From NCBI GenBank assembly GCA_016191015.1, contig JACPPM010000238.1:1-63723 (forward strand): DNA of 63,723 nucleotides. The letters run 5' to 3'. Below, piece after piece: positions 1 to 63,723 of the stretch. Under the pieces are notes generated by a model. The model saw nothing but the letters and a program-made list of their open reading frames with translations, did no database searches and was not told where the DNA came from. Both the position numbers and the translations under genes were made by a program. Position 1 is the stretch's first letter; each line of letters opens with the position of its first letter. The DNA is from Acidobacteriota bacterium. GTDB lineage: Bacteria; Acidobacteriota; CAIWXX01.

Positions 1-257
1 GATTCGGAGTAGACGCACACGGGCATGAGCGCAACGTCATCCTGAGGAGCCGGGCGAAGCCCGGTGACGAAGGATCTCCTCCATGGGCTACGGGAGGAGA
101 TCCTTCGGCCCGGCCGCGCCGAGCCTCAGGTTGACATGCTGGCTCTACTGCGGCCAAGTGTACTCCGAATCTCAGTGGCCACTTGGTGGTACTGGGGAAT
201 CGGCAAATCGTCGTTCCCTCCGGAAACGAGATGAGGCGTCGATCGGGGATCGTTGCT

Positions 258-466
258 CCTCACCACGGAGAGCACGGAGATCCACGGAGCGGATTCTTGT
301 AATATCCCCACAGACTCGTCCGTGACGGGCGCATGGAATCGTCCCTTTGTGACCCTTGGCGCGCATCCCCCAACGCGACGGAGACGCAACCTTTTTGGTT
401 GCGGCTCCGATGCGTTCGGGAGTTATCTCCGTGTTTCTCCGTGCCCTCTGTGCCTCCGTGGTTGCA
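258..466. repeat. Family A repeat with periodic inverted arms, around a family C hairpin
   Basis: The left arm (about 260-290) is built of CACGGAG units repeated about every 9-10 nt. The right arm (about 430-464) is the reverse complement style (CTCCGTG, CTCTGTG, CTCCGTGG). Between them, at 372-414, lies a family C hairpin whose arms are GACGCAACC and GGTTGCGGC. ORFs predicted across this element on both strands encode low-complexity peptides (GGTEGTEKHG) and look spurious. The whole stretch 1-522 has no convincing gene. Bases 45-110 hold a small inverted repeat around ggatctcctcc/ggaggagatcc. Confidence 0.7.
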
Positions 467-522
467 CGGCTTCACCCACCAATCACGCCGACGCGTCCAA
501 CCTGCAATGGAGCCGCGACCTG

Positions 523-1035
523 CTAATGCGGGTCGCCGCGCTGAGGTCCGCTTCCGGCGATGCGTCGGAGGGCTTTGGGCGGCATGTGCCAGACCAAAGT
601 CCCTCGCGACGGGCCGAGCCGCTCGGTCTGAATGAACGAAACGCCGCCTTTCTTGAATTCGACCCCGAAGCTGCTGGAGCCTCCCAGAAGGTAGGAGACA
701 AGCTCAGAGCAGTTGGGCTGGTGGCCCACGAGCATCACGCTCTCAACCTCCTCCATCTTCGCAAGCCGACCACAGACGTCATCCGGCTGGTATCCGGGAG
801 ACAGCTCGCCGAGCAGTTCGGTCCGGCGGCTGACGGATCGGGAGATGATCTCCGCCGTTTGCCGCGCGCGGACAAGGGGGCTTGAGAGGATGCGGTCGGG
901 ACACACATCGAGAATCGCCAGGGCGGCCGCTACCTCCTCGATCCTTGCGATCCCTTCGGGAGTGAGCTGCCTCTGCGAATCGCCTCCGGGCGAGGAATCC
1001 TCCGCGATTCCGTGTCTCATGATGAAGATGTCCAA
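523..1035 (-). CDS. sixA: SixA-type phosphohistidine phosphatase
   Basis: The 170-aa protein belongs to the histidine phosphatase (phosphoglycerate mutase-like) superfamily. The N-terminal RHG motif (IMRHGIAED) carries the phospho-accepting His. SSPLVRARQTAEI supplies a conserved Arg, and VGHQPNCSELVSYLLG carries the second catalytic His. The length matches SixA, which removes phosphate from His residues of phosphorelay or PTS-related proteins in the cytoplasm. It is transcribed in the same direction as ssb and recA but about 400 nt downstream, so it is probably separate from them. The family call is firm; the partner protein is unknown. Confidence 0.88.
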   Translation of the reverse strand: MDIFIMRHGIAEDSSPGGDSQRQLTPEGIARIEEVAAALAILDVCPDRILSSPLVRARQTAEIISRSVSRRTELLGELSPGYQPDDVCGRLAKMEEVESVMLVGHQPNCSELVSYLLGGSSSFGVEFKKGGVSFIQTERLGPSRGTLVWHMPPKALRRIAGSGPQRGDPH

Positions 1036-1149
1036 CTATTTCTCCCGGCCGGCGTCCGCAGTGCCCTTCTCGATCTCCAATTCTACACCAGCGGGCGTGC
1101 AGAGCGCCGTGGTCGAAGTGGAGTAAGGGCAAAGTCGGGCCCAGATTCG

Positions 1150-1396
1150 GGCGATTCTGTGCCGCGAGAGAGCGCAGATTGCGCGGATTTGCGCACAGAT
1201 TGCACAGAATCGTCCAACCTCTACCCGGTGTGGAACCTCATCCTCACTCCCCTGTCGACGCAATGCTTTTCCAACATCTGTGAGTGGATCTGCGTTGTGA
1301 GCGGGCATCGGGGCGATCCAAACCACCAGGACACCGAGAAGGGGAAGAAGGCCCAGGGTGATTTCCTGATGTCTTGGCGTCCTGGTGGTCGGGCGG
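1150..1396. repeat. Intergenic repeats between sixA and ssb (families B and A)
   Basis: The gap 1036-1444 has no gene. At 1160-1215 there is a partial family B motif (gcagatt / cacagatt periodicity). At 1318-1396 two inverted arms, ACCACCAGGACACC and its complement GGCGTCCTGGTGGT, enclose about 45 nt. The second unit resembles the element at 59452-59556. I see no promoter or terminator that can be assigned with confidence. Confidence 0.6.
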
Positions 1397-1444
1397 ATTC
1401 GGTCCGTCCGGGCGCCACTCCTGGTTATCGTCAAGCTGCAATCA

Positions 1445-1873
1445 TCAGAGTCCCATTTCCTCCAGGATTCCCTCTTCTTCGTGCTGTGGTGCATCGGCGG
1501 AATGTTCGGCTGGGGGGCTGGATGTGGACGGTTCGCCGGCCCCCTTGCGGCCGAGCATCAGCATGCGTTGCATGATGACGTCGGTTGCGTAGGCCTTCGC
1601 GCCGCTCTTGTCTGTGTAGCTGCGAGTCGAGAGGCGGCCCTCGACAAAGACGTGTTTGCCCTTGGTAAGGTAGGCACAGACGGTTTCAGCCAGGGGCCCG
1701 AAAGCCACCACCCGGTGCCATTCGGTTTTCGTCTCGACGCCGCCGGTCTGGTTTTTCCATCTCTGGTTGGTGGCCAGGCTGAACTTGGCGAACGGCCGCC
1801 CGTTGGGCATTGATCGTCGTTCGGGCTCGCCACCGAGTCGCCCGATCAGCATCACGACATTGAGGCTGCTCAT
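1445..1873 (-). CDS. ssb: Single-stranded DNA-binding protein
   Basis: The true start is ATG at 1873 (MSSLNVVMLIGRL), giving 142 aa. It is preceded by a GGGAGAAG ribosome binding site; the longer track ORF reads into recA antisense. The OB-fold core is canonical (NVVMLIGRLGGEPE, FSLATNQRW, TEWHRVVAFG, VFVEGRLSTRSY). SSB coats single-stranded DNA during replication and repair. It starts 43 nt after the recA stop on the same strand, so the two are probably co-transcribed. The C-terminal tip reads EEEGILEEMGL: acidic, but without the usual terminal Pro-Phe that binds SSB partner proteins. That is unusual for a housekeeping SSB. Confidence 0.93.
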   Translation of the reverse strand: MSSLNVVMLIGRLGGEPERRSMPNGRPFAKFSLATNQRWKNQTGGVETKTEWHRVVAFGPLAETVCAYLTKGKHVFVEGRLSTRSYTDKSGAKAYATDVIMQRMLMLGRKGAGEPSTSSPPAEHSADAPQHEEEGILEEMGL

Positions 1874-1916
1874 TGCTTGCTTCTCCCTTCCCTGCGAACG
1901 ATGAGATACGTTAGTG

Positions 1917-2948
1917 TTATGCGCCACAGGCCTTCCGTGCGGCCGCATCGTTGGCGGGCGCACGGAGGGCGTTGGCGATTTCCATGGATGCGTTTGGATT
2001 GTCACGCAGAAACCGTCGCGTTTGCTCACGACCGTTTCCAAGCCGCGTCCCGTTCCAGGAGAACCAGAAGCCGCTTTTCTCGATGACGCCGGCCTCGACG
2101 CCCCGATCGAGGAGATCCGTTTCGATCGAAAAGCCCTCGCCGTAGAGCAGATCCACTTCGGCATCGCGAAAAGGCGGCGCCATCTTGTTCTTCACGATTT
2201 TGACCCGTGTGCGGCATCCGACGGCCGCGTCGCCATCTTTTATCGTCTGTCCGCGTTTCACCTCGATCCGGAGCGACGCATAGAACTTCAGGGCGCGGCC
2301 GCCGGTCGTGGTCTCCGGATTACCGAACATGACTCCGATTTTCTCGCGCAACTGGTTGATGAAGAGCAGGCATGTGTTGCTCCGGGAGACACCCGCGGTG
2401 AGCTTTCTCATGGCCTGGCTCATCAACCGTGCCTGGAGGCCCATCTGCGCGTCCCCCATCTCCCCCTCGATCTCCGCCCGGGGAGTCAGGGCAGCGACGG
2501 AATCGATCACGCAGAGATCGATACCCTGACTGCGTACGAGGATATCAACGATCTCGAGAGCCTGTTCACCCGAGTCCGGCTGCGAAACGTAGAGGTTCTG
2601 GCAATCGACACCCAGGGCCTTCGCATAGTCGGGGGACAACGCATGCTCGGCGTCGATGAACGCGCAGACCCCTTTTTCCTGCTGGGCGCGCGCGATGACC
2701 TGCAGAGCGAAGGTCGTCTTCCCAGATGACTCCTGCCCGAACACTTCCACGATGCGCCCTCGCGGGATCCCCCCGCAGCCGATTGCCTGATCGATCGAGA
2801 ACACTCCGGTTGAAATGACATCGATGGCGTCGGCCGTGGAGTCCTGGCCGAGGCGCATGATCGACCCCTTGCCGAACTGCTTTTCGATCTGTGCGAGCGC
2901 CGCTTCGAAGGATTTTGCCCGCACCTCCAATTCCTTCACTGACATCAT
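1917..2948 (-). CDS. recA: Recombinase RecA
   Basis: The 343-aa protein is full length. It shows the Walker A motif GQESSGKTT, the conserved [22 protein letters not shown] region with the DNA-binding loop L2, and the MAW-type N-terminal helix. RecA forms filaments on single-stranded DNA, drives strand exchange and triggers LexA cleavage. The ORF begins with tandem ATGs (2948 and 2945), with a purine-rich AGGGGGATG upstream. No LexA-box palindrome was recognised in the promoter, though LexA sites differ between phyla. The comEA-like gene lies 124 nt upstream on the same strand and ssb follows 43 nt downstream, grouping DNA uptake/recombination functions. Confidence 0.97.
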
Positions 2949-3072
2949 GGTCTTTCATCCCCCTTCTTCGTAGAAATCCGGGTGGGTGTGCCGCGGGATT
3001 CCTCGGCCCTCCGCGCATCGCGAAGGGCCTCGGAATCGGCCTGAGCATCCCTGGGTCCGCCCGCCGGAGCCG

Positions 3073-3396
3073 CTACTTGGTCTGAGGCGCCGAGGCTCCT
3101 ACTGTGACTTGGCCCTTGATTTCCGCAAAGATCTTCTCCCCGACACCGCTGACCTTCATCAGGTCCTCCGGGGCTTTGAACTGTCCGTTCTTGGTTCTGA
3201 ACTCCACGATCCGCTGTGCGATCTTGTCGCCGATGCGGGGCAGGCGCGCAAGCTCAGAAGCGGGCGCGGTATTCAGGTTGATTTTCGGTGTGTCGGGCTT
3301 CGAGGCTGTGTCCGCAGTGATGTGTGGGGCCCAGATGGTGAGTGCGATCGCGAGAGCGATGACGAGGCCGAGCCTCCTGACGGTTCTTGATGCCAT
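3073..3396 (-). CDS. ComEA-like helix-hairpin-helix DNA-binding protein
   Basis: The 107-aa protein has an N-terminal signal anchor (LGLVIALAIALTIWA) followed by two helix-hairpin-helix motifs (INLNTAPASELARLPRIGDKIAQRI and LMKVSGVGEKIFAEI). This is the architecture of small periplasmic ComEA proteins, which bind incoming DNA during natural transformation. A strong ribosome site (AAGGAGG) sits 6 nt before the ATG. It is divergent from the 3704 gene and directly upstream of recA. A role in DNA uptake is inferred; no comEC or other competence gene is visible here. Confidence 0.85.
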   Translation of the reverse strand: MASRTVRRLGLVIALAIALTIWAPHITADTASKPDTPKINLNTAPASELARLPRIGDKIAQRIVEFRTKNGQFKAPEDLMKVSGVGEKIFAEIKGQVTVGASAPQTK

Positions 3397-3578
3397 TTGT
3401 TCCTCCTTCTGTTATTCAGGTGAATGTAGGGTTCGTGTTCTCCGAATCCGTGAGCCGCCTACTGTCTGCCGCATCACCTCCTTCCGTCTTTGAACGGAGG
3501 CAACGGGCGTGCCAGGTGCGGACGGCAGCGCAGCGGCTTCGTTTTCAGTAGATTGGAGGCCTTGAGCATCCTCGCCCT

Positions 3579-3672
3579 GTGACAACAACTGTTGACAGTG
3601 TGGACCGACGGAGTGCGGAAAAGGCTGATTTCAAAGGGTGGACCGTGCTGTCAACAACCGTTGACGGTGTGA
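3579..3672. repeat. Two copies of a CAACAAC(C/T)GTTGAC motif upstream of the TPR gene
   Basis: The motif occurs at 3583-3596 and 3652-3665, 69 nt apart, each followed by RGTGTG. GTTGACAG (3591-3598) and CTGTCAAC (3648-3655) also form an inverted pair around the intervening segment. The motif lies between the divergent comEA-like gene and the TPR gene at 3704, so it could be an operator. No convincing -10 box pairs with the TTGACA at 3592. The rest of the gap 3397-3703 shows nothing recognisable. Confidence 0.4.
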
Positions 3673-3703
3673 ACGCGAGTTGACTTTGAGGCCAAGCAAA
3701 CGT

Positions 3704-5290
3704 ATGTTTCTCGTGAAAATCGTCATGCGATGTCTGCTTGTCGTGGTTCTCCTCATTGCGGGCCCGCTCCGAGGTGCGGCCGCGACTCTGGTGCCACCCG
3801 TCCTGGTCCTGGTTCCGGAGAATCGCACGGGAAGGCTCGAACATGACTGGATCGGCATCAGCGTTTCCCGATACCTCTCCAACAAGCTGCTCCCGATGCT
3901 CGACGTCGCATCGATTACTCCGGATCGGCGGATGGCGGGATTCGAGACCATGGCAATCCCGGCCAACCGGGCGGTGACCAGAGCGACGATGTTGAAGGTG
4001 GCCGCGGAGCTGAAAGCATCGTTCGTGCTCTTCGGATCGTACGAGACGAGAGCGGACGGGGATCTGCAGGTGACGGTCACGCCGCTGGACGCGGTTCACA
4101 TGACGATCGGCAAGGCGATCTCGGTGAAGGGAAAGCCGGAGGAATTGATTTCGATCGAGAACACGATCGGTTATGGGCTGGTGAGGGAATACTTCGCAGA
4201 TCCGGATCGGCTGCGCTCACAGATTCTCGGCCGCGATGCCGGTGTGCCTGTTGCGGCATACGAGGCGTTGGCTCGGAGCTTCGGGATCACGGACCAGGAG
4301 AAGCGGCTCTATTGGCTTCGCAAGGCGGTCGCGGCGCGCGCAGGATATGGCGAGGCGGTTTTGGAGCAGGCGCAAATCCTCTACACGCGTGGCGATTATG
4401 GTGCGGTGATCAAGCTGCTGAACAGCGCGACGGCGGAGTATGCCGACAGGTTCAGTTTTCTACGGGGCATGGCCTGTTTTTCGAGCCGCGACTTCGCGCA
4501 AGCATCGGAGCTATTCTCGACGTTGGCGAACAAACCCTCGTTCAGCGAGGCGGCTCTCAACAACCTTGCGGCCGCGCGATCCGAACAGGGGGATCAGGAG
4601 CAGGCGGCGTTTCATCTCAAGAGCGCGCTGCCGCAGGCCGTCTCCGCGGCCTCGCTGTATTTCAATCTCGGCGTTGTCAGCCAGAGAGCGGGCCTCACGG
4701 AAGCCGCCATTGCAGCGTTCAAGGAGTCGGCCAGGCGTGATCCTGACGACTGGCAGGCACAGACTCTGCTGGCTCGTCTCCTCGAACAGAACGGGCAGCG
4801 CGAAGAGTCGCTTGCCGTCGTGGCGATCGCCGCGAAGCGGATGCCACACCATCCATCGGATCCGGAGACGCTCCTGCGCCCGCGGCTGCGGCCGCTTCCC
4901 GAAGGCGGCGAATCAGCGCCCCGCGAGGTACCGCCGGCGGCGGCGCGAGCTGAGGTGATCGGCTTCCACCTCGAGCGAGGGGGGATTCTCTGCGAAAAGC
5001 AGATGTGGGCCGAGGCCGTTGGCGAGCTCCGAAAAGTGCTCTATCTCGATCCCTACGACGGAAACGCGCGGTACCTGCTCGCGCGCGCCTACCTCGGCAC
5101 CGGCGACCTCGAGCACGCGCTCATCGAGGCGAGGATGTCGCTCTGGAGCCAGGAGAGCGCAGCGGCTCACATGCTGCTCGCCCATATCCTCAATCAAATG
5201 GGGCGCAACGACGAGGCGCGAGGTGAGGCGATGCGGGTGCTGCAGATCGAGCCGGAGAATGCAGAAGCGCGGGCTTTTGCGGGGGTATAG
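3704..5290 (+). CDS. Exported CsgG/FlgO-like plus TPR protein
   Basis: The start ATG at 3704 is preferred over the TTG at 3680 because GAGG lies 12 nt upstream and the signal peptide (MRCLLVVVLLIAG) follows directly. That gives about 528 aa. Residues ~30-170 resemble the CsgG/FlgO fold (VLVPENRTGRLEHDWIG, SFVLFGSYE). The rest is TPR-like helical repeats, ending with clear TPRs (ARYLLARAYLGTGDLEHA, AHMLLAHILNQMGRNDEA). It probably acts as a periplasmic or outer-membrane scaffold. The kinase at 30288 has the same CsgG-like plus TPR arrangement. It is 2 nt from the nfeD-like gene and probably in one operon with it. The exact role is unknown. Confidence 0.8.
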   Translation: MFLVKIVMRCLLVVVLLIAGPLRGAAATLVPPVLVLVPENRTGRLEHDWIGISVSRYLSNKLLPMLDVASITPDRRMAGFETMAIPANRAVTRATMLKVAAELKASFVLFGSYETRADGDLQVTVTPLDAVHMTIGKAISVKGKPEELISIENTIGYGLVREYFADPDRLRSQILGRDAGVPVAAYEALARSFGITDQEKRLYWLRKAVAARAGYGEAVLEQAQILYTRGDYGAVIKLLNSATAEYADRFSFLRGMACFSSRDFAQASELFSTLANKPSFSEAALNNLAAARSEQGDQEQAAFHLKSALPQAVSAASLYFNLGVVSQRAGLTEAAIAAFKESARRDPDDWQAQTLLARLLEQNGQREESLAVVAIAAKRMPHHPSDPETLLRPRLRPLPEGGESAPREVPPAAARAEVIGFHLERGGILCEKQMWAEAVGELRKVLYLDPYDGNARYLLARAYLGTGDLEHALIEARMSLWSQESAAAHMLLAHILNQMGRNDEARGEAMRVLQIEPENAEARAFAGV

Positions 5291-5292
5291 GT

Positions 5293-6654
5293 GTGAGAGA
5301 GGGGTTCAAAGTTCAAAGTTCAAAGTTCAAAGCGCCGCAGAACGGATCGCGACGTGCGCGATGGCTCGGGTTCTTCCTGGCGTGTGGCTTGGCGCTCTGC
5401 GATCCAGGTCGGGCAGCGGCCGACATTCTCGTCGTCGATATGGCTGAGATCGTCCATCCGGTGACGGCCCGGTTTCTGACGAACGCGATCGAGACGGCCG
5501 AGCGCGAGAAGGCCGCGCTCCTCATCGTGCGCCTCAACACACCCGGCGGGCTGATGGACTCGATGCGAGAGATCATCATGCGGATGCTGGACGCGCGTGT
5601 ACCGATTGCGATCTATGTGAGCCCCAGCGGTGCGAGGGCGGCGTCGGCGGGATTCCTGATTACGATCTCGGCGGATATCGCGGCGATGGCACCGGGAACG
5701 AATATGGGGGCTGCGCATCCGGTCAGCGGGATGGGCGAGAAGATCGATGAGGTGATGTCGAAGAAGATCGAGAACGACACGGTAGCCTGGATCAAGTCGA
5801 TTGCCGAGAAGCGTGGGCGCAACGCCGATCTGGCGGACAAGGCGGTACGCGAAAGCAAGTCGTACACCGAGCGGGAGTCGCTTGAAGGGAAACTGATCGA
5901 GTACGTTTGCAAGGACACCGACGATCTCATCGCTCAGCTCGACGGCAAGACCGTCAAGCGATTCGGAGGGCAGGAGATGACCCTCCATCTGAGGGGACAG
6001 GCACAGCAGCGGATCGAGATGTCGCAGAAGGAGAAGATCCTGAGCTTTCTGGCGCATCCTGAGGTGGCGTACCTATTGTTCATGGCGGCGCTGCTCGGTC
6101 TCTATTTCGAGTTCGCGACGCCAGGCGCGATCTTCCCCGGCGTGGCCGGTGGCATCTGCCTGATCCTCGCTCTGTTTGCCTTCGACGTCCTTCCGATCAA
6201 CTCGGCTGGGCTTCTGCTCATTCTTGTGGCCTTCGCTCTGTTCATCGCGGAGGTCAAGGTGCAGAGCTTCGGTGTCCTTGGCGTCGGCGGGATCATCGCA
6301 CTGGTGATTGGATCGTTGATGCTGTTCGACGCACCTGATTCATCGCTCCGTGTCCCGCCTCCCACCGTCCTGGGCGTCTCCCTGGCGGTGGCACTCATTG
6401 TGATCTTCCTCCTGCGCCTGGCGGTAAAAGCGATGGGCAGCAAGACCGTGACCGGAGAGAAGGGACTCGTCGGAGAAATCGGCACCGTGTTCCAGGATCT
6501 TCACCGTGATGGGCAGGACCCAGAGGGCAAGGTCCAGGTCCACGGCGAATTCTGGAACGCGGTCTCAGTCGAAGGCGACCTGCCGCGCAACGAGCGAGTG
6601 GAGGTCGTCGAGGTGACGGGCCTCCGGCTCATGGTCAAGAAAAAAACGACTTAG
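5293..6654 (+). CDS. NfeD-family membrane-bound serine protease
   Basis: The protein is about 453 aa from a GTG start. It has a signal peptide (ARWLGFFLACGLALC), then a ClpP-like Ser/Lys protease domain (RLNTPGGLMDSMREI, SPSGARAASAGFLI with the likely Ser nucleophile, APGTNMGAAHPV). Four to five TM helices follow (~250-390), then a C-terminal OB-fold NfeD domain (GLVGEIGTVFQDL). Long NfeD proteases act with stomatin/slipin partners in membrane quality control, and the slipin gene follows 18 nt downstream. Residues 4-13 (GFKVQSSKFK) are encoded by a family E TTCAAAG repeat, so the natural start may lie after it. Confidence 0.9.
   Translation: MREGFKVQSSKFKAPQNGSRRARWLGFFLACGLALCDPGRAAADILVVDMAEIVHPVTARFLTNAIETAEREKAALLIVRLNTPGGLMDSMREIIMRMLDARVPIAIYVSPSGARAASAGFLITISADIAAMAPGTNMGAAHPVSGMGEKIDEVMSKKIENDTVAWIKSIAEKRGRNADLADKAVRESKSYTERESLEGKLIEYVCKDTDDLIAQLDGKTVKRFGGQEMTLHLRGQAQQRIEMSQKEKILSFLAHPEVAYLLFMAALLGLYFEFATPGAIFPGVAGGICLILALFAFDVLPINSAGLLLILVAFALFIAEVKVQSFGVLGVGGIIALVIGSLMLFDAPDSSLRVPPPTVLGVSLAVALIVIFLLRLAVKAMGSKTVTGEKGLVGEIGTVFQDLHRDGQDPEGKVQVHGEFWNAVSVEGDLPRNERVEVVEVTGLRLMVKKKTT
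5305..5334 (+). repeat. Family E TTCAAAG tandem repeat inside the nfeD 5' end
   Basis: About four 8-nt-spaced units of GTTCAAA occur here. The same sequence flanks intergenic segments at 10379-10703 and 62099-62170 as inverted pairs. At this site it is translated in frame as the N-terminus of the NfeD protein. Confidence 0.75.
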
Positions 6655-6672
6655 TCGAAAAGGAGGAGTGCT

Positions 6673-7413
6673 ATGTCCCCAGTTGGTATTATCGTCGTGG
6701 TCGTCGTTCTTTACCTTCTCAGCTCTATCAAGATACTACCGGAGTACGAGCGCGGCGTCATTTTCCGCCTCGGGCGACTGCACAAGGTCGACAAGGGCCC
6801 CGGCCTCGTGTTCGTGTTCGCGCCTATCGACAGGATCGTGCGGGTGAGCCTGCGAACGATCGTTCTGGATGTCCCGCCGCAGGACATCATCACGCGGGAC
6901 AACGTATCGGTGAAGGTCAATGCAGTGGTCTACTTCCGCGTCATGTCCCCACGAAAGGCCATCGTGGAGGTCGAGAACTATCTCTACGCCACCTCGCAAC
7001 TCGCCCAGACGACTCTCCGCAGCGTTCTTGGCCAGGCCGAGATGGACGAGCTTCTCGCGGAGCGCGATAAACTCAACGCGACCCTGCAGTCCATTCTCGA
7101 CAAGCACACCGATCCCTGGGGAATCAAGGTATCGGCGGTCGAAGTAAAACACGTCGACCTGCCAACGGAAATGCAGCGGGCGATGGCGAAGCAGGCTGAG
7201 GCCGAGCGCGAGAGGCGGGCGAAGATTATCCACGCCGAGGGCGAGTTCAACGCGTCTCAGAAACTGGCGGATGCTGCCGAGATCATTTCGAAGAACTCCG
7301 TCACGCTCCAGCTCCGCTACATGCAGACCCTGACCGAGATCGCGACCGAGAAGAACTCGACAATCATCTTCCCACTCCCGATTGATATGATCTCGCAGTA
7401 TCTCAAGAGGTAG
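6673..7413 (+). CDS. Slipin (stomatin/SPFH family)
   Basis: The 246-aa protein has an N-terminal membrane hairpin ([17 protein letters not shown]) and then the SPFH domain ([48 protein letters not shown]). A C-terminal coiled coil ([17 protein letters not shown]) precedes the conserved tail. Slipins form oligomeric rings in the membrane and are substrates or partners of NfeD proteases. A very strong ribosome site (AAAAGGAGGAG) lies just upstream. It is the last gene of the 3704-7413 operon and is followed by a GGCCGC/GCGGCC hairpin (7420-7434) that could terminate transcription and that also forms the end of a repeat. Confidence 0.93.
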
Positions 7414-7613
7414 GGGCTAGGCCGCTTAGCGGCCCATTCTTACCAAACATGTTGTCAGGTCAAACGAGGCCGAAAGCCGGGAAACCACAGATCTCGCAGA
7501 TTTCACAGATTCAACCACGGAGTATTGACGGCTGCGAGATCGTCGCCCGGGGGAATTTGCGTAATCGGTGCAATCTGCGGTTTCCCTTCCGGTCTTCGGG
7601 CTGCCGCAACGCA
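7413..7613 (+). repeat. Family B2 interspersed repeat, copy 1
   Basis: The element begins with the hairpin GGCCGCTTAGCGGCC. It continues through ACATGTTGTCAGG, a family B periodic tract (CACAGATCTCGCAGATTTC) and GCGAGATCGTCGCCCGGGGG, and ends near GGCTGCCGCAACGC. A nearly identical copy lies in opposite orientation at 42090-42279. This copy has an extra 9-nt cagatctcg-type unit. It occupies the first third of the 651-nt gap between slipin and the SPOR gene, and ORFs across it are spurious. Confidence 0.8.
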
Positions 7614-7649
7614 GCCTCTCGTCGCAGGCGCTGTCCTGCGACGAGCATA

Positions 7650-7863
7650 GTGTCTAGGAAGTTGAGTGTTGACGCAAAATGGCAAGAAACTTGAGGCGGC
7701 TAAATCTTCCGAGCTCCTCTCAGGAAAGCAGGAGGGGAGGAATGCAGGAACGGAGCGGTCCTCTCGGCCGATCGGGGTGGCTCGGAAGAACGCTCTCACT
7801 CTCCACTCTTCACGCTCTCACGCGCGGCGGAGACGCAACCGATGCAGGTTGCGGCTCCGCCGC
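7650..7863 (+). repeat. Composite family D element ending in a family C hairpin
   Basis: Family D (7650-7820) carries CAGGAAAGCAGGAGGGGAGG, GCAGGAACGGAGCGGTC and GGCTCGGAAGA. Related inverted copies lie at 12266-12462 and 39105-39245. It ends in a 17-bp hairpin (7824-7840 with 7847-7863) of the form GCGGCGGAGACGCAACC, with one mismatch. Bases 7864-7990 contain nothing recognised. Confidence 0.75.
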
Positions 7864-8004
7864 CTTAGGGTCGAACGGACCGGGATGAGGTGGTGGAGTC
7901 AGGACTCAGATGTATGTACTACAGTGCCCGAAAGCTCCACGCTCTCCGCGCCCCGGGAGGCTGGAGGGGCACTACCCGTGTCGTAAAACTTCTGGCGCCG
8001 GATG

Positions 8005-8024
8005 TATGAATTATGGTATTCATA
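8005..8024. promoter_or_regulatory. Inverted repeat TATGAAT-N6-ATTCATA upstream of the SPOR gene
   Basis: A perfect 7-bp inverted repeat with a 6-nt centre sits 40 nt before the ATG at 8065, in an AT-rich pocket of otherwise GC-rich DNA. It overlaps possible -10 sequences (TATTAG at 8023-8028). This placement suits a repressor operator, but no regulator is identified. Confidence 0.4.
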
Positions 8025-8064
8025 TTAGCGATTTGATAGGGTGCTCAGGGGAGTGGGTGAGAGT

Positions 8065-8628
8065 ATGACCGACTGGAGCGACACCGGGTATCACGAGATC
8101 CGGCTGGAGCACAAACAGCTGGCAATTGTGTTTTTCGTAGCCGTCTCGTTCGGCGTCGTTCTGTTCCTTCTCGGAGTCTGGGTGGGCCGCAAGAACCCGC
8201 CGGTGTTGGAGAGTGGGACGGAGGCGATTGAGCAGGTCGAATCGACTTCGCCCAAGCCCGCCGAGGAGAAGACGTCTCCCCCGACTTTCTTCGAGAAGAG
8301 GCCGGCGGGGGAACGGCCCACGGATGGATCGAGCGAGAGCGCGCCAACGCCGCCACCCGCAGCCTCGGCTTCGGCGCAATCCCCGGCCAAGCCGAAGGGG
8401 CACGTATACACGCTCCAGGCCGGCGCATTCAGCACCGAGGAGAACGCGAAGAAAGCGGCGATGGATTTGGAGAAAGCCGGGTATACGATCACCGTCGCCG
8501 CTCCGGATCCGAAGGACAAGAAGAAGCTCTACCGTGTGCTCGTCGGCGAGTTCGCGTCCAGGGAGGAAGCGCTCGCAGCCAAGAAGCGGCTCGAAGGCAT
8601 GGGCTTCAAGAACCTCGTACCGAAGTGA
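8065..8628 (+). CDS. SPOR-domain membrane protein
   Basis: From ATG 8065 (MTDWSDTGYHE) the protein is 187 aa; the track ORF adds eight residues from a GTG. A short cytoplasmic tail is followed by one TM helix (LAIVFFVAVSFGVVLFLLGVWVG), then a Pro/Ala/Ser-rich linker and a C-terminal SPOR domain (YTLQAGAFSTEENAKKAAMDLEKAGY, YRVLVGEFASREEA). SPOR domains bind denuded septal peptidoglycan and mark division sites. The stop overlaps the ATG of the GspE-like gene by one base (TGATG), so the two are translationally coupled. Confidence 0.9.
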   Translation: MTDWSDTGYHEIRLEHKQLAIVFFVAVSFGVVLFLLGVWVGRKNPPVLESGTEAIEQVESTSPKPAEEKTSPPTFFEKRPAGERPTDGSSESAPTPPPAASASAQSPAKPKGHVYTLQAGAFSTEENAKKAAMDLEKAGYTITVAAPDPKDKKKLYRVLVGEFASREEALAAKKRLEGMGFKNLVPK

Positions 8629-10376
8629 TGCCAGGAAAACCGTCCGTGCCGACCATTCGCACTCTGCTCGATTTTATGGTCGAGCAGGGGTTGATCGGGC
8701 GTGGTGATGCCGAGCGGGTGCAGCGCGAGGATCGCGAGCATGGCGGAGGAGCCATCTTCAACCTGCTCAAGCTGAAGCTCGCCACCGCTCCCAAGCTCTT
8801 TGCGTTCGTCGAAGAGAACATGGGCCTCCTCTACTCCCTCCCCGAGGATTCGCCACCCGATCCGACGCTCCTCGATCTCATTCCTCCGAACATAGCGCAC
8901 TTTTACAAGATCGTACCGCTGAGCCTCGAGGGCAATACCCTCACCCTCGCTGCCTCCGCCGTGAGCTCCTCCCAACTCCTCCCTGCCATCGAGGAGATTA
9001 CGGGGTACAAGGTGAAGGTGATGATCACGCACCCGGCAGCGCTGAACCGTGCGCTCGACAGCTACTACGGCGCCCGCCTGGAGGCTGGTGTGGTCGACGC
9101 CACTTCGGGAGAGCGCATTTTCGTCCTGAAGGACGAGGACAAGCAGGTCCGTCCCGTCACGCTCCACATGCTCAACGAGAGCTCGGCGCCCGCCGACTGG
9201 CTGCGGACGATTCTGGCGGAAGCCGTGATGAAGCGGAGCCGTCACATCCATTTCAGGCAACACGGCGACGATGTCCATGTCTCCTTCGTGAAGGAGGGCG
9301 AGGCGTACGTCGAGTTCAAGCTCGTGCCTGCGCTGTTTCAGTCCATCGCTACCTTCATCGACTACCTCACGGGCCTGGGGGGCGCCGAGTTGCAGTCGCC
9401 GCAGGAGAAGCGGGTCAAGATCAAGATCAACGAGCGGATGATCAACCTTCAGATCAGCTCAGTGCCCCTCGAGTCCGGCCGGAGTCTCACGTTCGAGCTC
9501 TATGACGACAAGAGCTTCGAGGGGTTCTTTCAGAATCTTTTCGATGCGCGCCACGGGGAAGAGGAGTTCGTCCGGAATCTGATGCGCGAACGCAAGGGGA
9601 TGGTCCTGATCTCCGCCTCGCCCACCGCCCAGAAGAAGCTTGTCCTCTACTCGCTGCTGCGCGAAACGCTCCGCACGACACAATCGGTCTTCACGTTGGA
9701 GGAATCGGTATTTTACACGATGCCCGGGGTTCAGCAGGTCTCCACAGGTATCGCCGGCACCAAGGCCTTTTCGCGGATGCTGGAAGCCGCTCTGCGCCAG
9801 CGGCCCGAGGTCCTTGCGATCGAGACGGTGCGAGAGGCGGCGGCGATGGAGATGGTGCTGCTGAGCTGCAGCCGGTGCCTGGTCGTCTCTGTCTACACAT
9901 CTCCCGATCTGTTCGCGACACTGCGCTGGCTCGCGGATAACGGCTTCAGGTCGGCGCTACGGGCGCGGATCATCCCGGCGATCATTCAAGCGACGACTGT
10001 CGACCGCCTGTGCAAATACTGCCGGAAGGAGTGCAGGCTGGACGAGAACGAGTTGTCCAGATACGGGATGGAGGAGCACCGCGAGACCATTTTCTATTCG
10101 AACAGTGGATGCCCGTTTTGCAAGGGTGCCGGGATCCTTCACGAAGAGCCTCTCTGTGCAGTGACGCCGATCGACGATGAGCTTGTGGCACTGCTTGACC
10201 AACCGGCTCCCCGCCAAGCCATCTTGACCCGCCGGCGATTGAGCGCGCGTGCCGGAGCGCAGAGCGCGCAGAGCGCGCCGAGCTTCCCGACTCTCCTCCA
10301 AAAGGGACTGGCGCTGGCGGCGGCAGGCAAAGCAGATGTGCTGGACGTGCTCAGGAAGTGTGCGTTCCTCGCCTAA
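8628..10376 (+). CDS. GspE/PilB-like protein with degenerate nucleotide-binding motifs
   Basis: The 582-aa protein has the layout of a type II secretion / type IV pilus assembly ATPase. Residues ~10-150 form a GspE-II N-terminal domain, followed by the catalytic-domain fold and a C-terminal zinc motif (CKYCRKEC and CPFCKGAG, ~461-497). The usual Walker A (GPTGSGKTT) is replaced by SASPTAQKKL (~328-338). The Walker B region (GEIRD) is replaced by IETVREAA (~394). The fold thus appears preserved while ATP binding and hydrolysis are probably lost. It is coupled to the SPOR gene; no other pilus genes are in view. It may be a regulatory or structural pseudo-ATPase; ordinary PilB is unlikely. Confidence 0.8.
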   Translation: MPGKPSVPTIRTLLDFMVEQGLIGRGDAERVQREDREHGGGAIFNLLKLKLATAPKLFAFVEENMGLLYSLPEDSPPDPTLLDLIPPNIAHFYKIVPLSLEGNTLTLAASAVSSSQLLPAIEEITGYKVKVMITHPAALNRALDSYYGARLEAGVVDATSGERIFVLKDEDKQVRPVTLHMLNESSAPADWLRTILAEAVMKRSRHIHFRQHGDDVHVSFVKEGEAYVEFKLVPALFQSIATFIDYLTGLGGAELQSPQEKRVKIKINERMINLQISSVPLESGRSLTFELYDDKSFEGFFQNLFDARHGEEEFVRNLMRERKGMVLISASPTAQKKLVLYSLLRETLRTTQSVFTLEESVFYTMPGVQQVSTGIAGTKAFSRMLEAALRQRPEVLAIETVREAAAMEMVLLSCSRCLVVSVYTSPDLFATLRWLADNGFRSALRARIIPAIIQATTVDRLCKYCRKECRLDENELSRYGMEEHRETIFYSNSGCPFCKGAGILHEEPLCAVTPIDDELVALLDQPAPRQAILTRRRLSARAGAQSAQSAPSFPTLLQKGLALAAAGKADVLDVLRKCAFLA

Positions 10377-10378
10377 GT

Positions 10379-10703
10379 CAGAGTTCAAAGCTTAAAGTTC
10401 AAAGTTCAAAGTTGGACGGGCTTGGGGGAGGCGTAGGCACGCGATCACGCACGAGAGCTCGAAATCCCGTGGATCGAGACCGAGAGCTGTTTCCGAGGCG
10501 GGGCGGCCGCTCTTGAGGTCGCAGACTGCACCCACTCCCGTTCCTACGAGGCACCAAGCGCTCACTAGTTTTCACAAGGCATGATGAAGAAGGACGAACA
10601 GGGTCTTGAGACATGTGGCCTGGGTCCCCTCCCCCGTTGCGGGTGGCGGCGACGACCGCTTCGGTTGCGGCTGGTCCGCATCGGGAACTTTGAACCTTGA
10701 GCT
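10379..10703. repeat. Family E inverted pair bounding the intergenic segment before lnt
   Basis: The left end (10380-10412) reads GAGTTCAAAGCTTAAAGTTC and further TTCAAAG units. The right end (10686-10703) is the reverse complement type, AACTTTGAACCTTGAGCTC. The interior (10413-10685) has no gene. It contains a degenerate family C stretch around 10638-10675 (GGCGGCGACGACC / GGTTGCGGC). The same arrangement recurs at 62099-62170. Confidence 0.65.
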
Positions 10704-10705
10704 CG

Positions 10706-12235
10706 ATGCGCTCCTCTCCCCTGCTCCGCTCCCTTGCCATGGGCGCCGCATCGGGGTTGCTGATGCTGCTCTCGATGCCACCGTTTCGGACCGGCTTGGT
10801 TGCGTGGGTCTGCCTTGTCCCGCTCCTGTTCGCGGTCCAGATCTCGCGCTCCGGATGGCAGGCGTTTCTCGGCGGCTGGACGTGCGGTCTGGTTTTTTTC
10901 GGCGGCTGCGTTTACTGGACGTCGCTGGTCATGACCATGTACGGCGGCTTGTCGCGGCCGGTCGCGTGGGCGGTCACGGGGCTGTTCGTTGCCTATCTCT
11001 CGTTGTTCCCTGCCGTCTTCGCGTGGGCGGGCTCCAGAGTGAGGGTTGGATTCCAGGCGGCGTGGCTGCCTCTGAGTCCGCTCATCTGGGTGGCCTGTGA
11101 GTACTTGAGGACGACACTTTTCACGGGCTTCCCCTGGTGCCTTCTCGGCTACAGCCAGCACGATCTTCTTGCGGCGGCGCAGGTTGCGAGTATCGGCGGG
11201 ATCTACGCGGTCTCGGCGGTCGTGGCGTTAGGCTCGGTCGTCGTAGTCACGGCGATGACTCGCCGTCAGACCTTGACGCTCGCGCTTGCCGGAATCGTGG
11301 TGGGGACAATTGCATGGGGCCGGTACGAGATGTCGCGGTATCCTGAACCGGGCCGTACTCTTCGTGTGGGGCTGGTCCAGCCTTGTACACCACCGATCAT
11401 CAGCCGGTCCGACGAAAGCGAGGCGGCGATGCGGCAGCATCTCGCTCTGACGGCTCGCCTCCACGACGTTGATCTCGTTGTCTGGCCCGAGAACTCACTG
11501 CTCCGCAACGTGTCCGAATTCGACTATTTCCGTGAGCGGCTGGTAAGGGCGTCGGCGCGGGCAGGAGCGCCAATATTGGTGAATTCGATCGAAGACACCG
11601 GCTGGGAGGTTTTCAACAGCACCGTGCTCGTCACTCCTGCGCAGCCGAAGTTCCCCCGGTACGACAAGATACATCTCGTCCCTTTCGGCGAGTACGTCCC
11701 ACTGCGAAAAGCGCTCTTCTTTGCGGGGAAGATCTTGAACGAAGTCTCGGATTTTTCGCCGGGCAGGAAGCGGGTCATCTTCGACGCAGCCGGAGTGCGG
11801 GTGGCATCGGCCATCTGCTACGAGATTATCTATCCTGGCGAGGTGGTGGCGTTCGTCCGAGGCGGCGCTGAGCTCCTCGTGACACAGTCCAACGATTCTT
11901 GGTACGGCAACACGGGGATGCCGCACCAGCACCAGGCGATGGCCGCATTCCGATCCATCGAGAATCGCCGGTACCTCGTGCGGGCCACCAACTCCGGGAT
12001 CTCGAGCGTGGTCGATGCGGCGGGCCGCACCATAGTCGCCACCGCCCTCGGCGACGTGACGGCGGTGGCAGCCGAGGTGCGTCCATCTTCCCGATTGACA
12101 CTCTACGCGCGGTCGCACGATCTTCTCGCACGCGCATGTGTGCTTCTCTCGGGGCTCCTCCTCGGGGCGACGGTGGCCCGTCGAGCCGGTCGGGAGATCG
12201 AGCCCAGTCACATCATCTCGGGTGGGTCCGGATGA
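10706..12235 (+). CDS. lnt: Apolipoprotein N-acyltransferase
   Basis: The 509-aa protein starts at ATG 10706 (MRSSPLLRSLAMGAASG); the TTG at 10697 lies in a repeat arm. About eight TM segments, most in the first 200 residues, precede a periplasmic nitrilase-like domain. The catalytic triad is visible: Glu in WPENSLL, Lys in YDKIHLVPFGEYVP and Cys in ASAICYEIIYP. A further TM helix lies at the C-terminus. Lnt transfers an acyl chain from phospholipid to the N-terminal Cys of lipoproteins in the inner membrane, the last step of lipoprotein maturation. It is probably a single-gene unit. Confidence 0.95.
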   Translation: MRSSPLLRSLAMGAASGLLMLLSMPPFRTGLVAWVCLVPLLFAVQISRSGWQAFLGGWTCGLVFFGGCVYWTSLVMTMYGGLSRPVAWAVTGLFVAYLSLFPAVFAWAGSRVRVGFQAAWLPLSPLIWVACEYLRTTLFTGFPWCLLGYSQHDLLAAAQVASIGGIYAVSAVVALGSVVVVTAMTRRQTLTLALAGIVVGTIAWGRYEMSRYPEPGRTLRVGLVQPCTPPIISRSDESEAAMRQHLALTARLHDVDLVVWPENSLLRNVSEFDYFRERLVRASARAGAPILVNSIEDTGWEVFNSTVLVTPAQPKFPRYDKIHLVPFGEYVPLRKALFFAGKILNEVSDFSPGRKRVIFDAAGVRVASAICYEIIYPGEVVAFVRGGAELLVTQSNDSWYGNTGMPHQHQAMAAFRSIENRRYLVRATNSGISSVVDAAGRTIVATALGDVTAVAAEVRPSSRLTLYARSHDLLARACVLLSGLLLGATVARRAGREIEPSHIISGGSG

Positions 12236-12265
12236 GGTACGGCATCAGCCGCGGACGGAGAGCGC

Positions 12266-12462
12266 CGACTCCCATTCCTCAGCTCTCGCCCCCCGACGCG
12301 GCGCAGCCGCGCGTGAGAGCGATCTTCCGAGCCACTCTGATCCGTCCGAGGCGACTGCGCCGATCCTGCACTCCTCTCCTCCTGCTTTCCTTAGAGGGAT
12401 CGGGAGGATTCAGCATTCTCAAGTATCTTGCCATTCCGTGTCAGCACTCCACTTCTTAGACA
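12266..12462 (-). repeat. Family D repeat, inverted copy
   Basis: Read on the minus strand it matches 7650-7820: GGAAAGCAGGAGGAGAGG, GTGCAGGATCGGCGCAGTC, GGCTCGGAAGATCGCTC. A GC-rich hairpin (GACGCGGCGCAGCCGCGCG, 12296-12314) takes the place of the family C hairpin. It lies between the convergent lnt and sensor genes. Confidence 0.65.
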
Positions 12463-12469
12463 CCAGAGA

Positions 12470-15019
12470 CTACTTCTCGTCCGTGTTGCTGCTGTACTCC
12501 GGATAGTGTTTCTCGAAACACTCCGGGCAGATACTGTGGCTGAACTCAGCTTCCGACCGATCCCGGATGTAGGTCTCGATCTGCTTCCAGTACCCGGCGT
12601 CATCGCGGACCTTCTTGCAGTGAGCGCAGATCGGGAGCAGGCCCCGCAGGATCTTCATATTCGCGACGGCTTCGTCGATCCCCCGCTGCAGTGCATCAGC
12701 CCGCAGGCGAAGCTGTCGAGTGCGGAGGCGAACGACGCCGAGGACAGCGAGGAACGCAAGGAGAGCTCCCCCGATCTGCGCCCATCTGGTCTCCCAGAGA
12801 TGGCGTGCAACGATTACCTTGAGGTGGATGGGCGGAGACCAGCCAAACTCTCCGGATCCCTCGAGTCGCGCACTGACATCGACACTCCATTCGCCGGCAC
12901 CCATGTTCTCCAATGTCATCTCTCGTGCCGCCCCGGGGGGTGACCATTCAGGCCGGAGCCTCAGCACGCGCGTCCGGTATTCGACCGGAACCAGACCCAG
13001 CCACGGAGCGGCCCACGCCAGGCGCAGCCGTCTCTGATCGGCCGCGAGGTGAGCGGCGCCATCGGGTTGCAGCGGCGGCAACTCCTGCCATTGGCACCTC
13101 AGTGGAGGCGCGGGCAGTCCTGTGATTCCCGGATCGAACCTCGCAAGCGAAGCCATGGTCCCAACCAGGACCGAGTCGTCGCGGGCCACGAGAAGGCCGC
13201 CCAGGTTGCATTCGTCTTCGATCAAGCCGGATCGGGCATCGTAAACTTTCCAACGCCCGCCACGATAGTGTCCGACCCCGGCGGAGCCGCCGGCCCAGAT
13301 TGATCCGTCTCTGGCCCGGCCGAGCGAGTAGATTGTCTGTCCGGGTATTCCATCCGCGCCGGTCAAGAGGCGCCACGTTCCGTCTCGCAGCGTCCCAATC
13401 CCGCCCATTCCTCCCACCCATATTTCGCCATCACCGGCATCGATCACACAGTTCGGCGACTGTGGAAGACCCGGTGTCGCCTCCGCCATGTGCTGTTCGA
13501 TTCCACCCGCGCGGACAATCGCGAGGCTCCGCACAGTGGCGATCCACATCTCATCCTGGTTGATCCAGGTCATCCCGCGAATATTCTTTTCGGCGAGCTG
13601 AGCGTTGATCGCATCGGCGGGCACCCACCCAGCTCCCTCGTTCACCAGGATCCCCTGGTGTGATGTCCCGGCGTACCATATGCCGCCGGGGGACTTGCAG
13701 AATGTCGTGATGAAGCCCGCGGGGAGATTCACAACTTTTCTGAATTTCTCCCCGTGACGCGATTCGTAGAGCCCGAACCTGCATCCGACCCACATCAGTC
13801 CGGGCTCGGGTTCCACGACGCAACGGACGTCATCGATGAGTCCCTCCTCTCGCCCGTAGTGGGACATTTTCTGCCCGTCCCAGTGCAGGATTCCCATGCC
13901 GAAGACGGCAGCCAGGAATCCACTTTCAGAGGTCTCGACGATACCGAAGACTGACGTCCGTTGAGGCACATCCGGAGTGGCCGGCCAGGCGGTGAGATGA
14001 GACCATTCTTCGCCGTGCCACTGTTGCAGGCCATAGCCGTTGAGACCGAACCAGATTGTTCCCTCACGATCGGCGAGAATGCAGAGGACGCTGGAGGGCC
14101 GCAGGCCGTTTCGCGGACCCCACTGGGTCCACACACCTGTTTCGCGGCCGAAGCAGACGAACCCGCCGCGTCCCGCCGCCCAGACCCTCCTGCGGCGATC
14201 TGCTGTGAGACATCGGATCAGACCGAATTCCCGCCCGGGGTTCGAGACCGAGGTCCATTCGACCGCCGGGGGGGCCGACATGCAGATCTCTCCCTCCTGT
14301 GTTCCGATCCAGCAATCCCCGCGGTCGGTCACCAGGAGGGCTGTGATCGGGGCTGGTCGGGAACCGCCTCCTGCCACCGGTGCGATCCGCGCTCCGTCGA
14401 TCCGCACGACACCATTCCTGCAGGCTACCCAGATGGACGGACTGCCGCGCCGAGATGCAACCGCGACGGCCGGACCGGGCAAGGAAGCCGCGCTCACAGG
14501 CTGCTCCCAGCCGGTTCTCATCGGTGACAGGCAGCGGAAGAGGCCCCCCTCCTGATCCACCATCCAGAGATGTCCCTCGGATGTCTCGGCGAGAGACGCC
14601 GCTCCAACCCCGGTCTTGAGGAACCTCCACCGCGTCAGATCGTATGTGAACACTCCCGGTGTTCCTCCAAGGTAGACACCGCCCCCACGCCGAGGCACCG
14701 CGGAGTAGAGGGCGCCAAAGGCGGGCAACCCGGACGGAGACGGTACTGTTGTGATCGCCGTTCCGTCGAACGTGGCGGCGCCGTCGAGTGTCGCGATCCA
14801 GAGCACTCCCTCCTCGTCTTGCGCGAGGCTCATCACGGTCGACTGCGGAAGCCCGCGGTCCGTGCGCCGTTGAAACGAGCGGAAGGCACGGACTGGGGTC
14901 GGGCTCGGGTTCTCGTCCGAAGCCAGCAAGACGCCATGGCTCGCAAGGAAAGCGAGGCAGCAGATAATTCGGGCGAAAAACATAAGCAAGAATATGAACC
15001 CGCCGATAAAAAATGCCAT
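12470..15019 (-). CDS. Two-component-regulator propeller (Reg_prop/Y_Y_Y) membrane protein with zinc-type tail, no kinase
   Basis: From ATG 15019 the protein is 849 aa. A signal anchor (FIGGFIFLLMFFARIICCLAFL) is followed by two seven-bladed propeller sets of Reg_prop repeats (SLAQDEEGVLWIATLDG, ILADREGTIWFGLNG, DGEIWVGGMGG). A Y_Y_Y Ig-like domain (~660-760), one TM helix (IGGALLAFLAVLGVVRL), a short coiled coil and a Cys4 module (CAHCKKVRDDAGYW, CPECFEKHYPE) come next. Such propellers sense extracellular ligands, often glycans. Here no histidine kinase, GGDEF or output domain follows; the protein ends after the Cys module. It probably signals through an unlinked partner. Confidence 0.85.
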   Translation of the reverse strand: MAFFIGGFIFLLMFFARIICCLAFLASHGVLLASDENPSPTPVRAFRSFQRRTDRGLPQSTVMSLAQDEEGVLWIATLDGAATFDGTAITTVPSPSGLPAFGALYSAVPRRGGGVYLGGTPGVFTYDLTRWRFLKTGVGAASLAETSEGHLWMVDQEGGLFRCLSPMRTGWEQPVSAASLPGPAVAVASRRGSPSIWVACRNGVVRIDGARIAPVAGGGSRPAPITALLVTDRGDCWIGTQEGEICMSAPPAVEWTSVSNPGREFGLIRCLTADRRRRVWAAGRGGFVCFGRETGVWTQWGPRNGLRPSSVLCILADREGTIWFGLNGYGLQQWHGEEWSHLTAWPATPDVPQRTSVFGIVETSESGFLAAVFGMGILHWDGQKMSHYGREEGLIDDVRCVVEPEPGLMWVGCRFGLYESRHGEKFRKVVNLPAGFITTFCKSPGGIWYAGTSHQGILVNEGAGWVPADAINAQLAEKNIRGMTWINQDEMWIATVRSLAIVRAGGIEQHMAEATPGLPQSPNCVIDAGDGEIWVGGMGGIGTLRDGTWRLLTGADGIPGQTIYSLGRARDGSIWAGGSAGVGHYRGGRWKVYDARSGLIEDECNLGGLLVARDDSVLVGTMASLARFDPGITGLPAPPLRCQWQELPPLQPDGAAHLAADQRRLRLAWAAPWLGLVPVEYRTRVLRLRPEWSPPGAAREMTLENMGAGEWSVDVSARLEGSGEFGWSPPIHLKVIVARHLWETRWAQIGGALLAFLAVLGVVRLRTRQLRLRADALQRGIDEAVANMKILRGLLPICAHCKKVRDDAGYWKQIETYIRDRSEAEFSHSICPECFEKHYPEYSSNTDEK

Positions 15020-15059
15020 TCGGATCTGCAAATGTCAAATGAACGGCGGATCCCCAAAT

Positions 15060-15347
15060 CCGCGGCTAGGCCGCGGATTTGGGCAATTCAAAATTCAAAA
15101 TTAAGAAACCGGAAACTGTTCGGTCAATCGTCGGGCGCGGCGTGCTCGTGTCGCTGATGAAAGCCGCCCCACACACGAGTCAACAATTCAGGCATCTCTT
15201 GACAGAAAGAGATCTCGACCGCTTCGGTGCCACGACGAGCGTTGCATCTGCGCTAGGCCCGTCACCCAGGCTTCCCCCGCTCTTGCATTTTTGATTCCTG
15301 AATCCGCGCGGCGGAGACGCAGCCTGATCGGTTGCGGCTCCGCCGCG
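15060..15347. repeat. Repeat-filled gap with family C hairpin
   Basis: The gap 15020-15669 has no gene. CAATTCAAAATTCAAAATTAAG at 15083-15105 resembles a diverged family E unit. The hairpin at 15306-15347 (GCGGCGGAGACGCAGCC / GGTTGCGGCTCCGCCGC) is family C. Downstream (15350-15430) a related inverted fragment (GGAGCCGCAACGC) appears. Nothing clear is seen at 15430-15660, except possible purine-rich ribosome-site sequence before the ABC gene. Confidence 0.6.
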
Positions 15348-15669
15348 TTGGGGAGCGCGAGAGAGACCGCAGAACGCAGTGTCTAGCGGAACCGAGCTTC
15401 GTGTTTCGCGGAGCCGCAACGCACGCTGGCGTTGGACATACCCTCCCTGGGCATGGAGATCGGGGGTCGGGATAGGTGAAGCGTTTGGAATCTGGTTTCG
15501 ATCTTGCCCAGGGCCAGCTTTGACAACTCCGGCCGAAAACCCTATGTTCAACAAATGCTCCAGGCTCAGCTTGCCGAGGATTTCCCCCCCCTCGCCCCGC
15601 GGAGCGCCTTCATTACGATCCGCAGGTCTGTTGAGATCGTAACCGAGAGCGATGACAGGTGGGTAGAGC

Positions 15670-16575
15670 GTGAGTGAGTCGGTCATCGAGGTATCGGATC
15701 TGACGCGCCGCTTCGGTGCCAAAACAGCCCTGGCCTCGGTGAGCTTGTCCATGCCGCGCGGGGCGGTGTACGGCCTCGTCGGCGCAAACGGGGCGGGCAA
15801 GACGACGCTGATCAAGCATCTTCTGGGCCTGCTACGGGCGGAGAGCGGCTCGGTGCGCGTCTTCGGCCTCGATCCCGTTGCCGATCCGGTCAGCGTCCTG
15901 TCGCGCATCGGCTACCTCTCCGAGGAAAACGACATCCCCGGCTGGATGCGCGTTGACGAGCGCATTCGCTACTCGCGCGCCTTCTATCCCGGTTGGGACG
16001 ATGTGTACGCGGAGGAGCCACGGCACACGTTCGGCCTCGACCCCATGGTGAAAATCAGGAACCTATCGAAGGGGCAGATGGCGCGGGCGGGGTTGCTCAT
16101 CGCACTGGCGCATCGCCCCGAGCTGCTCGTGCTGGATGAGCCCTCGTCCGGCCTCGATCCCATCGTTCGCCGCGACATGCTCGGCGCCGTGATTCGCACG
16201 ATCGCCCACGAAGGGCGGACAGTGCTCTTTTCGTCACACCTCGTGGGGGAGGTGGAGCAGGTCGCCGATCATGTCACGATGATCAGCCGCGGCCGCATCG
16301 CTCGGAGTGCGCCGCCGGAGGTCATCAGGGAATCTCACCGCTGCGTCACCGTCCGTTTCCCGGAGCCGCGGCATCGGCCCCCGACCGTAGCGGGCGTGAT
16401 GCGGTGGGAAAGTCAAGATCAGGAATGGACTGCTGTGGCTCGCGGCGGGTCGGGTGAGCTCGAAGTCGCCGTGGCCGGCTGGAAAGCGCGGATCGTCGCC
16501 GAGCGCTTCCCTTCCCTCGACGAGGTGTTCGTCGCCCACGCCGGGGAAGCCGCGGCGCCGGCTGAGGACGTGTAG
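15670..16575 (+). CDS. ABC transporter ATP-binding protein
   Basis: The 301-aa protein begins at GTG 15670. It shows Walker A (GANGAGKTT), a signature variant (LSKGQMARAGL), Walker B with the catalytic Glu (LLVLDEPSSGLD) and the H-loop (FSSHLVGEV). It resembles drug/lipid exporter ATPases of the CcmA/YtrB type. The C-terminal ~80 residues form an accessory domain. The next gene, 3 nt downstream, encodes only the N-terminal part of what should be its permease, so the exporter is probably incomplete. Confidence 0.9.
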   Translation: MSESVIEVSDLTRRFGAKTALASVSLSMPRGAVYGLVGANGAGKTTLIKHLLGLLRAESGSVRVFGLDPVADPVSVLSRIGYLSEENDIPGWMRVDERIRYSRAFYPGWDDVYAEEPRHTFGLDPMVKIRNLSKGQMARAGLLIALAHRPELLVLDEPSSGLDPIVRRDMLGAVIRTIAHEGRTVLFSSHLVGEVEQVADHVTMISRGRIARSAPPEVIRESHRCVTVRFPEPRHRPPTVAGVMRWESQDQEWTAVARGGSGELEVAVAGWKARIVAERFPSLDEVFVAHAGEAAAPAEDV

Positions 16576-16578
16576 TCC

Positions 16579-17709
16579 TTGCGCTCGCCCGCTGCCCCAT
16601 TCGCCTGGGAGTTTCGGCGGCGGCATCGCTGGGGACTGGCCGCTCTGACCCTCTACCTGGCCGTTCTCGGCACGCTCAGGCTTCTGGTTCTCGAGCCGGG
16701 AGAGCGTGTCACCCTCGATCACGACTGGAGTTTTGCGCTCGTGGTGGTCGTGCCCCTGGGCTCGACATTCATGTATTTCCTGGCGGTGTTCAGCTTCGGC
16801 CATGCAGGTGACCTGGCTGCACGCCATTCGATCTATCCCGCCCGAATGTTCACTCTTCCGCTGACGAACGCCGCGCTGGCGGGGTGGCCGATGTTGTATG
16901 GCTCGGCGGCGATGACGGTGCTGTGGCTGGTAACGAGGCTTCTCGCGGTGTGGCCGTCCGGAGTCGACATACCGGTCGTCTGGCCGGCGCTGCAGAGGGA
17001 CATCAGCGGGTGGAACCGGCTGGCCGATCGCCACGGGTTCATCGTGGTGTACCCGTCGGGTCTCGACGTTGGGGGCATAAGAGACTGGCGTGCGATACGC
17101 CCGGGGAAGGGTCTCACGAAGGATGTCCGATTCATCTCGGACCTGATCGACGACCTGGAGAAGGCCTACAACATCGACCCGACGAGGATTTACACCAACG
17201 GGCTCTCTAATGGCGGGGGCATGGCGTTCGTTCTCTCGTGCACGCTGTCCGGTCGCATCGCGGCGGTCGGAATGGTGGCGGCTGCGCACTACCTGCCGTG
17301 GAGCTGGAGCACAGACCACCGACCGGTGCCGATGATCTCCTTTCATGGGACAGCCGATTCCATTGCTCTGTACGAGGGCGGCACGTCGTGGTTGGGGCCG
17401 GAGCCGTCAGCGGACGTTTCGGAGCGGGCCGCGAACTGGGCTCGGCGGAATCGGTGCGGGCCCGACACCGTCGAATCGATGGTGGCAGCCGAGGTCACCC
17501 CCCGGGACTACGTAGACTGCGCTGGCGACGCGGCCGTCGTGCTGTTCACGATTCACGGCGGAGGCCATACGTGGCCTGGCGGCGGGCCCTTACCGGAGTG
17601 GTTCCTCGGACCCACGAGCAGCAGCGTCGACGCGACGCGTCAGATGTGGACATTCTTTCGTGAGCATCGGCTTCGGGAGGCGCAGAGTGCGGCGCGGGCG
17701 GCTCAATAG
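16579..17709 (+). CDS. Chimeric gene: truncated ABC permease joined in frame to a PHB-depolymerase-type esterase
   Basis: Residues 1-~138 are the N-terminus of an ABC permease with three or four hydrophobic segments (LAALTLYLAVLGTLRLLVL, FALVVVVPLGSTFMYFLAVF). From residue ~139 (RDISGWNRLADRHGFIVVYPSG) the protein is an alpha/beta-hydrolase of the PHB depolymerase/LpqC-feruloyl esterase family. It retains the GLSNGGG nucleophile elbow, an Asp region (HGTADSIALY) and the His region (HGGGHTWPGG). The esterase half lacks its usual signal peptide and first strands with the oxyanion-hole HG. The permease half lacks its remaining TM helices. The start is TTG. It is either a deletion fusion or an assembly chimera; enzyme activity is doubtful. 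Confidence 0.75.
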   Translation: MRSPAAPFAWEFRRRHRWGLAALTLYLAVLGTLRLLVLEPGERVTLDHDWSFALVVVVPLGSTFMYFLAVFSFGHAGDLAARHSIYPARMFTLPLTNAALAGWPMLYGSAAMTVLWLVTRLLAVWPSGVDIPVVWPALQRDISGWNRLADRHGFIVVYPSGLDVGGIRDWRAIRPGKGLTKDVRFISDLIDDLEKAYNIDPTRIYTNGLSNGGGMAFVLSCTLSGRIAAVGMVAAAHYLPWSWSTDHRPVPMISFHGTADSIALYEGGTSWLGPEPSADVSERAANWARRNRCGPDTVESMVAAEVTPRDYVDCAGDAAVVLFTIHGGGHTWPGGGPLPEWFLGPTSSSVDATRQMWTFFREHRLREAQSAARAAQ

Positions 17710-17721
17710 CCTGGTCGGAGC

Positions 17722-20700
17722 ATGACCAAGCCCCGCGTGGGCCTGAACTCCGGCCTGTGGCCGGTCCTGCTCTTGATCGCCCCGGTCTGGACTTGGGCCG
17801 CAGGACTTTCGCTGGACGTCGAGTCGAGCTCGCTGCAGTGGCTCGATGATGGCGCTGAGATCACTCTGCAGCTCAGGAACGATTCGACTCGCGTCGTGCC
17901 CGCTCGAGTCTCTCTCGAAATCCTGGATCCAAGGGACAGGGTGGTTATTCAGGCAGAGTGCTCGATCGCCATCGCCTCGGGATCGTCACAGACGACGCTC
18001 CCCTTGGCAGGGTTTCATCTCTCCGACCACCCGCTCGTTATGGTCTACCGGCTGAGATATCGCGTTGAACCGGAGCCGGGCGATGAGACCATTCGAGGCG
18101 TGGCGGGCATCGCGGCCTTTTCGCGTCTCCAGACCCCGGATCTTTTCGACGTGCACATTATTGGATATGACACCGTCTCTGTGGGCAGCCGCCTGAAGGT
18201 CGTCGTGTCGACACTGCATCCGATAACACGCACTGCCGCTCCCGGGGTCGAGGTGGTTGGAACACTGGAGCTCTCGGCCGACTCGAAGCTGCCGAGTCGC
18301 GAGGCTCGGAGCGTGACGGACGTGGGTGGTGTGAGCTTGCTGGTCTTCGAGATACCAGCAGATCTACCGGCGGATGATGCCAGGCTCCTCGTCGAGGCCT
18401 CCCGGGGCGCCCACGCGGCCAAGGCCGAGCTCGACATCAGCGTCGCTCGTGATCCCATCATCCATCTTTACACGGACAAGGGACTCTACCAACCGGGTCA
18501 GACTCTCCACATGCGCGCCCTGGCATTCGACAGCTCCCATCGCGCCATCGCCGGCGCCGCAGTTTCCTTCAAGGTCACCGGCCCCGATGATCGACTCCTC
18601 TTCACGTTGCCGGTCAAGACGTCCCGATACGGAGTGGCGAGCACCGACTGGAGAATCCCATCGAACCCGGTCCTCGGCACCTATTCGGTCGAATTCGGGA
18701 TGGACACGGCGCGCTTTGGACATGACGCATACCGAGGTACCTCGGTTCGCGTCAGCCGCTACGACCTTCCACATTTCGCAATCACGGCGGCTCCCGATCG
18801 AACGTACTATCTGCCCGGTCAAAGCGCCGATGTGACAATCGAGGCCGACTACCTTTTCGGTCAGCCAGTCACAACGGGACAGGTCCGGCTCACTGCGGAG
18901 AAGCGGGAACGATGGAGCCCCGAGCTCAGGCGCTGGGTGACCCAGACGGCATCAGTATTTGAGGGGGTTCTCGACGACAGGGGGACCTGTACCCTTCGCC
19001 TCGATCTTGGTGCGTCTCACGATTCCCTGGCGCAGAACGAGGACGATCACTATCAGGATCTCACTTTCACGGCCTCGGTCACGGATACAAGCACGGGACG
19101 CACCGAGCGCCGATTCTTTGATGTCCGTGTCAGCAAGGAACCGATTCACTTGTACGCAATCGATCTTCCGTGGGGAGCACATGAAGGCGACCCGTTCGAC
19201 TTCTTCATTTCATCATTCGAAGCTGATGGCACGCCGGTTTCGGTCGAGATCGCGGTTCTTCAATCGAGTGCTCCGGACTGCTCGAGCGGCGTCGATGGGA
19301 CGCGGCTCATTCGAACGGTCCGCACCAACCGCTACGGGCTGGCCAAAGTCCGGGGTCTCGTCATACCTCCCTCCCCATGCCATCGACTAGTGCTCGAGTC
19401 CCATGATGAAGAAGGGAGGAAGATAGGGCACTTCGAAGAGCGACTCGTGTTCGGCACCGAGGTTCCCATTCGACTCGAAACTGATCGGACAATCCTGAGG
19501 CCTGGGGACCCGGTTTCGGTTCGAGTCTCCGGCCCCGGTTCTGCCGTCGTCGTGCAGGTTCTCCGGGATCTCGAAATTGTGAGGTCGCAAACAGCCTTAC
19601 TGAGAGATGGCCACGCGACCGCCACCTTTCCGTGGGACCCCACTTTCGAAGGCGCGCTGTACGTCGTTGCCTATCCTCCAGAGTCGACGGGCGCGTGGAG
19701 AGTGGACGGGACCAGCATTCCCATCGTCTATCCGTCCGGCAGCTCGCTCAATCTCCGAACTCGTTTGGATCGATCGACCTATCGTCCGGGGGATGAGGCG
19801 CGCGTCGTGTTCGATCTGTACCAGGGGTCACGCACTCCCGTCCCAGGCGTTCTGGGCGTTGTCGCAATCGACAAGGCCCTTCTCGAGCGCGAAGATGAGG
19901 AGCGCATTTGGCCCTCATGGACCTGGGAAGACAGCTTTGCAGGCATCTCCACCGAAAACATCCTCCGACTGGACGTGCGGCGGCCGCCTCCTGCCGATCT
20001 GGATCTTCTGGCCGAGATCCTCTTCCTCGGCAATGCCCTGCCTGCGCAGATCGGGAGTCGACGGTTCCGGACGGATGCCGCTTCTGAATTCGTCCCGTTT
20101 TTCGAAGAGAAGCTGGCATCATTTCGAGCAGCAGCGGAAATGGCAATCCTCGATCCTCCGTTGGATGAGCAGGAAGGCTTTCGCGTCCTCCGTGAAGCCG
20201 AGGCGGCGATTGCCGGAATCGTCGACCCGTGGGGGTGCCCGCACCGCTTGAGAATGGCCCCGCATGCAAATCGGCTTGTTCTGGAGGTCGAGACCGCCGG
20301 TCCGGACCAGCAGTTCGCAACAGGCGATGACTTCGTCGCTCTTACAGAGTCCTGGTATTACTTCGAAAGGCCGGGCCGGCTTATCGACCGGGCATTCGAG
20401 GAACACCATCAGCGGACGGGAGGCTTCATCCTGGACGAATCCACCCTGGCAGCGGAGGTGTCTAAGTTGGGCCTGGATCTCACGGCGATTCGAGACCCGT
20501 GGGGATGTCCCTACGAGATCGGGTTCGAGGTTAGTCAGACCCATTACCTGATCAAGGTCACCTCTGACGGGCCGGATCAGCGCCCCGCCTCGCCTGCCAA
20601 CGACGACGACATCCGCGTCTGGACCGCATCGATCGACTCCTTCCGTGGGACTCGCCAGGCAATCGAGCTGGCGTTGGATTCGGCAATGGCGGAGGGCCAG

Positions 20701-23643
20701 GCCTTCCCGGCGACACTCGCTGAATTCGAGCGTGTTCTCAACGGGGCGGGTCTTCCATTGAGCAATGTCTGCGATCCATGGGACCAGCCGGTCTCGGCTG
20801 CCTTCTCGGAGCAAGACCAGTACGGAGACGCAACGCGGATCTATGCCTACTCCGCCTACCCTGATCCGCCGAAACGTCGCATCGAGATCGAGCCGGTGAC
20901 ACAGCGTGTCGGGTGGATCAGAATGAAGAGCCAAGGCCCCGATGGCCTGCCTCAGACGCAGGACGATTGTGAGGTGGCGAGTTTTTCCCGCGTTCTTTCC
21001 GAGCAACCGGCCGGAGAGAGGCGGCGGCGGACGGATCCGCTGCCTGCGAACGCGCCAGGAGACGGCTCTATCCACGGCACCGTTCGGGATATCGACGGCC
21101 GTCCTGTAGCCGCGGTATACATCTCGGCGGCTCGCGAGGGTCTGGTGATCGGACGAGCGTCGACTCGAATCGGCGGGACATACACGCTCGAAAACCTCCC
21201 AGCAGGTCTTTACGAAGTCTGCTTCGAGCGTGCAGGATTCACGACGATCCTTGTAGATCACGTCCCCGTGAACGCGGTGGAATCCCTGAGGCTCGACGCG
21301 ACGCTCGAGGTGAGCCCGGCGGCGGAGGTCGTGACCGTCACAGCCGAGTCTCCGTCGCTCGACACGAAGCACTCAGGGGTAGGTTTGAATCAGGGACGTG
21401 ACGGGCCGCTCGCGACGTCTGCCATCGCAACGCCCCGGCTCAGACAGTTCTTCCCTGAGACTTTGGTCTGGGAACCCTCTGTCGAAACCGACGAGAGGGG
21501 CCGGGCGGAGCTCCGCTTCCGATTGGCTGACAACACCACGACCTGGAAGCTCAGGTCCACTGCTTCGACCGAGGACGGTCGCATGGTCACGATCGATCGG
21601 GACGTTCTCGCAACGCTGCCTTTCTTTGTCGAGCAGGACCCGCCTCGGACCCTGACCCAGGGAGATGAGATCTCCCTTCCAGTCGGGCTGCACAGCGACA
21701 TGATGCGTCCTGTCAATGTCGAGCTGGCGTTGAGGCCCGAGCCGTGGCTCAAGATAGTTGGGTCGCGCGTGGGTCCCGTTCAGGTGCTGCCTCGCAAGCC
21801 CAGGGTGGAGCGCCTGACGTTTCGCGCTGTCAGGCCCGTCCGGAATGCGCCCCTGCGTGTCACAGCGGCTGGTGACGGGGTCGGGGATGCTGTCGAGAAG
21901 CCAGTGACCGTTCATCCGGATGGCGAAGAGGTCGTGACGACCGAATGCCAACTCCTCTCAGGGCAGGCGATCATGCACGCCGTGGTCCCGGATGATGCGC
22001 TCCCGGGGTCGGTGGAAGCCGAGCTGGTCCTCTACCCGAACCTCATCGCGCAAGTGGCTGAGAGCGCCGAGGGGCTCCTCGAACGACCTCACGGCTGCGC
22101 GGAGCAAACGGCATCTGTCGCCTTCGTCAGTCTCTTGCTGCTCAGGAATTCTGCCCAGCAGGCCCCGGAGGCTCCGACTCTCGTGCGCGCTCGCCGATAC
22201 GTTCAGGATGGCTACGATCGCCTCCTCGATTTCCAGCAGCCGTCCGGCGGGTTCTCCTACTGGCGAGGCGGGGAGCCGGACCCGGCGCTCACCGCCTACG
22301 TCATCCGCTTCTTGACACAGGCTCAGGGCGTCGTCGTCGTCGATGTGTCGGCTCTGGAGCGAGCCCGCGATTGGCTCCTCAAGAACCAAGCCGCTGACGG
22401 GCGTTGGCCGATGCTCGCGGGCGAGGTCGAAGACCGAAACGAGACGCTGGCATTGACGGCGATGATTCTTCGAGTGATCGCCGAAACTGCAACTGGAGCC
22501 GCCGATCTCGCCGTCGGGGTGCGGCTGTCCCGAGGGCTAGTCCACCTGCGAGATCGACTCGATGAAATCCCTGAACCCTACGCCCTTGCGTCGTATTGCC
22601 TCGCGGCTCTGGCGGTCGGCGACAAGACCGCAGCATCCGCGGCCGCAAGGCTGTTGTCCGTGCTGGCACATGAGGAGGGGGGCGCGGCGTACTGGAGCCT
22701 CGAAACGAACACTCCATTCTACGGACGTGGAGTGGCTGGCAGGATCGAAACCACCGCGCTTGCTGTGCAGGCATTGGCCGGGGCTCAGGCGGCGGGGATA
22801 GCTGTCGAACGCGAAACTATCGATCGCGGCGTCCTCTTTCTCTTCCGGCACAAGGACAGGCTTGGAGTCTGGTCCTCGACACAGGCCACCGTCAATGCTC
22901 TCGAAGCGCTGCTGGCGCAACTCTCGCGGGAGAGTCCAGCCAGCGACGTGCCGGGATCATCCTCGCCGGTCGACATCGTCATCAATGGAGAGAGGCTCCA
23001 AACGGTCGATCTTGCCACCGCCGACTTCCTCGGCGGCATATCTCGCATCGACATTGCTGGAAGCCTGCACGCCGGCGAGAACAAAATCGAGATCCGAGGC
23101 GCCCGGCCAGTCCCGACGGGTCTCGCGCGCATCGCCGTCGCTAGCTACCGACCCTGGGCTCGCCCGGACGCACAATCTCGGGCTGACAGAGCTTCATCGC
23201 TCGCGCTCGCTGTGCAGTTCGACACCACCGAAGCTCAGACGGGCACCGCCATCACCTGCCACGTGAGCGCCGAGAGGATCGGATTCAAGGGGTACGGCAT
23301 GCTTCTCGCCGAGGTCGGACTCCCGCCGGGAGCGGACGTCGACCGAAGGTCGCTCGAGGAAGCACGATCTCGAAGCGACTCCTCTCTCAGCATGTACGAG
23401 ATTCAGCCGGATCACGTTGTCCTCTACCTCTGGCCCGAAGGCGGATCAGCAGAACTGACGTTCAGGTTCCGGCCCCGGTTCGCGATAAAGGCAAAGAGCG
23501 CTCCTTCATTTGTTTTCGAGTACTACAACCCGGACGCACGGGCCGTTGTTCCTCCGGTGGACTTCACCGTGCGCGGTCGTAGTGGCAAAGAAGCCGACGC
23601 AGATGGCGCCGATCGCGGAGCCGGGGCGGATACAGCCCCTTGA
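17722..23643 (+). CDS. Alpha-2-macroglobulin family protein with embedded pseudopilin-like repeats
   Basis: The 1973-aa exported protein has a signal peptide (WPVLLLIAPVWTWAAG). MG domains come first (YTDKGLYQPGQTLHMRA is the classic MG motif), followed by the bait-type region. The later A2M domain has WEPSVETDERGRAELRFRLADNTTTWKL, then a thioester motif PHGCAEQT (Cys ~1459), the alpha/alpha thioester domain and a receptor-binding-like end. Between ~770 and ~1100 are three segments with the GspG pseudopilin signature (DPWGCP...GPD...DD, at ~835, ~930 and ~1020). A carboxypeptidase-regulatory-like beta domain (GTVRDIDGRPVAAVYIS) follows. Such proteins trap proteases in the periplasm. No PBP1C gene is adjacent, but a secreted metalloprotease lies nearby. 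Confidence 0.9.
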   Translation: MTKPRVGLNSGLWPVLLLIAPVWTWAAGLSLDVESSSLQWLDDGAEITLQLRNDSTRVVPARVSLEILDPRDRVVIQAECSIAIASGSSQTTLPLAGFHLSDHPLVMVYRLRYRVEPEPGDETIRGVAGIAAFSRLQTPDLFDVHIIGYDTVSVGSRLKVVVSTLHPITRTAAPGVEVVGTLELSADSKLPSREARSVTDVGGVSLLVFEIPADLPADDARLLVEASRGAHAAKAELDISVARDPIIHLYTDKGLYQPGQTLHMRALAFDSSHRAIAGAAVSFKVTGPDDRLLFTLPVKTSRYGVASTDWRIPSNPVLGTYSVEFGMDTARFGHDAYRGTSVRVSRYDLPHFAITAAPDRTYYLPGQSADVTIEADYLFGQPVTTGQVRLTAEKRERWSPELRRWVTQTASVFEGVLDDRGTCTLRLDLGASHDSLAQNEDDHYQDLTFTASVTDTSTGRTERRFFDVRVSKEPIHLYAIDLPWGAHEGDPFDFFISSFEADGTPVSVEIAVLQSSAPDCSSGVDGTRLIRTVRTNRYGLAKVRGLVIPPSPCHRLVLESHDEEGRKIGHFEERLVFGTEVPIRLETDRTILRPGDPVSVRVSGPGSAVVVQVLRDLEIVRSQTALLRDGHATATFPWDPTFEGALYVVAYPPESTGAWRVDGTSIPIVYPSGSSLNLRTRLDRSTYRPGDEARVVFDLYQGSRTPVPGVLGVVAIDKALLEREDEERIWPSWTWEDSFAGISTENILRLDVRRPPPADLDLLAEILFLGNALPAQIGSRRFRTDAASEFVPFFEEKLASFRAAAEMAILDPPLDEQEGFRVLREAEAAIAGIVDPWGCPHRLRMAPHANRLVLEVETAGPDQQFATGDDFVALTESWYYFERPGRLIDRAFEEHHQRTGGFILDESTLAAEVSKLGLDLTAIRDPWGCPYEIGFEVSQTHYLIKVTSDGPDQRPASPANDDDIRVWTASIDSFRGTRQAIELALDSAMAEGQAFPATLAEFERVLNGAGLPLSNVCDPWDQPVSAAFSEQDQYGDATRIYAYSAYPDPPKRRIEIEPVTQRVGWIRMKSQGPDGLPQTQDDCEVASFSRVLSEQPAGERRRRTDPLPANAPGDGSIHGTVRDIDGRPVAAVYISAAREGLVIGRASTRIGGTYTLENLPAGLYEVCFERAGFTTILVDHVPVNAVESLRLDATLEVSPAAEVVTVTAESPSLDTKHSGVGLNQGRDGPLATSAIATPRLRQFFPETLVWEPSVETDERGRAELRFRLADNTTTWKLRSTASTEDGRMVTIDRDVLATLPFFVEQDPPRTLTQGDEISLPVGLHSDMMRPVNVELALRPEPWLKIVGSRVGPVQVLPRKPRVERLTFRAVRPVRNAPLRVTAAGDGVGDAVEKPVTVHPDGEEVVTTECQLLSGQAIMHAVVPDDALPGSVEAELVLYPNLIAQVAESAEGLLERPHGCAEQTASVAFVSLLLLRNSAQQAPEAPTLVRARRYVQDGYDRLLDFQQPSGGFSYWRGGEPDPALTAYVIRFLTQAQGVVVVDVSALERARDWLLKNQAADGRWPMLAGEVEDRNETLALTAMILRVIAETATGAADLAVGVRLSRGLVHLRDRLDEIPEPYALASYCLAALAVGDKTAASAAARLLSVLAHEEGGAAYWSLETNTPFYGRGVAGRIETTALAVQALAGAQAAGIAVERETIDRGVLFLFRHKDRLGVWSSTQATVNALEALLAQLSRESPASDVPGSSSPVDIVINGERLQTVDLATADFLGGISRIDIAGSLHAGENKIEIRGARPVPTGLARIAVASYRPWARPDAQSRADRASSLALAVQFDTTEAQTGTAITCHVSAERIGFKGYGMLLAEVGLPPGADVDRRSLEEARSRSDSSLSMYEIQPDHVVLYLWPEGGSAELTFRFRPRFAIKAKSAPSFVFEYYNPDARAVVPPVDFTVRGRSGKEADADGADRGAGADTAP

Positions 23644-23668
23644 ATATTGCCTGAGTGGGGGCTATAGT
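23640..23668 (+). promoter_or_regulatory. Sigma70-type promoter TTGAAT-17-TATAGT
   Basis: The -35 TTGAAT (23640-23645) overlaps the A2M stop codon. TATAGT (23663-23668) follows after exactly 17 nt. Transcription would start near 23675, giving a 25-nt leader with a GAGAGA ribosome site before the acyl-CoA dehydrogenase ATG at 23700. Confidence 0.6.
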
Positions 23669-23699
23669 CCGCTGCACACTGCATGTGAGAGAGAAAACG

Positions 23700-25268
23700 A
23701 TGCCATCAATCTACTTCACTGAAGAGCACGATTCGTTCCGAGCCGCCGTGCGGCGTTTTGTCGAGGAAGAGGTGGCGCCGCACGCCGATGAGTGGGAGGC
23801 AGCGCGGGCGATCCCGCGCGATGTTTTCCGGCGGATGGCAGAGCTCGGGTTTCTCGGCATCTGTTTCCCCGACGCATACGGCGGGGCGGATGCCGACATC
23901 TTCTTTGCGATCGCGTTCCTGGAGGAGCTGGCGCGCTCGCGCATGGGCGGGTTTTGCGCCGCCGTCAGTGTCCAGGAGTTCATGGCGACCCAGCACATTT
24001 TCAGACAAGGATCGGAGGAGCTCAAACGGCGTTACCTGACCCCCTCGATCACCGGGCAGCTTGTCGGAGCCCTTGCCATCACCGAGCCCGATACGGGATC
24101 GGATGTAGCGGCGATTCGCACGCGAGCAGTCCGCGACGGTGACGTGTACGTCGTGAGCGGCGCGAAAACGTTCATCACGAACGGAGCGGACGGTGACTTC
24201 TGCACGCTCGCCGTGAAGACACTGCCGGATGCGGGTGTGGAGGGGGTGAGCTTGCTGGCCGTGGATTTGAAGGCGCCGGGGGTGAGCGTCACCAGACGGC
24301 TCAGCAAGATGGGCTGGCACTCGTCGGACACAGCCGAGCTCCTCTTCGAAGAGGCGCGCGTGCCCGTTTCTCAGCGCATCGGGGAGGAGAACATGGGGTT
24401 CTACTACCTGATGGAGGCGTTTCAGCTCGAGCGCCTCGCGGGCGCGGCGATCGCTGTGGGATCGGCCGTGCTGTGCCTCGAGACTACCACGGCGTATCTC
24501 AAAACGCGGCAGGCATTTGGTAAGCCGTTGTCACGCTTCCAGGTTCTCACGCATCGGCTCGCCGGCCTCGCCGCCGAGCTCGAGGCCGCCCGCCAGCTCA
24601 CATATCAGGCGGCATGGCTCCTGCAGAACGGGCATGATCCAGTGCGTGAATGCAGCATGGCCAAGCTTGTCGCAACGGAGCTCGGCAAGCGGGTGAGCGA
24701 CGACTGCCTGCAATGCTTCGGTGGCTACGGCTTCATGGAGGAGTATCCGATCTCGCGATTCTATCGTGATGCTCGCGCCGCAACGATTGTCGCGGGAACC
24801 TCCGAAATCATGCGTGAGATCATCGCCCGGATTATGATTGAAGGAGAGCAGCCCGGGCGGGGCCGGGCCAGTGCGGGGGTGTCGGAGGGACGATCGTGCC
24901 CGGTCGAGCCTGCGGTGCGAGCCGCGATTCCGCAGGTTCCGGAGAAGACAGTCGAGGGGTTAATGCGATCGCTGCCAGGCCGGATCAGGTCTGAGAAGGT
25001 GGCGGGGTGGCGCGCGTGTTTTCATTTCAGATTGAAGGATTCGGATCACCCAGATTGGACCGTTCGGATCGAGGAAGGAATGTGCGCGGTCGAGGAGGGA
25101 TTGCAGGGAAGTCCCGACTGCCTGGTGCAGATGAAGGCCGAGACGTTTCTCGGAATCGAGACTGGTGCCACGAACCCTCAAGTTGCGTTCATGATGGGCA
25201 AGGTGAAGGTGTCCGACGTCGGACAGATGATGCGCTACGTCAAGGCGTTTAGGCCCATCTTCACCTGA
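23700..25268 (+). CDS. Acyl-CoA dehydrogenase with C-terminal SCP2 domain
   Basis: From ATG 23700 (MPSIYFTEEHDSF) the protein is 522 aa. Residues 1-~385 are a complete acyl-CoA dehydrogenase with FAD/substrate motifs ITEPDTGSD, LSKMGWHSSDT, RQAFGKPLSRFQ and CFGGYGFMEEYPISRFYRD. Residues ~410-522 form an SCP2/sterol-transfer-like lipid-binding domain (CLVQMKAETFLGIETGATNPQVAFMMGKVKV). The C-terminal site where medium-chain enzymes carry the catalytic Glu reads IVAGTSE (Ala). A Glu in FQLERLAGA matches the base position of isovaleryl/long-chain type enzymes. The substrate is probably branched or long acyl-CoA. It has its own promoter. Confidence 0.9.
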   Translation: MPSIYFTEEHDSFRAAVRRFVEEEVAPHADEWEAARAIPRDVFRRMAELGFLGICFPDAYGGADADIFFAIAFLEELARSRMGGFCAAVSVQEFMATQHIFRQGSEELKRRYLTPSITGQLVGALAITEPDTGSDVAAIRTRAVRDGDVYVVSGAKTFITNGADGDFCTLAVKTLPDAGVEGVSLLAVDLKAPGVSVTRRLSKMGWHSSDTAELLFEEARVPVSQRIGEENMGFYYLMEAFQLERLAGAAIAVGSAVLCLETTTAYLKTRQAFGKPLSRFQVLTHRLAGLAAELEAARQLTYQAAWLLQNGHDPVRECSMAKLVATELGKRVSDDCLQCFGGYGFMEEYPISRFYRDARAATIVAGTSEIMREIIARIMIEGEQPGRGRASAGVSEGRSCPVEPAVRAAIPQVPEKTVEGLMRSLPGRIRSEKVAGWRACFHFRLKDSDHPDWTVRIEEGMCAVEEGLQGSPDCLVQMKAETFLGIETGATNPQVAFMMGKVKVSDVGQMMRYVKAFRPIFT

Positions 25269-25439
25269 GGCTCGATACGACGGGACGATCATGACCCCTC
25301 GGAGCCTCCTGTGAGCCCAGTCACACCGACGCGGCTTCCATGGGTTATAATTCGGCTACAGTTCCACGGCATGGCTTGACGTGGAGCTGGATGGAGAGGC
25401 GGAGGGCGAGTTTTTGTCAGAGCTCGAAAGGAAAAGAAT

Positions 25440-26312
25440 ATGACGGCAGGCGGATCAGTGGGAGCCGGGGCGGTGGTGGCGATCGCATCGTGGATGCTGA
25501 TGGCATCCGCGCCCCTGGGGGCCGCAGGAAGAACCTGCGGCACCTACTCGGACCCGGCAGCGATCGAGCGAGACGAGACGTACGCACAGGCTGAGATGGC
25601 GCGGTACGGCATCGACCCGGCGGAGATGCCGGCCGGTGGCGTGATCAACGTCTACTTTCATGTCATTAACCAGGGCTCCGGTATCGCAAACGGGGATGTG
25701 CCGGATTCGATGATCTCCGCACAGATCTCAGTGCTGAACGCGGCGTTCGCCCCATACGGCTGGTCCTTCAATCTGGTCGGCACCGACCGCACCACCAATG
25801 CGAGTTGGTACAACATGGGATACGGTAGCTGGGAGGAGATCGAGGCCAAGACGGCGCTTCGCCTCGGATCCGCCGACGACCTCAATCTCTACACTGCGAA
25901 TCTGTCGGGAGGTCTGCTCGGCTGGGCCACATTCCCATCATGGTATGCCGGGAACCCGTCCGATGACGGCGTTATTCTGCTCGACGCATCACTTCCTGGC
26001 GGATCTGCCGCCCCGTACAACCTCGGTGACACAGCCACCCATGAGGTCGGTCACTGGATGGGCTTGTACCACACCTTCCAGGGTGGATGTGCACGGAGCG
26101 GGACAAACGGCGGAGACTATGTGAAGGACACGCCGGCCGAACGATCGGCGGCCTACGGCTGCCCCAAGCGCCGCAATACCTGTTCCTCTCGCGGCAGGGA
26201 CCCGATCCACAACTTCATGGACTACACCAATGACGCCTGCATGGATCGCTTCTCCTCGGGCCAGGGCAGCAGGATGAACACGCAGTGGATGCTCTACCGG
26301 GAGGGGCTGTAG
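25440..26312 (+). CDS. Secreted zinc metalloprotease, pappalysin-like (M43)
   Basis: The 290-aa protein has a signal peptide (GAVVAIASWMLMASAPLGAAG). Its metzincin zinc motif is HEVGHWMGLYH (HExxHxxGxxH), with the Met-turn region in NFMDYTNDACMDRFS. Paired cysteines and FHVINQGSG fit the cytophagalysin/ulilysin group. It cleaves proteins outside the cell. Its position two genes after a macroglobulin suggests the macroglobulin could guard against this or similar proteases, but that is inference. A TATAAT at 25346-25351 lies about 90 nt upstream without a good -35. Confidence 0.9.
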   Translation: MTAGGSVGAGAVVAIASWMLMASAPLGAAGRTCGTYSDPAAIERDETYAQAEMARYGIDPAEMPAGGVINVYFHVINQGSGIANGDVPDSMISAQISVLNAAFAPYGWSFNLVGTDRTTNASWYNMGYGSWEEIEAKTALRLGSADDLNLYTANLSGGLLGWATFPSWYAGNPSDDGVILLDASLPGGSAAPYNLGDTATHEVGHWMGLYHTFQGGCARSGTNGGDYVKDTPAERSAAYGCPKRRNTCSSRGRDPIHNFMDYTNDACMDRFSSGQGSRMNTQWMLYREGL

Positions 26313-26404
26313 CGCACGCATGAGGTAGCCGGACGCGGACCCACTGCGGCCGAGCAGCCATTGGCCGTCAGCCATATGCGATTCGGAACGGATCACTGGC
26401 GGTA

Positions 26405-26857
26405 GTGGAGCGAGTGGGAGGGGCGGATGCGCTGTGGGCTCACACACGGTTGCATGTCTGGCCGGAGCGATACGTCCTGCTGAGCTTCCCGACCGACAGG
26501 TTCGTGACTGCATCCGAGCTCGTCACGGCGTGTGTGGGCACATTTGCCGCCATGCTCCTCGAACGCGACGAGGTTTCGCTCACCATTCCCGAGGCGGTGT
26601 GGAAAGCCTCATCGGGTGCCGTCCCGGCGAGGGCCGAGGCCGGCCCTTTTCGCGCGATCACGTTCGACCTCGACATTGATTTGAATGTCTGCGGATATCT
26701 CGCCCCAGCCGCCGTCCGGCTTGCGGAGGCCGGTGTCTCGATCGTTCCGCAATGTGCGTATTTGAAGGACCATCTGTTGGTGCACGAGCGGGATCTTCCC
26801 AAAGCGATTGAGGTGCTGACCGGCCTGATTTCCGGGAAACACGAGGCGAGCGCCTAG
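26405..26857 (+). CDS. ACT-domain protein
   Basis: The 150-aa protein starts at GTG 26405. It consists of two ACT-like halves of the CASTOR type: RYVLLSFPTDRFVTASELVTACVG (first) and FRAITFDLDIDLNVCGYLAPAAVRLAEAGVSIVPQCAYLKDHLLV (second). Such small proteins bind amino acids or act as stress-response thiol/aspartate-like sensors. There is no catalytic domain. It lies between the metalloprotease and the HEAT protein with short gaps and no clear operon partner. Confidence 0.75.
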   Translation: MERVGGADALWAHTRLHVWPERYVLLSFPTDRFVTASELVTACVGTFAAMLLERDEVSLTIPEAVWKASSGAVPARAEAGPFRAITFDLDIDLNVCGYLAPAAVRLAEAGVSIVPQCAYLKDHLLVHERDLPKAIEVLTGLISGKHEASA

Positions 26858-26975
26858 AACGGCCATCCCGCGCCCCCAGGCTCGCGCCCGGGCCAGACCG
26901 CGTCGCCGGCCGCGCAGGATGACCCGGTTGCTAGCGGAGTGCTAAGATCACATGATCGAAGGAGGAACCGCTATC

Positions 26976-29429
26976 GTGGATCAGGCGCATGTGAGCCCGA
27001 AGGTGCATGAGGCTCTCGCGGAGCTTCAACAGTACCTCTCCGACGCGATCGCACCCCTCGTCGTGACGGATTCGATCGCGACGCTTCTGAAGTGCCCACC
27101 GAGCCTGGTCGCCTCCGAGATCCAGGCGTGGTCTGCGAACCAGTACCGGCGACAGGGCGCCAGCGTGCCCGTGTCTGATTACCTTTACCACGCCTACCGG
27201 AAGCTCTTCCTCATGGGGGAGTTCGATCTGGTTCCCCAGGAGACATTGCGTGCCTACCTCGGCTCGCTCAAGGCGATTCTGATCGAATTTTGCCCGCCTG
27301 AGGATCGCGAGCTGCTCCTGACGAACATGAACAATCTCGGGGAAACGGAGACGGCCACAGCCGCGCCGGCGCTCTATGTCCACCGGCAGGCCGCCCCCGA
27401 GCGCGCCATGGCTTCCAGCTTGCCCACGGCTGCGCCCATCCAGGTAGTCCAGGCGGATCGCAGGCTGGGTCTCCTCCTCGATCGCATCGAGCAGCAGCTA
27501 CCGCTAGCTGCGGAACGCGCGCAGGGTGAATCGCCGGCTGGAGCGGACCTTGTGTCGCAGGTGTTGGCGATGGTGGCTGGAAGTGCCAAGAGCAGCGCCG
27601 AGCTTCAGCAGTATCGCGACCGACTGGCCCGTCTTGGAGTCAGCGCTTCGATGTCGGACATTATCCGCACATTGGGGCAGAGCCTGCCGGACTGGTCGGC
27701 GCTTCAGACTGCGCCTGCGGCGGGCGGCGCGACGCCAACACGCGACGACAGCCCGGTCGAAGCCATGCATCGGATCGTGTCGTTGGAAGAGGATCCGGTT
27801 GAGACGGCCAAGAGGCTGTTTGAAATGATCCAGTCGGCGGTCGAACAATTCAACGCGGGCGCGCTCGCGCGGGCCGCCACCATCCTCGTCCTGAGCGCAA
27901 GAATCATTGCGGAGAAGAAGTTGACGCCGTCGGTGATCGAAGGAATCCAGCTTCGGGCGCGAGCGTCCCTCGATTCGCATCGTCTCCGCCAGTTCGCAGA
28001 GGACGCGAGGCAGCACGTCCTGCTCCAGAAGGTGCTGGGCTTCTTCCCCACTCTGTCTGTGACCGCGCTTCTGGGCGAGTTGCACTCCGAGCAGACGCGC
28101 GATCGGCGCCGGTTGCTCCTAGCCCTCCTTGCCTGCCACGGCGCGGCAGCGCGTCCTGAGGTTCTGGCGCGACTGGAGGAGTCGGCCGTGGGGTTCGGAG
28201 ATGGCGACTGGCATTTCCAGAGGAATCTCCTGACTCTGCTCCGGCGTATCCCTGCACCGCTGGACATTCCGCCCGACGCGGAAATCGATCTGGCTGTTCG
28301 GTTGACGGAGCCGGGTCATCCGATCGGTCTCGTGAAGGAGGCGGTTGCGAATCTGGGGCAGCTCAAGCACGAGCGAGCGGAGAGCGTTCTCATTCAGAGA
28401 CTCGAAGGTTACGAGTATCTCATGCTGAAGCCCGACGAGGCGCCCTACAGTGTCGACGAGCTAGGGGCGATACTCGACCGCATCGCGGGCACGCTGGCTC
28501 GATCGCGCTCGACGCGCGGCCGTCGCTTCGTGCTCGATCATGCACTGAAGCGCCAGCCGAAGCTCGGCAACACGCTCGCGCGCCTGTCCGATCTCGGCGC
28601 TCAAGATCTCTCGGATGACGAGGAGGTGGTCGGAAGGCTTCTGGAGGCACTACGCGCCGAGCTTCCGCGTCGAGTCCTTGGCCTCGCGCTTCCCAAGCAC
28701 AGCCAGCGCGCGCTCAGCCTGATCGCGGCGCTCTCGGCGACGAGGACGCCCGAGGTCATGTCGAGCTTGAAGGAGATCGCCGAGCGGTTTCCGGCGGAAA
28801 AGCTGGGGCGAGCGGCGGCGAGGGCGCTGGAGGGACCCGAAGGAGCTTTCAGGATCGCCCGCACTTCCGACGCCAGCCTCTCGGGAGATCTCGGATTGTT
28901 CGGGCTGCCGGCTTTGTTGCAGAACTTGAGCAACTCCGCGGCGACGGGGACCCTCGGGCTGTTGAATCCGAGTGGCGCAACGCTGTCGACCATCGCGTTC
29001 GAGAACGGAAAGGTCACCGGGTGTCACTCCGGGCACCTCACGGGAGTGGACGCGCTGTATCAGCTCTTCGAACGGCCGGAGCCGGGCACGTTCACGTTCG
29101 CGTCGAGGAAGAGTGAGGAGGCAAGCGGCGTGGCGCCCAACGTGCCGCCCACCAACATCATCCCACTGATGCTCGAAGGCATGCGCCGCTACGACGAATT
29201 CCGGCAGGCGTGCGCCATCGTACCCGACGATGGGAAGTTCGAGGCAACCGGAGTGAAGGGGTCTGGATACGCAGGCGAACGCGACCGCGATTTGCAGCGA
29301 ACCGTGCTGAAGAGAGCAACGACCGGGGCGACAGCCCACGCGTGTGAAACCGATCTCCCGGCGGACTCCTACCGGATCCGCAGACTACTCGTGCACTGGG
29401 TCGAACAAGGGGCGCTGCGGCTGGTCTGA
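26976..29429 (+). CDS. HEAT-repeat protein with C-terminal DUF4388 (PATAN) domain
   Basis: The track ORF starts at ATG 26952, but a strong GAAGGAGGA lies inside its first codons and is correctly spaced for the GTG at 26976 (VDQAHVSPKV). That gives about 817 aa. The middle ~330-620 is alpha-helical HEAT-like repeats. DUF4388 follows (LSGDLGLFGLPALLQNLSNSAATGTLGLLN, FENGKVTGCHSGHLTGVDALYQLF, ~640-740). PATAN/DUF4388 domains mediate protein contacts in signalling and gliding/polarity systems (known from Deltaproteobacteria and cyanobacteria). It is probably cytoplasmic. A weak promoter (ATGACC-18-TAAGAT, 26919-26948) precedes it. The function is unknown. Confidence 0.8.
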   Translation: MDQAHVSPKVHEALAELQQYLSDAIAPLVVTDSIATLLKCPPSLVASEIQAWSANQYRRQGASVPVSDYLYHAYRKLFLMGEFDLVPQETLRAYLGSLKAILIEFCPPEDRELLLTNMNNLGETETATAAPALYVHRQAAPERAMASSLPTAAPIQVVQADRRLGLLLDRIEQQLPLAAERAQGESPAGADLVSQVLAMVAGSAKSSAELQQYRDRLARLGVSASMSDIIRTLGQSLPDWSALQTAPAAGGATPTRDDSPVEAMHRIVSLEEDPVETAKRLFEMIQSAVEQFNAGALARAATILVLSARIIAEKKLTPSVIEGIQLRARASLDSHRLRQFAEDARQHVLLQKVLGFFPTLSVTALLGELHSEQTRDRRRLLLALLACHGAAARPEVLARLEESAVGFGDGDWHFQRNLLTLLRRIPAPLDIPPDAEIDLAVRLTEPGHPIGLVKEAVANLGQLKHERAESVLIQRLEGYEYLMLKPDEAPYSVDELGAILDRIAGTLARSRSTRGRRFVLDHALKRQPKLGNTLARLSDLGAQDLSDDEEVVGRLLEALRAELPRRVLGLALPKHSQRALSLIAALSATRTPEVMSSLKEIAERFPAEKLGRAAARALEGPEGAFRIARTSDASLSGDLGLFGLPALLQNLSNSAATGTLGLLNPSGATLSTIAFENGKVTGCHSGHLTGVDALYQLFERPEPGTFTFASRKSEEASGVAPNVPPTNIIPLMLEGMRRYDEFRQACAIVPDDGKFEATGVKGSGYAGERDRDLQRTVLKRATTGATAHACETDLPADSYRIRRLLVHWVEQGALRLV

Positions 29430-29471
29430 GAAGAGGACGCAGCACCTGTCGCGGCCCGGACATTCCCAATG

Positions 29472-29634
29472 TCCGTGCGAAACTACAGATGGCGCAGATT
29501 TCCGCGCGGACTACGCAGATTCTTCCGGCATTCAACCGACGAGCAACGTGCTCCTCACTCCCAGGTCGGCGCGAAGCAATCGGCGACATCTGCGAATGAA
29601 TCTGTGCAATCTGCGGTTCCCGGGACTTTGCCGT
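29472..29634 (-). repeat. Family B1 interspersed repeat, inverted copy
   Basis: On the minus strand it runs from TACGGCAAAGTCCCGGGAAC through CAGATT-type periodic units and GAGTGAGGAGCACGTTGCTC to a final CGCACGG. It matches 35890-36058 and 63549-63723 (plus strand) along about 160 nt with few changes. The gap 29430-29811 otherwise holds only a possible GC-rich end at 29690-29740; no gene was seen. Confidence 0.8.
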
Positions 29635-29811
29635 ACACCTGGTACTACGCTCCATAGCGCCTTCGATTTGGGCTATTCATGGCAGGCTTGGGAGAAGCTT
29701 CGATCGTGTGTCGGTCCCGCGAAGAGCGACAGTGTTCTGCCGTTGGTCACCCATGATGGCCTTTTCCTGCCCGGGTCACTGAGAAGAAGGAGGGTAACAC
29801 GGCAGCGGTGA

Positions 29812-30282
29812 TCAATACGCCCGCCGGTCGGCGCGCGCGGTCCACTCGCGAAACAGCTCCAGACAATTCCCCCTCATGAAGTCTCCTTCCACCTCCACGG
29901 GGCTGTTGCCGAGCTGTTTCATGCGCTGGTTTGGAATGGTCAGCTCGCTGAATCCACAGCCCTGCGCGTCCTCGATGCACGAGCCGAAGATGATCTTCGA
30001 GATCCTTGCCCAATGGCACGCGGCAAAACACATGGGGCAAGGCTCGCATGTCGAGTAGATCACGCTGCCGGAGAGGTCGATCGTACTCAGCCGCGCACAC
30101 GCATCGCGAATGGCGCTCACCTCGGCGTGTGCCGTGATATCGCTGCCGGACCAGACCAGATTGTGCGAACACGCCAGCACCTCGCCGGCGCTCACGATGC
30201 ACGCCCCGAAGGGGGACTGCCCCTTCCCGATCCCCTCCCGCGCTTTCGCTATCGCCATCCTCATGAATCGCTCGTCGGCCAT
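29812..30282 (-). CDS. Nucleoside/base deaminase, guanine deaminase-like
   Basis: The 156-aa protein belongs to the cytidine/deoxycytidylate deaminase superfamily. It shows the zinc-binding HAEVSAI (His ligand and catalytic Glu) and STCEPCPMCFAAC (two Cys ligands), with PFGACIV before them. Overall length and the FMRGNCLELFREW tail resemble GuaD-type guanine deaminases; the tRNA adenosine deaminase TadA is the alternative. It starts 5 nt after the kinase stop on the same strand, so it is probably co-transcribed. Confidence 0.82.
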   Translation of the reverse strand: MADERFMRMAIAKAREGIGKGQSPFGACIVSAGEVLACSHNLVWSGSDITAHAEVSAIRDACARLSTIDLSGSVIYSTCEPCPMCFAACHWARISKIIFGSCIEDAQGCGFSELTIPNQRMKQLGNSPVEVEGDFMRGNCLELFREWTARADRRAY

Positions 30283-30287
30283 ATTGT

Positions 30288-33200
30288 CTACTTTCCACCT
30301 CTCAGCGCGGCTGCTTTGCGTGCGATCAACAGGAAGCTCGCCTCGCGCGCCTCTTTCTCCAGCTTTTCGAGCCGACTCCGTCCCGACGCTCGCGCGCCCG
30401 CGGCGATCTCGGTTTCGCCCATGGCGAGCGTCGCGTTCAGCTCAATCGAGACGAGCCCCGCGCGCGCGGCCTCGTCGATCACGCTCTGAAGAAGCTGCAG
30501 CGATACTCCGTGATCGCCCGCGGCCGCGCGCACACCCGCCTCGGCCAGCCGCACCTGCAGTCGCACCAGGAGGTCCTGGCTCCGGTTGGTGAGGGACTTC
30601 GACTTCATCATGGCGCTTCTCGCCTCTGCGGTCTTGCCCATCGCAGCCTGGGCACGCGCCCGCGTCGCCTCGGCAAGAGCGTGCAGATCCGCAATCTTTT
30701 CGCTCTCGAATTCAGCCGCAGCGGCCGCAGCGTCCGAAGCCGCGGCAGCCAGTGCCCCCTCCTCAAACGACAGACCGGCCAGGGCTAGGCGACTGTCGGC
30801 GATCGACCCCTTCTCGGCTATCTGCGTGCGAAGCGAAAGCGCTTCTTCATGGGCGCGCCGCGCACCTGCGATGTCCCCCTGGGCCAGCAAAACCTCGCCG
30901 ATCCCGTACAGATCGAATGCGCAGTAGCTCAGAGCGCCCATCTCCCGGCACACAGCGAGGGACTGGTCGTACTGTCTTCGCGCTTCCGCCAGATCGCCTC
31001 GGACGTAGGCGATGTCGGCGAGGTTGGTCTGCGCCACGGCGATCCCTTCCTTCTCCCCTATCTCACGATAGACCGACTCAGCCTCGACGAGCATCTTTGT
31101 GGCTCCGCCCAGATCCCCCCTGGCCCGAAGCACGTTTGCGATGTTGGTGAGGCCCCCCGCGAGGCCGCTCTTGTCGCCCGCCTGGCGGTAGATGGCGAGC
31201 GATTTCTCATACGCTTTCTGCGCCTCCACCAAATCCCCGGTGGTCTTGTGGACGACGCCGATCAGATTCAGCTCCCACGCCGCGCCGAGGCGGTCGCCGA
31301 TCTCTTCGTACGTCGCCACGGATTCCTCGAGCAGAGTCATGGCCGCTGCGAGGTTTCCCCTCGAAAGGTGGACGCTGGCCACGTTGCCCAGAGCCAGAGC
31401 GATGCTGCCTTTGTCGCCCGTCTCCCGGTACGTCGCCAGAACTTGCTCAAACGCCTTCTGCGCCTCCTCGCGATGGCCCCTGTCGTCGAGCACGGTGGCA
31501 ACGTTGTTCAGCGCCCACGCCGCGCCGGCGCGGTCGCCCGCATCCAGGAAGATCTTCTGCGCCTGGCTGGCGGCCCGCGTCGCGGCGTCCAGGTCACCGA
31601 GGTTCCTCCACGCCACACCCTCGGCCAGCCGCGCGCGCGCCAGCAGCAGCCGGGCACCACGGACCTCGGCCTTCCGCGCAGCCCGCCCCGCCGCCTCCTG
31701 CTGCCGTTTGTAGTCCGACATCCCACGTGCCGCGGACGATTCCACAAGATCAATCCTCGGATCGTCCCGATCGGGAGGTGCGAGCTTCCGCAGTGTGGCC
31801 ACGGTCGCCAGAGCGGCGGGCACGTTCTCGGCCTTGATCTGCGCCTCGGCGAGACGCAGGCCGTATTCCAGATTGGACGGAGCCACCTTGAACAGCGCCT
31901 CATATGTTTCCATCGCTTCGGTCCACTGATTGGAAATGCTCCAGTAACGCGCCCCGACCACGAGGCGATCGGTGTCGGGGAGCGAATCCGAGAGCTCCAT
32001 CGCGAGCTTCGCTTCGGCGGCCGCCTTGTTCGCATACCCCTGTGCGGACCATGCTTCGGCTAGTGCGGCGTGGATGAGAGGATGATGGGGATCGGCGGTG
32101 ACGGCCACCTCGAGCAGGTCCCGGGCACCGAGTGCGTCGTAGAGTCGCAGCTTGGCGAGTCCCTCGGAGTAATATCGCGCGACGACCGGATCGGCCGGGA
32201 GAGACGATCGGAGGCGGGCCGTCTGATCTTCAGTCAGCTCGCCGGCGCCCAGTTTTCTGCGTAGCTCAACGCCGGCCTGAGCGATGATCTGGAAAAGGTC
32301 TCTCTGGCTTCCGACGGCCGGCACGGCCGCAAGCGTTTCGCCCGTCCCTGCATGCGTCAAGCGGATGTCCACGCGGAGAGACGGGCCGGCGGAATCAGCC
32401 AGTGCGACGTACGATCCGCCGACGACCAGATCGACGCCGAGGTCGGCGCGGATCCGGCCGAGCGTCTGGCGCGACGGGCTGTCAGCATCCGCCAGCGCAA
32501 GCTCGCGCGTCATTCGCGCGATGTCCTCTCCGGGGATCACGCGGACGTGGCCGCCGGCGGCGAGCTCAGTCGAGAGCATTTCCGAGAGGGCGGTCGAGAG
32601 CCACGCCGACTCAGGCTGGCCCGTGCTGTTCTTGAAGCCGAGAATCGCCACAGCCCGCAACGGGGTCGCATCCGACAGCGCATCGGGGGTGGGATGGCGG
32701 AGGCTGAGGAAGAGGAGAACGGCGGTGACGGCGGCGAGCAATGCAGCTCCCGCGACGGCAGCGGTCCCCAGCCGCGTTCGCCGGAGCGTCCGCAGAGGCC
32801 ATCGCTGAACCGGCGTCGGCGCCACGTCACCGGCCAGTGACCGCGTGACGTCGACCGCGCTCGGGAACCGCGCAGTCGGATTGCGGGCCAGGCAGCGGAG
32901 GATGGCCGACTCCCACCGCTCCGGGAGTTCCGGGACGTATGAGCGCGGCGGCGGTGGATCCGAGTGGAGACGTCTGGTGGCCGCGACGAGGGGGGTGTCG
33001 CCAGTGAAAGGCAGCTCGCCCGTGACCATCTCGTAGACGACGACACCGAGCGCATAGACATCGGCGGCGGCGGTGGCGGTCGCGCCCACGACCTGCTCGG
33101 GAGCCATGTACGCAGCAGTGCCGAGGATGGTGCCGACTCCGGTCAGAGCCGAGGCGAGGTCGCCTGCGGCGGCGGTGCGCGCGAGACCGAAATCGGTGAT

Positions 33201-33845
33201 CACGGCGCGCGTTTCGGTTTCGCCCAGGCGTGGCGGCACAAGCATCACATTTCCGGATTTGAAGTCCCGGTGGATGACGCCTGCATTGTGCGCAGCAGCG
33301 AGGCCTGCGGCGAGCTGGGCGATGATCGGGAAGGAATCGATTGGTGTCATGTGGTGGACTTTGGTGAGTCGCTCCGCGAGGCTTTCCCCCTCGAGCAGCT
33401 CCATCGTCAGGAAGGTGATCTCCTGAGGCGCGTTGGCCGACCCCTCCTTGAGGGGACACCAATGGCGGCCGATGTCGAAGATCCGACAGACGTTCGGGTG
33501 CGAGATCTTGCGCGCGAGGTTGATCTCACGCTTGAAGCGTTCGATCAGCTCCTCGCTCCGATCACCGGCAATGTCCGTCCGGATTGTCTTCAGAGCGATT
33601 CGTTCGCCGAGCTCCTGGTCGACCACTTCGAACACTTCCCCCATCCCGCCCCGCCCGAGAACACGGATCACGCGGTAGCGCCCGGCCACAAGCTCGCCAG
33701 GTTCGAAAACCGGCGCCCGGCGCCCAGGAGAGACGGCCGGCCCACCCACGGGCGAACCCACGGGCTCCGGCAGCGGGCCTACCTCATCGCGCCACGGTAC
33801 GGTGGCCTCGGGGTTCAGATGCGGCTCTCCCTTCTCCTTAGCCAC
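30288..33845 (-). CDS. Transmembrane Ser/Thr protein kinase with CsgG-like and TPR domains
   Basis: The 1185-aa protein carries a eukaryotic-like kinase domain at ~55-330: LGRGGMGEVFEVV, ALKTI, HRDFKSGN (Phe where Leu is usual), DFGLA and MAPEQV. One TM helix follows at ~360-382 (AAVAGAALLAAVTAVLLFLSL). The outer part holds a CsgG/TolB-like domain (VAILGFKNSTGQPESAWLSTALSEML) and at least ten TPR repeats at ~590-1150 (NNVATVLDDRGHREEAQKAFEQVLATYRETGD). This architecture is typical of Acidobacteriota. The start is GTG at 33845, with no strong ribosome site. Confidence 0.93.
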   Translation of the reverse strand: MAKEKGEPHLNPEATVPWRDEVGPLPEPVGSPVGGPAVSPGRRAPVFEPGELVAGRYRVIRVLGRGGMGEVFEVVDQELGERIALKTIRTDIAGDRSEELIERFKREINLARKISHPNVCRIFDIGRHWCPLKEGSANAPQEITFLTMELLEGESLAERLTKVHHMTPIDSFPIIAQLAAGLAAAHNAGVIHRDFKSGNVMLVPPRLGETETRAVITDFGLARTAAAGDLASALTGVGTILGTAAYMAPEQVVGATATAAADVYALGVVVYEMVTGELPFTGDTPLVAATRRLHSDPPPPRSYVPELPERWESAILRCLARNPTARFPSAVDVTRSLAGDVAPTPVQRWPLRTLRRTRLGTAAVAGAALLAAVTAVLLFLSLRHPTPDALSDATPLRAVAILGFKNSTGQPESAWLSTALSEMLSTELAAGGHVRVIPGEDIARMTRELALADADSPSRQTLGRIRADLGVDLVVGGSYVALADSAGPSLRVDIRLTHAGTGETLAAVPAVGSQRDLFQIIAQAGVELRRKLGAGELTEDQTARLRSSLPADPVVARYYSEGLAKLRLYDALGARDLLEVAVTADPHHPLIHAALAEAWSAQGYANKAAAEAKLAMELSDSLPDTDRLVVGARYWSISNQWTEAMETYEALFKVAPSNLEYGLRLAEAQIKAENVPAALATVATLRKLAPPDRDDPRIDLVESSAARGMSDYKRQQEAAGRAARKAEVRGARLLLARARLAEGVAWRNLGDLDAATRAASQAQKIFLDAGDRAGAAWALNNVATVLDDRGHREEAQKAFEQVLATYRETGDKGSIALALGNVASVHLSRGNLAAAMTLLEESVATYEEIGDRLGAAWELNLIGVVHKTTGDLVEAQKAYEKSLAIYRQAGDKSGLAGGLTNIANVLRARGDLGGATKMLVEAESVYREIGEKEGIAVAQTNLADIAYVRGDLAEARRQYDQSLAVCREMGALSYCAFDLYGIGEVLLAQGDIAGARRAHEEALSLRTQIAEKGSIADSRLALAGLSFEEGALAAAASDAAAAAAEFESEKIADLHALAEATRARAQAAMGKTAEARSAMMKSKSLTNRSQDLLVRLQVRLAEAGVRAAAGDHGVSLQLLQSVIDEAARAGLVSIELNATLAMGETEIAAGARASGRSRLEKLEKEAREASFLLIARKAAALRGGK

Positions 33846-33914
33846 GCCCAGGAGCCACCCTCATCTCCTGTCCCCGTCAGTCTGGCATTCTGCATCTTGC
33901 ATTGTGGCTGCTCA

Positions 33915-34036
33915 GGTCAGGTAGGGCACACCACAAAATGCGCAAAATGCGCAGAAGTCACAAATGTTCAATACCTCTTCATCATCCATTCCTTCTGTGC
34001 CTTTTGCGCGTTCTGTGCCTTCTGTGGTTAGCCTGC
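33915..34036. repeat. Family A repeat with periodic inverted arms
   Basis: The left arm (ACCACAAAATGCGCAAAATGCGC) and right arm (TGCCTTTTGCGCGTTCTGTG, TTCTGTGGT) are inverted, about 40 nt apart, with 9-10-nt periodicity. It lies between the kinase start and the amidohydrolase stop (both minus strand). Confidence 0.7.
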
Positions 34037-34065
34037 CTGAGTAGTTACTTTGCATTTCTCATTTT

Positions 34066-35769
34066 TCATTTGGCCGTCGGGCCCGCCCACTCCGGGACCT
34101 CATACACCGACTTGCCCTCAAACAGTGTGCACAGCACCTTCACCTCACTGATCTCGGCCGGCGAAATCTCGAACAGATTCCTCGACAACACGATCAGGTC
34201 GGCTGATTTTCCCGCCTCGATGGACCCCGTTTCCTTCTCTCTGAAACTGGCGAAGGCGCTGCCGATGGTGTAGGCGGCGAGGGCTGTCTGGAGGTCGAGG
34301 CGCTCCTCGGGGTAGAACGGCCGATCGCTCGCGCGCGGCCCTTCCGGATCCTGCCGCGTCACCGCGACTTCGATTCCTTCGAGCGGATTCACGGATGATA
34401 CCGACCAGTCGCTGCCCATCGCCATCAGAGCGCCGGTCTGATGGATGCTCCCGAGCGGATACACCCATCGCATTCGATCCGGGCCGAGCTTCGGGACTGT
34501 CAGCTCGGTGATGTAACTGTCTGCGTAGGCCCAGATCGGCTGGAATACCGGGATGACGGGGATCCTTGCAAAACGCGGGATGTCGGCGGGATCGATCAGC
34601 TCGAGGTGGGCGATCAGCGGCCTCGCGTCGCGCGGGCCATTGGCGCGGCGAGCCTCCTCGAGGGCGGTGAGGGAAGCGCGGATGGCACGGTCGCCGATCG
34701 CGTGGAAGTGGACCTGGAACTGCTCGCGATCGAGCCACGCGACGAGCGGATTCAGCTTCTCGGGCTCCCAATTGAGAGAGCCGGCGTCGCCGTCCCGCCC
34801 GAGATACGGTTTTAGGAGGGCCGCCGTTGCCGGTTCGATGACGCCGTCTTCGAAGATCTTGACAGCGGTTGCCTGGAAGTACTTGCCGTGGTACTGGCGG
34901 CGGAGCCTCTTCAGCCTCTCGATCTGCTCGACCGGCTGCATCGGATCGGCATAGAGGGCCGTGATCGCCCGGACTGTGAGGCCCCCCGTACGCTCGACCT
35001 CCGCGTACGCCTTCAATTCATCCTCCGTCACGCTGGCATCGTGGAACCCGGTGATGCCGAAGCCGTTCATGATCCGGACGGCCCTTCTCAGCCCGACCAC
35101 ACGCTCTTCGAGGGTGGAGGCGGGGGCCATCTTATAGACAAGGTCGATCGCGCTTTCGCGGAGTGTCCCTGTCGGCTCGCCGCCCGCACTTCGCTCAATT
35201 CTCCCGTCCTCCGGGTCGGTCGTGCTTCGCGTGACTCCCGCGATTTCCAGCGCCTTGGAGTTCGCCCATGCCGAGTGTCCGTCGGCTGAAGTCAGGAGTA
35301 CGGGGCGATCCGGCACGATCGCGTCCAGCCACTCTTTGCGCGGGTTGGCGTCGCGAAACGTGGGGAGCTGCCAGTTGCTGCCGAGGACCCAGGCGAGCGC
35401 AGGGTGCTCAGCGGCATACTGCTTCACTGTCGCGAGAATCCCTTCCAAGGTGCTCGCGTCGGTCAGAGCGCACTGGCCAAGCTCGACTCCGGCGCTGAGC
35501 GGGTGAACGTGGGCATCGATGAAGGAAGGCATGACGAAGCGGCCCGCGAGATCGATCGTGCGCGTGCCGTCGGCGATCCACGATCGCACGCCCGAGTCGT
35601 CACCGACGTACACGATCTGCCCGTCCGTGATCGCGATCGAGTCGGCCCAGGATCGCGCAGCATCCATCGTATAGATCTTCCCGTGCTGCAGGACCAGATC
35701 GGCCTTCGAGGTCGACACGCCGGCGGCCACGAGCCCCGGAAACAGCAGTAGCGTGATGAGGGATTTCAC
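34066..35769 (-). CDS. Exported amidohydrolase, YtcJ-like
   Basis: The start GTG at 35769 (VKSLITLLLFPGLVAAG) is chosen because AGGAG lies 10 nt upstream and a signal peptide follows. That gives 567 aa. The amidohydrolase-3 family is shown by LAGRFVMPSFIDAHVHP (metal-binding HxH), FEDGVIEP, the HFHAIGDRAI His and the GSDWSVSSVNPLEGI Asp. Such enzymes hydrolyse amide or cyclic C-N bonds; the substrate is unknown. The signal peptide suggests periplasmic action. The YTMDAARSWADSIAI N-terminal urease-like beta region is intact. Confidence 0.88.
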   Translation of the reverse strand: MKSLITLLLFPGLVAAGVSTSKADLVLQHGKIYTMDAARSWADSIAITDGQIVYVGDDSGVRSWIADGTRTIDLAGRFVMPSFIDAHVHPLSAGVELGQCALTDASTLEGILATVKQYAAEHPALAWVLGSNWQLPTFRDANPRKEWLDAIVPDRPVLLTSADGHSAWANSKALEIAGVTRSTTDPEDGRIERSAGGEPTGTLRESAIDLVYKMAPASTLEERVVGLRRAVRIMNGFGITGFHDASVTEDELKAYAEVERTGGLTVRAITALYADPMQPVEQIERLKRLRRQYHGKYFQATAVKIFEDGVIEPATAALLKPYLGRDGDAGSLNWEPEKLNPLVAWLDREQFQVHFHAIGDRAIRASLTALEEARRANGPRDARPLIAHLELIDPADIPRFARIPVIPVFQPIWAYADSYITELTVPKLGPDRMRWVYPLGSIHQTGALMAMGSDWSVSSVNPLEGIEVAVTRQDPEGPRASDRPFYPEERLDLQTALAAYTIGSAFASFREKETGSIEAGKSADLIVLSRNLFEISPAEISEVKVLCTLFEGKSVYEVPEWAGPTAK

Positions 35770-35889
35770 AGAGCACAACTCCTGATTTGGTGTCGTCGAC
35801 ACGCGATCCAGTTTATCCATTTCGGGGGTCGGGCGATAGGGTGGCCGGACGACCCCAGGGGTTCCGCGGCGCCGGAGGCGCGACAAGAC

Positions 35890-36058
35890 TACGGCAAAGC
35901 CCGGAAACCGCAGATTTCACAGATTGACTCGCAGATGTCGCCGATTGCTTCGCCCCGACCCGAGAGTGAGGAGCAAGTTGCTCGTCGGTTGAATGCTGGA
36001 AGAATCTGCGTAATCTGCGCGGAAATCTGCGCCATCTGCGGTTTTGCACGGAACGGCC
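35890..36058 (+). repeat. Family B1 interspersed repeat, copy 2
   Basis: It runs from TACGGCAAAGCCCGGAAACC through periodic CAGATT units, GAGTGAGGAGCAAGTTGCTC and TTGAATGCTGGAAG to TGCACGGAACGGCC. It is nearly identical to 63549-63723 and inverted relative to 29472-29634. It fills the divergent gap between the amidohydrolase and the binding-protein gene; ORFs across it are spurious. Confidence 0.85.
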
Positions 36059-36133
36059 TCGCCCGAGTCGGCGCCTCGACTTTGCCGCAGCCCTGGGAGG
36101 CGCGAAAGAACCCCTGGACTATGGCGCGCTCGA

Positions 36134-36162
36134 TTGACCTCCTGTGGATCGGCTCCTATACT
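36134..36162 (+). promoter_or_regulatory. Promoter TTGACC-17-TATACT giving a leaderless transcript
   Basis: TTGACC (36134-36139) and TATACT (36157-36162) are separated by exactly 17 nt. The -10 box ends 7 nt before the ATG at 36170, so transcription should begin at or within a base or two of the start codon. No ribosome site precedes that ATG. Confidence 0.65.
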
Positions 36163-36169
36163 GGTCGGC

Positions 36170-37816
36170 ATGACACTCCCCCTCGGGTCTCGAGGGACGG
36201 CGTTGCTGCGCCGCGTCAATTCCGGACCGCGGTGGCGCGTGCCCCTCGCACTGCTCGGGCTCGTCGTCTCTACACCTCTGACCTGCTGTCGTTCTCAGGA
36301 TCATCGCGAGACGACATCGCCGCCATCGCTGGTGATCGCTTACAAGAGCACGGTTGCCAGCATGGACCCGATCACCGAAAACACGGTCATCTCCAATTCG
36401 ATCTATTGCAACGTCTTCGAGCCGCTGGTGTTTCGAGACGAGAGAATGAGGATCCGGCCACTGCTTGCTGTCACCTGGCTGAATCCCGACGACCGGACCT
36501 GGGTGTTCAAGCTTCGGGCCGGCGTTCGGTTCCACGACGGATCGCCGTTGAGGGCGGAGGATGTTCGCTACAGTCTCGAGCGCGCCCGAAACGACAGCTC
36601 ATCCACGCTCGCGGGATCTCTGACGACCCTGGAGAGTGTCGATGTCATCGACGAGGGCACGGTGCGCATTGTGACGAAGAAGCCGTACAGCATGCTACTC
36701 GGCCGCCTCGTGGACATCTGGATTCTCCCGGCGCCGCGTTCTGTGAACGAGCCTTCGACGGACGCACCTCCGGGGACTGGACCCTATCGCCTGAAGAGCT
36801 GGAAGCAGAATGATTCCGTCCTGCTCGAAGCGAACCCTACCTACTGGGGAGCGAGGCCCTCAGTGCAACGCGCGCGCTTCGTCGCGATACCTGACGCCCG
36901 CACACGGCTCGAGGGCCTCAAACAGGGGAAGATCTCCATTCTGCCGAGTCTCGAACCGGTTGCGTTCGGCGACGCGGATCTTCTCGATCGTCGGCGATTC
37001 CGGCTGCAGAGCTCCCCCGGGCTCCTGGTCATCTATCTCGGGATGAAACTGAGAAGAGAGAACCAGGTCGGGTCAGAGACAGTAGTCAACCCCTTCTTCG
37101 ATCGCCGCGTGAGGGAGGCGGTTCAAAGGGCTATCGACGTCGACCACATCGTCGACAATATCCTGCAGCGCAACGCGATCCCGGCGACGCAGATCGTCGC
37201 TCCCGGGCTTTTCGGGTACTGCGACGAGGTCAGGCGACCGCCCTACGATCCCGAAGGCGCCAAGAAGCTGCTCAGAGAGGCTGGATATGGGCGCGGCTTC
37301 GCGGTGCGGCTGGATCTCACGGACAACCGCTATCGCAATGACCTTGAGATCGGCAAGGCCATCGCCAACGATCTCGGAAAGGTCGGGATCCGGGTCTCGC
37401 TGAACCCCATGCCGATCGGGGCGCTCAACGAGAGCCTTCGCGCCCACACATCCTCCTTCTTCATGCGAGGATGGTCGCTGCCGAGCGCGGATGCGAGCGG
37501 GGCATTCGATTTCTGCGTGCACACGGCGGACCCTCGGGGAGGGTACGGCTCCGAGAACAGTGGAGGATATAGTAATCCGGAGGTAGATCGGCTGATCGAG
37601 CGCAGTGCGGAGACGATGCAACCAAAGCAGCGCCTGCAGCTACTCGAACATACGATGAAGCTAGTCATGCATGACCTCCCTTACGTCCCGCTCCATGTCG
37701 AGAACAACGTGGCGGCGAGTCTGGCCGAGGTTGAGTGGCGGAACCGCCCAGACGAGTTCATCTACGTGCAGAGTATTAGGTTCCGGCACGTTTCCGCCGG
37801 CGTCCCGCCTCGCTAG
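36170..37816 (+). CDS. ABC transporter substrate-binding protein, family 5 (peptide type)
   Basis: From ATG 36170 (MTLPLGSRGTALL) the protein is 548 aa. An export signal (PLALLGLVVSTPLTCC) could be a loose lipobox. The SBP_bac_5 fold is clear: FEPLVFRDERMRIRPLLAVTW, VFKLRAGVRFHDGSPLRAEDV, GTGPYRLKSWKQND, VNPFFDRRVREAVQRAID and YDPEGAKKLLREAGYG. These proteins capture oligopeptides or similar solutes for an ABC importer, but no permease genes are adjacent. It is an orphan binding protein. Confidence 0.9.
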   Translation: MTLPLGSRGTALLRRVNSGPRWRVPLALLGLVVSTPLTCCRSQDHRETTSPPSLVIAYKSTVASMDPITENTVISNSIYCNVFEPLVFRDERMRIRPLLAVTWLNPDDRTWVFKLRAGVRFHDGSPLRAEDVRYSLERARNDSSSTLAGSLTTLESVDVIDEGTVRIVTKKPYSMLLGRLVDIWILPAPRSVNEPSTDAPPGTGPYRLKSWKQNDSVLLEANPTYWGARPSVQRARFVAIPDARTRLEGLKQGKISILPSLEPVAFGDADLLDRRRFRLQSSPGLLVIYLGMKLRRENQVGSETVVNPFFDRRVREAVQRAIDVDHIVDNILQRNAIPATQIVAPGLFGYCDEVRRPPYDPEGAKKLLREAGYGRGFAVRLDLTDNRYRNDLEIGKAIANDLGKVGIRVSLNPMPIGALNESLRAHTSSFFMRGWSLPSADASGAFDFCVHTADPRGGYGSENSGGYSNPEVDRLIERSAETMQPKQRLQLLEHTMKLVMHDLPYVPLHVENNVAASLAEVEWRNRPDEFIYVQSIRFRHVSAGVPPR

Positions 37817-38007
37817 GTGGGGGTCAGCCTCGGCAACCCCGCCGTCCCTCGCCGCGGTCAACGTCTGTCCCGATGGACGGCCCGAGTCGGGTCCGACCAA
37901 GTGTTTTCATGAGCTTGGGAATTGGCATGTTCTTCGCTTCGTGTGGTGTGCAGGCCGACCTGAGGCAGATGGATTAGATGCAATCAAGGAAGAGAGGGAG
38001 AAAAGTC

Positions 38008-38568
38008 ATGAGAAACTTGATGGAAATGGCAGGAAGGGGACGAATGGGTCGTTGTGCCGGCATGATCCTTGCGGGGATGCTGGGCGCGGCGTATGTCGCG
38101 GCGGAGGAGAAGCCGGTGGTGCAAGAGGAGGCGACTCTTGTGAAAGCCATCCCGGTTCGGGAGGCGGTGTTCCTCCAGAATCGCGAATCGGGCGCTAATC
38201 CTTTGCGGGAACAGAGCAGCGGGCTTGTCCCGGTGGTGGCGGTCGACAGCGCGCTCACCGAGATGCGAATCGGGGTGGACTCGCTCGAGGCACGCGGTGC
38301 GCTTGGGTTTGTCGTGCAGGCAGGCCAGACTCTTCATGTAAGCGTCGAACACGGTCAATCCTCCTGGTTCCAAGTTGTGACCCTGAACCGATACGGCACG
38401 CTGCAAGCTGGGATGTACCAGAACATCCAGCAACTGGGTCGCGCGCCGGAGGCGAGCTTCGCGAACACCACGCAGAAAGCGCAGGCTGTCTACGTGCTGG
38501 TGAGGTATCCGGACTTCGTCTACCAGAGCGGAGGAGAGTACCTTCTGAAAATCAGCCGGTCCAATTGA
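38008..38568 (+). CDS. Secreted protein of unknown function
   Basis: The ATG at 38008 (MRNLMEMAGRG) follows a GAGGGAG ribosome site and is preferred over the ATG at 37978. That gives 186 aa. A signal peptide (CAGMILAGMLGAAYVAA) is followed by a soluble region with no recognised domain. The C-terminal half (FVVQAGQTLHVSVEHGQSSWFQVVTLNRYG ... YVLVRYPDFVYQSGGEYLLKI) reads like a beta-sandwich of the pre-peptidase C-terminal type. No operon partner is seen. Confidence 0.65.
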   Translation: MRNLMEMAGRGRMGRCAGMILAGMLGAAYVAAEEKPVVQEEATLVKAIPVREAVFLQNRESGANPLREQSSGLVPVVAVDSALTEMRIGVDSLEARGALGFVVQAGQTLHVSVEHGQSSWFQVVTLNRYGTLQAGMYQNIQQLGRAPEASFANTTQKAQAVYVLVRYPDFVYQSGGEYLLKISRSN

Positions 38569-38617
38569 ACCGCGGGATCCAGAAGTATCGGACCACGGAT
38601 CGGGCGTAGAAGGGTTC

Positions 38618-38660
38618 GGAGGAAGCCCCGGACGGGCACGAAGCCGGCCGGGGCACCTCC
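38618..38660 (+). terminator. Strong hairpin after the secreted protein gene
   Basis: Arms GGAGG-aa-GCCCCGG-a-CGG and CCG-G-CCGGGGC-a-CCTCC pair for about 15 bp, with small bulges, around a 9-nt loop. It lies 50 nt after the stop at 38568. There is no downstream U-run, so it may be a Rho-assisted terminator or a structured RNA. Confidence 0.45.
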
Positions 38661-38817
38661 ATAATGCGAGGCGGGGGCATGCGGACGTGCTCCGGGATCG
38701 GCTCATCGTCTCTTTCAAGGCACCGTCCAACCACAGTTGACAGCAGATTGAGAATCGAGCCCCAAAGGATGACCGACAGACGGGTAATAGTAGAGAGTGA
38801 CAGCAGGAGGAGAGTGG

Positions 38818-39063
38818 ATGTTGTTGAGGAGATTGGAGACCAAGGTCAAGCTCGCGGCTCCGGGTGAAGGTGGATTTGGCTTCGTCACGTGCGCGCATTG
38901 CGGTGCGCGGATCACCGAAGGCCAGACGGTGCGACTGTGGTTTGTGGAGGCCGTGAACGGAGGGTGGAAACTGAGACCTGTGTGCGATTGGTGTGATCAG
39001 ACGGTCGTACCGACCGGGGACGACGGGCCGAGGCCGCGTGCGGCGACTCCCAGGTTCTCCTGA
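38818..39063 (+). CDS. Small CxxC/CxxC protein, putative zinc ribbon
   Basis: The start ATG 38818 (MLLRRLETKVKL) is set by AGCAGGAGGAGAG just upstream, giving 81 aa. Two CxxC knuckles (CAHCGARI and CDWCDQ) 29 residues apart suggest a zinc ribbon. No family was recognised. It stands alone between the hairpin at 38618 and repeat 39065, and its coding signal is supported mainly by the ribosome site and the Cys pairs. Confidence 0.6.
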   Translation: MLLRRLETKVKLAAPGEGGFGFVTCAHCGARITEGQTVRLWFVEAVNGGWKLRPVCDWCDQTVVPTGDDGPRPRAATPRFS

Positions 39064-39064
39064 C

Positions 39065-39245
39065 GCGGCGGAGACGCAACCTCTTTGGTTGCGTTTCCGC
39101 CGCTCGTGAGAGCGTCCGGCGCGCTGCGCGCGCCTGGAGCGTGGGAGCGATTCGTGCCTCCCTGGGCATCTGAGGCGATCGGTCCGTTCCTGCGTTCCTC
39201 CCCCCCGCTTTCCTGAAAGAACTCCGGTGGATCTCGCTCGGGGCC
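39065..39245 (-). repeat. Family C hairpin followed by a family D repeat, inverted copy
   Basis: The hairpin at 39065-39103 (GCGGCGGAGACGCAACC / GGTTGCGTTTCCGCCGC) is joined to a family D segment at 39105-39245. On the minus strand this reads TTTCAGGAAAGCGGGGGGAGG, AACGCAGGAACGGACCGATCG. It has the same order as 7650-7863 in the opposite direction. It begins 2 nt after the small zinc-ribbon gene and could serve as its terminator. Confidence 0.75.
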
Positions 39246-39328
39246 CGGGAACGCCGATGCCGCGACAGCGACGATTCGAACAGACCGGACTTCCCCCAAT
39301 CCCGCACCCGAGGTGATGTTCCTCGACT

Positions 39329-39357
39329 TTGGACTTCGGACTCCCTCCTGCTATATT
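39329..39357 (+). promoter_or_regulatory. Promoter TTGGAC-17-TATATT with extended -10, leaderless
   Basis: TTGGAC (39329-39334) and TATATT (39352-39357) are 17 nt apart, with TGC directly before the -10 (extended -10). The ATG at 39366 lies 9 nt after the -10, so the mRNA would have essentially no leader. No ribosome site is present. Confidence 0.6.
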
Positions 39358-39365
39358 GCCGTGGG

Positions 39366-41363
39366 ATGAGGCGCGTGCAGGTGGCAGGAAAGTCGGAGCT
39401 GGAGCTCCCACCGCTCTCGACGAAAGCGATGGCGCCTCCCAGCGGGAGAGTCGCTCGATGGCTCTTCGCCGGCGGGAGGATTGACGAAGCGGCACACCAG
39501 GCGGAGGGCCACGAATGGTATCAGGTGCTTTGGCTGACGGGCGTGGACTACTTCTCGACGCTCGGCTACCAACCCGGAATCGCGCTTCTCGCCGCCGGGG
39601 TGCTGTCGCCGGTTGCCACGGTGATCCTCGTGGCCGTGACTCTGTTCGGGGCACTCCCGGTCTACGCGCAGGTCGCCCGCCGGTCCTATGCCGGACAGGG
39701 GTCGATCGCGATGCTGGAGAACCTGCTGCCGGGTTGGAGCGGCAAGATTCTGGTGCTCATTCTGCTGGGCTTCGCCAGCACGGATTTCGTGATCACGATG
39801 ACGCTCTCGGCTGCCGACGCCGCCCAGCACGCAATCGAGAACCCGCTGCTCCATCCGCTGCTCGGCGACACGCGACTCCTTCTGACGATGAGCTCACTGG
39901 CCGTTCTGGCGCTCGTCTTCATCATCGGCTTCTCCGAGGCCATTGGGTTGGCAGCGCTCATCGCGATCCCTTACATCCTTCTGAACATCGTGGTGCTCGC
40001 GCGGGCGGCGATGGAGGTCCTCAGGCACCCCGAATTGCTGAACGGATGGCAGATCGACCTGGCGGCTCACGGTGACTGGACGATGCTCATGATTGCGGCC
40101 GGCCTGATCTTCCCGAAATTGGCGCTGGGGATGAGCGGCTTCGAGACGGGCGTGTCGGTGATGCCGCAGGTGGCCGGCGGCAAGGGAGCCGCTCCTGGGG
40201 AAGCCCCCCTGGGTCGGATCCGGGCGACGCAGAAGCTATTGGCCAGCGCGGCGCTGATCATGAGTGCCCTGCTGGTAGCATCCAGCTTCCTCACCACGGT
40301 GCTGATCCCCGAGCATGACTACGCGATCGGTGGACCCGCGAGCGGTCGGGCCCTGGCCTACCTCGCCCACAAGCTCCTCGGCACGTTTTTTGGCACGATC
40401 TACGACATCTCCACGATCGCGATCCTCTGGTTTGCGGGGGCCTCAGCTATGGCCGGAATGCTCAACCTGATCCCCCGCTACCTCCCGCGCTACGGGATGG
40501 CCCCCCGGTGGGTCGCCTACGCGCGGCCTCTCGTCGTCGTGTTGTTTCTCGCGGATGTGGTTGTGACATGGGCGTTCGACGCGAGCGTTGAGGCGCAGGG
40601 TGGCGCCTATGCCACCGGCGTCCTGGTCCTGATGCTCTCGGCGGCCATTGCCGTGTCCCTCGCTCTCTGGCACGAATCCTCCGTCGCTGCATCGCCACGC
40701 GCGATCGGCACGAAGCTGCTCAGCGCCTCCTTCTGGCTCATCAGTCTGGTCTTCGCCTACACGCTCGTGGACAACGTCATCGAGAGGACGGACGGAGTCA
40801 TCATCGCGAGTGTCTTCATTGTCGTGATTCTTGTCCTGAGCGCGGCCAGCCGGTATCTGCGATCCACTGAGCTGCGTGTCGAGCACATGACATTCGTGGA
40901 CGCGGAATCCAAGGAGCTCTGGCCGCTGGTCCGAGGGAAGAAAGTCCATCTCGTTCCGTTGAAAACGGCGGCGGCGGACGATCGCGAGCGCAAGCGACGG
41001 GAGATTCAGAAACACTACAACGTCCGCGGACCGTTCGCTTTCGTCCACGTGCATCTCCTCGACAACCGCAGCGACTTCCTCTCTCCCCTCCACCTCAAGA
41101 TCCGCCGCCACGACGACGATTTCATCCTCGACATCTACGGCGCCAACGCAGTGGCCAACAGCCTGGCCTACCTCAGCGAACAGATTGACCCCAAGAGTCT
41201 CTTCCTGGGCCTCACTCGACAGAACCTGATGACCCAATCGTTGAAATACCTGCTGTGGGGTGAGGGTGAGGTCGGGATCTCCGTTTACACGATCCTCATC
41301 CGGTACTGGGACTGGACGCCGGAGGACGATGTGCGGCCGCGGATCTTTCTGATGAGCGAGTAG
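39366..41363 (+). CDS. APC-superfamily permease with C-terminal cytoplasmic domain
   Basis: The 665-aa protein has an N-terminal ~60-residue tail and about 12 TM helices (HEWYQVLWLTGVDYFSTLGYQPGIALLAAGVL is the first conserved element). A soluble domain of ~150 residues follows (VHLVPLKTAAADDRERKRREIQKHYNV). The GVDYFSTLGYQPG signature is shared with APC/KUP-type amino acid or potassium permeases; substrate assignment is not possible from sequence reading. The C-terminal domain suggests regulation. It is transcribed alone from a leaderless promoter. Confidence 0.82.
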   Translation: MRRVQVAGKSELELPPLSTKAMAPPSGRVARWLFAGGRIDEAAHQAEGHEWYQVLWLTGVDYFSTLGYQPGIALLAAGVLSPVATVILVAVTLFGALPVYAQVARRSYAGQGSIAMLENLLPGWSGKILVLILLGFASTDFVITMTLSAADAAQHAIENPLLHPLLGDTRLLLTMSSLAVLALVFIIGFSEAIGLAALIAIPYILLNIVVLARAAMEVLRHPELLNGWQIDLAAHGDWTMLMIAAGLIFPKLALGMSGFETGVSVMPQVAGGKGAAPGEAPLGRIRATQKLLASAALIMSALLVASSFLTTVLIPEHDYAIGGPASGRALAYLAHKLLGTFFGTIYDISTIAILWFAGASAMAGMLNLIPRYLPRYGMAPRWVAYARPLVVVLFLADVVVTWAFDASVEAQGGAYATGVLVLMLSAAIAVSLALWHESSVAASPRAIGTKLLSASFWLISLVFAYTLVDNVIERTDGVIIASVFIVVILVLSAASRYLRSTELRVEHMTFVDAESKELWPLVRGKKVHLVPLKTAAADDRERKRREIQKHYNVRGPFAFVHVHLLDNRSDFLSPLHLKIRRHDDDFILDIYGANAVANSLAYLSEQIDPKSLFLGLTRQNLMTQSLKYLLWGEGEVGISVYTILIRYWDWTPEDDVRPRIFLMSE

Positions 41364-41374
41364 GGCGCTGTCGT

Positions 41375-41403
41375 TTGACATTGGATCGACCGTCCGTTAC
41401 TTT
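41375..41403 (+). promoter_or_regulatory. Possible promoter TTGACA-17-TACTTT for nfu
   Basis: A perfect -35 TTGACA (41375-41380) is followed after 17 nt by a poor -10 (TACTTT). It is positioned 12 nt after the permease stop and about 35 nt before the nfu start. Confidence 0.4.
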
Positions 41404-41437
41404 CAACAGCGAGCAATCAATAAGGATGAATACGACA

Positions 41438-42022
41438 ATGGAGCAAGAGATCAAGATCAAGGGCGAGATCGCAGGCGACCCGGACGTCTGCAAGTTTACC
41501 GTCGACCGTCCGGTTTACGCAGGCGGGTCAGCGTACTTCGGGAGCCGGGAGATGACGCAGCAGTCACCCCTGGCGAAGAGGCTTTTCGAGATACCCCAGA
41601 TCCAGAGCGTGCTCATAGCCGGCGATCACGTCATCGTCACGAAATCCGGATATGAGCCGTGGCAGACCTTTGGAAAACTGATCGGGACGACGATCCGCGA
41701 GCATTTGGCAACGGGCGAGGAGGCGGTCAGCGAGGAGTTCAGACGGGGATTGCCGTCCGAAGAGGACCTGCGAAAAAAGGTTCGCCAGGTGCTTGACGAC
41801 GAAATCAACCCTGCCGTGGCGATGCACGGGGGGTACGTGGACCTCGTCGACGTGAAGAACAACTCGATCTACATCCAGTTTCAGGGCGGCTGTCACGGCT
41901 GCGCATCTGCCAGCATGACGCTCAAGATGGGGATCGAAAAGGCCATCCGGCAGCACCTCCCGGAGATCGGCGAGATCCTGGACGCGACCGATCACGCGAG
42001 CGGCGCGAACCCGTACTACTGA
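41438..42022 (+). CDS. Nfu-type iron-sulfur cluster scaffold/carrier
   Basis: The start is ATG 41438 (MEQEIKIKGEI), with AAGGA 11 nt upstream; ATG 41426 is the alternative. The protein is about 194 aa. The Nfu N-terminal domain (CKFTVDRPVYAGGSAYFGS, SPLAKRLFEIPQIQSVLIAGDHVIVTK) is followed by a NifU C-terminal domain with the cluster-binding CxxC (FQGGCHGCASASMTL). It carries assembled 4Fe-4S clusters to client enzymes; the 4Fe-4S homoaconitase and ferredoxin oxidoreductase nearby are plausible clients, by inference. A family B2 repeat follows. Confidence 0.92.
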   Translation: MEQEIKIKGEIAGDPDVCKFTVDRPVYAGGSAYFGSREMTQQSPLAKRLFEIPQIQSVLIAGDHVIVTKSGYEPWQTFGKLIGTTIREHLATGEEAVSEEFRRGLPSEEDLRKKVRQVLDDEINPAVAMHGGYVDLVDVKNNSIYIQFQGGCHGCASASMTLKMGIEKAIRQHLPEIGEILDATDHASGANPYY

Positions 42023-42089
42023 GGGCCACGCAGCAACGCTGACGTGTTCCTCGCGTCGGTGTGCAGGGGAGAGCGTCGAGCGAGCGGCC

Positions 42090-42279
42090 GCGTTGCGGCA
42101 GCCCGAAAACCGGAAGGGAAACCGCAGATTGCACCGATTACGCAGATTCCCCCGGGCGACGATCTCGCAACCGTCAATACTCCGAGGTTGAATCTGTGAA
42201 ATCTGTGGTTTCCCGGCTTTCGGCCTCGTTTGACCTGACAACATGTTGGTAAGAATGGGCCGCTGAGCGGCCTAGCCCC
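42090..42279 (-). repeat. Family B2 interspersed repeat, copy 2 (inverted)
   Basis: It matches 7413-7613 in reverse orientation over about 190 nt, including the GGCCGCTGAGCGGCC end hairpin and the ACATGTTGGTAAGAATGGG box. It lacks one 9-nt unit present in copy 1. The end box also appears alone at 56813-56852 and in diverged form at 59578-59605. Confidence 0.82.
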
Positions 42280-42299
42280 CTCGGAAAGGAGCTGCGATC

Positions 42300-44771
42300 A
42301 TGATTCAGGAACTCCCAGCCGACCGACTGCGCCGAACGGTGGACCCGGGCTCCCTCGGCATCAGCACTACGCAGGATCTGAAACCCCTGGAAGGCATCAT
42401 CGGCCAGCGGCGCGCGCTCTCGGCGCTGCGCTTCGGGCTGGGCATTCAGGAGATCGGGTTCAATATCTACGTCGCGGGCCCGGCCGGCATCGGCAAGATG
42501 ACGGCAGTCAGGTCGTTTTTGGAGGAGGAGGCCCGACGGAAGGAGACGCCCGCCGACTGCTGCTATCTCTACAATTTCGAGGATCCGTACCAGCCCCGTG
42601 CCTGCCGCCTCCGCCCCGGCGAAGGTCGTCAATTGCAGCAGGACATGAAGAGCCTGATCGACCATGTCAAGGCCGAGGTGCCGAAGGCTTTCGAGAGTGA
42701 GGAGTACGCCGCCAAGCAGGATGAGATTGTGAAGGGCGTCGAGAAGGAGCGTACACAGATCCTGGAGCAGCTGGCGGAGAAGGCGACGAAAGGAGGGCTT
42801 GCGATCCAGACGACGCCATTCGGTGTCGTGGTGGTGCCGGTGCTCGGAGGGCGCCCGTTGACTGACAATGAGCTGCGAGGGCTTCCTGAGCAGGCGCGTA
42901 CAGACCTCGAGAAGCGACGCGATGCGCTGCAGGACGAGTTGAAAGCTGCGCTGAAGCAGGTGCGGGAGTTGGAGCGAGGGGCGCGCGAAAAGCTGAACGC
43001 GCTCGACAAGCAGATCACGCTCTTCATCATCGAGGGGCTCATCGACGACTTGCTTGAAAAGTACGCGGAGACGTCACAGGTCGTCGAATACCTGCGATCC
43101 GTACAGGAGAACCTGCTCGAAAATATCCAGGCGCTCAAGACCGGCACCGCTTCGACGCCGTCACCACAGGTGCCGGCTCAGGCACCACCCCAGCCACCCG
43201 ACGCGACGCTCAAGCGCTATGAGGTCAACGTGTTCGTCGACAACGCCAGGCGTGAGGGAGCGCCGGTCGTGGTCGAATTGAATCCGACCTATAACAACCT
43301 TTTCGGCCGCGTCGAAAAAGAGACCATGATGGGGATGCTCTATACCGATTTCACGATGATCAAGCCCGGGTCACTCCATATGGCCAACGGCGGGTATCTC
43401 GTCCTGCGCATGGAGGATATCCTGAAGAACTACTTCTGCTGGGACGACCTGAAGCGCGCGTTGCGCAGTCGCGAAGTCCGGATTGAGGAACCCGCGGAGC
43501 GGCTCGGGTTCCTCGTCACCAAGACCCTTCGTCCCCAACCTGTGGCCCTCGATGTCAAGGTCATCATCGTTGGACGCTCGCTGTTCTACTACCTGCTCCA
43601 CGCCTACGACGAGGAGTTCCCGGAGCTGTTCAAGGTCAAGGCTGACTTCGATACACGGACTGACTGGAGTGACGGGAACATCCGGGATTTCCTCTCCTTC
43701 TTGCGCACACTCTGCGGCAAAGAGAACCTGAAGGACCTGGATGCGGGCGCAGCCGCGAAGCTTCTCGAGCAGGCTGCGCGGATCGCCGAGGATCAGGAAA
43801 AACTTTCAATGCACTTCGGGGCCGTCGCCGATCTGGTGCGAGAGGCACATTTCTGGGCCAAGCACGACGAATCGCCGCACATAACCACGACACACGTGCA
43901 GAAGGCGATCGACGAAAAGATCTACCGCTCGAATCTCATCCAGGAGCGTATCCAGGAGATGATCGCGCGGGGAACGATCCTGGTAGACACACGGGGCACG
44001 GCGTCGGGGCAGGTCAACGGCCTCTCGGTCTACAACCTTGGGGACTACGAGTTCGGGAGACCGAGCCGAATCACGGCCAGCGCGGTGCCGGGGCGCGAGG
44101 GGGTTGTGGACATCGAGCGCGAGGTGCAGATGGGAGGGCCGATCCACACCAAGGGGGTGCTCATCCTGAGCGGCTACCTCGCCCAACACTACGCCCGCGA
44201 CAAGGTGCTCACCCTCGCCGCCCGCTTGGTGTTCGAACAGAGCTACGAAGGGGTGGAAGGCGACAGTGCATCGTCGACCGAGCTGTATGCGCTGTTGTCG
44301 GCCCTGTCCGGGCTCCCGGTTCGACAAGGAATCGCGGTGACGGGATCGGTGAACCAGCGCGGCGAGGTGCAGGCGATCGGCGGGGTGAACCAGAAGATCG
44401 AGGGGTTTTACGACGTCTGTAGAACAAATGGGCTGGCCGGCGACCAGGGGGTGATGATTCCGAAAAGCAACGCTGCGAACCTGATGTTGCGAGAAGACGT
44501 CGTGGACGCCGTGCGCAGCGGCGCGTTCCACATCTGGCCGGTCGCCACTATCGACGAAGGCATCGAGGTCTTGACGGGCGTCCCCGCGGGCGTGCGAGGA
44601 GAGGACGGGAAGTTCCCCGTCGGGACGGTCGGAGCTCTGGTCGAGAAACGCCTCCTGGAGTTCACCGAATCGGTGCGGAGCCTTGGGACAGGCGCGGACA
44701 AGGGAGCGAAGAAGTCACAGGGGATGGGGGTGAAGCGACCTGAGGCAGGGCGGCGAAACAGGGCGGAGTGA
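42300..44771 (+). CDS. Lon-like ATP-dependent protease (S16, AAA)
   Basis: The 823-aa protein starts at ATG 42300 after AAAGGAG. An AAA region with P-loop GPAGIGKMTA is interrupted by a long coiled-coil insertion (~120-290). The AAA core continues (LNPTYNNLFGRV, MANGGYLVLRMEDIL). The C-terminal Lon protease domain has the catalytic Ser in EGDSASSTELYALLSALS and Lys in GGVNQKIEGFY. The Walker A residue after Lys is Met instead of Thr/Ser, which may weaken nucleotide binding. It belongs to the LonB/LonC-like group that lacks the usual N-terminal substrate domain. It degrades unfolded or specific cytoplasmic proteins. Confidence 0.88.
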   Translation: MIQELPADRLRRTVDPGSLGISTTQDLKPLEGIIGQRRALSALRFGLGIQEIGFNIYVAGPAGIGKMTAVRSFLEEEARRKETPADCCYLYNFEDPYQPRACRLRPGEGRQLQQDMKSLIDHVKAEVPKAFESEEYAAKQDEIVKGVEKERTQILEQLAEKATKGGLAIQTTPFGVVVVPVLGGRPLTDNELRGLPEQARTDLEKRRDALQDELKAALKQVRELERGAREKLNALDKQITLFIIEGLIDDLLEKYAETSQVVEYLRSVQENLLENIQALKTGTASTPSPQVPAQAPPQPPDATLKRYEVNVFVDNARREGAPVVVELNPTYNNLFGRVEKETMMGMLYTDFTMIKPGSLHMANGGYLVLRMEDILKNYFCWDDLKRALRSREVRIEEPAERLGFLVTKTLRPQPVALDVKVIIVGRSLFYYLLHAYDEEFPELFKVKADFDTRTDWSDGNIRDFLSFLRTLCGKENLKDLDAGAAAKLLEQAARIAEDQEKLSMHFGAVADLVREAHFWAKHDESPHITTTHVQKAIDEKIYRSNLIQERIQEMIARGTILVDTRGTASGQVNGLSVYNLGDYEFGRPSRITASAVPGREGVVDIEREVQMGGPIHTKGVLILSGYLAQHYARDKVLTLAARLVFEQSYEGVEGDSASSTELYALLSALSGLPVRQGIAVTGSVNQRGEVQAIGGVNQKIEGFYDVCRTNGLAGDQGVMIPKSNAANLMLREDVVDAVRSGAFHIWPVATIDEGIEVLTGVPAGVRGEDGKFPVGTVGALVEKRLLEFTESVRSLGTGADKGAKKSQGMGVKRPEAGRRNRAE

Positions 44772-44828
44772 GGAGAGCCCTCCAGGGGGACGGTACAGTA
44801 CCGCTGTTCAACCCATCACCGATCCGGT

Positions 44829-46796
44829 TCACTGACGCCGGGCGGGATCGTTCGCGATTTCCTGGCGGACGAGGTTCTCGGCGCCGCCGAGCGCCACGAG
44901 GCGCTGCATAGCCGGCAAGAGCGGCGGGATCCGCCATGTGCGATCGGCGACTCGGATGGTGGCTTCGGCGAAATCGATGATCGCGTCGAGGCCGGTCACG
45001 ATGGTCTTCTCGGTTATTGCGCGGTCGGCAAAGCGGCGGGCGATCTCATCGGCGAATTCGGGGCAGTCCAGACAGATGTAACCGTTGTTGAACGCGTTGC
45101 GCGAGTACGTCTGGCTAAAGCTGGCTGCAATGATCAGCCGGACGCCGCGGAACTTGAGCGCCGTTGCGGCCTGCTCCCGCGAAGATCCCGTTCCAAAGTT
45201 CCGCCCGCCGACGAGGATGTCTCCCGCCTGCACCTTCTGCTGGAATTCCGGATCGTAGTTCAGCATGGCGACGCGAGCCATCTCGTCCGGCGTCAACTTG
45301 TCCTTGTACGTGTAGTCCTTGCCGTAAATGCCGTCGGTGTTGAGGTTGTCCTTCGGGACGAAAAGGATTCGCCCACGGATCGCCGTCGGGAACCCGTCGA
45401 CAACGGAAACCGAAGCCTTCCCGCCCGCCGCGACCGGCCGCTTCCTCACCTCGATCGTGCCCCGCGGATGCCGGTTCCCGAACGGGCGAGGGCCGCAGAT
45501 TCGCCCAGCCAGAGCCGAAGCCGCCACCACGGCCGGGCTGGCCAGGTAGACGTCGGCCTTGGAAGATCCCATCCGTCCTTTGAAGTTGCGGTTGGTCGCG
45601 GAGATGCCGACCTCACCATCCTCGAGCAGCCCTTCTCCCAGGCCGATGCACGCGCCGCAGCCGGGAGGCAGTGCAGTGGCTCCCGCCTCGAGCAGCACGG
45701 CCCAGTAACCGCACCGCCGGGCCTCGACCTCGATCTCCGCGCTCGCGGCCGCGATGTACAGCCTCACGCCCGCCGCGATCTTCTTTCCGGCCATGACCGA
45801 CGCGGCTTCAGCGAAATCACCGAGCCGGCCGTTGACACAGCTCAGCAGATAGGCCCTCTGGATCCGGATGTCGCGGCTCTCGATGTCGGCCAGCCGCGTG
45901 ATGGTCTTTACCTCGTTCGGTCCGGCAACATGCGGCGTGAGCGACGAAAGATCGAACGTAATCGCCTTCGAGTAGTGCGCTCCGGGATCCGCGCGCGGGG
46001 GGTCGCTTTCGATGGCGGCGATACTCGCTTCGGTGAGTCGGCTCGTTCCCTGAGCCTCCAAGATGCGCGCCCGCTGCCTCAAATACGCCGCCGTCACAGC
46101 GTCGAACGGGAAGCAGCCCGCGAGCGCCCCCCACTCGGTCGTCATATTGGAAATCGTCATTCTCTGTTCCATGGCGAGACTCGCGACCCCCTCGCCATCG
46201 AACTCGATCGCGCAGTTCAGGACGTCGTCGTTCGCGAAGTGGCCGCAGAGAGCAATGATCAGGTCCTTGCCGGTCACCGCCTGCGGGAGGCGGCCGGAAA
46301 GCTGCACCTTTACGATCTCCGGCACCTGCCACCACGTCTTACCTGTCGCCCAGATAGCCGCCGCATCGGTCCGCACGACGGGGGTGCCGACGGCGCCAAC
46401 CGCCCCATAGAGGTTCGAATGGGAGTCCGATGCGACGACAAAGGAGCCGGGACGGACAAACCCCTGCTCAACCATGATCTGGTGCCCGATCCCGCTTCCA
46501 GCGGGGAAGAACGCAATCCCGTGCTGTCGCGCGAACTCCTCAATCTTGCGGTACTTCTCGAGGTTCTCGTCGCTTCGATTCTGCACATCATGGTCGAGGC
46601 AGATGACGGGTTGATCGGGGTTTCGGATGGACGTGGCTCCGATCGACCTGAATTTGGGAATGACGGCGCCCGTGTTGTCATGCGTCATGACGTGCTCCGG
46701 GCGGATGGCCACGAAGTCGAGTGCGTGGACCTCGAATCCCTCCGGTAGATCGACCGCGTACCTCTGCGTGACCTTCTCGACGAGCGTTTGCGCCAC
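44829..46796 (-). CDS. Fused homoaconitase of the LYS4 type (aconitase family)
   Basis: About 655 aa in one chain: aconitase domains 1-3 (DHDVQNRSDENLEKYRKIE, AGSGIGHQIMVEQGF, VASDSHSNLYGAVGAVGTPVVRTDAAAIWATGKTWWQVP) plus a C-terminal swivel (DILVGGRNFGTGSSREQAATALKFRGV). Cluster cysteines lie in LLSCVNGR (Val replaces the usual Thr) and PPGCGACIG. The sequence closely parallels yeast homoaconitase LYS4, as recalled, so it likely converts homocitrate to homoisocitrate in lysine biosynthesis; isopropylmalate or plain aconitase activity is the alternative. GGGAGG touches the ATG at 46802, so GTG 46796, six nt further on, is the better start. Confidence 0.82.
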   Translation of the reverse strand: MAQTLVEKVTQRYAVDLPEGFEVHALDFVAIRPEHVMTHDNTGAVIPKFRSIGATSIRNPDQPVICLDHDVQNRSDENLEKYRKIEEFARQHGIAFFPAGSGIGHQIMVEQGFVRPGSFVVASDSHSNLYGAVGAVGTPVVRTDAAAIWATGKTWWQVPEIVKVQLSGRLPQAVTGKDLIIALCGHFANDDVLNCAIEFDGEGVASLAMEQRMTISNMTTEWGALAGCFPFDAVTAAYLRQRARILEAQGTSRLTEASIAAIESDPPRADPGAHYSKAITFDLSSLTPHVAGPNEVKTITRLADIESRDIRIQRAYLLSCVNGRLGDFAEAASVMAGKKIAAGVRLYIAAASAEIEVEARRCGYWAVLLEAGATALPPGCGACIGLGEGLLEDGEVGISATNRNFKGRMGSSKADVYLASPAVVAASALAGRICGPRPFGNRHPRGTIEVRKRPVAAGGKASVSVVDGFPTAIRGRILFVPKDNLNTDGIYGKDYTYKDKLTPDEMARVAMLNYDPEFQQKVQAGDILVGGRNFGTGSSREQAATALKFRGVRLIIAASFSQTYSRNAFNNGYICLDCPEFADEIARRFADRAITEKTIVTGLDAIIDFAEATIRVADRTWRIPPLLPAMQRLVALGGAENLVRQEIANDPARRQ

Positions 46797-46894
46797 CAGC
46801 ATCCTCCCAGTCCAAAGCGAGGTTACATCATACCAGAGGAGGGCCCGCCGATGGCCGGCGGCTCGGTTCTGACGCAGCTCGGTTCGCCGCGTTT

Positions 46895-46924
46895 TTGACA
46901 TCCCCGAACGGAATATGCGATAAT
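46895..46924 (+). promoter_or_regulatory. korD: Strong promoter TTGACA-18-GATAAT of the kor operon
   Basis: A perfect TTGACA (46895-46900) and GATAAT (46919-46924) are 18 nt apart. Transcription would start near 46931, leaving a leader of about 120 nt before the ATG at 47052. The region is shared with the divergent homoaconitase gene. Confidence 0.7.
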
Positions 46925-46940
46925 ACCCTCTTGTTTAGCC

Positions 46941-47024
46941 GACGGGGGTCGCAGCAAAGGTGGATGAGGCGCACAGCGCGATAAGCCGGGTGTGCCGTCA
47001 TCCAGGGGATGTAGGGCGCCCGTC
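46941..47024 (+). ncRNA. Structured 5' leader of the kor operon, candidate cis-regulatory RNA
   Basis: A closing helix GACGGG (46941-46946) with CCCGTC (47019-47024) encloses a long hairpin. GGATGA-GGCGCACA (46962-46975) pairs with TGTGCC-G-TCATCC (46991-47003) with one or two bulged G. CATCC/GGATG (46999-47011) can form a competing small hairpin. The ribosome site GGAGG lies 17 nt after the closing helix. I do not recognise a known riboswitch class. Confidence 0.4.
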
Positions 47025-47051
47025 CAATCCTGACTCGATGGAGGTTCTTAC

Positions 47052-47342
47052 ATGAGCGACGACGCTCCGTCCAAGAAAGCCAAAGGTACGGTTTTCGTGC
47101 GGAAGGAGATTTGCAAGGGGTGCTCCTATTGCATTGATTTTTGTCCGCCCCATTGCCTGGCCTTTTCCGATGACTACAACGCGAAGGGCTACCACTACCC
47201 GGTGCTCTCGCCCGCCGAGGATTGTACGGGCTGCGATCTGTGCGGCCTGTACTGCCCCGATTTCGCGATTTTCGGAGTCAAGTACGAGGACATCGAAAAA
47301 TTGCGACAGGATGCTGCCACGCCGGTACGTGTATCGGCATAG
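47052..47342 (+). CDS. korD: 2-oxoacid:ferredoxin oxidoreductase, ferredoxin (delta) subunit
   Basis: The 96-aa protein has two 4Fe-4S motifs: CKGCSYCIDFCPPHC and CTGCDLCGLYCPD. A GGAGG site lies before the ATG. It is the first gene of a four-gene unit (delta, alpha, beta, gamma). It carries electrons from the TPP subunit to free ferredoxin. This gene order is usual for 2-oxoglutarate (Kor) type enzymes of anaerobic or reverse-TCA-capable bacteria. Confidence 0.9.
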   Translation: MSDDAPSKKAKGTVFVRKEICKGCSYCIDFCPPHCLAFSDDYNAKGYHYPVLSPAEDCTGCDLCGLYCPDFAIFGVKYEDIEKLRQDAATPVRVSA

Positions 47343-47380
47343 CGGCGCCTGTAATCATAATTCATCCTACGGAGGAAGCT

Positions 47381-48538
47381 TTGAAAGCGGATCCGAGTGG
47401 CGTATTGGTGGGCACGCATTTCATCGACGGCGATCACGCCGCCTGTGAAGGTGCTCTGGCGGCCGGCTGCCGATTTGTAGCCGGCTATCCGATCACGCCG
47501 TCGACGGAGGTGGTCGAGCGGTTTGCGGCTCGCATTCCCCTGGTCGGCGGTGTGTTCATTCAGCTGGAAGACGAAATCGCGTCGTCGATTGCGATCCAGG
47601 GGGCGGTCTGGGGCGGCAAGAAGGTCATGACAGTCACCTCCGGCCCGGGACTCTCGCTCATGATGGAACATATCGGGCTGGCGGCGATCACCGAATGTCC
47701 GTGCGTCTTCGTCGACGTGCAGCGGGGCGGGCCCTCGACGGGTCTGCCGACTCTGCCGGCGCAGGCCGACATGATGCAGGTGAAGTGGGGCTCGCATGGC
47801 GACTACGAGCCCATCGCGTTGTCGCCGAATTCTCCGCAGGAGTGCTTCGACCTGATGATCAAAGCATTCAACCTCGCCGAGATGTACCGAGTGCCGGTCT
47901 TCTTCATGATGGATGAGGTCGTCGGGCACATGACCGAAAGGGTCGTGATTCCGCCGGCGGACCAGATTGAGGTGGTCGAGAGACGGTGGACGGCGAAGAA
48001 GCCTGCGGAGTACCGGCCTTACGAGACGAACGGCAACATGGTGCCGGACATGGTGAAGGCCGGAGACGGGTATCGCATCCACATCACCGGACTGACGCAC
48101 GACGAACGTGGCTACCCGTCGATGACGCCGGCGACGCAGGATAAGCTCGTCCGCCGGCTTCTCAACAAGATCCGCCTGAACGCCGACAAGCTGCTCGACG
48201 TCCGCGAGGAGCACACCGAAGATGCTGATGTGACGGTGATATCGTTCGGCATCACGTCGCGCGTTGCGACCGCTGCCGTCGACGATGCGCGCGCGCAAGG
48301 TCTGAAAGTTGGCCACGCGCGGCTTGTGATCACGTGGCCGTTTCCGGCCGCGCGAATAGCGGCCCTCGCCGAGCGCACGAAGGTGTTCCTGGTCCCGGAG
48401 CTCAATATGGGACAGATGGTGCAGGAGGTCGAGCGCGCTGTGGCTGGCAGAGCAAAGGTCGTGTCGATCCCACACGCGGGTGGGACGGTGCACGAGCCCG
48501 AAACGATACTGGCGAAGATCATGGAGGCGGCGAGATGA
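47381..48538 (+). CDS. korA: 2-oxoacid:ferredoxin oxidoreductase alpha subunit
   Basis: The start is TTG 47381 (MKADPSGVLVGTHFIDGD), fixed by GGAGGA four nt upstream; the upstream part of the track ORF overlaps korD out of frame. The protein is 385 aa: pyrimidine-binding domain (ACEGALAAGCRFVAGYPITPSTEV, QLEDEIASSIAIQGAVWGGKKVMTVTSGPGLSLM), then domain II/III (VPELNMGQMVQEVE). Together with KorB it decarboxylates a 2-oxoacid to acyl-CoA. The stop overlaps korB by 4 nt (ATGA). Confidence 0.93.
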   Translation: MKADPSGVLVGTHFIDGDHAACEGALAAGCRFVAGYPITPSTEVVERFAARIPLVGGVFIQLEDEIASSIAIQGAVWGGKKVMTVTSGPGLSLMMEHIGLAAITECPCVFVDVQRGGPSTGLPTLPAQADMMQVKWGSHGDYEPIALSPNSPQECFDLMIKAFNLAEMYRVPVFFMMDEVVGHMTERVVIPPADQIEVVERRWTAKKPAEYRPYETNGNMVPDMVKAGDGYRIHITGLTHDERGYPSMTPATQDKLVRRLLNKIRLNADKLLDVREEHTEDADVTVISFGITSRVATAAVDDARAQGLKVGHARLVITWPFPAARIAALAERTKVFLVPELNMGQMVQEVERAVAGRAKVVSIPHAGGTVHEPETILAKIMEAAR

Positions 48539-49425
48539 GCACTGAACAAGCCGTTCTGGACGGCCTCGAAATAGACAATCCGGTGATGCCGTATCTGCGG
48601 AAGGACCGGATTCCGCACATCTGGTGCCCGGGCTGCGGCATCGGGACGACGGTCAACTGTTTCGCGCGCGCGCTCGGCGAAAGCGGGCTCGATCTCGACA
48701 AGGTAGCGGTGGTTTCAGGCATCGGGTGCACGGGGCGTGTCGCAGGCTACATGAACCTCGACTCATTCCACACGACCCACGGTCGCCCGATCCCGTTCGC
48801 CACGGGCTTGAAGCTTGCCAACCCCGAGCTGAAAGTCGTTGTGTATTCGGGGGATGGCGATCTATTTGCCATCGGCGGAAACCACTTTTTCCACGCCGCT
48901 CGGCGCAACATGGACCTGATGGTTGTCTGCATCAATAACCACACCTACGGCATGACCGGCGGGCAGCTCGCTCCGACGACCCCGATGGGGGCCACGCAGA
49001 CGACGATGCCGTATGGGAACTTCGAGCAGCCGTTCAACCTGCCTTTCATTGCCGACGCATGCGGGGCTGTGTACGTGGCGAGATGGACCGTCTACCACGT
49101 GAAGCAGATCACGCGCGCGATGAAAGAGGGGCTCTCCAAGCGCGGGTTCGCTTTCATCGAGATCATCTCGCCCTGCCCTACCCTTTACTCACGTCGCAAT
49201 CGCCTCGGCGACGGCGTCGACATGGTGAAGTACTACAAGGAAAAGAGCGTGATCAAGAACGGGGCGAACACGAAGGAAGTCGATCTCTCGTTCCAGGGCG
49301 AAATCACAGTCGGCAAGTTCGTGGATCGTGAGCGCACGACGTGGCTGGACGGGATGAACGATCATTTCTCGAAGGTCTTTGGGAGCAAGTTCAAGAAATA
49401 CGGAGTCCATCATGTCGAAGATTGA
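48535..49425 (+). CDS. korB: 2-oxoacid:ferredoxin oxidoreductase beta (TPP) subunit
   Basis: From ATG 48535 the protein is 296 aa. It has CPGCGIGTTVNCF near the start and the TPP/Mg motif GDGDLFAIGGNHFFHAARRN...NNHTYGMTGGQ. HTTHGRPIPFATGLKLA resembles KorB, so 2-oxoglutarate is the likeliest substrate; pyruvate is less likely. Start overlaps korA; end overlaps korC by 14 nt, indicating translational coupling. Confidence 0.93.
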   Translation: MSTEQAVLDGLEIDNPVMPYLRKDRIPHIWCPGCGIGTTVNCFARALGESGLDLDKVAVVSGIGCTGRVAGYMNLDSFHTTHGRPIPFATGLKLANPELKVVVYSGDGDLFAIGGNHFFHAARRNMDLMVVCINNHTYGMTGGQLAPTTPMGATQTTMPYGNFEQPFNLPFIADACGAVYVARWTVYHVKQITRAMKEGLSKRGFAFIEIISPCPTLYSRRNRLGDGVDMVKYYKEKSVIKNGANTKEVDLSFQGEITVGKFVDRERTTWLDGMNDHFSKVFGSKFKKYGVHHVED

Positions 49426-50011
49426 TATTCGCGTCGGCGGTCTGGGCGGGCAGGGTGTCATCCTGTGCGCCAGCATCATTGGGAAGGCGGCTGCGATTCA
49501 CGACAACAAGCACGCCACGCTGATCCAGTCGTTCGGGCCCGAGGCGCGGGGGAGCGCCTGTAGCGCGCAGGTCATGATCGACGATCATCCGATCGGCTAC
49601 CCGTACGTGAAAAGCCTGGACGTTCTGGTTGTCATGTCGCGAGACGCCTACAAGCAGTTCGTCACCCAGCTCAAGCCGGGTGGCATCCTGCTCTACGAAG
49701 AAGAGCTCGTCACGCCCGGCGCGATGCCTCCGGGTGTCAGTGCCTACGCCATACCGGCCACACGGTTCGCCGAGCAGCTCGGCCGGCGCCTCGTGCTCAA
49801 CATCGTCATGGTCGGGTTCTTCGCAGGCGTCACGGGCCTCCTCTCTGAGCAGGCCGTGGAGAAGGCCGTCCTCAGCTCGGTGCCGAAAGGGACGGAGGAC
49901 CTGAACTTGCGAGCCTACCGCAAGGGGTTTGAGTACGGGCGGGAGCAGGTTGAGTCCCGCAGGCTGGAGTCGGCCGCAAACGGGCAGACGCAGCAGAGCT
50001 TCGCGATCTGA
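49412..50011 (+). CDS. korC: 2-oxoacid:ferredoxin oxidoreductase gamma subunit
   Basis: From ATG 49412 (MSKIDIRVGGLGGQGVILCASIIGKAA) the protein is 199 aa, with the conserved GGLGGQG and SFGPEARGSACSAQVMI motifs of the gamma subunit. It completes the KorDABC complex. GGAG lies just upstream within korB. Confidence 0.92.
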   Translation: MSKIDIRVGGLGGQGVILCASIIGKAAAIHDNKHATLIQSFGPEARGSACSAQVMIDDHPIGYPYVKSLDVLVVMSRDAYKQFVTQLKPGGILLYEEELVTPGAMPPGVSAYAIPATRFAEQLGRRLVLNIVMVGFFAGVTGLLSEQAVEKAVLSSVPKGTEDLNLRAYRKGFEYGREQVESRRLESAANGQTQQSFAI

Positions 50012-50027
50012 ACGGAGGTCAGCGCCT

Positions 50028-50627
50028 ATGAACCTGGAAGAATATCCGATCACGCTCACGCTCAAGGACGGATTGCACGTCACGATCAGGCCGATGACCG
50101 CCTCCGACGGGCCGGCATTGCTGGAGTTTTTCCGCAGCCTGCCTGAGGAGGACCGGCAGTTCCTCCGCGAGGACGTCACGCAGCAGGAGGTCGTCGCCAG
50201 GTTCGTCGCGAACTTGGACTACGATACCGTGCTGCCGCTTCTCGCCATCAACGAAGGCAAGATTGTCGGGGATGCGACGCTGCACCGGACACACCGGGGA
50301 TGGTCGTCTCACGTGGGAGAAATCCGCGTCGTTGTCGCGCGAGCCTTCCAGCGCAACGGTCTCGGCACGACCCTCGCCAAGTACCTCGTCCGCCATGCCA
50401 TCTCCGTCGGGCTCGACAAGATGGTCGGCGAAGTCATCGACAACCAGGTCGGCGCGCGGCGTGCCTTCGAGCGGCTCGGGTTCCATCCCGAAGCCGTGCT
50501 GAAGGGGCATGTCAAGGACATCCACGGCATGAAGCGCGACCTGGTCATCCTGGCCAACGACGTCAGCCATATCTGGGAGAAGATGGAAGCGATGGTCGCG
50601 GACTTCTCGCCGACGTTCGGCGGGTAG
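50028..50627 (+). CDS. GNAT-family acetyltransferase
   Basis: The start is ATG 50028 (MNLEEYPITLTLKDG), after GGAGGT. The 199-aa protein shows the GNAT acetyl-CoA site RAFQRNGLGTTLAKYLV and a typical fold (VTIRPMTASDGPALLEFFRSLPEEDR, ARRAFERLGFHPEAVLKGHV). It is 17 nt after korC and probably in the operon; a protein or metabolite acetylation role is unknown. Its 3' two-thirds is duplicated almost unchanged at 59031-59423, on the far side of the accessory island. Confidence 0.9.
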   Translation: MNLEEYPITLTLKDGLHVTIRPMTASDGPALLEFFRSLPEEDRQFLREDVTQQEVVARFVANLDYDTVLPLLAINEGKIVGDATLHRTHRGWSSHVGEIRVVVARAFQRNGLGTTLAKYLVRHAISVGLDKMVGEVIDNQVGARRAFERLGFHPEAVLKGHVKDIHGMKRDLVILANDVSHIWEKMEAMVADFSPTFGG

Positions 50628-50691
50628 CCCGGGCAACGCAGCCTGCGGAATTCCAATAGCCCGACCTTCGGTATCGCTCGGCTGGGCGTGT

Positions 50692-51080
50692 GATGCCGGG
50701 TCGAGCTGAAGTCACGCGAGGTCGATCTCTTCTCGATAGAGGCGCCATCTCTCAGCACATTCGCGTGCGTCGATGCTCGCGCAAGGAGCCCATTCTCGAG
50801 CTCGTCGGGCTAGATGAGCTTGTATGGAATGACCACAAACGACCACTTCTGAGGCGGAAAGTCCTTCGAGTTGCGCGTGACGAGACGGAGGCCGTTCATC
50901 TGAGCAAGGGCAGCCTGGAAGGCGTCGGGCAGCCTCCAACGAGTCTCGCGACGTAGACGGGCGGCGAGGTCAGCGACCGTCTTGTCGATCACGCGCGCCG
51001 TCTCCGCCATCGTGTCTGTCCCATGAGTAATCACGATCCGCTCCTCGTCCGCCTGCCGGCAGTTCTCCAGGATGGGCAGT
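50692..51080 (-). pseudogene. Scar stitched from ATPase, vapC and asparaginase fragments
   Basis: Three pieces follow one another on the minus strand. Bases 51080-50990 match the asparaginase gene (59925-59835; ITHGTDTMAET). Bases 50989-50810 match the 3' half of vapC (56240-56062) almost exactly. Bases 50803-50692 match the 3' end of the big ATPase gene (52438-52322). The first junction makes a 74-aa in-frame ORF (MITHGTDTMAETARVIDKTVADL...) lacking the PIN catalytic N-terminus. The junctions have short microhomologies (gatc, gggcta). It is a deletion remnant of a second, related copy of the island. Confidence 0.75.
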
Positions 51081-51110
51081 TACTAGCATTCAAGCTGTCC
51101 AACGCAGAAG

Positions 51111-51935
51111 TCATGATGGGAGGGTGCGGCGGCGCAGTTTCTTGAGAGGTTCATAGCCCTGAGCAATTCGCATGCGGTTGATTGCTTCAGCGGTAGCTTC
51201 GTAGTGTTCGACTTCAGACTGCGGTGCCTTGTTCCACATGTCCTGCAGGCAATGCCAGGCCCTTGCCCCTCTTGTGGTTGGCAGATGCCAGTAGTCAACT
51301 TCGTTCATAACACCAGCCTTGTTTGCCCGTTCCTTTTCAGAGCATTCGAGATGACGAATCGCAGGAGATTTCCCATCTGGAGAAACGGGGTTGTGGCTGG
51401 GATCATTTAGTAAGGAGACCACCGACGGATGTAACAAGATTCGAAGTCCTTTAATCCCGCACGTTTCGGCGGCATGAGCGCGCACGACAGCGGTCCCCAG
51501 AAATTCGGTAGCGTGATTCCCGCCATCAAGGCTGACCTCAGAGCTAAATCTGAGTGCAGCAAACGATCCATATGCGATCCCCATTCGTATTGGGATCTGT
51601 TGCGTAAGCATGGAATGCATTAAATCCACGCCGATGTTAGCTGCATCAGAGAACTGCGTCGTGGCAATAAAAGCGGAATCAGAGAAGGTGATGGCTGTCA
51701 GCGGGTGCCGCGTGCTCGCCAAATTGAGCCCCATCTTCAAGGAGTAATGGAAGCCTGAAAAGGTCTGGGACAATTGGTTTCGGGAAGCCGCCATGAACTT
51801 GTCGATCGACTCCAGCGTGAACGAAGGAAGCCTTTCAGGCGCCTTAAGATACTCCAGGTCAATCGGATTGGACTCTGTTAGAGCTTTGAACCCTAGTATA
51901 TCGACGAACAAAACGACCTCATTTTCCGACCTCAT
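51111..51935 (-). CDS. Class III-type nucleotide cyclase-like protein, Pycsar-like
   Basis: The 274-aa protein begins at ATG 51935, overlapping the HTH gene stop by 4 nt. It has the class III cyclase layout: first metal Asp in VVLFVDILGFKAL, second in TAITFSDSAFIAT, and IRMGIAYGSFAALRF, with a C-terminal GTAVVRAHAAET helix. Short stand-alone cyclases with FVDILGF and FSDS motifs are found in phage-defence loci such as Pycsar, where they make cUMP or cCMP. Which nucleotide this one would use is unknown. No membrane or sensor domain is attached. The C-terminal ~70 residues are unrecognised. It is the last gene of the island operon. Confidence 0.7.
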   Translation of the reverse strand: MRSENEVVLFVDILGFKALTESNPIDLEYLKAPERLPSFTLESIDKFMAASRNQLSQTFSGFHYSLKMGLNLASTRHPLTAITFSDSAFIATTQFSDAANIGVDLMHSMLTQQIPIRMGIAYGSFAALRFSSEVSLDGGNHATEFLGTAVVRAHAAETCGIKGLRILLHPSVVSLLNDPSHNPVSPDGKSPAIRHLECSEKERANKAGVMNEVDYWHLPTTRGARAWHCLQDMWNKAPQSEVEHYEATAEAINRMRIAQGYEPLKKLRRRTLPS

Positions 51936-52351
51936 CGCATCCCCATCAAGGGCTCGGGACCGCGTCTTGACATCTCATTTGGTCGAGAGGCTTGTGTGGG
52001 ATCGCCGAGGTCTGCGGGCAAACGGCGGAGTTCGAGGCCCAGGGCTCGGTCATGTAATGCGTCCGACTCAATGATATTGCACGCCATGGTAACCGCCGAT
52101 GGACTTCGTCCGAGCAGCCTGGCAATCTCCACTGATCTCAGACCCGAATACAAACGCATCGCATAGCGAAGCGGCCGGGCTTGCCTGCGCTCGGGCATTC
52201 CCGGGAAACTCTTCTCCACTGCTACCTGTACTTCTGCAAGGTTTGTCCGTCTCATGCGATCCATAGGGACCGACGTCTCGTCAACTCGAGATGAAAAGTC
52301 AGGACGCGGTCCGCAGCTCACGCGATGCCGAGTCCTGCGGAGGTCACTCAA
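51932..52351 (-). CDS. HTH protein (DnaA domain IV-like)
   Basis: The ORF is open from TTG 52351, which overlaps the ATPase stop by 8 nt (a GAAGAGA lies upstream). An ATG at 52264 is the alternative, giving 110 aa. A helix-turn-helix is visible in RYAMRLYSGLRSVEIARLLGRSPSAVTMACNIIE, similar to the DNA-binding end of DnaA and to regulators that use the same fold. The flanking regions are unrecognised. The tight overlaps with the ATPase gene (upstream) and the cyclase (downstream) suggest a regulator or DNA-sensing component of the same system. Confidence 0.65.
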   Translation of the reverse strand: MSDLRRTRHRVSCGPRPDFSSRVDETSVPMDRMRRTNLAEVQVAVEKSFPGMPERRQARPLRYAMRLYSGLRSVEIARLLGRSPSAVTMACNIIESDALHDRALGLELRRLPADLGDPTQASRPNEMSRRGPEPLMGMR

Positions 52352-55300
52352 GGTCGATCTCTTCTTGATAGAGGCGCCACCTCTCAGCAGATTCGCGTGC
52401 GTCGTGGGTCGCGCGTAGAGCCCATTCTCGAACTCGTCGAAGAGGATGACTCAGGAATCTCTTGGCGGATTCCTCGGCCTCGCGGTAGCGACCGGCGATG
52501 TCGCCGGCCAGTCCACCGACGTACCATGAGCCCGCGCAGAACTCATCAAATACGCTTTCATCGTCTTCGAACTCCGTCAGAACAAACTCCGTGAGGGGTG
52601 GTACGAACATCTGACCATCAGGTGTGGAACGAGGTGCAGGGAGGAATCGAGCGATCTTCTGTGCACCCCGACGGCCATTGGACCGAAGCCAGTTCATGGT
52701 GTTCTCGTGAGGTATCGCCGAGAACAGCGAGCGTCCGTGCGTGATATCGAGACGCCTACCATGTCTTGAGCTCAGGAGTAGGCGACCGACTTCCCGCATG
52801 ACTTCATCCGGATTAGCTCTCGCCAGTACGACTGAAACCTTTTCCGCGTCGTCGGACAGCGCATATTCTCCTTCAAAGAGACCTTTGACGGCCGCGCGAA
52901 TGGTCCGGGTGGGCTCGGCCCCCATCAACTCCTTGAGCACCACCAGCCAGTGAAGGCACTCCTCCGCCGTGACGAATCCGCCCGCCTCAATTAGTTTCCA
53001 GATCAGGATTCGCGTTTGCCTGTGGGCCACCACTGGTGCCTCCCCGCTTCGCTTCTTCTGCTCGATCCGGGCCGTGAGCGATTCCAAGGCAAGTTGGCGA
53101 GCAAGCTCATCCTTCCCCTTCGTCGCAGCATCTACCAATCGGCCGAACAGCTCACGAAACTCGCGATCGCCAATTGAATGGCCGATCCAGCCCCGCAGAA
53201 GATTTCCCAAATGAATTGGCGTCAGCAGGCCCTTGTCGTAGAGTCGTAGAGCACGAGACACTGGACTTGCCGCGTCGCCGATGCCAATCGACAAATCGAA
53301 AGCCGCGCGGGGGGCCACGACTTCCATCTCGTCCAGTCCCGCGGACAATCGACCGGTCAGATGCGGCCGCGAATCCATCAGTCCCATTACGTAGCCTTTG
53401 GCGAATTCGATGCGGGAGTGATGCCTGGTAGCCTCCAGGACCACGTCGAGGAATCGGGCATCTTCGTCGAGCTCGCCCAACTCTCGACCAAAAGTCTCGG
53501 CGCTTCGGGCCTGATCCGAAAAGAGCCATTCCACATCATTGAGGAGCGATGTCGGGGATTGCTGATACTTGGTTGCGAGCGCTCTGATCTCTGCCAACCA
53601 AGACTCCTCACCGGCCGAAGTGGAGTCACGATGGGAGGCCTTTCCCACGAGCACCCGAAGTCGGCCGTGGAGGTCCCGCGGAATCAACGAATCGATCCAT
53701 TGTCTGACCTGTAGAACATATGCCTCCGCCTGTTCCGGCTTTTCAGAATCCCTGTCAACGTCGTACTGCACGAATTCCTCTCCAACCTCGAGCAGGCTCG
53801 CCCGCAATTCGTCGGAGATGTTTCTTGCTTCGAACATTGCAACCACATCGTCGAGATATCCAGCGCGCAGCAAGTGTCTCAGCCTCGAGATCACGATTCG
53901 ATGCGACCCCGTAACAAGGAGGCTGTCTTCACCATGGCTGAGTTCTCGAAGCAACTGTACGGCTTGTTCCAGGCACTCGCGTTCCTCCGAAAGCGTAGAC
54001 GGCCTCCAGTCTGGCGGTGGGATCGTACCAGCCACGAGAGTCGGCGATGGGTGCCCCACCGCGAGTTCCTCGAAAATCCCATCCAGAGCATCTAGCGCAA
54101 GAGATACAACCTCTCTCCGCTCGGAGAGGAGCCTAACCTTGAGGGGCTCCATCCTCCTCCGAAATGGAGTCGGTGTGCCTGAAAGGTGGATTCTGAAAAG
54201 CTCCGTCCAGATTCTCCTCGCGTTATTCGCGATATTCGGCTCAGTCTCCTCAACTGCCAGCTCGAGCAGAACGGATTCCACTTCATCGAACATTTCCTGC
54301 AGATGACCGAGATCCTGCAGGAGCCAGACGAGCTTGCGCCGCGGATTTCTCCCGTTCTCGGCTTGCGAGAGAAGATTCAGCGTCCCTTCCCGCGAAGCTT
54401 TGTGCACGAGGTTTCGCAGAATGGACAGATAAGGCTTGGGATCGATCCGTGCGAGAGCGATTATTCGATCTGTTGTTGCTGTGTCTGCCAAACTCTGAGG
54501 TTGAAGTGTCGTAGCCCATTGGAGGAAGTAAGACGATACCGAACCGCGCACCTCTGGGCTGGCATCCCTTTGCACCCTATCGAGGAAGGATGGCAGAAGG
54601 CGCGGGGGTATCCGCATGAGGAAGGCGGCAGGATCATATTCGGCGCGGGTCTTCCACGCCGAGGCAAGAAGCGCGCGAGCGGCCACGGCAGGGGCCACTC
54701 GGAAGTATCGACCGACTTTTCTCACGACACCACCGTTGCTCTCCAGCCGGTTGGCCATCTCAATCAGCTCGTCCTTGTCCATTCCGACCCAATAGGACAG
54801 AAGGACTATTTCCTCCTGAGCCGGGCCTTTGAATGCGACCTTCATCTGCAGGGACAAAGCCTCCGCAACTTTCGACTCCTGCTGTGTGAGGCGGACTGCA
54901 AGATAATCAGGAACAGATGACGGAACCGCCCCTTTGCCCGAGGCCACGGTCGTCTGCCGATCGTTCGCGCACATATCGGCCGCAAAGCGGATGTTGTCGC
55001 CGGCCAGTTTCAGATAGGCCAACCTGCGTTCAGCAGGAACGCCCGGGAAGTTCCGATCGAGTATGTCCGTGATGACTTGCGATGGGAGAGGATCAATCCA
55101 GATGGCGTCATCGGGGCAGGCCTGTCTGGACGCGCTATCGACAAGGATTGCCCTGATCCTGTGCTCGTGTCCCTGAATCAACTGGGCCGCCGCCACACGG
55201 GTCTCGGTATCGCAATCATCAACCACAAGAATGGCGGTGACGGACTGATCCACGAGCAGCGTTCTTGCCACTCTGCCGACGTCTTCGGAATCGACATAAA

Positions 55301-56057
55301 GGACCGTGCCATCAGCACCGGGGATTTTAGACAGGCACTCGCAGAGAAAGCGTCTCTTTCCTGACCCACTCGCGCCCCTCAGGACCAAGATACTGTGTTT
55401 GCAGGACACCGAGAACGCAATGTGATTCATAATCGCCGTCTCGACTTCCATCCGTGCCTGAACGTCGATGTAGAGAGGCGTATTCCCAATCACGGACTTC
55501 GCCCGTATCCGAAGTGGGAGGGCGGCGCCGGCCAATTCCGGCCGGAAGAACTCTACTACCAAGGAAGGGAATCGAGAGGCCCACGCCGCCAGGTCGTCGG
55601 CGCTGACGACGAGTGGATCGGGCGCGGCTGGATTCAGTTTTCTCGCCTCGATGCGTAGAAGAGCCTCCCAATTGGCTTTCTTTGGCGCTGCAATGGAGTC
55701 GCACACACAGAGACGATACGCGCCTCCTTGCAGAAGATTGGACTTGACGAAGGGGTTCTGCAGTTCCCTCAAGAGCTGTGCTTTACGGACGTCGACTGCA
55801 GCCCGTGCTTTGTATTGCCAGACGCTCGGCACCCCGAACCGCCCGGTAGGATCATTCGGAATGGGGGCCTTGACCAGAGTGTCGACTCCTCCGTCGGGCT
55901 GGTTCGTTTGGATATTGGTGTGAACAAAAGCGTCTGGGAGTCCTCCAGCGAACGCTTGCGACCGAATGAGGGAATCGACAAATTTGGTGAACTTGTCGCC
56001 ACCAGGCGAACGGGTGTGGTTGATCACATCCCGAGCGTCTACGCTCCACAAACTCAT
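52344..56057 (-). CDS. PD-(D/E)XK nuclease fused to a STAND-like NTPase with helical repeats
   Basis: The 1237-aa protein begins with a restriction-type nuclease domain (~1-170; D-GGVD near 55 and VWQYKA near 80 give a D...QxK active site; QGGAYRLCVC and ADDLAAWASRFPSLV follow). A P-loop domain comes next (LVLRGASGSGKRRFLC ~226-240, Walker B AILVVDDCD ~276). The remaining ~850 residues are alpha-helical repeats of TPR/HEAT kind. This matches the plan of Avs-type antiviral NTPases and other nuclease-STAND proteins: tail senses, NTPase oligomerises, nuclease acts. The Arg after the P-loop Lys replaces Thr/Ser. Start is 4 nt after vapC. The 3' end is copied in the scar at 50692. Confidence 0.75.
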   Translation of the reverse strand: MSLWSVDARDVINHTRSPGGDKFTKFVDSLIRSQAFAGGLPDAFVHTNIQTNQPDGGVDTLVKAPIPNDPTGRFGVPSVWQYKARAAVDVRKAQLLRELQNPFVKSNLLQGGAYRLCVCDSIAAPKKANWEALLRIEARKLNPAAPDPLVVSADDLAAWASRFPSLVVEFFRPELAGAALPLRIRAKSVIGNTPLYIDVQARMEVETAIMNHIAFSVSCKHSILVLRGASGSGKRRFLCECLSKIPGADGTVLYVDSEDVGRVARTLLVDQSVTAILVVDDCDTETRVAAAQLIQGHEHRIRAILVDSASRQACPDDAIWIDPLPSQVITDILDRNFPGVPAERRLAYLKLAGDNIRFAADMCANDRQTTVASGKGAVPSSVPDYLAVRLTQQESKVAEALSLQMKVAFKGPAQEEIVLLSYWVGMDKDELIEMANRLESNGGVVRKVGRYFRVAPAVAARALLASAWKTRAEYDPAAFLMRIPPRLLPSFLDRVQRDASPEVRGSVSSYFLQWATTLQPQSLADTATTDRIIALARIDPKPYLSILRNLVHKASREGTLNLLSQAENGRNPRRKLVWLLQDLGHLQEMFDEVESVLLELAVEETEPNIANNARRIWTELFRIHLSGTPTPFRRRMEPLKVRLLSERREVVSLALDALDGIFEELAVGHPSPTLVAGTIPPPDWRPSTLSEERECLEQAVQLLRELSHGEDSLLVTGSHRIVISRLRHLLRAGYLDDVVAMFEARNISDELRASLLEVGEEFVQYDVDRDSEKPEQAEAYVLQVRQWIDSLIPRDLHGRLRVLVGKASHRDSTSAGEESWLAEIRALATKYQQSPTSLLNDVEWLFSDQARSAETFGRELGELDEDARFLDVVLEATRHHSRIEFAKGYVMGLMDSRPHLTGRLSAGLDEMEVVAPRAAFDLSIGIGDAASPVSRALRLYDKGLLTPIHLGNLLRGWIGHSIGDREFRELFGRLVDAATKGKDELARQLALESLTARIEQKKRSGEAPVVAHRQTRILIWKLIEAGGFVTAEECLHWLVVLKELMGAEPTRTIRAAVKGLFEGEYALSDDAEKVSVVLARANPDEVMREVGRLLLSSRHGRRLDITHGRSLFSAIPHENTMNWLRSNGRRGAQKIARFLPAPRSTPDGQMFVPPLTEFVLTEFEDDESVFDEFCAGSWYVGGLAGDIAGRYREAEESAKRFLSHPLRRVREWALRATHDARESAERWRLYQEEIDLE

Positions 56058-56061
56058 TGGG

Positions 56062-56433
56062 CTATTTGACCTTGTACGGAATGAGCACGAACGGCCATTT
56101 CTGAGGCGGAAAGTCCTTCGAGTTGCGCGTGACGAGACGGAGGCCGTTCATCTGAGCAAGGGCAGCCTGGAAGGCGTCGGGCAGCCTCCAACGAGTCTCG
56201 CGACGTAGACGGGCGGCGAGGTCAGCAACCGTTTTGTCGATCGGGAGCGTCGGAAAGCAATCCAGGAGTCGCCGGGCCGCTGTTGAGCCTAGCGCGTCGA
56301 ACCCTGAGAGGACCTCCGCGCGTGTGATAACGGAGATTACCGCATCATTGTGAGTGCGCGCCAAGTACTGCGTGGCTTGTGGGACGTCGTTGAAATGATC
56401 GATGAGGATGACTGAGTCCAAGAGGAACTTCAC
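56062..56433 (-). CDS. vapC: VapC-type PIN-domain toxin
   Basis: The start GTG 56433 (VKFLLDSVILIDHF) overlaps the vapB stop by 4 nt; the ATG at 56448 is the alternative. The protein is 123 aa. PIN-domain acidic residues are visible: D in FLLDSVILIDH, E in ITRAEVLSGF, D in LPDAFQAA and a late D in TRNSKDFP. VapC toxins cleave tRNA or rRNA and are neutralised by VapB. Its stop is 4 nt before the nuclease-NTPase ATG, so the toxin-antitoxin pair leads the defence-type operon. The 3' half is duplicated in the scar at 50810-50989. Confidence 0.9.
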   Translation of the reverse strand: MKFLLDSVILIDHFNDVPQATQYLARTHNDAVISVITRAEVLSGFDALGSTAARRLLDCFPTLPIDKTVADLAARLRRETRWRLPDAFQAALAQMNGLRLVTRNSKDFPPQKWPFVLIPYKVK

Positions 56434-56672
56434 CGACGCCCCTGCCATTCCCGTCGACGCATACGCTGGTAGTCGAGACCGTCTCCCTTGCGCCAGATGC
56501 CACTAGTTTGGCGGAGGATTTCTTTGAAATCTGGAGATTCGGCACTCCACTCACGCCTGAGCCGGCGCACGGCATCCCGCACAATCTGCGTCATGGGAAC
56601 GTCTCGTTCCTTGGCCATCCGGTCCAGCCACTCCTTGTCTTGTGGGTCGAGGCTCACAATTGTTCGCGTCAT
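56430..56672 (-). CDS. vapB: Ribbon-helix-helix antitoxin VapB
   Basis: The 80-aa protein has an RHH/CopG N-terminus (TRTIVSLDPQDKEWLDRMAKERDVPMTQIVRDAVRRL) and a toxin-neutralising tail rich in Arg/Trp. The ATG at 56672 follows GAGGAGG. RHH antitoxins bind their own operator, and a repeated TGATATCA site lies upstream. Confidence 0.88.
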   Translation of the reverse strand: MTRTIVSLDPQDKEWLDRMAKERDVPMTQIVRDAVRRLRREWSAESPDFKEILRQTSGIWRKGDGLDYQRMRRREWQGRR

Positions 56673-56692
56673 CCTTCGGGCGTCCTCCTCAA

Positions 56693-56734
56693 CGATATCA
56701 ACCTCATCATAATGATATCATGAAGAGGCCTGAA
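56693..56734 (-). promoter_or_regulatory. vapB promoter and operator
   Basis: GATATCA occurs at 56694-56700 and 56714-56720, 20 nt (two helical turns) apart. The second lies in the perfect palindrome TGATATCA. On the minus strand a -10 TATGAT (56711-56706) lies between them, with a weak -35 TTCAGG 17 nt upstream (56734-56729). This geometry fits autorepression by the RHH antitoxin and would drive the whole operon. Confidence 0.55.
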
Positions 56735-56812
56735 CCGGAACGGTGGGGCGGGACCGTGGAATCGTATCTCTATTCACTCTACGACTACGAGCGGTGACTT
56801 GCGCGCTCTGAC

Positions 56813-56852
56813 GACACGTTGGCAAAGAACAGGCCGCTCGGCGGCCTAGCCG
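56813..56852 (+). repeat. Family B2 end box, solo copy
   Basis: ACACGTTGGCAAAGAACAGG and GGCCGCTCGGCGGCCTAGCC match the terminal box of the B2 repeat at 42241-42279. It stands without the rest of the repeat, about 140 nt upstream of vapB, on the island's internal side. Confidence 0.6.
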
Positions 56853-56876
56853 AGCGGCTCGAAGATTGATGAGCTA

Positions 56877-57053
56877 TTGACAGGTAGCACCAACGGCGGG
56901 GAACCGCCTACGATTCGTCATGCGACGCTGTTCGATCGCCTCCGCCGCCTCGACGAGGAAATCGAGGGCCGCAAGGATCTCGACGCCGTCATCACCTTCC
57001 TTGACGCCTTCCTCGCTAGAAAGCAATTCCAGCGCATGGCCGCCTCTGCCTGA
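56877..57053 (+). CDS. Small ORF or gene remnant, 58 aa
   Basis: A TTG-started frame encodes an amphipathic helical peptide with H-A-T-L-F-D-R-L-R-R-L-D-E-E and VITFLDAFLARKQFQ. Codon use is gene-like, but there is no ribosome site. It resembles the C-terminal part of a helical-bundle protein, possibly hemerythrin-like; the upstream part would be missing. It is below the ORF-track size limit. The rest of the gap 56673-57192 is repeat or unrecognised. Confidence 0.3.
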   Translation: MTGSTNGGEPPTIRHATLFDRLRRLDEEIEGRKDLDAVITFLDAFLARKQFQRMAASA

Positions 57054-57068
57054 TACCCCATCTGTCAT

Positions 57069-57176
57069 CCGGAAAACTAGCATCCAGCGAGACGGTCCGC
57101 CCCATCGCCGGCAGAGCCTGAGCCGGAGCCCCGCCGGCGCGGTACGCCCTCCGGAAAGCTAGCGATACGGTCCGCC
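57069..57176 (+). repeat. Direct repeat CCGGAAARCTAGC ... GGTCCGCC
   Basis: Two copies (57069-57101 and 57151-57176) share CCGGAAAACTAGC / CCGGAAAGCTAGC and end in ACGGTCCGCC, with a 7-nt length difference between the two blocks. They lie just after the immunity-candidate gene (minus strand). Confidence 0.5.
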
Positions 57177-57192
57177 ATATTTCCTCTTTCCC

Positions 57193-57687
57193 TTACAGCC
57201 ACCCGCCAATGACCAGGATAGCAATGGCGATCAGGGCCAGTGTGATCACCCAAAGCAGTACATGAGGAATCCAAGAGATACCAGCGAAGGCGGAGTGTAG
57301 CACCCTCCTGAATCTGCTATTCGGCGATCCTAGCGCGTGTGCGTATATGTGGGCGAAGACGGCCGTCAAACATAAGAGAGCGAGAATCCTGAATATCGGA
57401 TCAATCTGGACTCTGATACTGAGGGCAGGCCAACCAACGAAGATGTTGAAGACCGCGGTTGCACAGTGGAAAGCGATGCGTCGGAGGGCCGTCATGGGAA
57501 GCCATCCACATCCCTGTCCAACGGAGCGTGAGCCGATTTCAAAGATGATGACCGCGATGGCCCAAGCAAACAGAGGCAATGCGCAAGGGGGACCGCTGGC
57601 ATACCTTCCAAATGCCTCGGATGCAAGCAACATCGCAAAGTTCGAAAGAAACCAAGCAAGGTATGGACAAAAGTGCATCGTTGCCAT
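57193..57687 (-). CDS. Multi-TM protein, candidate immunity protein for the Rhs tip
   Basis: About 164 aa from ATG 57687 (GTG 57693 and ATG 57678 also possible; GAGG at 57688-57691 best suits 57678). It has four or five TM helices (FLSNFAMLLASEAFG, LFAWAIAVIIFEIG, ILALLCLTAVFAHIYAHAL, VLLWVITLALIAIAILVIGGWL). No family was recognised. It follows the rhs gene by 14 nt or less on the same strand, the usual position of an immunity gene. A membrane-embedded immunity protein would fit a toxin tip acting on membranes, but this is inference. Confidence 0.6.
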   Translation of the reverse strand: MATMHFCPYLAWFLSNFAMLLASEAFGRYASGPPCALPLFAWAIAVIIFEIGSRSVGQGCGWLPMTALRRIAFHCATAVFNIFVGWPALSIRVQIDPIFRILALLCLTAVFAHIYAHALGSPNSRFRRVLHSAFAGISWIPHVLLWVITLALIAIAILVIGGWL

Positions 57688-57701
57688 CCTCACGCAACGG
57701 C

Positions 57702-59030
57702 TTAGAGAGGAGACCAGTCAGAATCGGTGAACGGGGCTAGTCGGCATCCACCGAGGCAGTTGTCGACAGCAATCGGCGGTGTGTCTGGTTCATTGCAGCA
57801 CTTGTCTTTCGGCACCAGCTTCACGAACGCATGCGGGATGATACGTCGTTTCGTGAAAGTACTGCTCACGGATGGCCAGCCAGCGTAGATGACCTCCGGG
57901 TCCCAGCACTTCAATTGCCCGTTCAGCGCATCTACAAGGCCGCTAGCATTGTACTCGCATCCATATCCAGCGCCCTTGAATAGATCTCCGCTGCACGCCT
58001 GAGCACTGAAGGTCCTGCCCCTGGTCCTCTCGCAAATGGAGAGGGCCACGAAAAGCTCTCTCGTCCTATCAAGAGCCGTGCAGCAAAGGCCGAAGGGATC
58101 CAGAGAATCAGCCGGACTGTTCCGAACGTATCGGTAATGATTGACATCAGACTTGAAATCCAAGGGATCCTCCGCCGTGAACCGCCCGCTGTGCGGGTCA
58201 TAGTATCTCGCGCGATAGAAATACGTGCCAGTCTCCGGATCCCACTCGCGCGATGTGTATCGGTAGGCGTCATTCCAGCCTGTGCTCGACGACGGTAGTA
58301 ACTGGCCGAAGGAGTCGTAGTTGAACGTGGCGACGATGTTGAAAGCGGCGGTGTTGTCGTCGCGGATGTGGCGGATGGTTCCGAGGCCGTCGGCCAGGTA
58401 GTAGTACAGCCGGCTGTCGGCGCCGGCGGTGGCGATCGGTTCGTCGATTCCGGGGCCGTGGGCGTAGGTGCGTTGGACTTGCCCGTCGGGGGCGAGCTCG
58501 GCCCAGATGTCTTCGCCGTGGTAGATGTAGCGCGTGAGAAGGCCGTTGACACTCTTGGCGATCCGGCGCCCGAGGGCGTCGTAGTAGTAGTCGGCCGAGG
58601 TCAACAGGTTACTACCGATGTCGTACTTCCGGTAGGCTGTCATCCGATTCTCGCTATTGAAGACGTACTCATGGCGCTCGCCATTCACCTTGCTGATCTT
58701 GCCTGTGCAGTTTCCGTCGGCGTCGTAGCTGTACGTGAATTCCGCGTCATCGAGAAGCTGGTTGGCTGCGTTGTAAACGTAGCTGGAAGACAGATGTGAG
58801 CTGAGGCGGTTACCCACCGGGTCGTAGGTGAAGCTTTCCGAGGGGTCGAGCGGGTGGGTCGCGCTCACCACCTGGTACTTGTCGTCATACCCGTAGGCGT
58901 GGCGTCCCTGGTCATCATCCATCGCGACCCGATTTCCCGCTGCGTCGTACTCATACGCGTACCGCCGCTGCACGAATCCCCCCGCATCCCGGTGAGCAAG
59001 CTCGAGTAGCTCGCCCGCGAGGTCGTACTG
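57702..59030 (-). pseudogene. 5'-truncated Rhs/YD-repeat gene with variable Cys-rich C-terminal tip
   Basis: About 440 residues remain. YD repeats (YAYEYDAAGNRVAMDDDQGRH, YDALGRRIAKSVNG) and the Rhs core end are clear (YRYTSREWDPETGTYFYRARYYDPHSGRFTAEDPLDF, NSPADSLDPFGL). A 125-residue tip with about 12 Cys follows (CCTALDRTR, SAQACSGDLF, CWDPEVIYAG, CCNEPDTPP). The tip family is not recognised. Upstream of 59030 the ORF continues only as antisense of a duplicated GNAT fragment, so the N-terminal Rhs shell is missing. Rhs tips are polymorphic toxins in interbacterial competition. The tip may survive as an orphan module with its immunity gene. Confidence 0.75.
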
Positions 59031-59423
59031 CCGCTTCTCGCCATCAATGAAGGCAAGATTGTCGGGGACGCGACGCTGCACCGGACACACCGGGGATGGT
59101 CGTCTCACGTGAGAGAAATCCGCGTGGTTGTCGCGCGAGCCTTCCAGCGCAACGGACTCGGCACGACCCTCGCCAAGTACCTCGTCCGCCATGCCATCTC
59201 CGTCGGGCTGGACGAGATGGTCGGCGAAGTCATCGACAACCAGGTCGGCGCGCGCCGCGCATTCGAGCGGCTCGGGTTCCATCCCGAAGCCGTGCTGAAG
59301 GGACATGTCAAGGACATCCACGGCATGAAGCGCGACCTGGTCATCCTGGCCAACGACGTCAGCCACATCTGGGAGAAGATGGAAGCGATGGTCGCGGACT
59401 TCTCGCCGACATTCGGGGGGTAG
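59031..59423 (+). pseudogene. Duplicated 3' fragment of the GNAT gene
   Basis: It matches 50233-50627 nearly base for base (REIRVVVARAFQRNGLGTTLAK to the stop), with a handful of substitutions. The 5' third, including the start, is absent. The junction to rhs lies within TACTGCCGCTTCTCGCC, which is present in similar form (GTGCTGCCGCTTCTCGCC) in the intact gene. Similarity stops a few bases after the stop codon. It marks the right edge of the island. Confidence 0.85.
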
Positions 59424-59451
59424 CCGGCCAGCACCGCTCGGTGCCCTATTC

Positions 59452-59605
59452 CGCAATACCACCAGGTCACCAAGGCACCAAGAAACCACCAAGGGGCTTC
59501 TTCTCCCACCTCTTGGTGCGGCTTGGTGTCCTGGAGTCTTGGTGGTTTGGACGGCCAGTTTTCCTTCCCGCCGCTGACGACATGTTGCCAGGAATAGGGC
59601 GATCA
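59452..59605. repeat. Family A-type inverted arms plus diverged B2 end box
   Basis: Periodic CCACCAGG/CACCAAG units (59456-59492) face CTTGGTG/TGGAGTC/TTGGTGGT units (59510-59552). A diverged B2 end box (GACATGTTGCCAGGAATAGG) follows at 59578-59605. It lies between the GNAT fragment and the asparaginase gene; the unit resembles 1318-1396. Confidence 0.6.
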
Positions 59606-59610
59606 GCCGG

Positions 59611-60099
59611 CTAACGAACCCGCTCGAAGATTCCCTCCGACTTGTTCTTGCGCACGTTGTCCCATCGGAAGTAGCAGGCGTTCATGGCGATGTAGGCGCC
59701 ATGGGGCAGAATCTGTGCGAATGACAGGGCGCTCCCCAGATTGAACAGCCCATCCGAGCTGCCGAAGGCGTAGGGCACCATCGCTCCCGTGAGGACGATT
59801 GTCTTTGCAAGGTTCGCCTCGCCGATCAGGCGGACGGTCTCCGCCATGGTGTCGGTGCCATGAGTGATTACTATCCGGTCCTCCTCTGCCTGCCGGCAGT
59901 TTTCCAGGATGAGGTGGCGGTCGGCGTCACTCATTTCCAGGCTGTCGACCATCATCAGCGTCCTGACCTTCACCTGATGCCGGCACCGTCCGAGACGCAA
60001 CATCTCGTGGACATGGGTATCCTTGAAGTATAGCCGTCCGCCGATCTCGTCGTACTCCTTGTCGAACGTTCCGCCCGTGATGAAAAGCCTGATCAGCAT
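59611..60099 (-). CDS. Single-domain L-asparaginase-like protein
   Basis: The 162-aa protein matches the N-terminal half of type I/II asparaginases: LFITGGTFDKEYDE (nucleophile Thr region) and DRIVITHGTDTMAET (second Thr/Asp), then KTIVLTGAMVPYAF. It lacks the usual C-terminal domain, as in the short asparaginase-domain family, so it is probably intact. Activity on asparagine is not assured. A fragment of this gene (81% or so by eye) is copied into the scar at 50990-51080. Confidence 0.82.
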   Translation of the reverse strand: MLIRLFITGGTFDKEYDEIGGRLYFKDTHVHEMLRLGRCRHQVKVRTLMMVDSLEMSDADRHLILENCRQAEEDRIVITHGTDTMAETVRLIGEANLAKTIVLTGAMVPYAFGSSDGLFNLGSALSFAQILPHGAYIAMNACYFRWDNVRKNKSEGIFERVR

Positions 60100-60275
60100 G
60101 ACAGCTCCTTCGCTCGCCTTCGCGCCTCAGCTTATCAGATCTCCCGGGCGCCCGAGAATGTGCGTGCAGAACGTCCTCCGTTGGACGAGGTCACCTGCAG
60201 CGGCCCGGGCGGCTGCTCCCGGCAGTTGCCCGTCCCCCCCGCGCGCTGGTAGACTCCATTCATGCGAGGGAGGGG

Positions 60276-60830
60276 ATGATGTCCACCGTCACGCGGCCAC
60301 GCGCGACGATCGCCGATTACGAACGGCTCCCCGAGGGCGCGCCTTATCAACTGATCGATGGGGAGCTCATCATGACGCCATCGCCGGCTCCGTTTCACCA
60401 GATCGTTTCGGCCCGTCTTGAATTCGCATTGATGGGATTCGTGATCGAACGAGGCCTCGGGACCGTGCTCGATGCCCCGATCGACATCGTCCTCTCGGAG
60501 GGCGATGTCTATCAACCCGACATTATTTTCATCCGCAGCGAGCGTCGCGCGATCATCGGCGAGAAGAACATCCAGGGGGCGCCAGATCTTGTCGTTGAAA
60601 TCCTGTCCCCGTCGACGGCCTACTATGATCTGCGGACGAAAAGGGATATCTACGAGAAGGCGGGCGTTCAGGAGTACTGGGTCGTGGATCCGATGGGGCG
60701 CCAGGTCGAGGTGTTCGCGAATCGCGACGGGCTCTTTTCTCTCGCGGGGCAGTGCCGCGGTGAAGGCCGCATCGAATCGCAGATATTGCCCGGATTCTCG
60801 GTGGATATCGCAAGCCTGTTCCAGCAGTGA
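60276..60830 (+). CDS. Uma2-family PD-(D/E)XK endonuclease-like protein
   Basis: The 184-aa protein has tandem ATGs (60276 and 60279) after AGGGAGGGG. Uma2 motifs are YQLIDGELIMTPSPAPFHQIV, YQPDIIFI (catalytic Asp), APDLVVEILSPSTAYYDLRTKRDIYEKAGVQEYWVVDP (E-x-L and K). These proteins are abundant in cyanobacteria, Deinococcus and Acidobacteriota; the biological role is unclear. An extended -10 (TGGTAGACT, 60247-60255) would start transcription about 14 nt before the ATG. Confidence 0.88.
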   Translation: MMSTVTRPRATIADYERLPEGAPYQLIDGELIMTPSPAPFHQIVSARLEFALMGFVIERGLGTVLDAPIDIVLSEGDVYQPDIIFIRSERRAIIGEKNIQGAPDLVVEILSPSTAYYDLRTKRDIYEKAGVQEYWVVDPMGRQVEVFANRDGLFSLAGQCRGEGRIESQILPGFSVDIASLFQQ

Positions 60831-60864
60831 GGGCGGCGTCCCGCCAGGTGAGATGCGAAACAAC

Positions 60865-60873
60865 TGGTAGAAT
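60865..60873 (+). promoter_or_regulatory. Extended -10 TGGTAGAAT next to the permease start
   Basis: TGGTAGAAT ends 10 nt before the ATG at 60883, so transcription would begin within about 3 nt of the start codon. There is no good -35. It has the same geometry as the leaderless promoters at 36134 and 39329. Confidence 0.4.
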
Positions 60874-60882
60874 GCCCTCCTG

Positions 60883-62088
60883 ATGATCGCCGGCATCGCG
60901 ATTTTCCTCGGCACCTATCTCGTCCTGGCCGTGGGGCGCCTGCCGCCGTTCCGCATGGATCGCACCGGCGCCGCGGTGATCGGAGCCAGCCTGATGGTCG
61001 GGCTGAACGTGCTCACATTGGAAGAGGCGTATGCGGCGGTGAACCATGACACGATCCTGCTCCTCTTCGGCATGATGATCGTCGTTGCGAACCTGCGGTT
61101 GTCGGGCGTTTTCGCTGCGATCAGTGAGTGGGTGGTCGAGCACACTCGGGGGCCAGTGACACTTCTGGCGGCGATCGTGATCGTGGCAGGGATCTTTTCA
61201 GCTTTCTTCGTCAACGACACAATCTGCATCGTGCTCACACCGCTGGTGCTCGAGATTACGAGATCTTCCGGCCGGAATCCGGTGCCGTACCTGCTGGCCG
61301 TGGCGATGGGATCGAACATCGGGAGTGTCGCGACGATCACTGGCAACCCACAAAACATGATGATCGGCAGCTTCTCGGGGATCTCGTACGGGCATTTCTT
61401 CGCGAGACTCGCACCTGTGGCCGGCATCGGGCTCCTCGCCACCGTCGCAGTTCTCTGGATCTTCTACCGGCGTCAGCTCCGGATCGAGGGGCAAGTGACG
61501 CCACGACATCGGGTGATACGGATCAACCGGATGTTGATGTACAAATCGGTGGTCGCGTCGATTGGCATGATCGTCTTGTTCTTCGGCGGGTGGCCGGTCC
61601 CCAAGGTGGCCCTCGTCACCGGAGGTTTGCTGCTGATCACCCGCCGGGTCAAGCCACAGAAGATCTACCGGGAGATCGACTGGCCGCTTCTCGTGCTGTT
61701 CATCGGGCTCTTCATTGTCATCGCGGGGGTGGAAAAGGCGGCACTAACGGAGGAAATGGAGCAGATCGTCGCGCAGTTCAGGCTCGAGAGCGTGGCCATG
61801 TTGAGTGTCGCGGCGGCGGTGCTTTCGAATCTCGTCAGCAACGTCCCTGCCGTGCTCGTCTTCAAGCCTTTTATCAGACACCTCACCGACCCGGACGCCG
61901 CCTGGCTGACGCTCGCGATGTCGTCGACTCTTGCCGGCAATCTCACGGTCCTCGGCTCGATCGCAAACTTGATCGTCGTGCAGCGAGCCCGCCGTGAGGG
62001 TGTCGAGATATCTTTCGCCGAGTACCTCAAGAGCGGCGCGATCGTGACGGCGGTCACGATCGCGATCGGCGTCCTATTCCTCCGCTGA
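60883..62088 (+). CDS. Anion permease, ArsB/NhaD ion-transporter superfamily
   Basis: The 401-aa membrane protein has about 11 TM helices with two inverted halves. The hallmark re-entrant motifs are FFVNDTICIVLTPL/GSNIGSVATITGNPQNMMIG (first half) and SNLVSNVPAVLVF/TLAGNLTVLGSIANLIVV (second half). Substrates in this superfamily include arsenite, sulfate, citrate and Na+/H+; none is indicated here. It is preceded by a near-leaderless promoter. Confidence 0.88.
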   Translation: MIAGIAIFLGTYLVLAVGRLPPFRMDRTGAAVIGASLMVGLNVLTLEEAYAAVNHDTILLLFGMMIVVANLRLSGVFAAISEWVVEHTRGPVTLLAAIVIVAGIFSAFFVNDTICIVLTPLVLEITRSSGRNPVPYLLAVAMGSNIGSVATITGNPQNMMIGSFSGISYGHFFARLAPVAGIGLLATVAVLWIFYRRQLRIEGQVTPRHRVIRINRMLMYKSVVASIGMIVLFFGGWPVPKVALVTGGLLLITRRVKPQKIYREIDWPLLVLFIGLFIVIAGVEKAALTEEMEQIVAQFRLESVAMLSVAAAVLSNLVSNVPAVLVFKPFIRHLTDPDAAWLTLAMSSTLAGNLTVLGSIANLIVVQRARREGVEISFAEYLKSGAIVTAVTIAIGVLFLR

Positions 62089-62098
62089 GAGCAAGGAT

Positions 62099-62170
62099 CG
62101 AGTTCAAAGTCTAAAGTTCAAAGTTCAAGAACGCTGTGCGAGCCACCGGTGCTTTTGAACTTTGAACTAC
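62099..62170. repeat. Family E inverted pair
   Basis: GAGTTCAAAGTCTAAAGTTC (62100-62119) and GTTCAAG follow; the facing arm is TTTTGAACTTTGAACTA (62152-62168). About 25 nt lie between. The arrangement is the same as at 10379-10703 with a shorter interior. It lies between convergent genes. Confidence 0.7.
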
Positions 62171-62177
62171 TACCCTC

Positions 62178-62966
62178 TCAGCGAGTCCCGCCCGACTCTG
62201 AGTACTGCGCGGTCACCTGAACAACCTTGTCCACGGGAATGACACTGACATCGACCGTCCGCTTGCCATCCTCGGTCCTGGCGTTGATGTGGCCCATCGC
62301 CAGAACGCCGGCTTGAACATTCGACTTCTCGACAGTGAAGCCTGAGGCCTTGAGCTCTGTTTCGAAATACTCCAGCACTTTCTCGGCGGAGTCACTTGTC
62401 TGGAACGAGTAGTTGCCGTAGAGCTCGTCCTCACCCGTCTTCGAGAGAGTGCTCATCGGTGTGACGCCCGGATACGAGGGAACCCATGATGGTAACGGTT
62501 CGCCACTGGCGCTCCCGACGGTCATGGTGCCCTCGTCGGAGGTCACCTTGAGTCCCCCTCCCTGGCCTTCTCCGCCGCTGCCTTCGAAGGTCACCTCTTT
62601 GCCCTTCTCGTCTGTGAACTTCAGCTTGCCCTCACTGATGGCCTTCGCATCCATCGTGATCACTTGGCCTGTCTTCGTGTTGCGGACAGTCAGAGTCCCG
62701 TTCTCCTGGTCCTCCGACACGACCTCGAGCTCCGGTGAGGCCGCCACAATCATCTTGGCTGTAAAGATGGCCGGATTCTTGTTGGCCTCCTCGGCGTAGT
62801 TCTTGATCTTGTGCGCTCCCCACCAAAAGACTCCGCCGATCACAATGGTCCCGATGACGACCAAACCCCCGCATCCAATGAGGATCCAGACTAGAGGACT
62901 GGTCCCTTTCTTTGGAGGTGATGCGGGAGTGGCAGGGGGCTGCGGTTGAGGTGCGCTCGTCGCCAT
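62178..62966 (-). CDS. Membrane-anchored protein of unknown function
   Basis: The 262-aa protein begins at ATG 62966 with GGAGAAG upstream. A Pro-rich N-terminus is followed by one TM helix (PLVWILIGCGGLVVIGTIVIGGVFWW). A soluble part has a beta-rich middle (GTLTVRNTKTGQVITMDAKAISEGKLKF) and a C-terminal alpha/beta domain (SAEKVLEYFETELKASGFTVE). No family was recognised. The C-terminal pattern SWVPSYPGVTP...Y...F.T.D...V..YF...L...G resembles small lipoprotein-like domains common in Acidobacteriota. Probably periplasmic-facing. Confidence 0.7.
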   Translation of the reverse strand: MATSAPQPQPPATPASPPKKGTSPLVWILIGCGGLVVIGTIVIGGVFWWGAHKIKNYAEEANKNPAIFTAKMIVAASPELEVVSEDQENGTLTVRNTKTGQVITMDAKAISEGKLKFTDEKGKEVTFEGSGGEGQGGGLKVTSDEGTMTVGSASGEPLPSWVPSYPGVTPMSTLSKTGEDELYGNYSFQTSDSAEKVLEYFETELKASGFTVEKSNVQAGVLAMGHINARTEDGKRTVDVSVIPVDKVVQVTAQYSESGGTR

Positions 62967-62986
62967 GTAAATCTTCTCCTTGTTTT

Positions 62987-63063
62987 TGGAGCGCCCGGAG
63001 GGAATCGAACCCCCGGCCTACAGATTCGAAGTCTGTCGCTCTATCCGATTGAGCTACGGGCGC
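62987..63063 (-). tRNA. tRNA-Arg (UCG anticodon)
   Basis: The acceptor stem is GCGCCCG/CGGGCGC, the D-arm GCTC/GAGC, the anticodon stem ACAGA/TCTGT with loop CTTCGAA (anticodon TCG, reads CGA), and the T-loop TTCGATT with stem GGGGG/CCCTC. The discriminator base is T and CCA is encoded. The gene is a complete 77 nt. The spurious ORFs across it (for example 62946-63206) should be ignored. Confidence 0.97.
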
Positions 63064-63345
63064 ATACCTGTCTCAATATACGCGAGGTTGGCGCGCGCTT
63101 CAACCGGCGAAAAAAATCGGTGTGGGAATCCGAAACAATCTGGTCCAGGGATCATTCACATCGATTCGTGGGGGTGCCCATACCCGAGGTGGCCGATCCC
63201 GGGTAAGGGTAGGCGCGTGGGACTGGCGACCGGTAGCTGCACTCAGCACCCAGCACGCAGAACCGGCACGATCGAGTGATGCAGATCACCACTAAGTTTG
63301 ACAACGATTGATGCCGATTCATAGAATGAGAGAAGGAGGTGCAAG

Positions 63346-63489
63346 TTGAAGTTTGAGGACTATGGCAAGGCGATCCTTGTGCTTGCCGCCGTGACATCCG
63401 CGTTTGCATTGGGCTTCTTCCTGGGGACCGAGACCGAGAAGGCGAAGATCCCGGAGTACCAGGAAGATAACTACGAAGAGCTCGCCTAG
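63346..63489 (+). CDS. 47-aa single-span membrane peptide
   Basis: Too short for the ORF track. A near-perfect ribosome site (GAAGGAGGTG) lies 5 nt before TTG 63346. The product begins LKFEDYGKAI, continues with one hydrophobic span (LVLAAVTSAFALGFFLGTE) and ends in a charged tail (KIPEYQEDNYEELA). The strength of the ribosome site and the bipartite hydrophobic/charged design support a real gene. No family was recognised. The gap 63064-63345 before it shows nothing recognisable. Confidence 0.7.
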   Translation: MKFEDYGKAILVLAAVTSAFALGFFLGTETEKAKIPEYQEDNYEELA

Positions 63490-63548
63490 ACCCATCCTGC
63501 GGTCGCGCAGATTCCAGCGCCCTCCTATCTGCTGATGGCGTTTAGCCC

Positions 63549-63723
63549 AAGACTACGGCAAAGTCCCGGAAACCACAGATTTCACAGATTGACTCGCAGA
63601 TGTCGCCGATTGCTTCGCGCCGACCCGAGAGTGAGGAGCAAGTTGCTCGTCGGTTGAATGCTGGAAGTATCTGCGTAATCTGCGCGGAAATCTGCGCCAT
63701 CTGCGGTTTCGCACGGAACGGCC
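63549..63723 (+). repeat. Family B1 interspersed repeat, copy 3 (runs to the window end)
   Basis: Nearly identical to 35885-36058 over the full length, from AAGACTACGGCAAAG to GCACGGAACGGCC at the last base of the window. The window ends exactly where copy 2 ends, so the element is probably complete. Confidence 0.85.

Follow-up and report, generated by a model that had tools for sequence, protein, structure and literature searches.

An open reading frame joining the start of an ABC permease gene to the end of an esterase gene in an Acidobacteriota genome, probably a product of local deletion

The window, by which we mean the whole stretch of DNA analysed (63,723 nucleotides, positions 1 to 63,723 of contig JACPPM010000238.1 of an Acidobacteriota bacterium), carries a hybrid reading frame behind an ABC transporter ATPase gene. 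The features of this region are as follows, with L025 denoting a related locus in which the permease and esterase are intact:

15670..16575, plus strand: ABC transporter ATP-binding protein (301 aa, GTG start; PF00005, E=1.4e-22)
16579..17709, plus strand: whole in-frame hybrid ORF (TTG start, 376 aa, no internal stop)
16579..16992, plus strand: permease remnant (75% identity to L025; holds residues 1-138 of ~545, with about three hydrophobic segments)
16981..16992, no strand assigned: breakpoint zone TGGCCGGCGCTG (Trp-Pro-Ala-Leu; either gene is a possible origin)
16993..17709, plus strand: esterase remnant (residue ~78 in L025 numbering to the stop; Ser/Asp/His regions kept)

The ATPase shows 82% identity to its counterpart in L025 and is the upstream partner of the lost permease; three bases separate its stop at 16575 from the TTG start of the hybrid at 16579. 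Since the full-length permease of a relative, L034, also starts with TTG, this start codon is no sign of damage. Alignment to the L025 genes showed that hybrid residues 1-138 are the first ~138 residues of the ~545-aa ABC permease, while residues ~135-376 correspond to residues ~74-314 of a PHB-depolymerase/feruloyl-type esterase (66% identity over esterase residues 73-304), placing the join at residues ~135-139. Given the strong homology in both halves, the hybrid is not a chance ORF, and the open plus-strand frame together with the alignment of each half to a separate gene bears out the original prediction of an in-frame permease-esterase fusion at about residues 138/139. A 1973-aa alpha-2-macroglobulin-like protein is encoded at 17722-23643. 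Besides its TED, MG2, A2M, bait and receptor domains it has a carboxypeptidase-regulatory domain, the thioester motif CAEQ and, apparently, two or three internal modules with the pseudopilin-like pattern 'DPWG.P ... GPD' (weak T2SSG match; repeat 20224/20494).

Hydropathy analysis of the permease part gave three peaks (residues 20-38, 52-70 and 106-124) versus at least 11 in L025 and L028. The gene keeps the position of the permease directly after the ATPase but not the complete complement of transmembrane segments of a ~545-aa permease; with residues 139-545 gone, the later helices are missing as had been proposed, and what is left is too little for a whole ABC permease half. Pfam and NCBIfam searches of the hybrid recognised the esterase part only and left the permease part unrecognised. 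The NCBIfam model e_dPHAscl_type1 (NF050058) covers hybrid residues 142-360 (E=2e-39) with model positions 41-276 of 276, indicating that the start of the esterase is missing. Because model positions 1-40 are absent, the hybrid scores 135.6 bits and stays below the curated cut-off of 150 bits, which the intact L025 esterase passes with 183.1.

Within the esterase part, the alignment showed that the GxSxG-type Ser (GLSNGG), Asp (HGTAD) and His (GGGHTWPG) regions are conserved, in line with the claim that the catalytic regions had been retained. Also confirmed was the loss of the N-terminal signal and oxyanion part: the structural model of the intact L025 esterase begins with a helix at residues 4-32, which serves as anchor, followed by strands at 37-41, 44-51 and 62-69 and then by the HGAG sequence of the HG(A/G) oxyanion loop, and all of these are absent from the hybrid, whose join falls just after the HGAG loop. 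By analogy with alpha/beta hydrolases, the third strand would be central and the HG loop would shape the oxyanion hole; a fused esterase lacking its first three strands and the oxyanion loop is therefore unlikely to be active. Four esterase positions that are invariant elsewhere are also changed in the window (D163G, C182S, F215S and R246P). AlphaFold returned a pLDDT of 83.4 for the intact L025 esterase as against 43.3 (pTM 0.34), a poor model with no confident fold, for the fusion, a contrast that is only indicative because the input alignments differed between the two runs and contained no relatives for the permease part. Elsewhere in the same genome, contig C86 encodes a distant esterase of this family that retains the N-terminal region (35% identity to P0003).

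When 84,980 species genomes were scanned for the permease part, 16 loci emerged, and a further locus (G041/L041) came from the window's own phylum. Permease and esterase were separate neighbouring genes in 14 (L025, L027-L038 and L041) of the 15 related loci in which the DNA reaches past the permease, one of the two arrangements suggested earlier as targets for a search of relatives. In the fifteenth, L039, the permease is present and the esterase absent; the contigs of L026 and L040 end at or within the permease and fall outside this count. The order in the relatives is ATPase-permease-esterase, with permease and esterase complete, on the same strand and separated by -4 to 47 nt (12 loci measured); the permease start of L032 is cut off by the contig end. 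The compact cassette spans L025:7263-10605, with equivalents in L027-L038 and L041. L033, L034 and L028 are apparently the same records as G166, G284:C10 and G385. The hosts are MAGs labelled Acidobacteria, Gemmatimonadetes, Deltaproteobacteria and Myxococcales. Within the phylum the cassette is rare, occurring in 5 of 396 genomes including that of the window, and in the one further genome of the window's class that was compared both the permease and the esterase gene are missing. The comparison reveals a conserved cassette of ATPase, permease and esterase; for its permease, neither Pfam nor NCBIfam has a family model and the PDB gave no sequence match; we found little literature on the cassette or on the mechanism of such fusions. 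Reading frames are also disrupted in two other members. The permease at L033:8001-9338 has an internal deletion and a frameshift (residues 1-398 followed by 512-545 in a different frame), a second, independent damage to this gene, and at L038:4340-7438 the ATPase and the esterase are each split across two frames, which are frameshifts or sequencing errors.

A stretch corresponding to 1373-1510 nt of these loci is missing from the window, and since permease and esterase are neighbours in the relatives, the deletion in the window is local and not a join of distant sequences. The aligned breakpoint codons are tgg ccg gcg ctg in the permease and tgg ccg (gcg) in the esterase, and in most relatives Trp-Pro is encoded by both genes at this point in the same codon register. 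These shared codons (tggccgg...) explain where the join lies and why the frame survived. The short sequence common to both ends that marks a short-homology deletion is thus present, as judged from the relatives, all of them from outside the window's species and genus, in which the exact in-register identity measures 3-9 nt; random point pairs in the two L025 genes gave a run of at least 7 nt in 0.07% of draws. L028, the closest relative in the esterase tree, reads WPVLQRD where the window reads WPALQRD. Neither the lost permease residues 141-545 nor the lost esterase N-terminus has another copy in the 6.4-Mb assembly (G000).

Taken together, these data make it likely that an ancestral cassette became, through one short-homology deletion, a recent in-frame hybrid without activity. 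The ancestor would have been a compact cassette of ABC ATPase, ~545-aa permease and membrane-anchored secreted esterase, from which a single deletion of ~1.4-1.5 kb probably took away all permease codons after ~138 along with esterase codons 1 to ~73-77. With its ends in the short matching stretches (tggccgg..., Trp-Pro), which lie in the same codon register, the deletion would have left one open frame; slippage or illegitimate recombination at short homologies presumably caused it in the cell, and recently, and the resulting hybrid is predicted to have neither transport nor esterase activity. Of the two origins first suggested, a recent deletion fusion accordingly fits relatives with complete adjacent genes in the same order and on the same strand, -4 to 47 nt apart. 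The other, an assembly chimera, fails as a join of unrelated places: the halves agree with the relatives in order, strand and neighbourhood, which excludes a random chimera of distant loci, and it stands only as a possible local collapse over a short repeat. In that case both full genes would be real and the assembler or a chimeric read would have dropped ~1.5 kb between short matches. We consider this unlikely: the assembly is a draft of 349 contigs, the fusion is known from one genome and both halves still resemble normally conserved coding sequence, but the shared stretch is at most ~12 nt, shorter than the usual assembly k-mers, and the missing DNA is found on none of the remaining contigs, with the completeness of the genome put at 100%.

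The hybrid was also tested for decay. Its frame is intact, its codon-position GC is normal and its branches are of ordinary length; neither these lengths nor codon-position rates nor substitutions at invariant columns gave a clear signal of decay, with third positions near saturation, and the ratios of position-1+2 to position-3 branches fall among those of functional relatives. If constraint has been lost, the loss is recent or undetectable, meaning that the event is young, that the hybrid is still constrained or that the join is a local assembly error. A functional hybrid, its trimmed but working esterase held by three permease helices at the outside of the cytoplasmic membrane, would suit the open frame, the retained Ser/Asp/His regions and the unaccelerated change, and from hydropathy the three hydrophobic segments and a basic N-terminus would put the C-terminus outside. 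Against it stand the loss of the three N-terminal strands and the HGAG loop, the four substitutions, the absence of a confident fold and the restriction of the fusion to one genome, and we judge it very improbable. Membrane tethering, offered earlier as the outcome of the fusion, is not supported as a function, since a hydrophobic N-terminal helix is already part of the intact esterase and the remnant lacks the strands and the oxyanion loop. Slightly slimmer still is the chance that, soon after birth by deletion, the hybrid is retained and expressed as a membrane protein with a rebuilt role in ester cleavage or binding. An ancient, conserved permease-esterase fusion family might be expected from genes that are conserved neighbours, yet the search for relatives with the same fusion found none among the 16 loci of the species collection, the 60 relatives searched with the fusion protein or the other permease-bearing genomes among the 396 of the phylum, and we give this reading almost no credence. 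The hybrid is thus probably a recent, inactive relic. It offers a clean example of neighbouring bacterial genes brought into one frame via a short shared stretch in the same register, and a caution that an intact hybrid frame is no evidence of a working fusion protein.

Compared with known systems, the hybrid is like the ABC exporter permease of L025-type cassettes in residues 1-138 and in its place beside the ATPase, and differs from it in lacking residues 139-545 and all later helices. Its C-terminal part matches the NF050058 esterases without model positions 1-40, in a family of extracellular short-chain-length PHA depolymerases/PHB esterases (NF050058, PF10503; CE1-type feruloyl and acetyl xylan esterases), and the intact L025 member resembles the acetyl xylan esterase AoAXEB (9j07; TM 0.72-0.75). 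The event is an ordinary kind of bacterial mutation and does not amount to a new enzyme. Variable segments of bacterial genomes are documented to arise by short-homology illegitimate recombination, and deletions between repeats too short for RecA (threshold ~30 bp) have been described as contributing to bacterial variation (PMC2884548). The event in the window resembles these deletions in having its breakpoint in a short repeat below that threshold, and differs from them in that both copies are coding and share one register, so that an in-frame fusion resulted.
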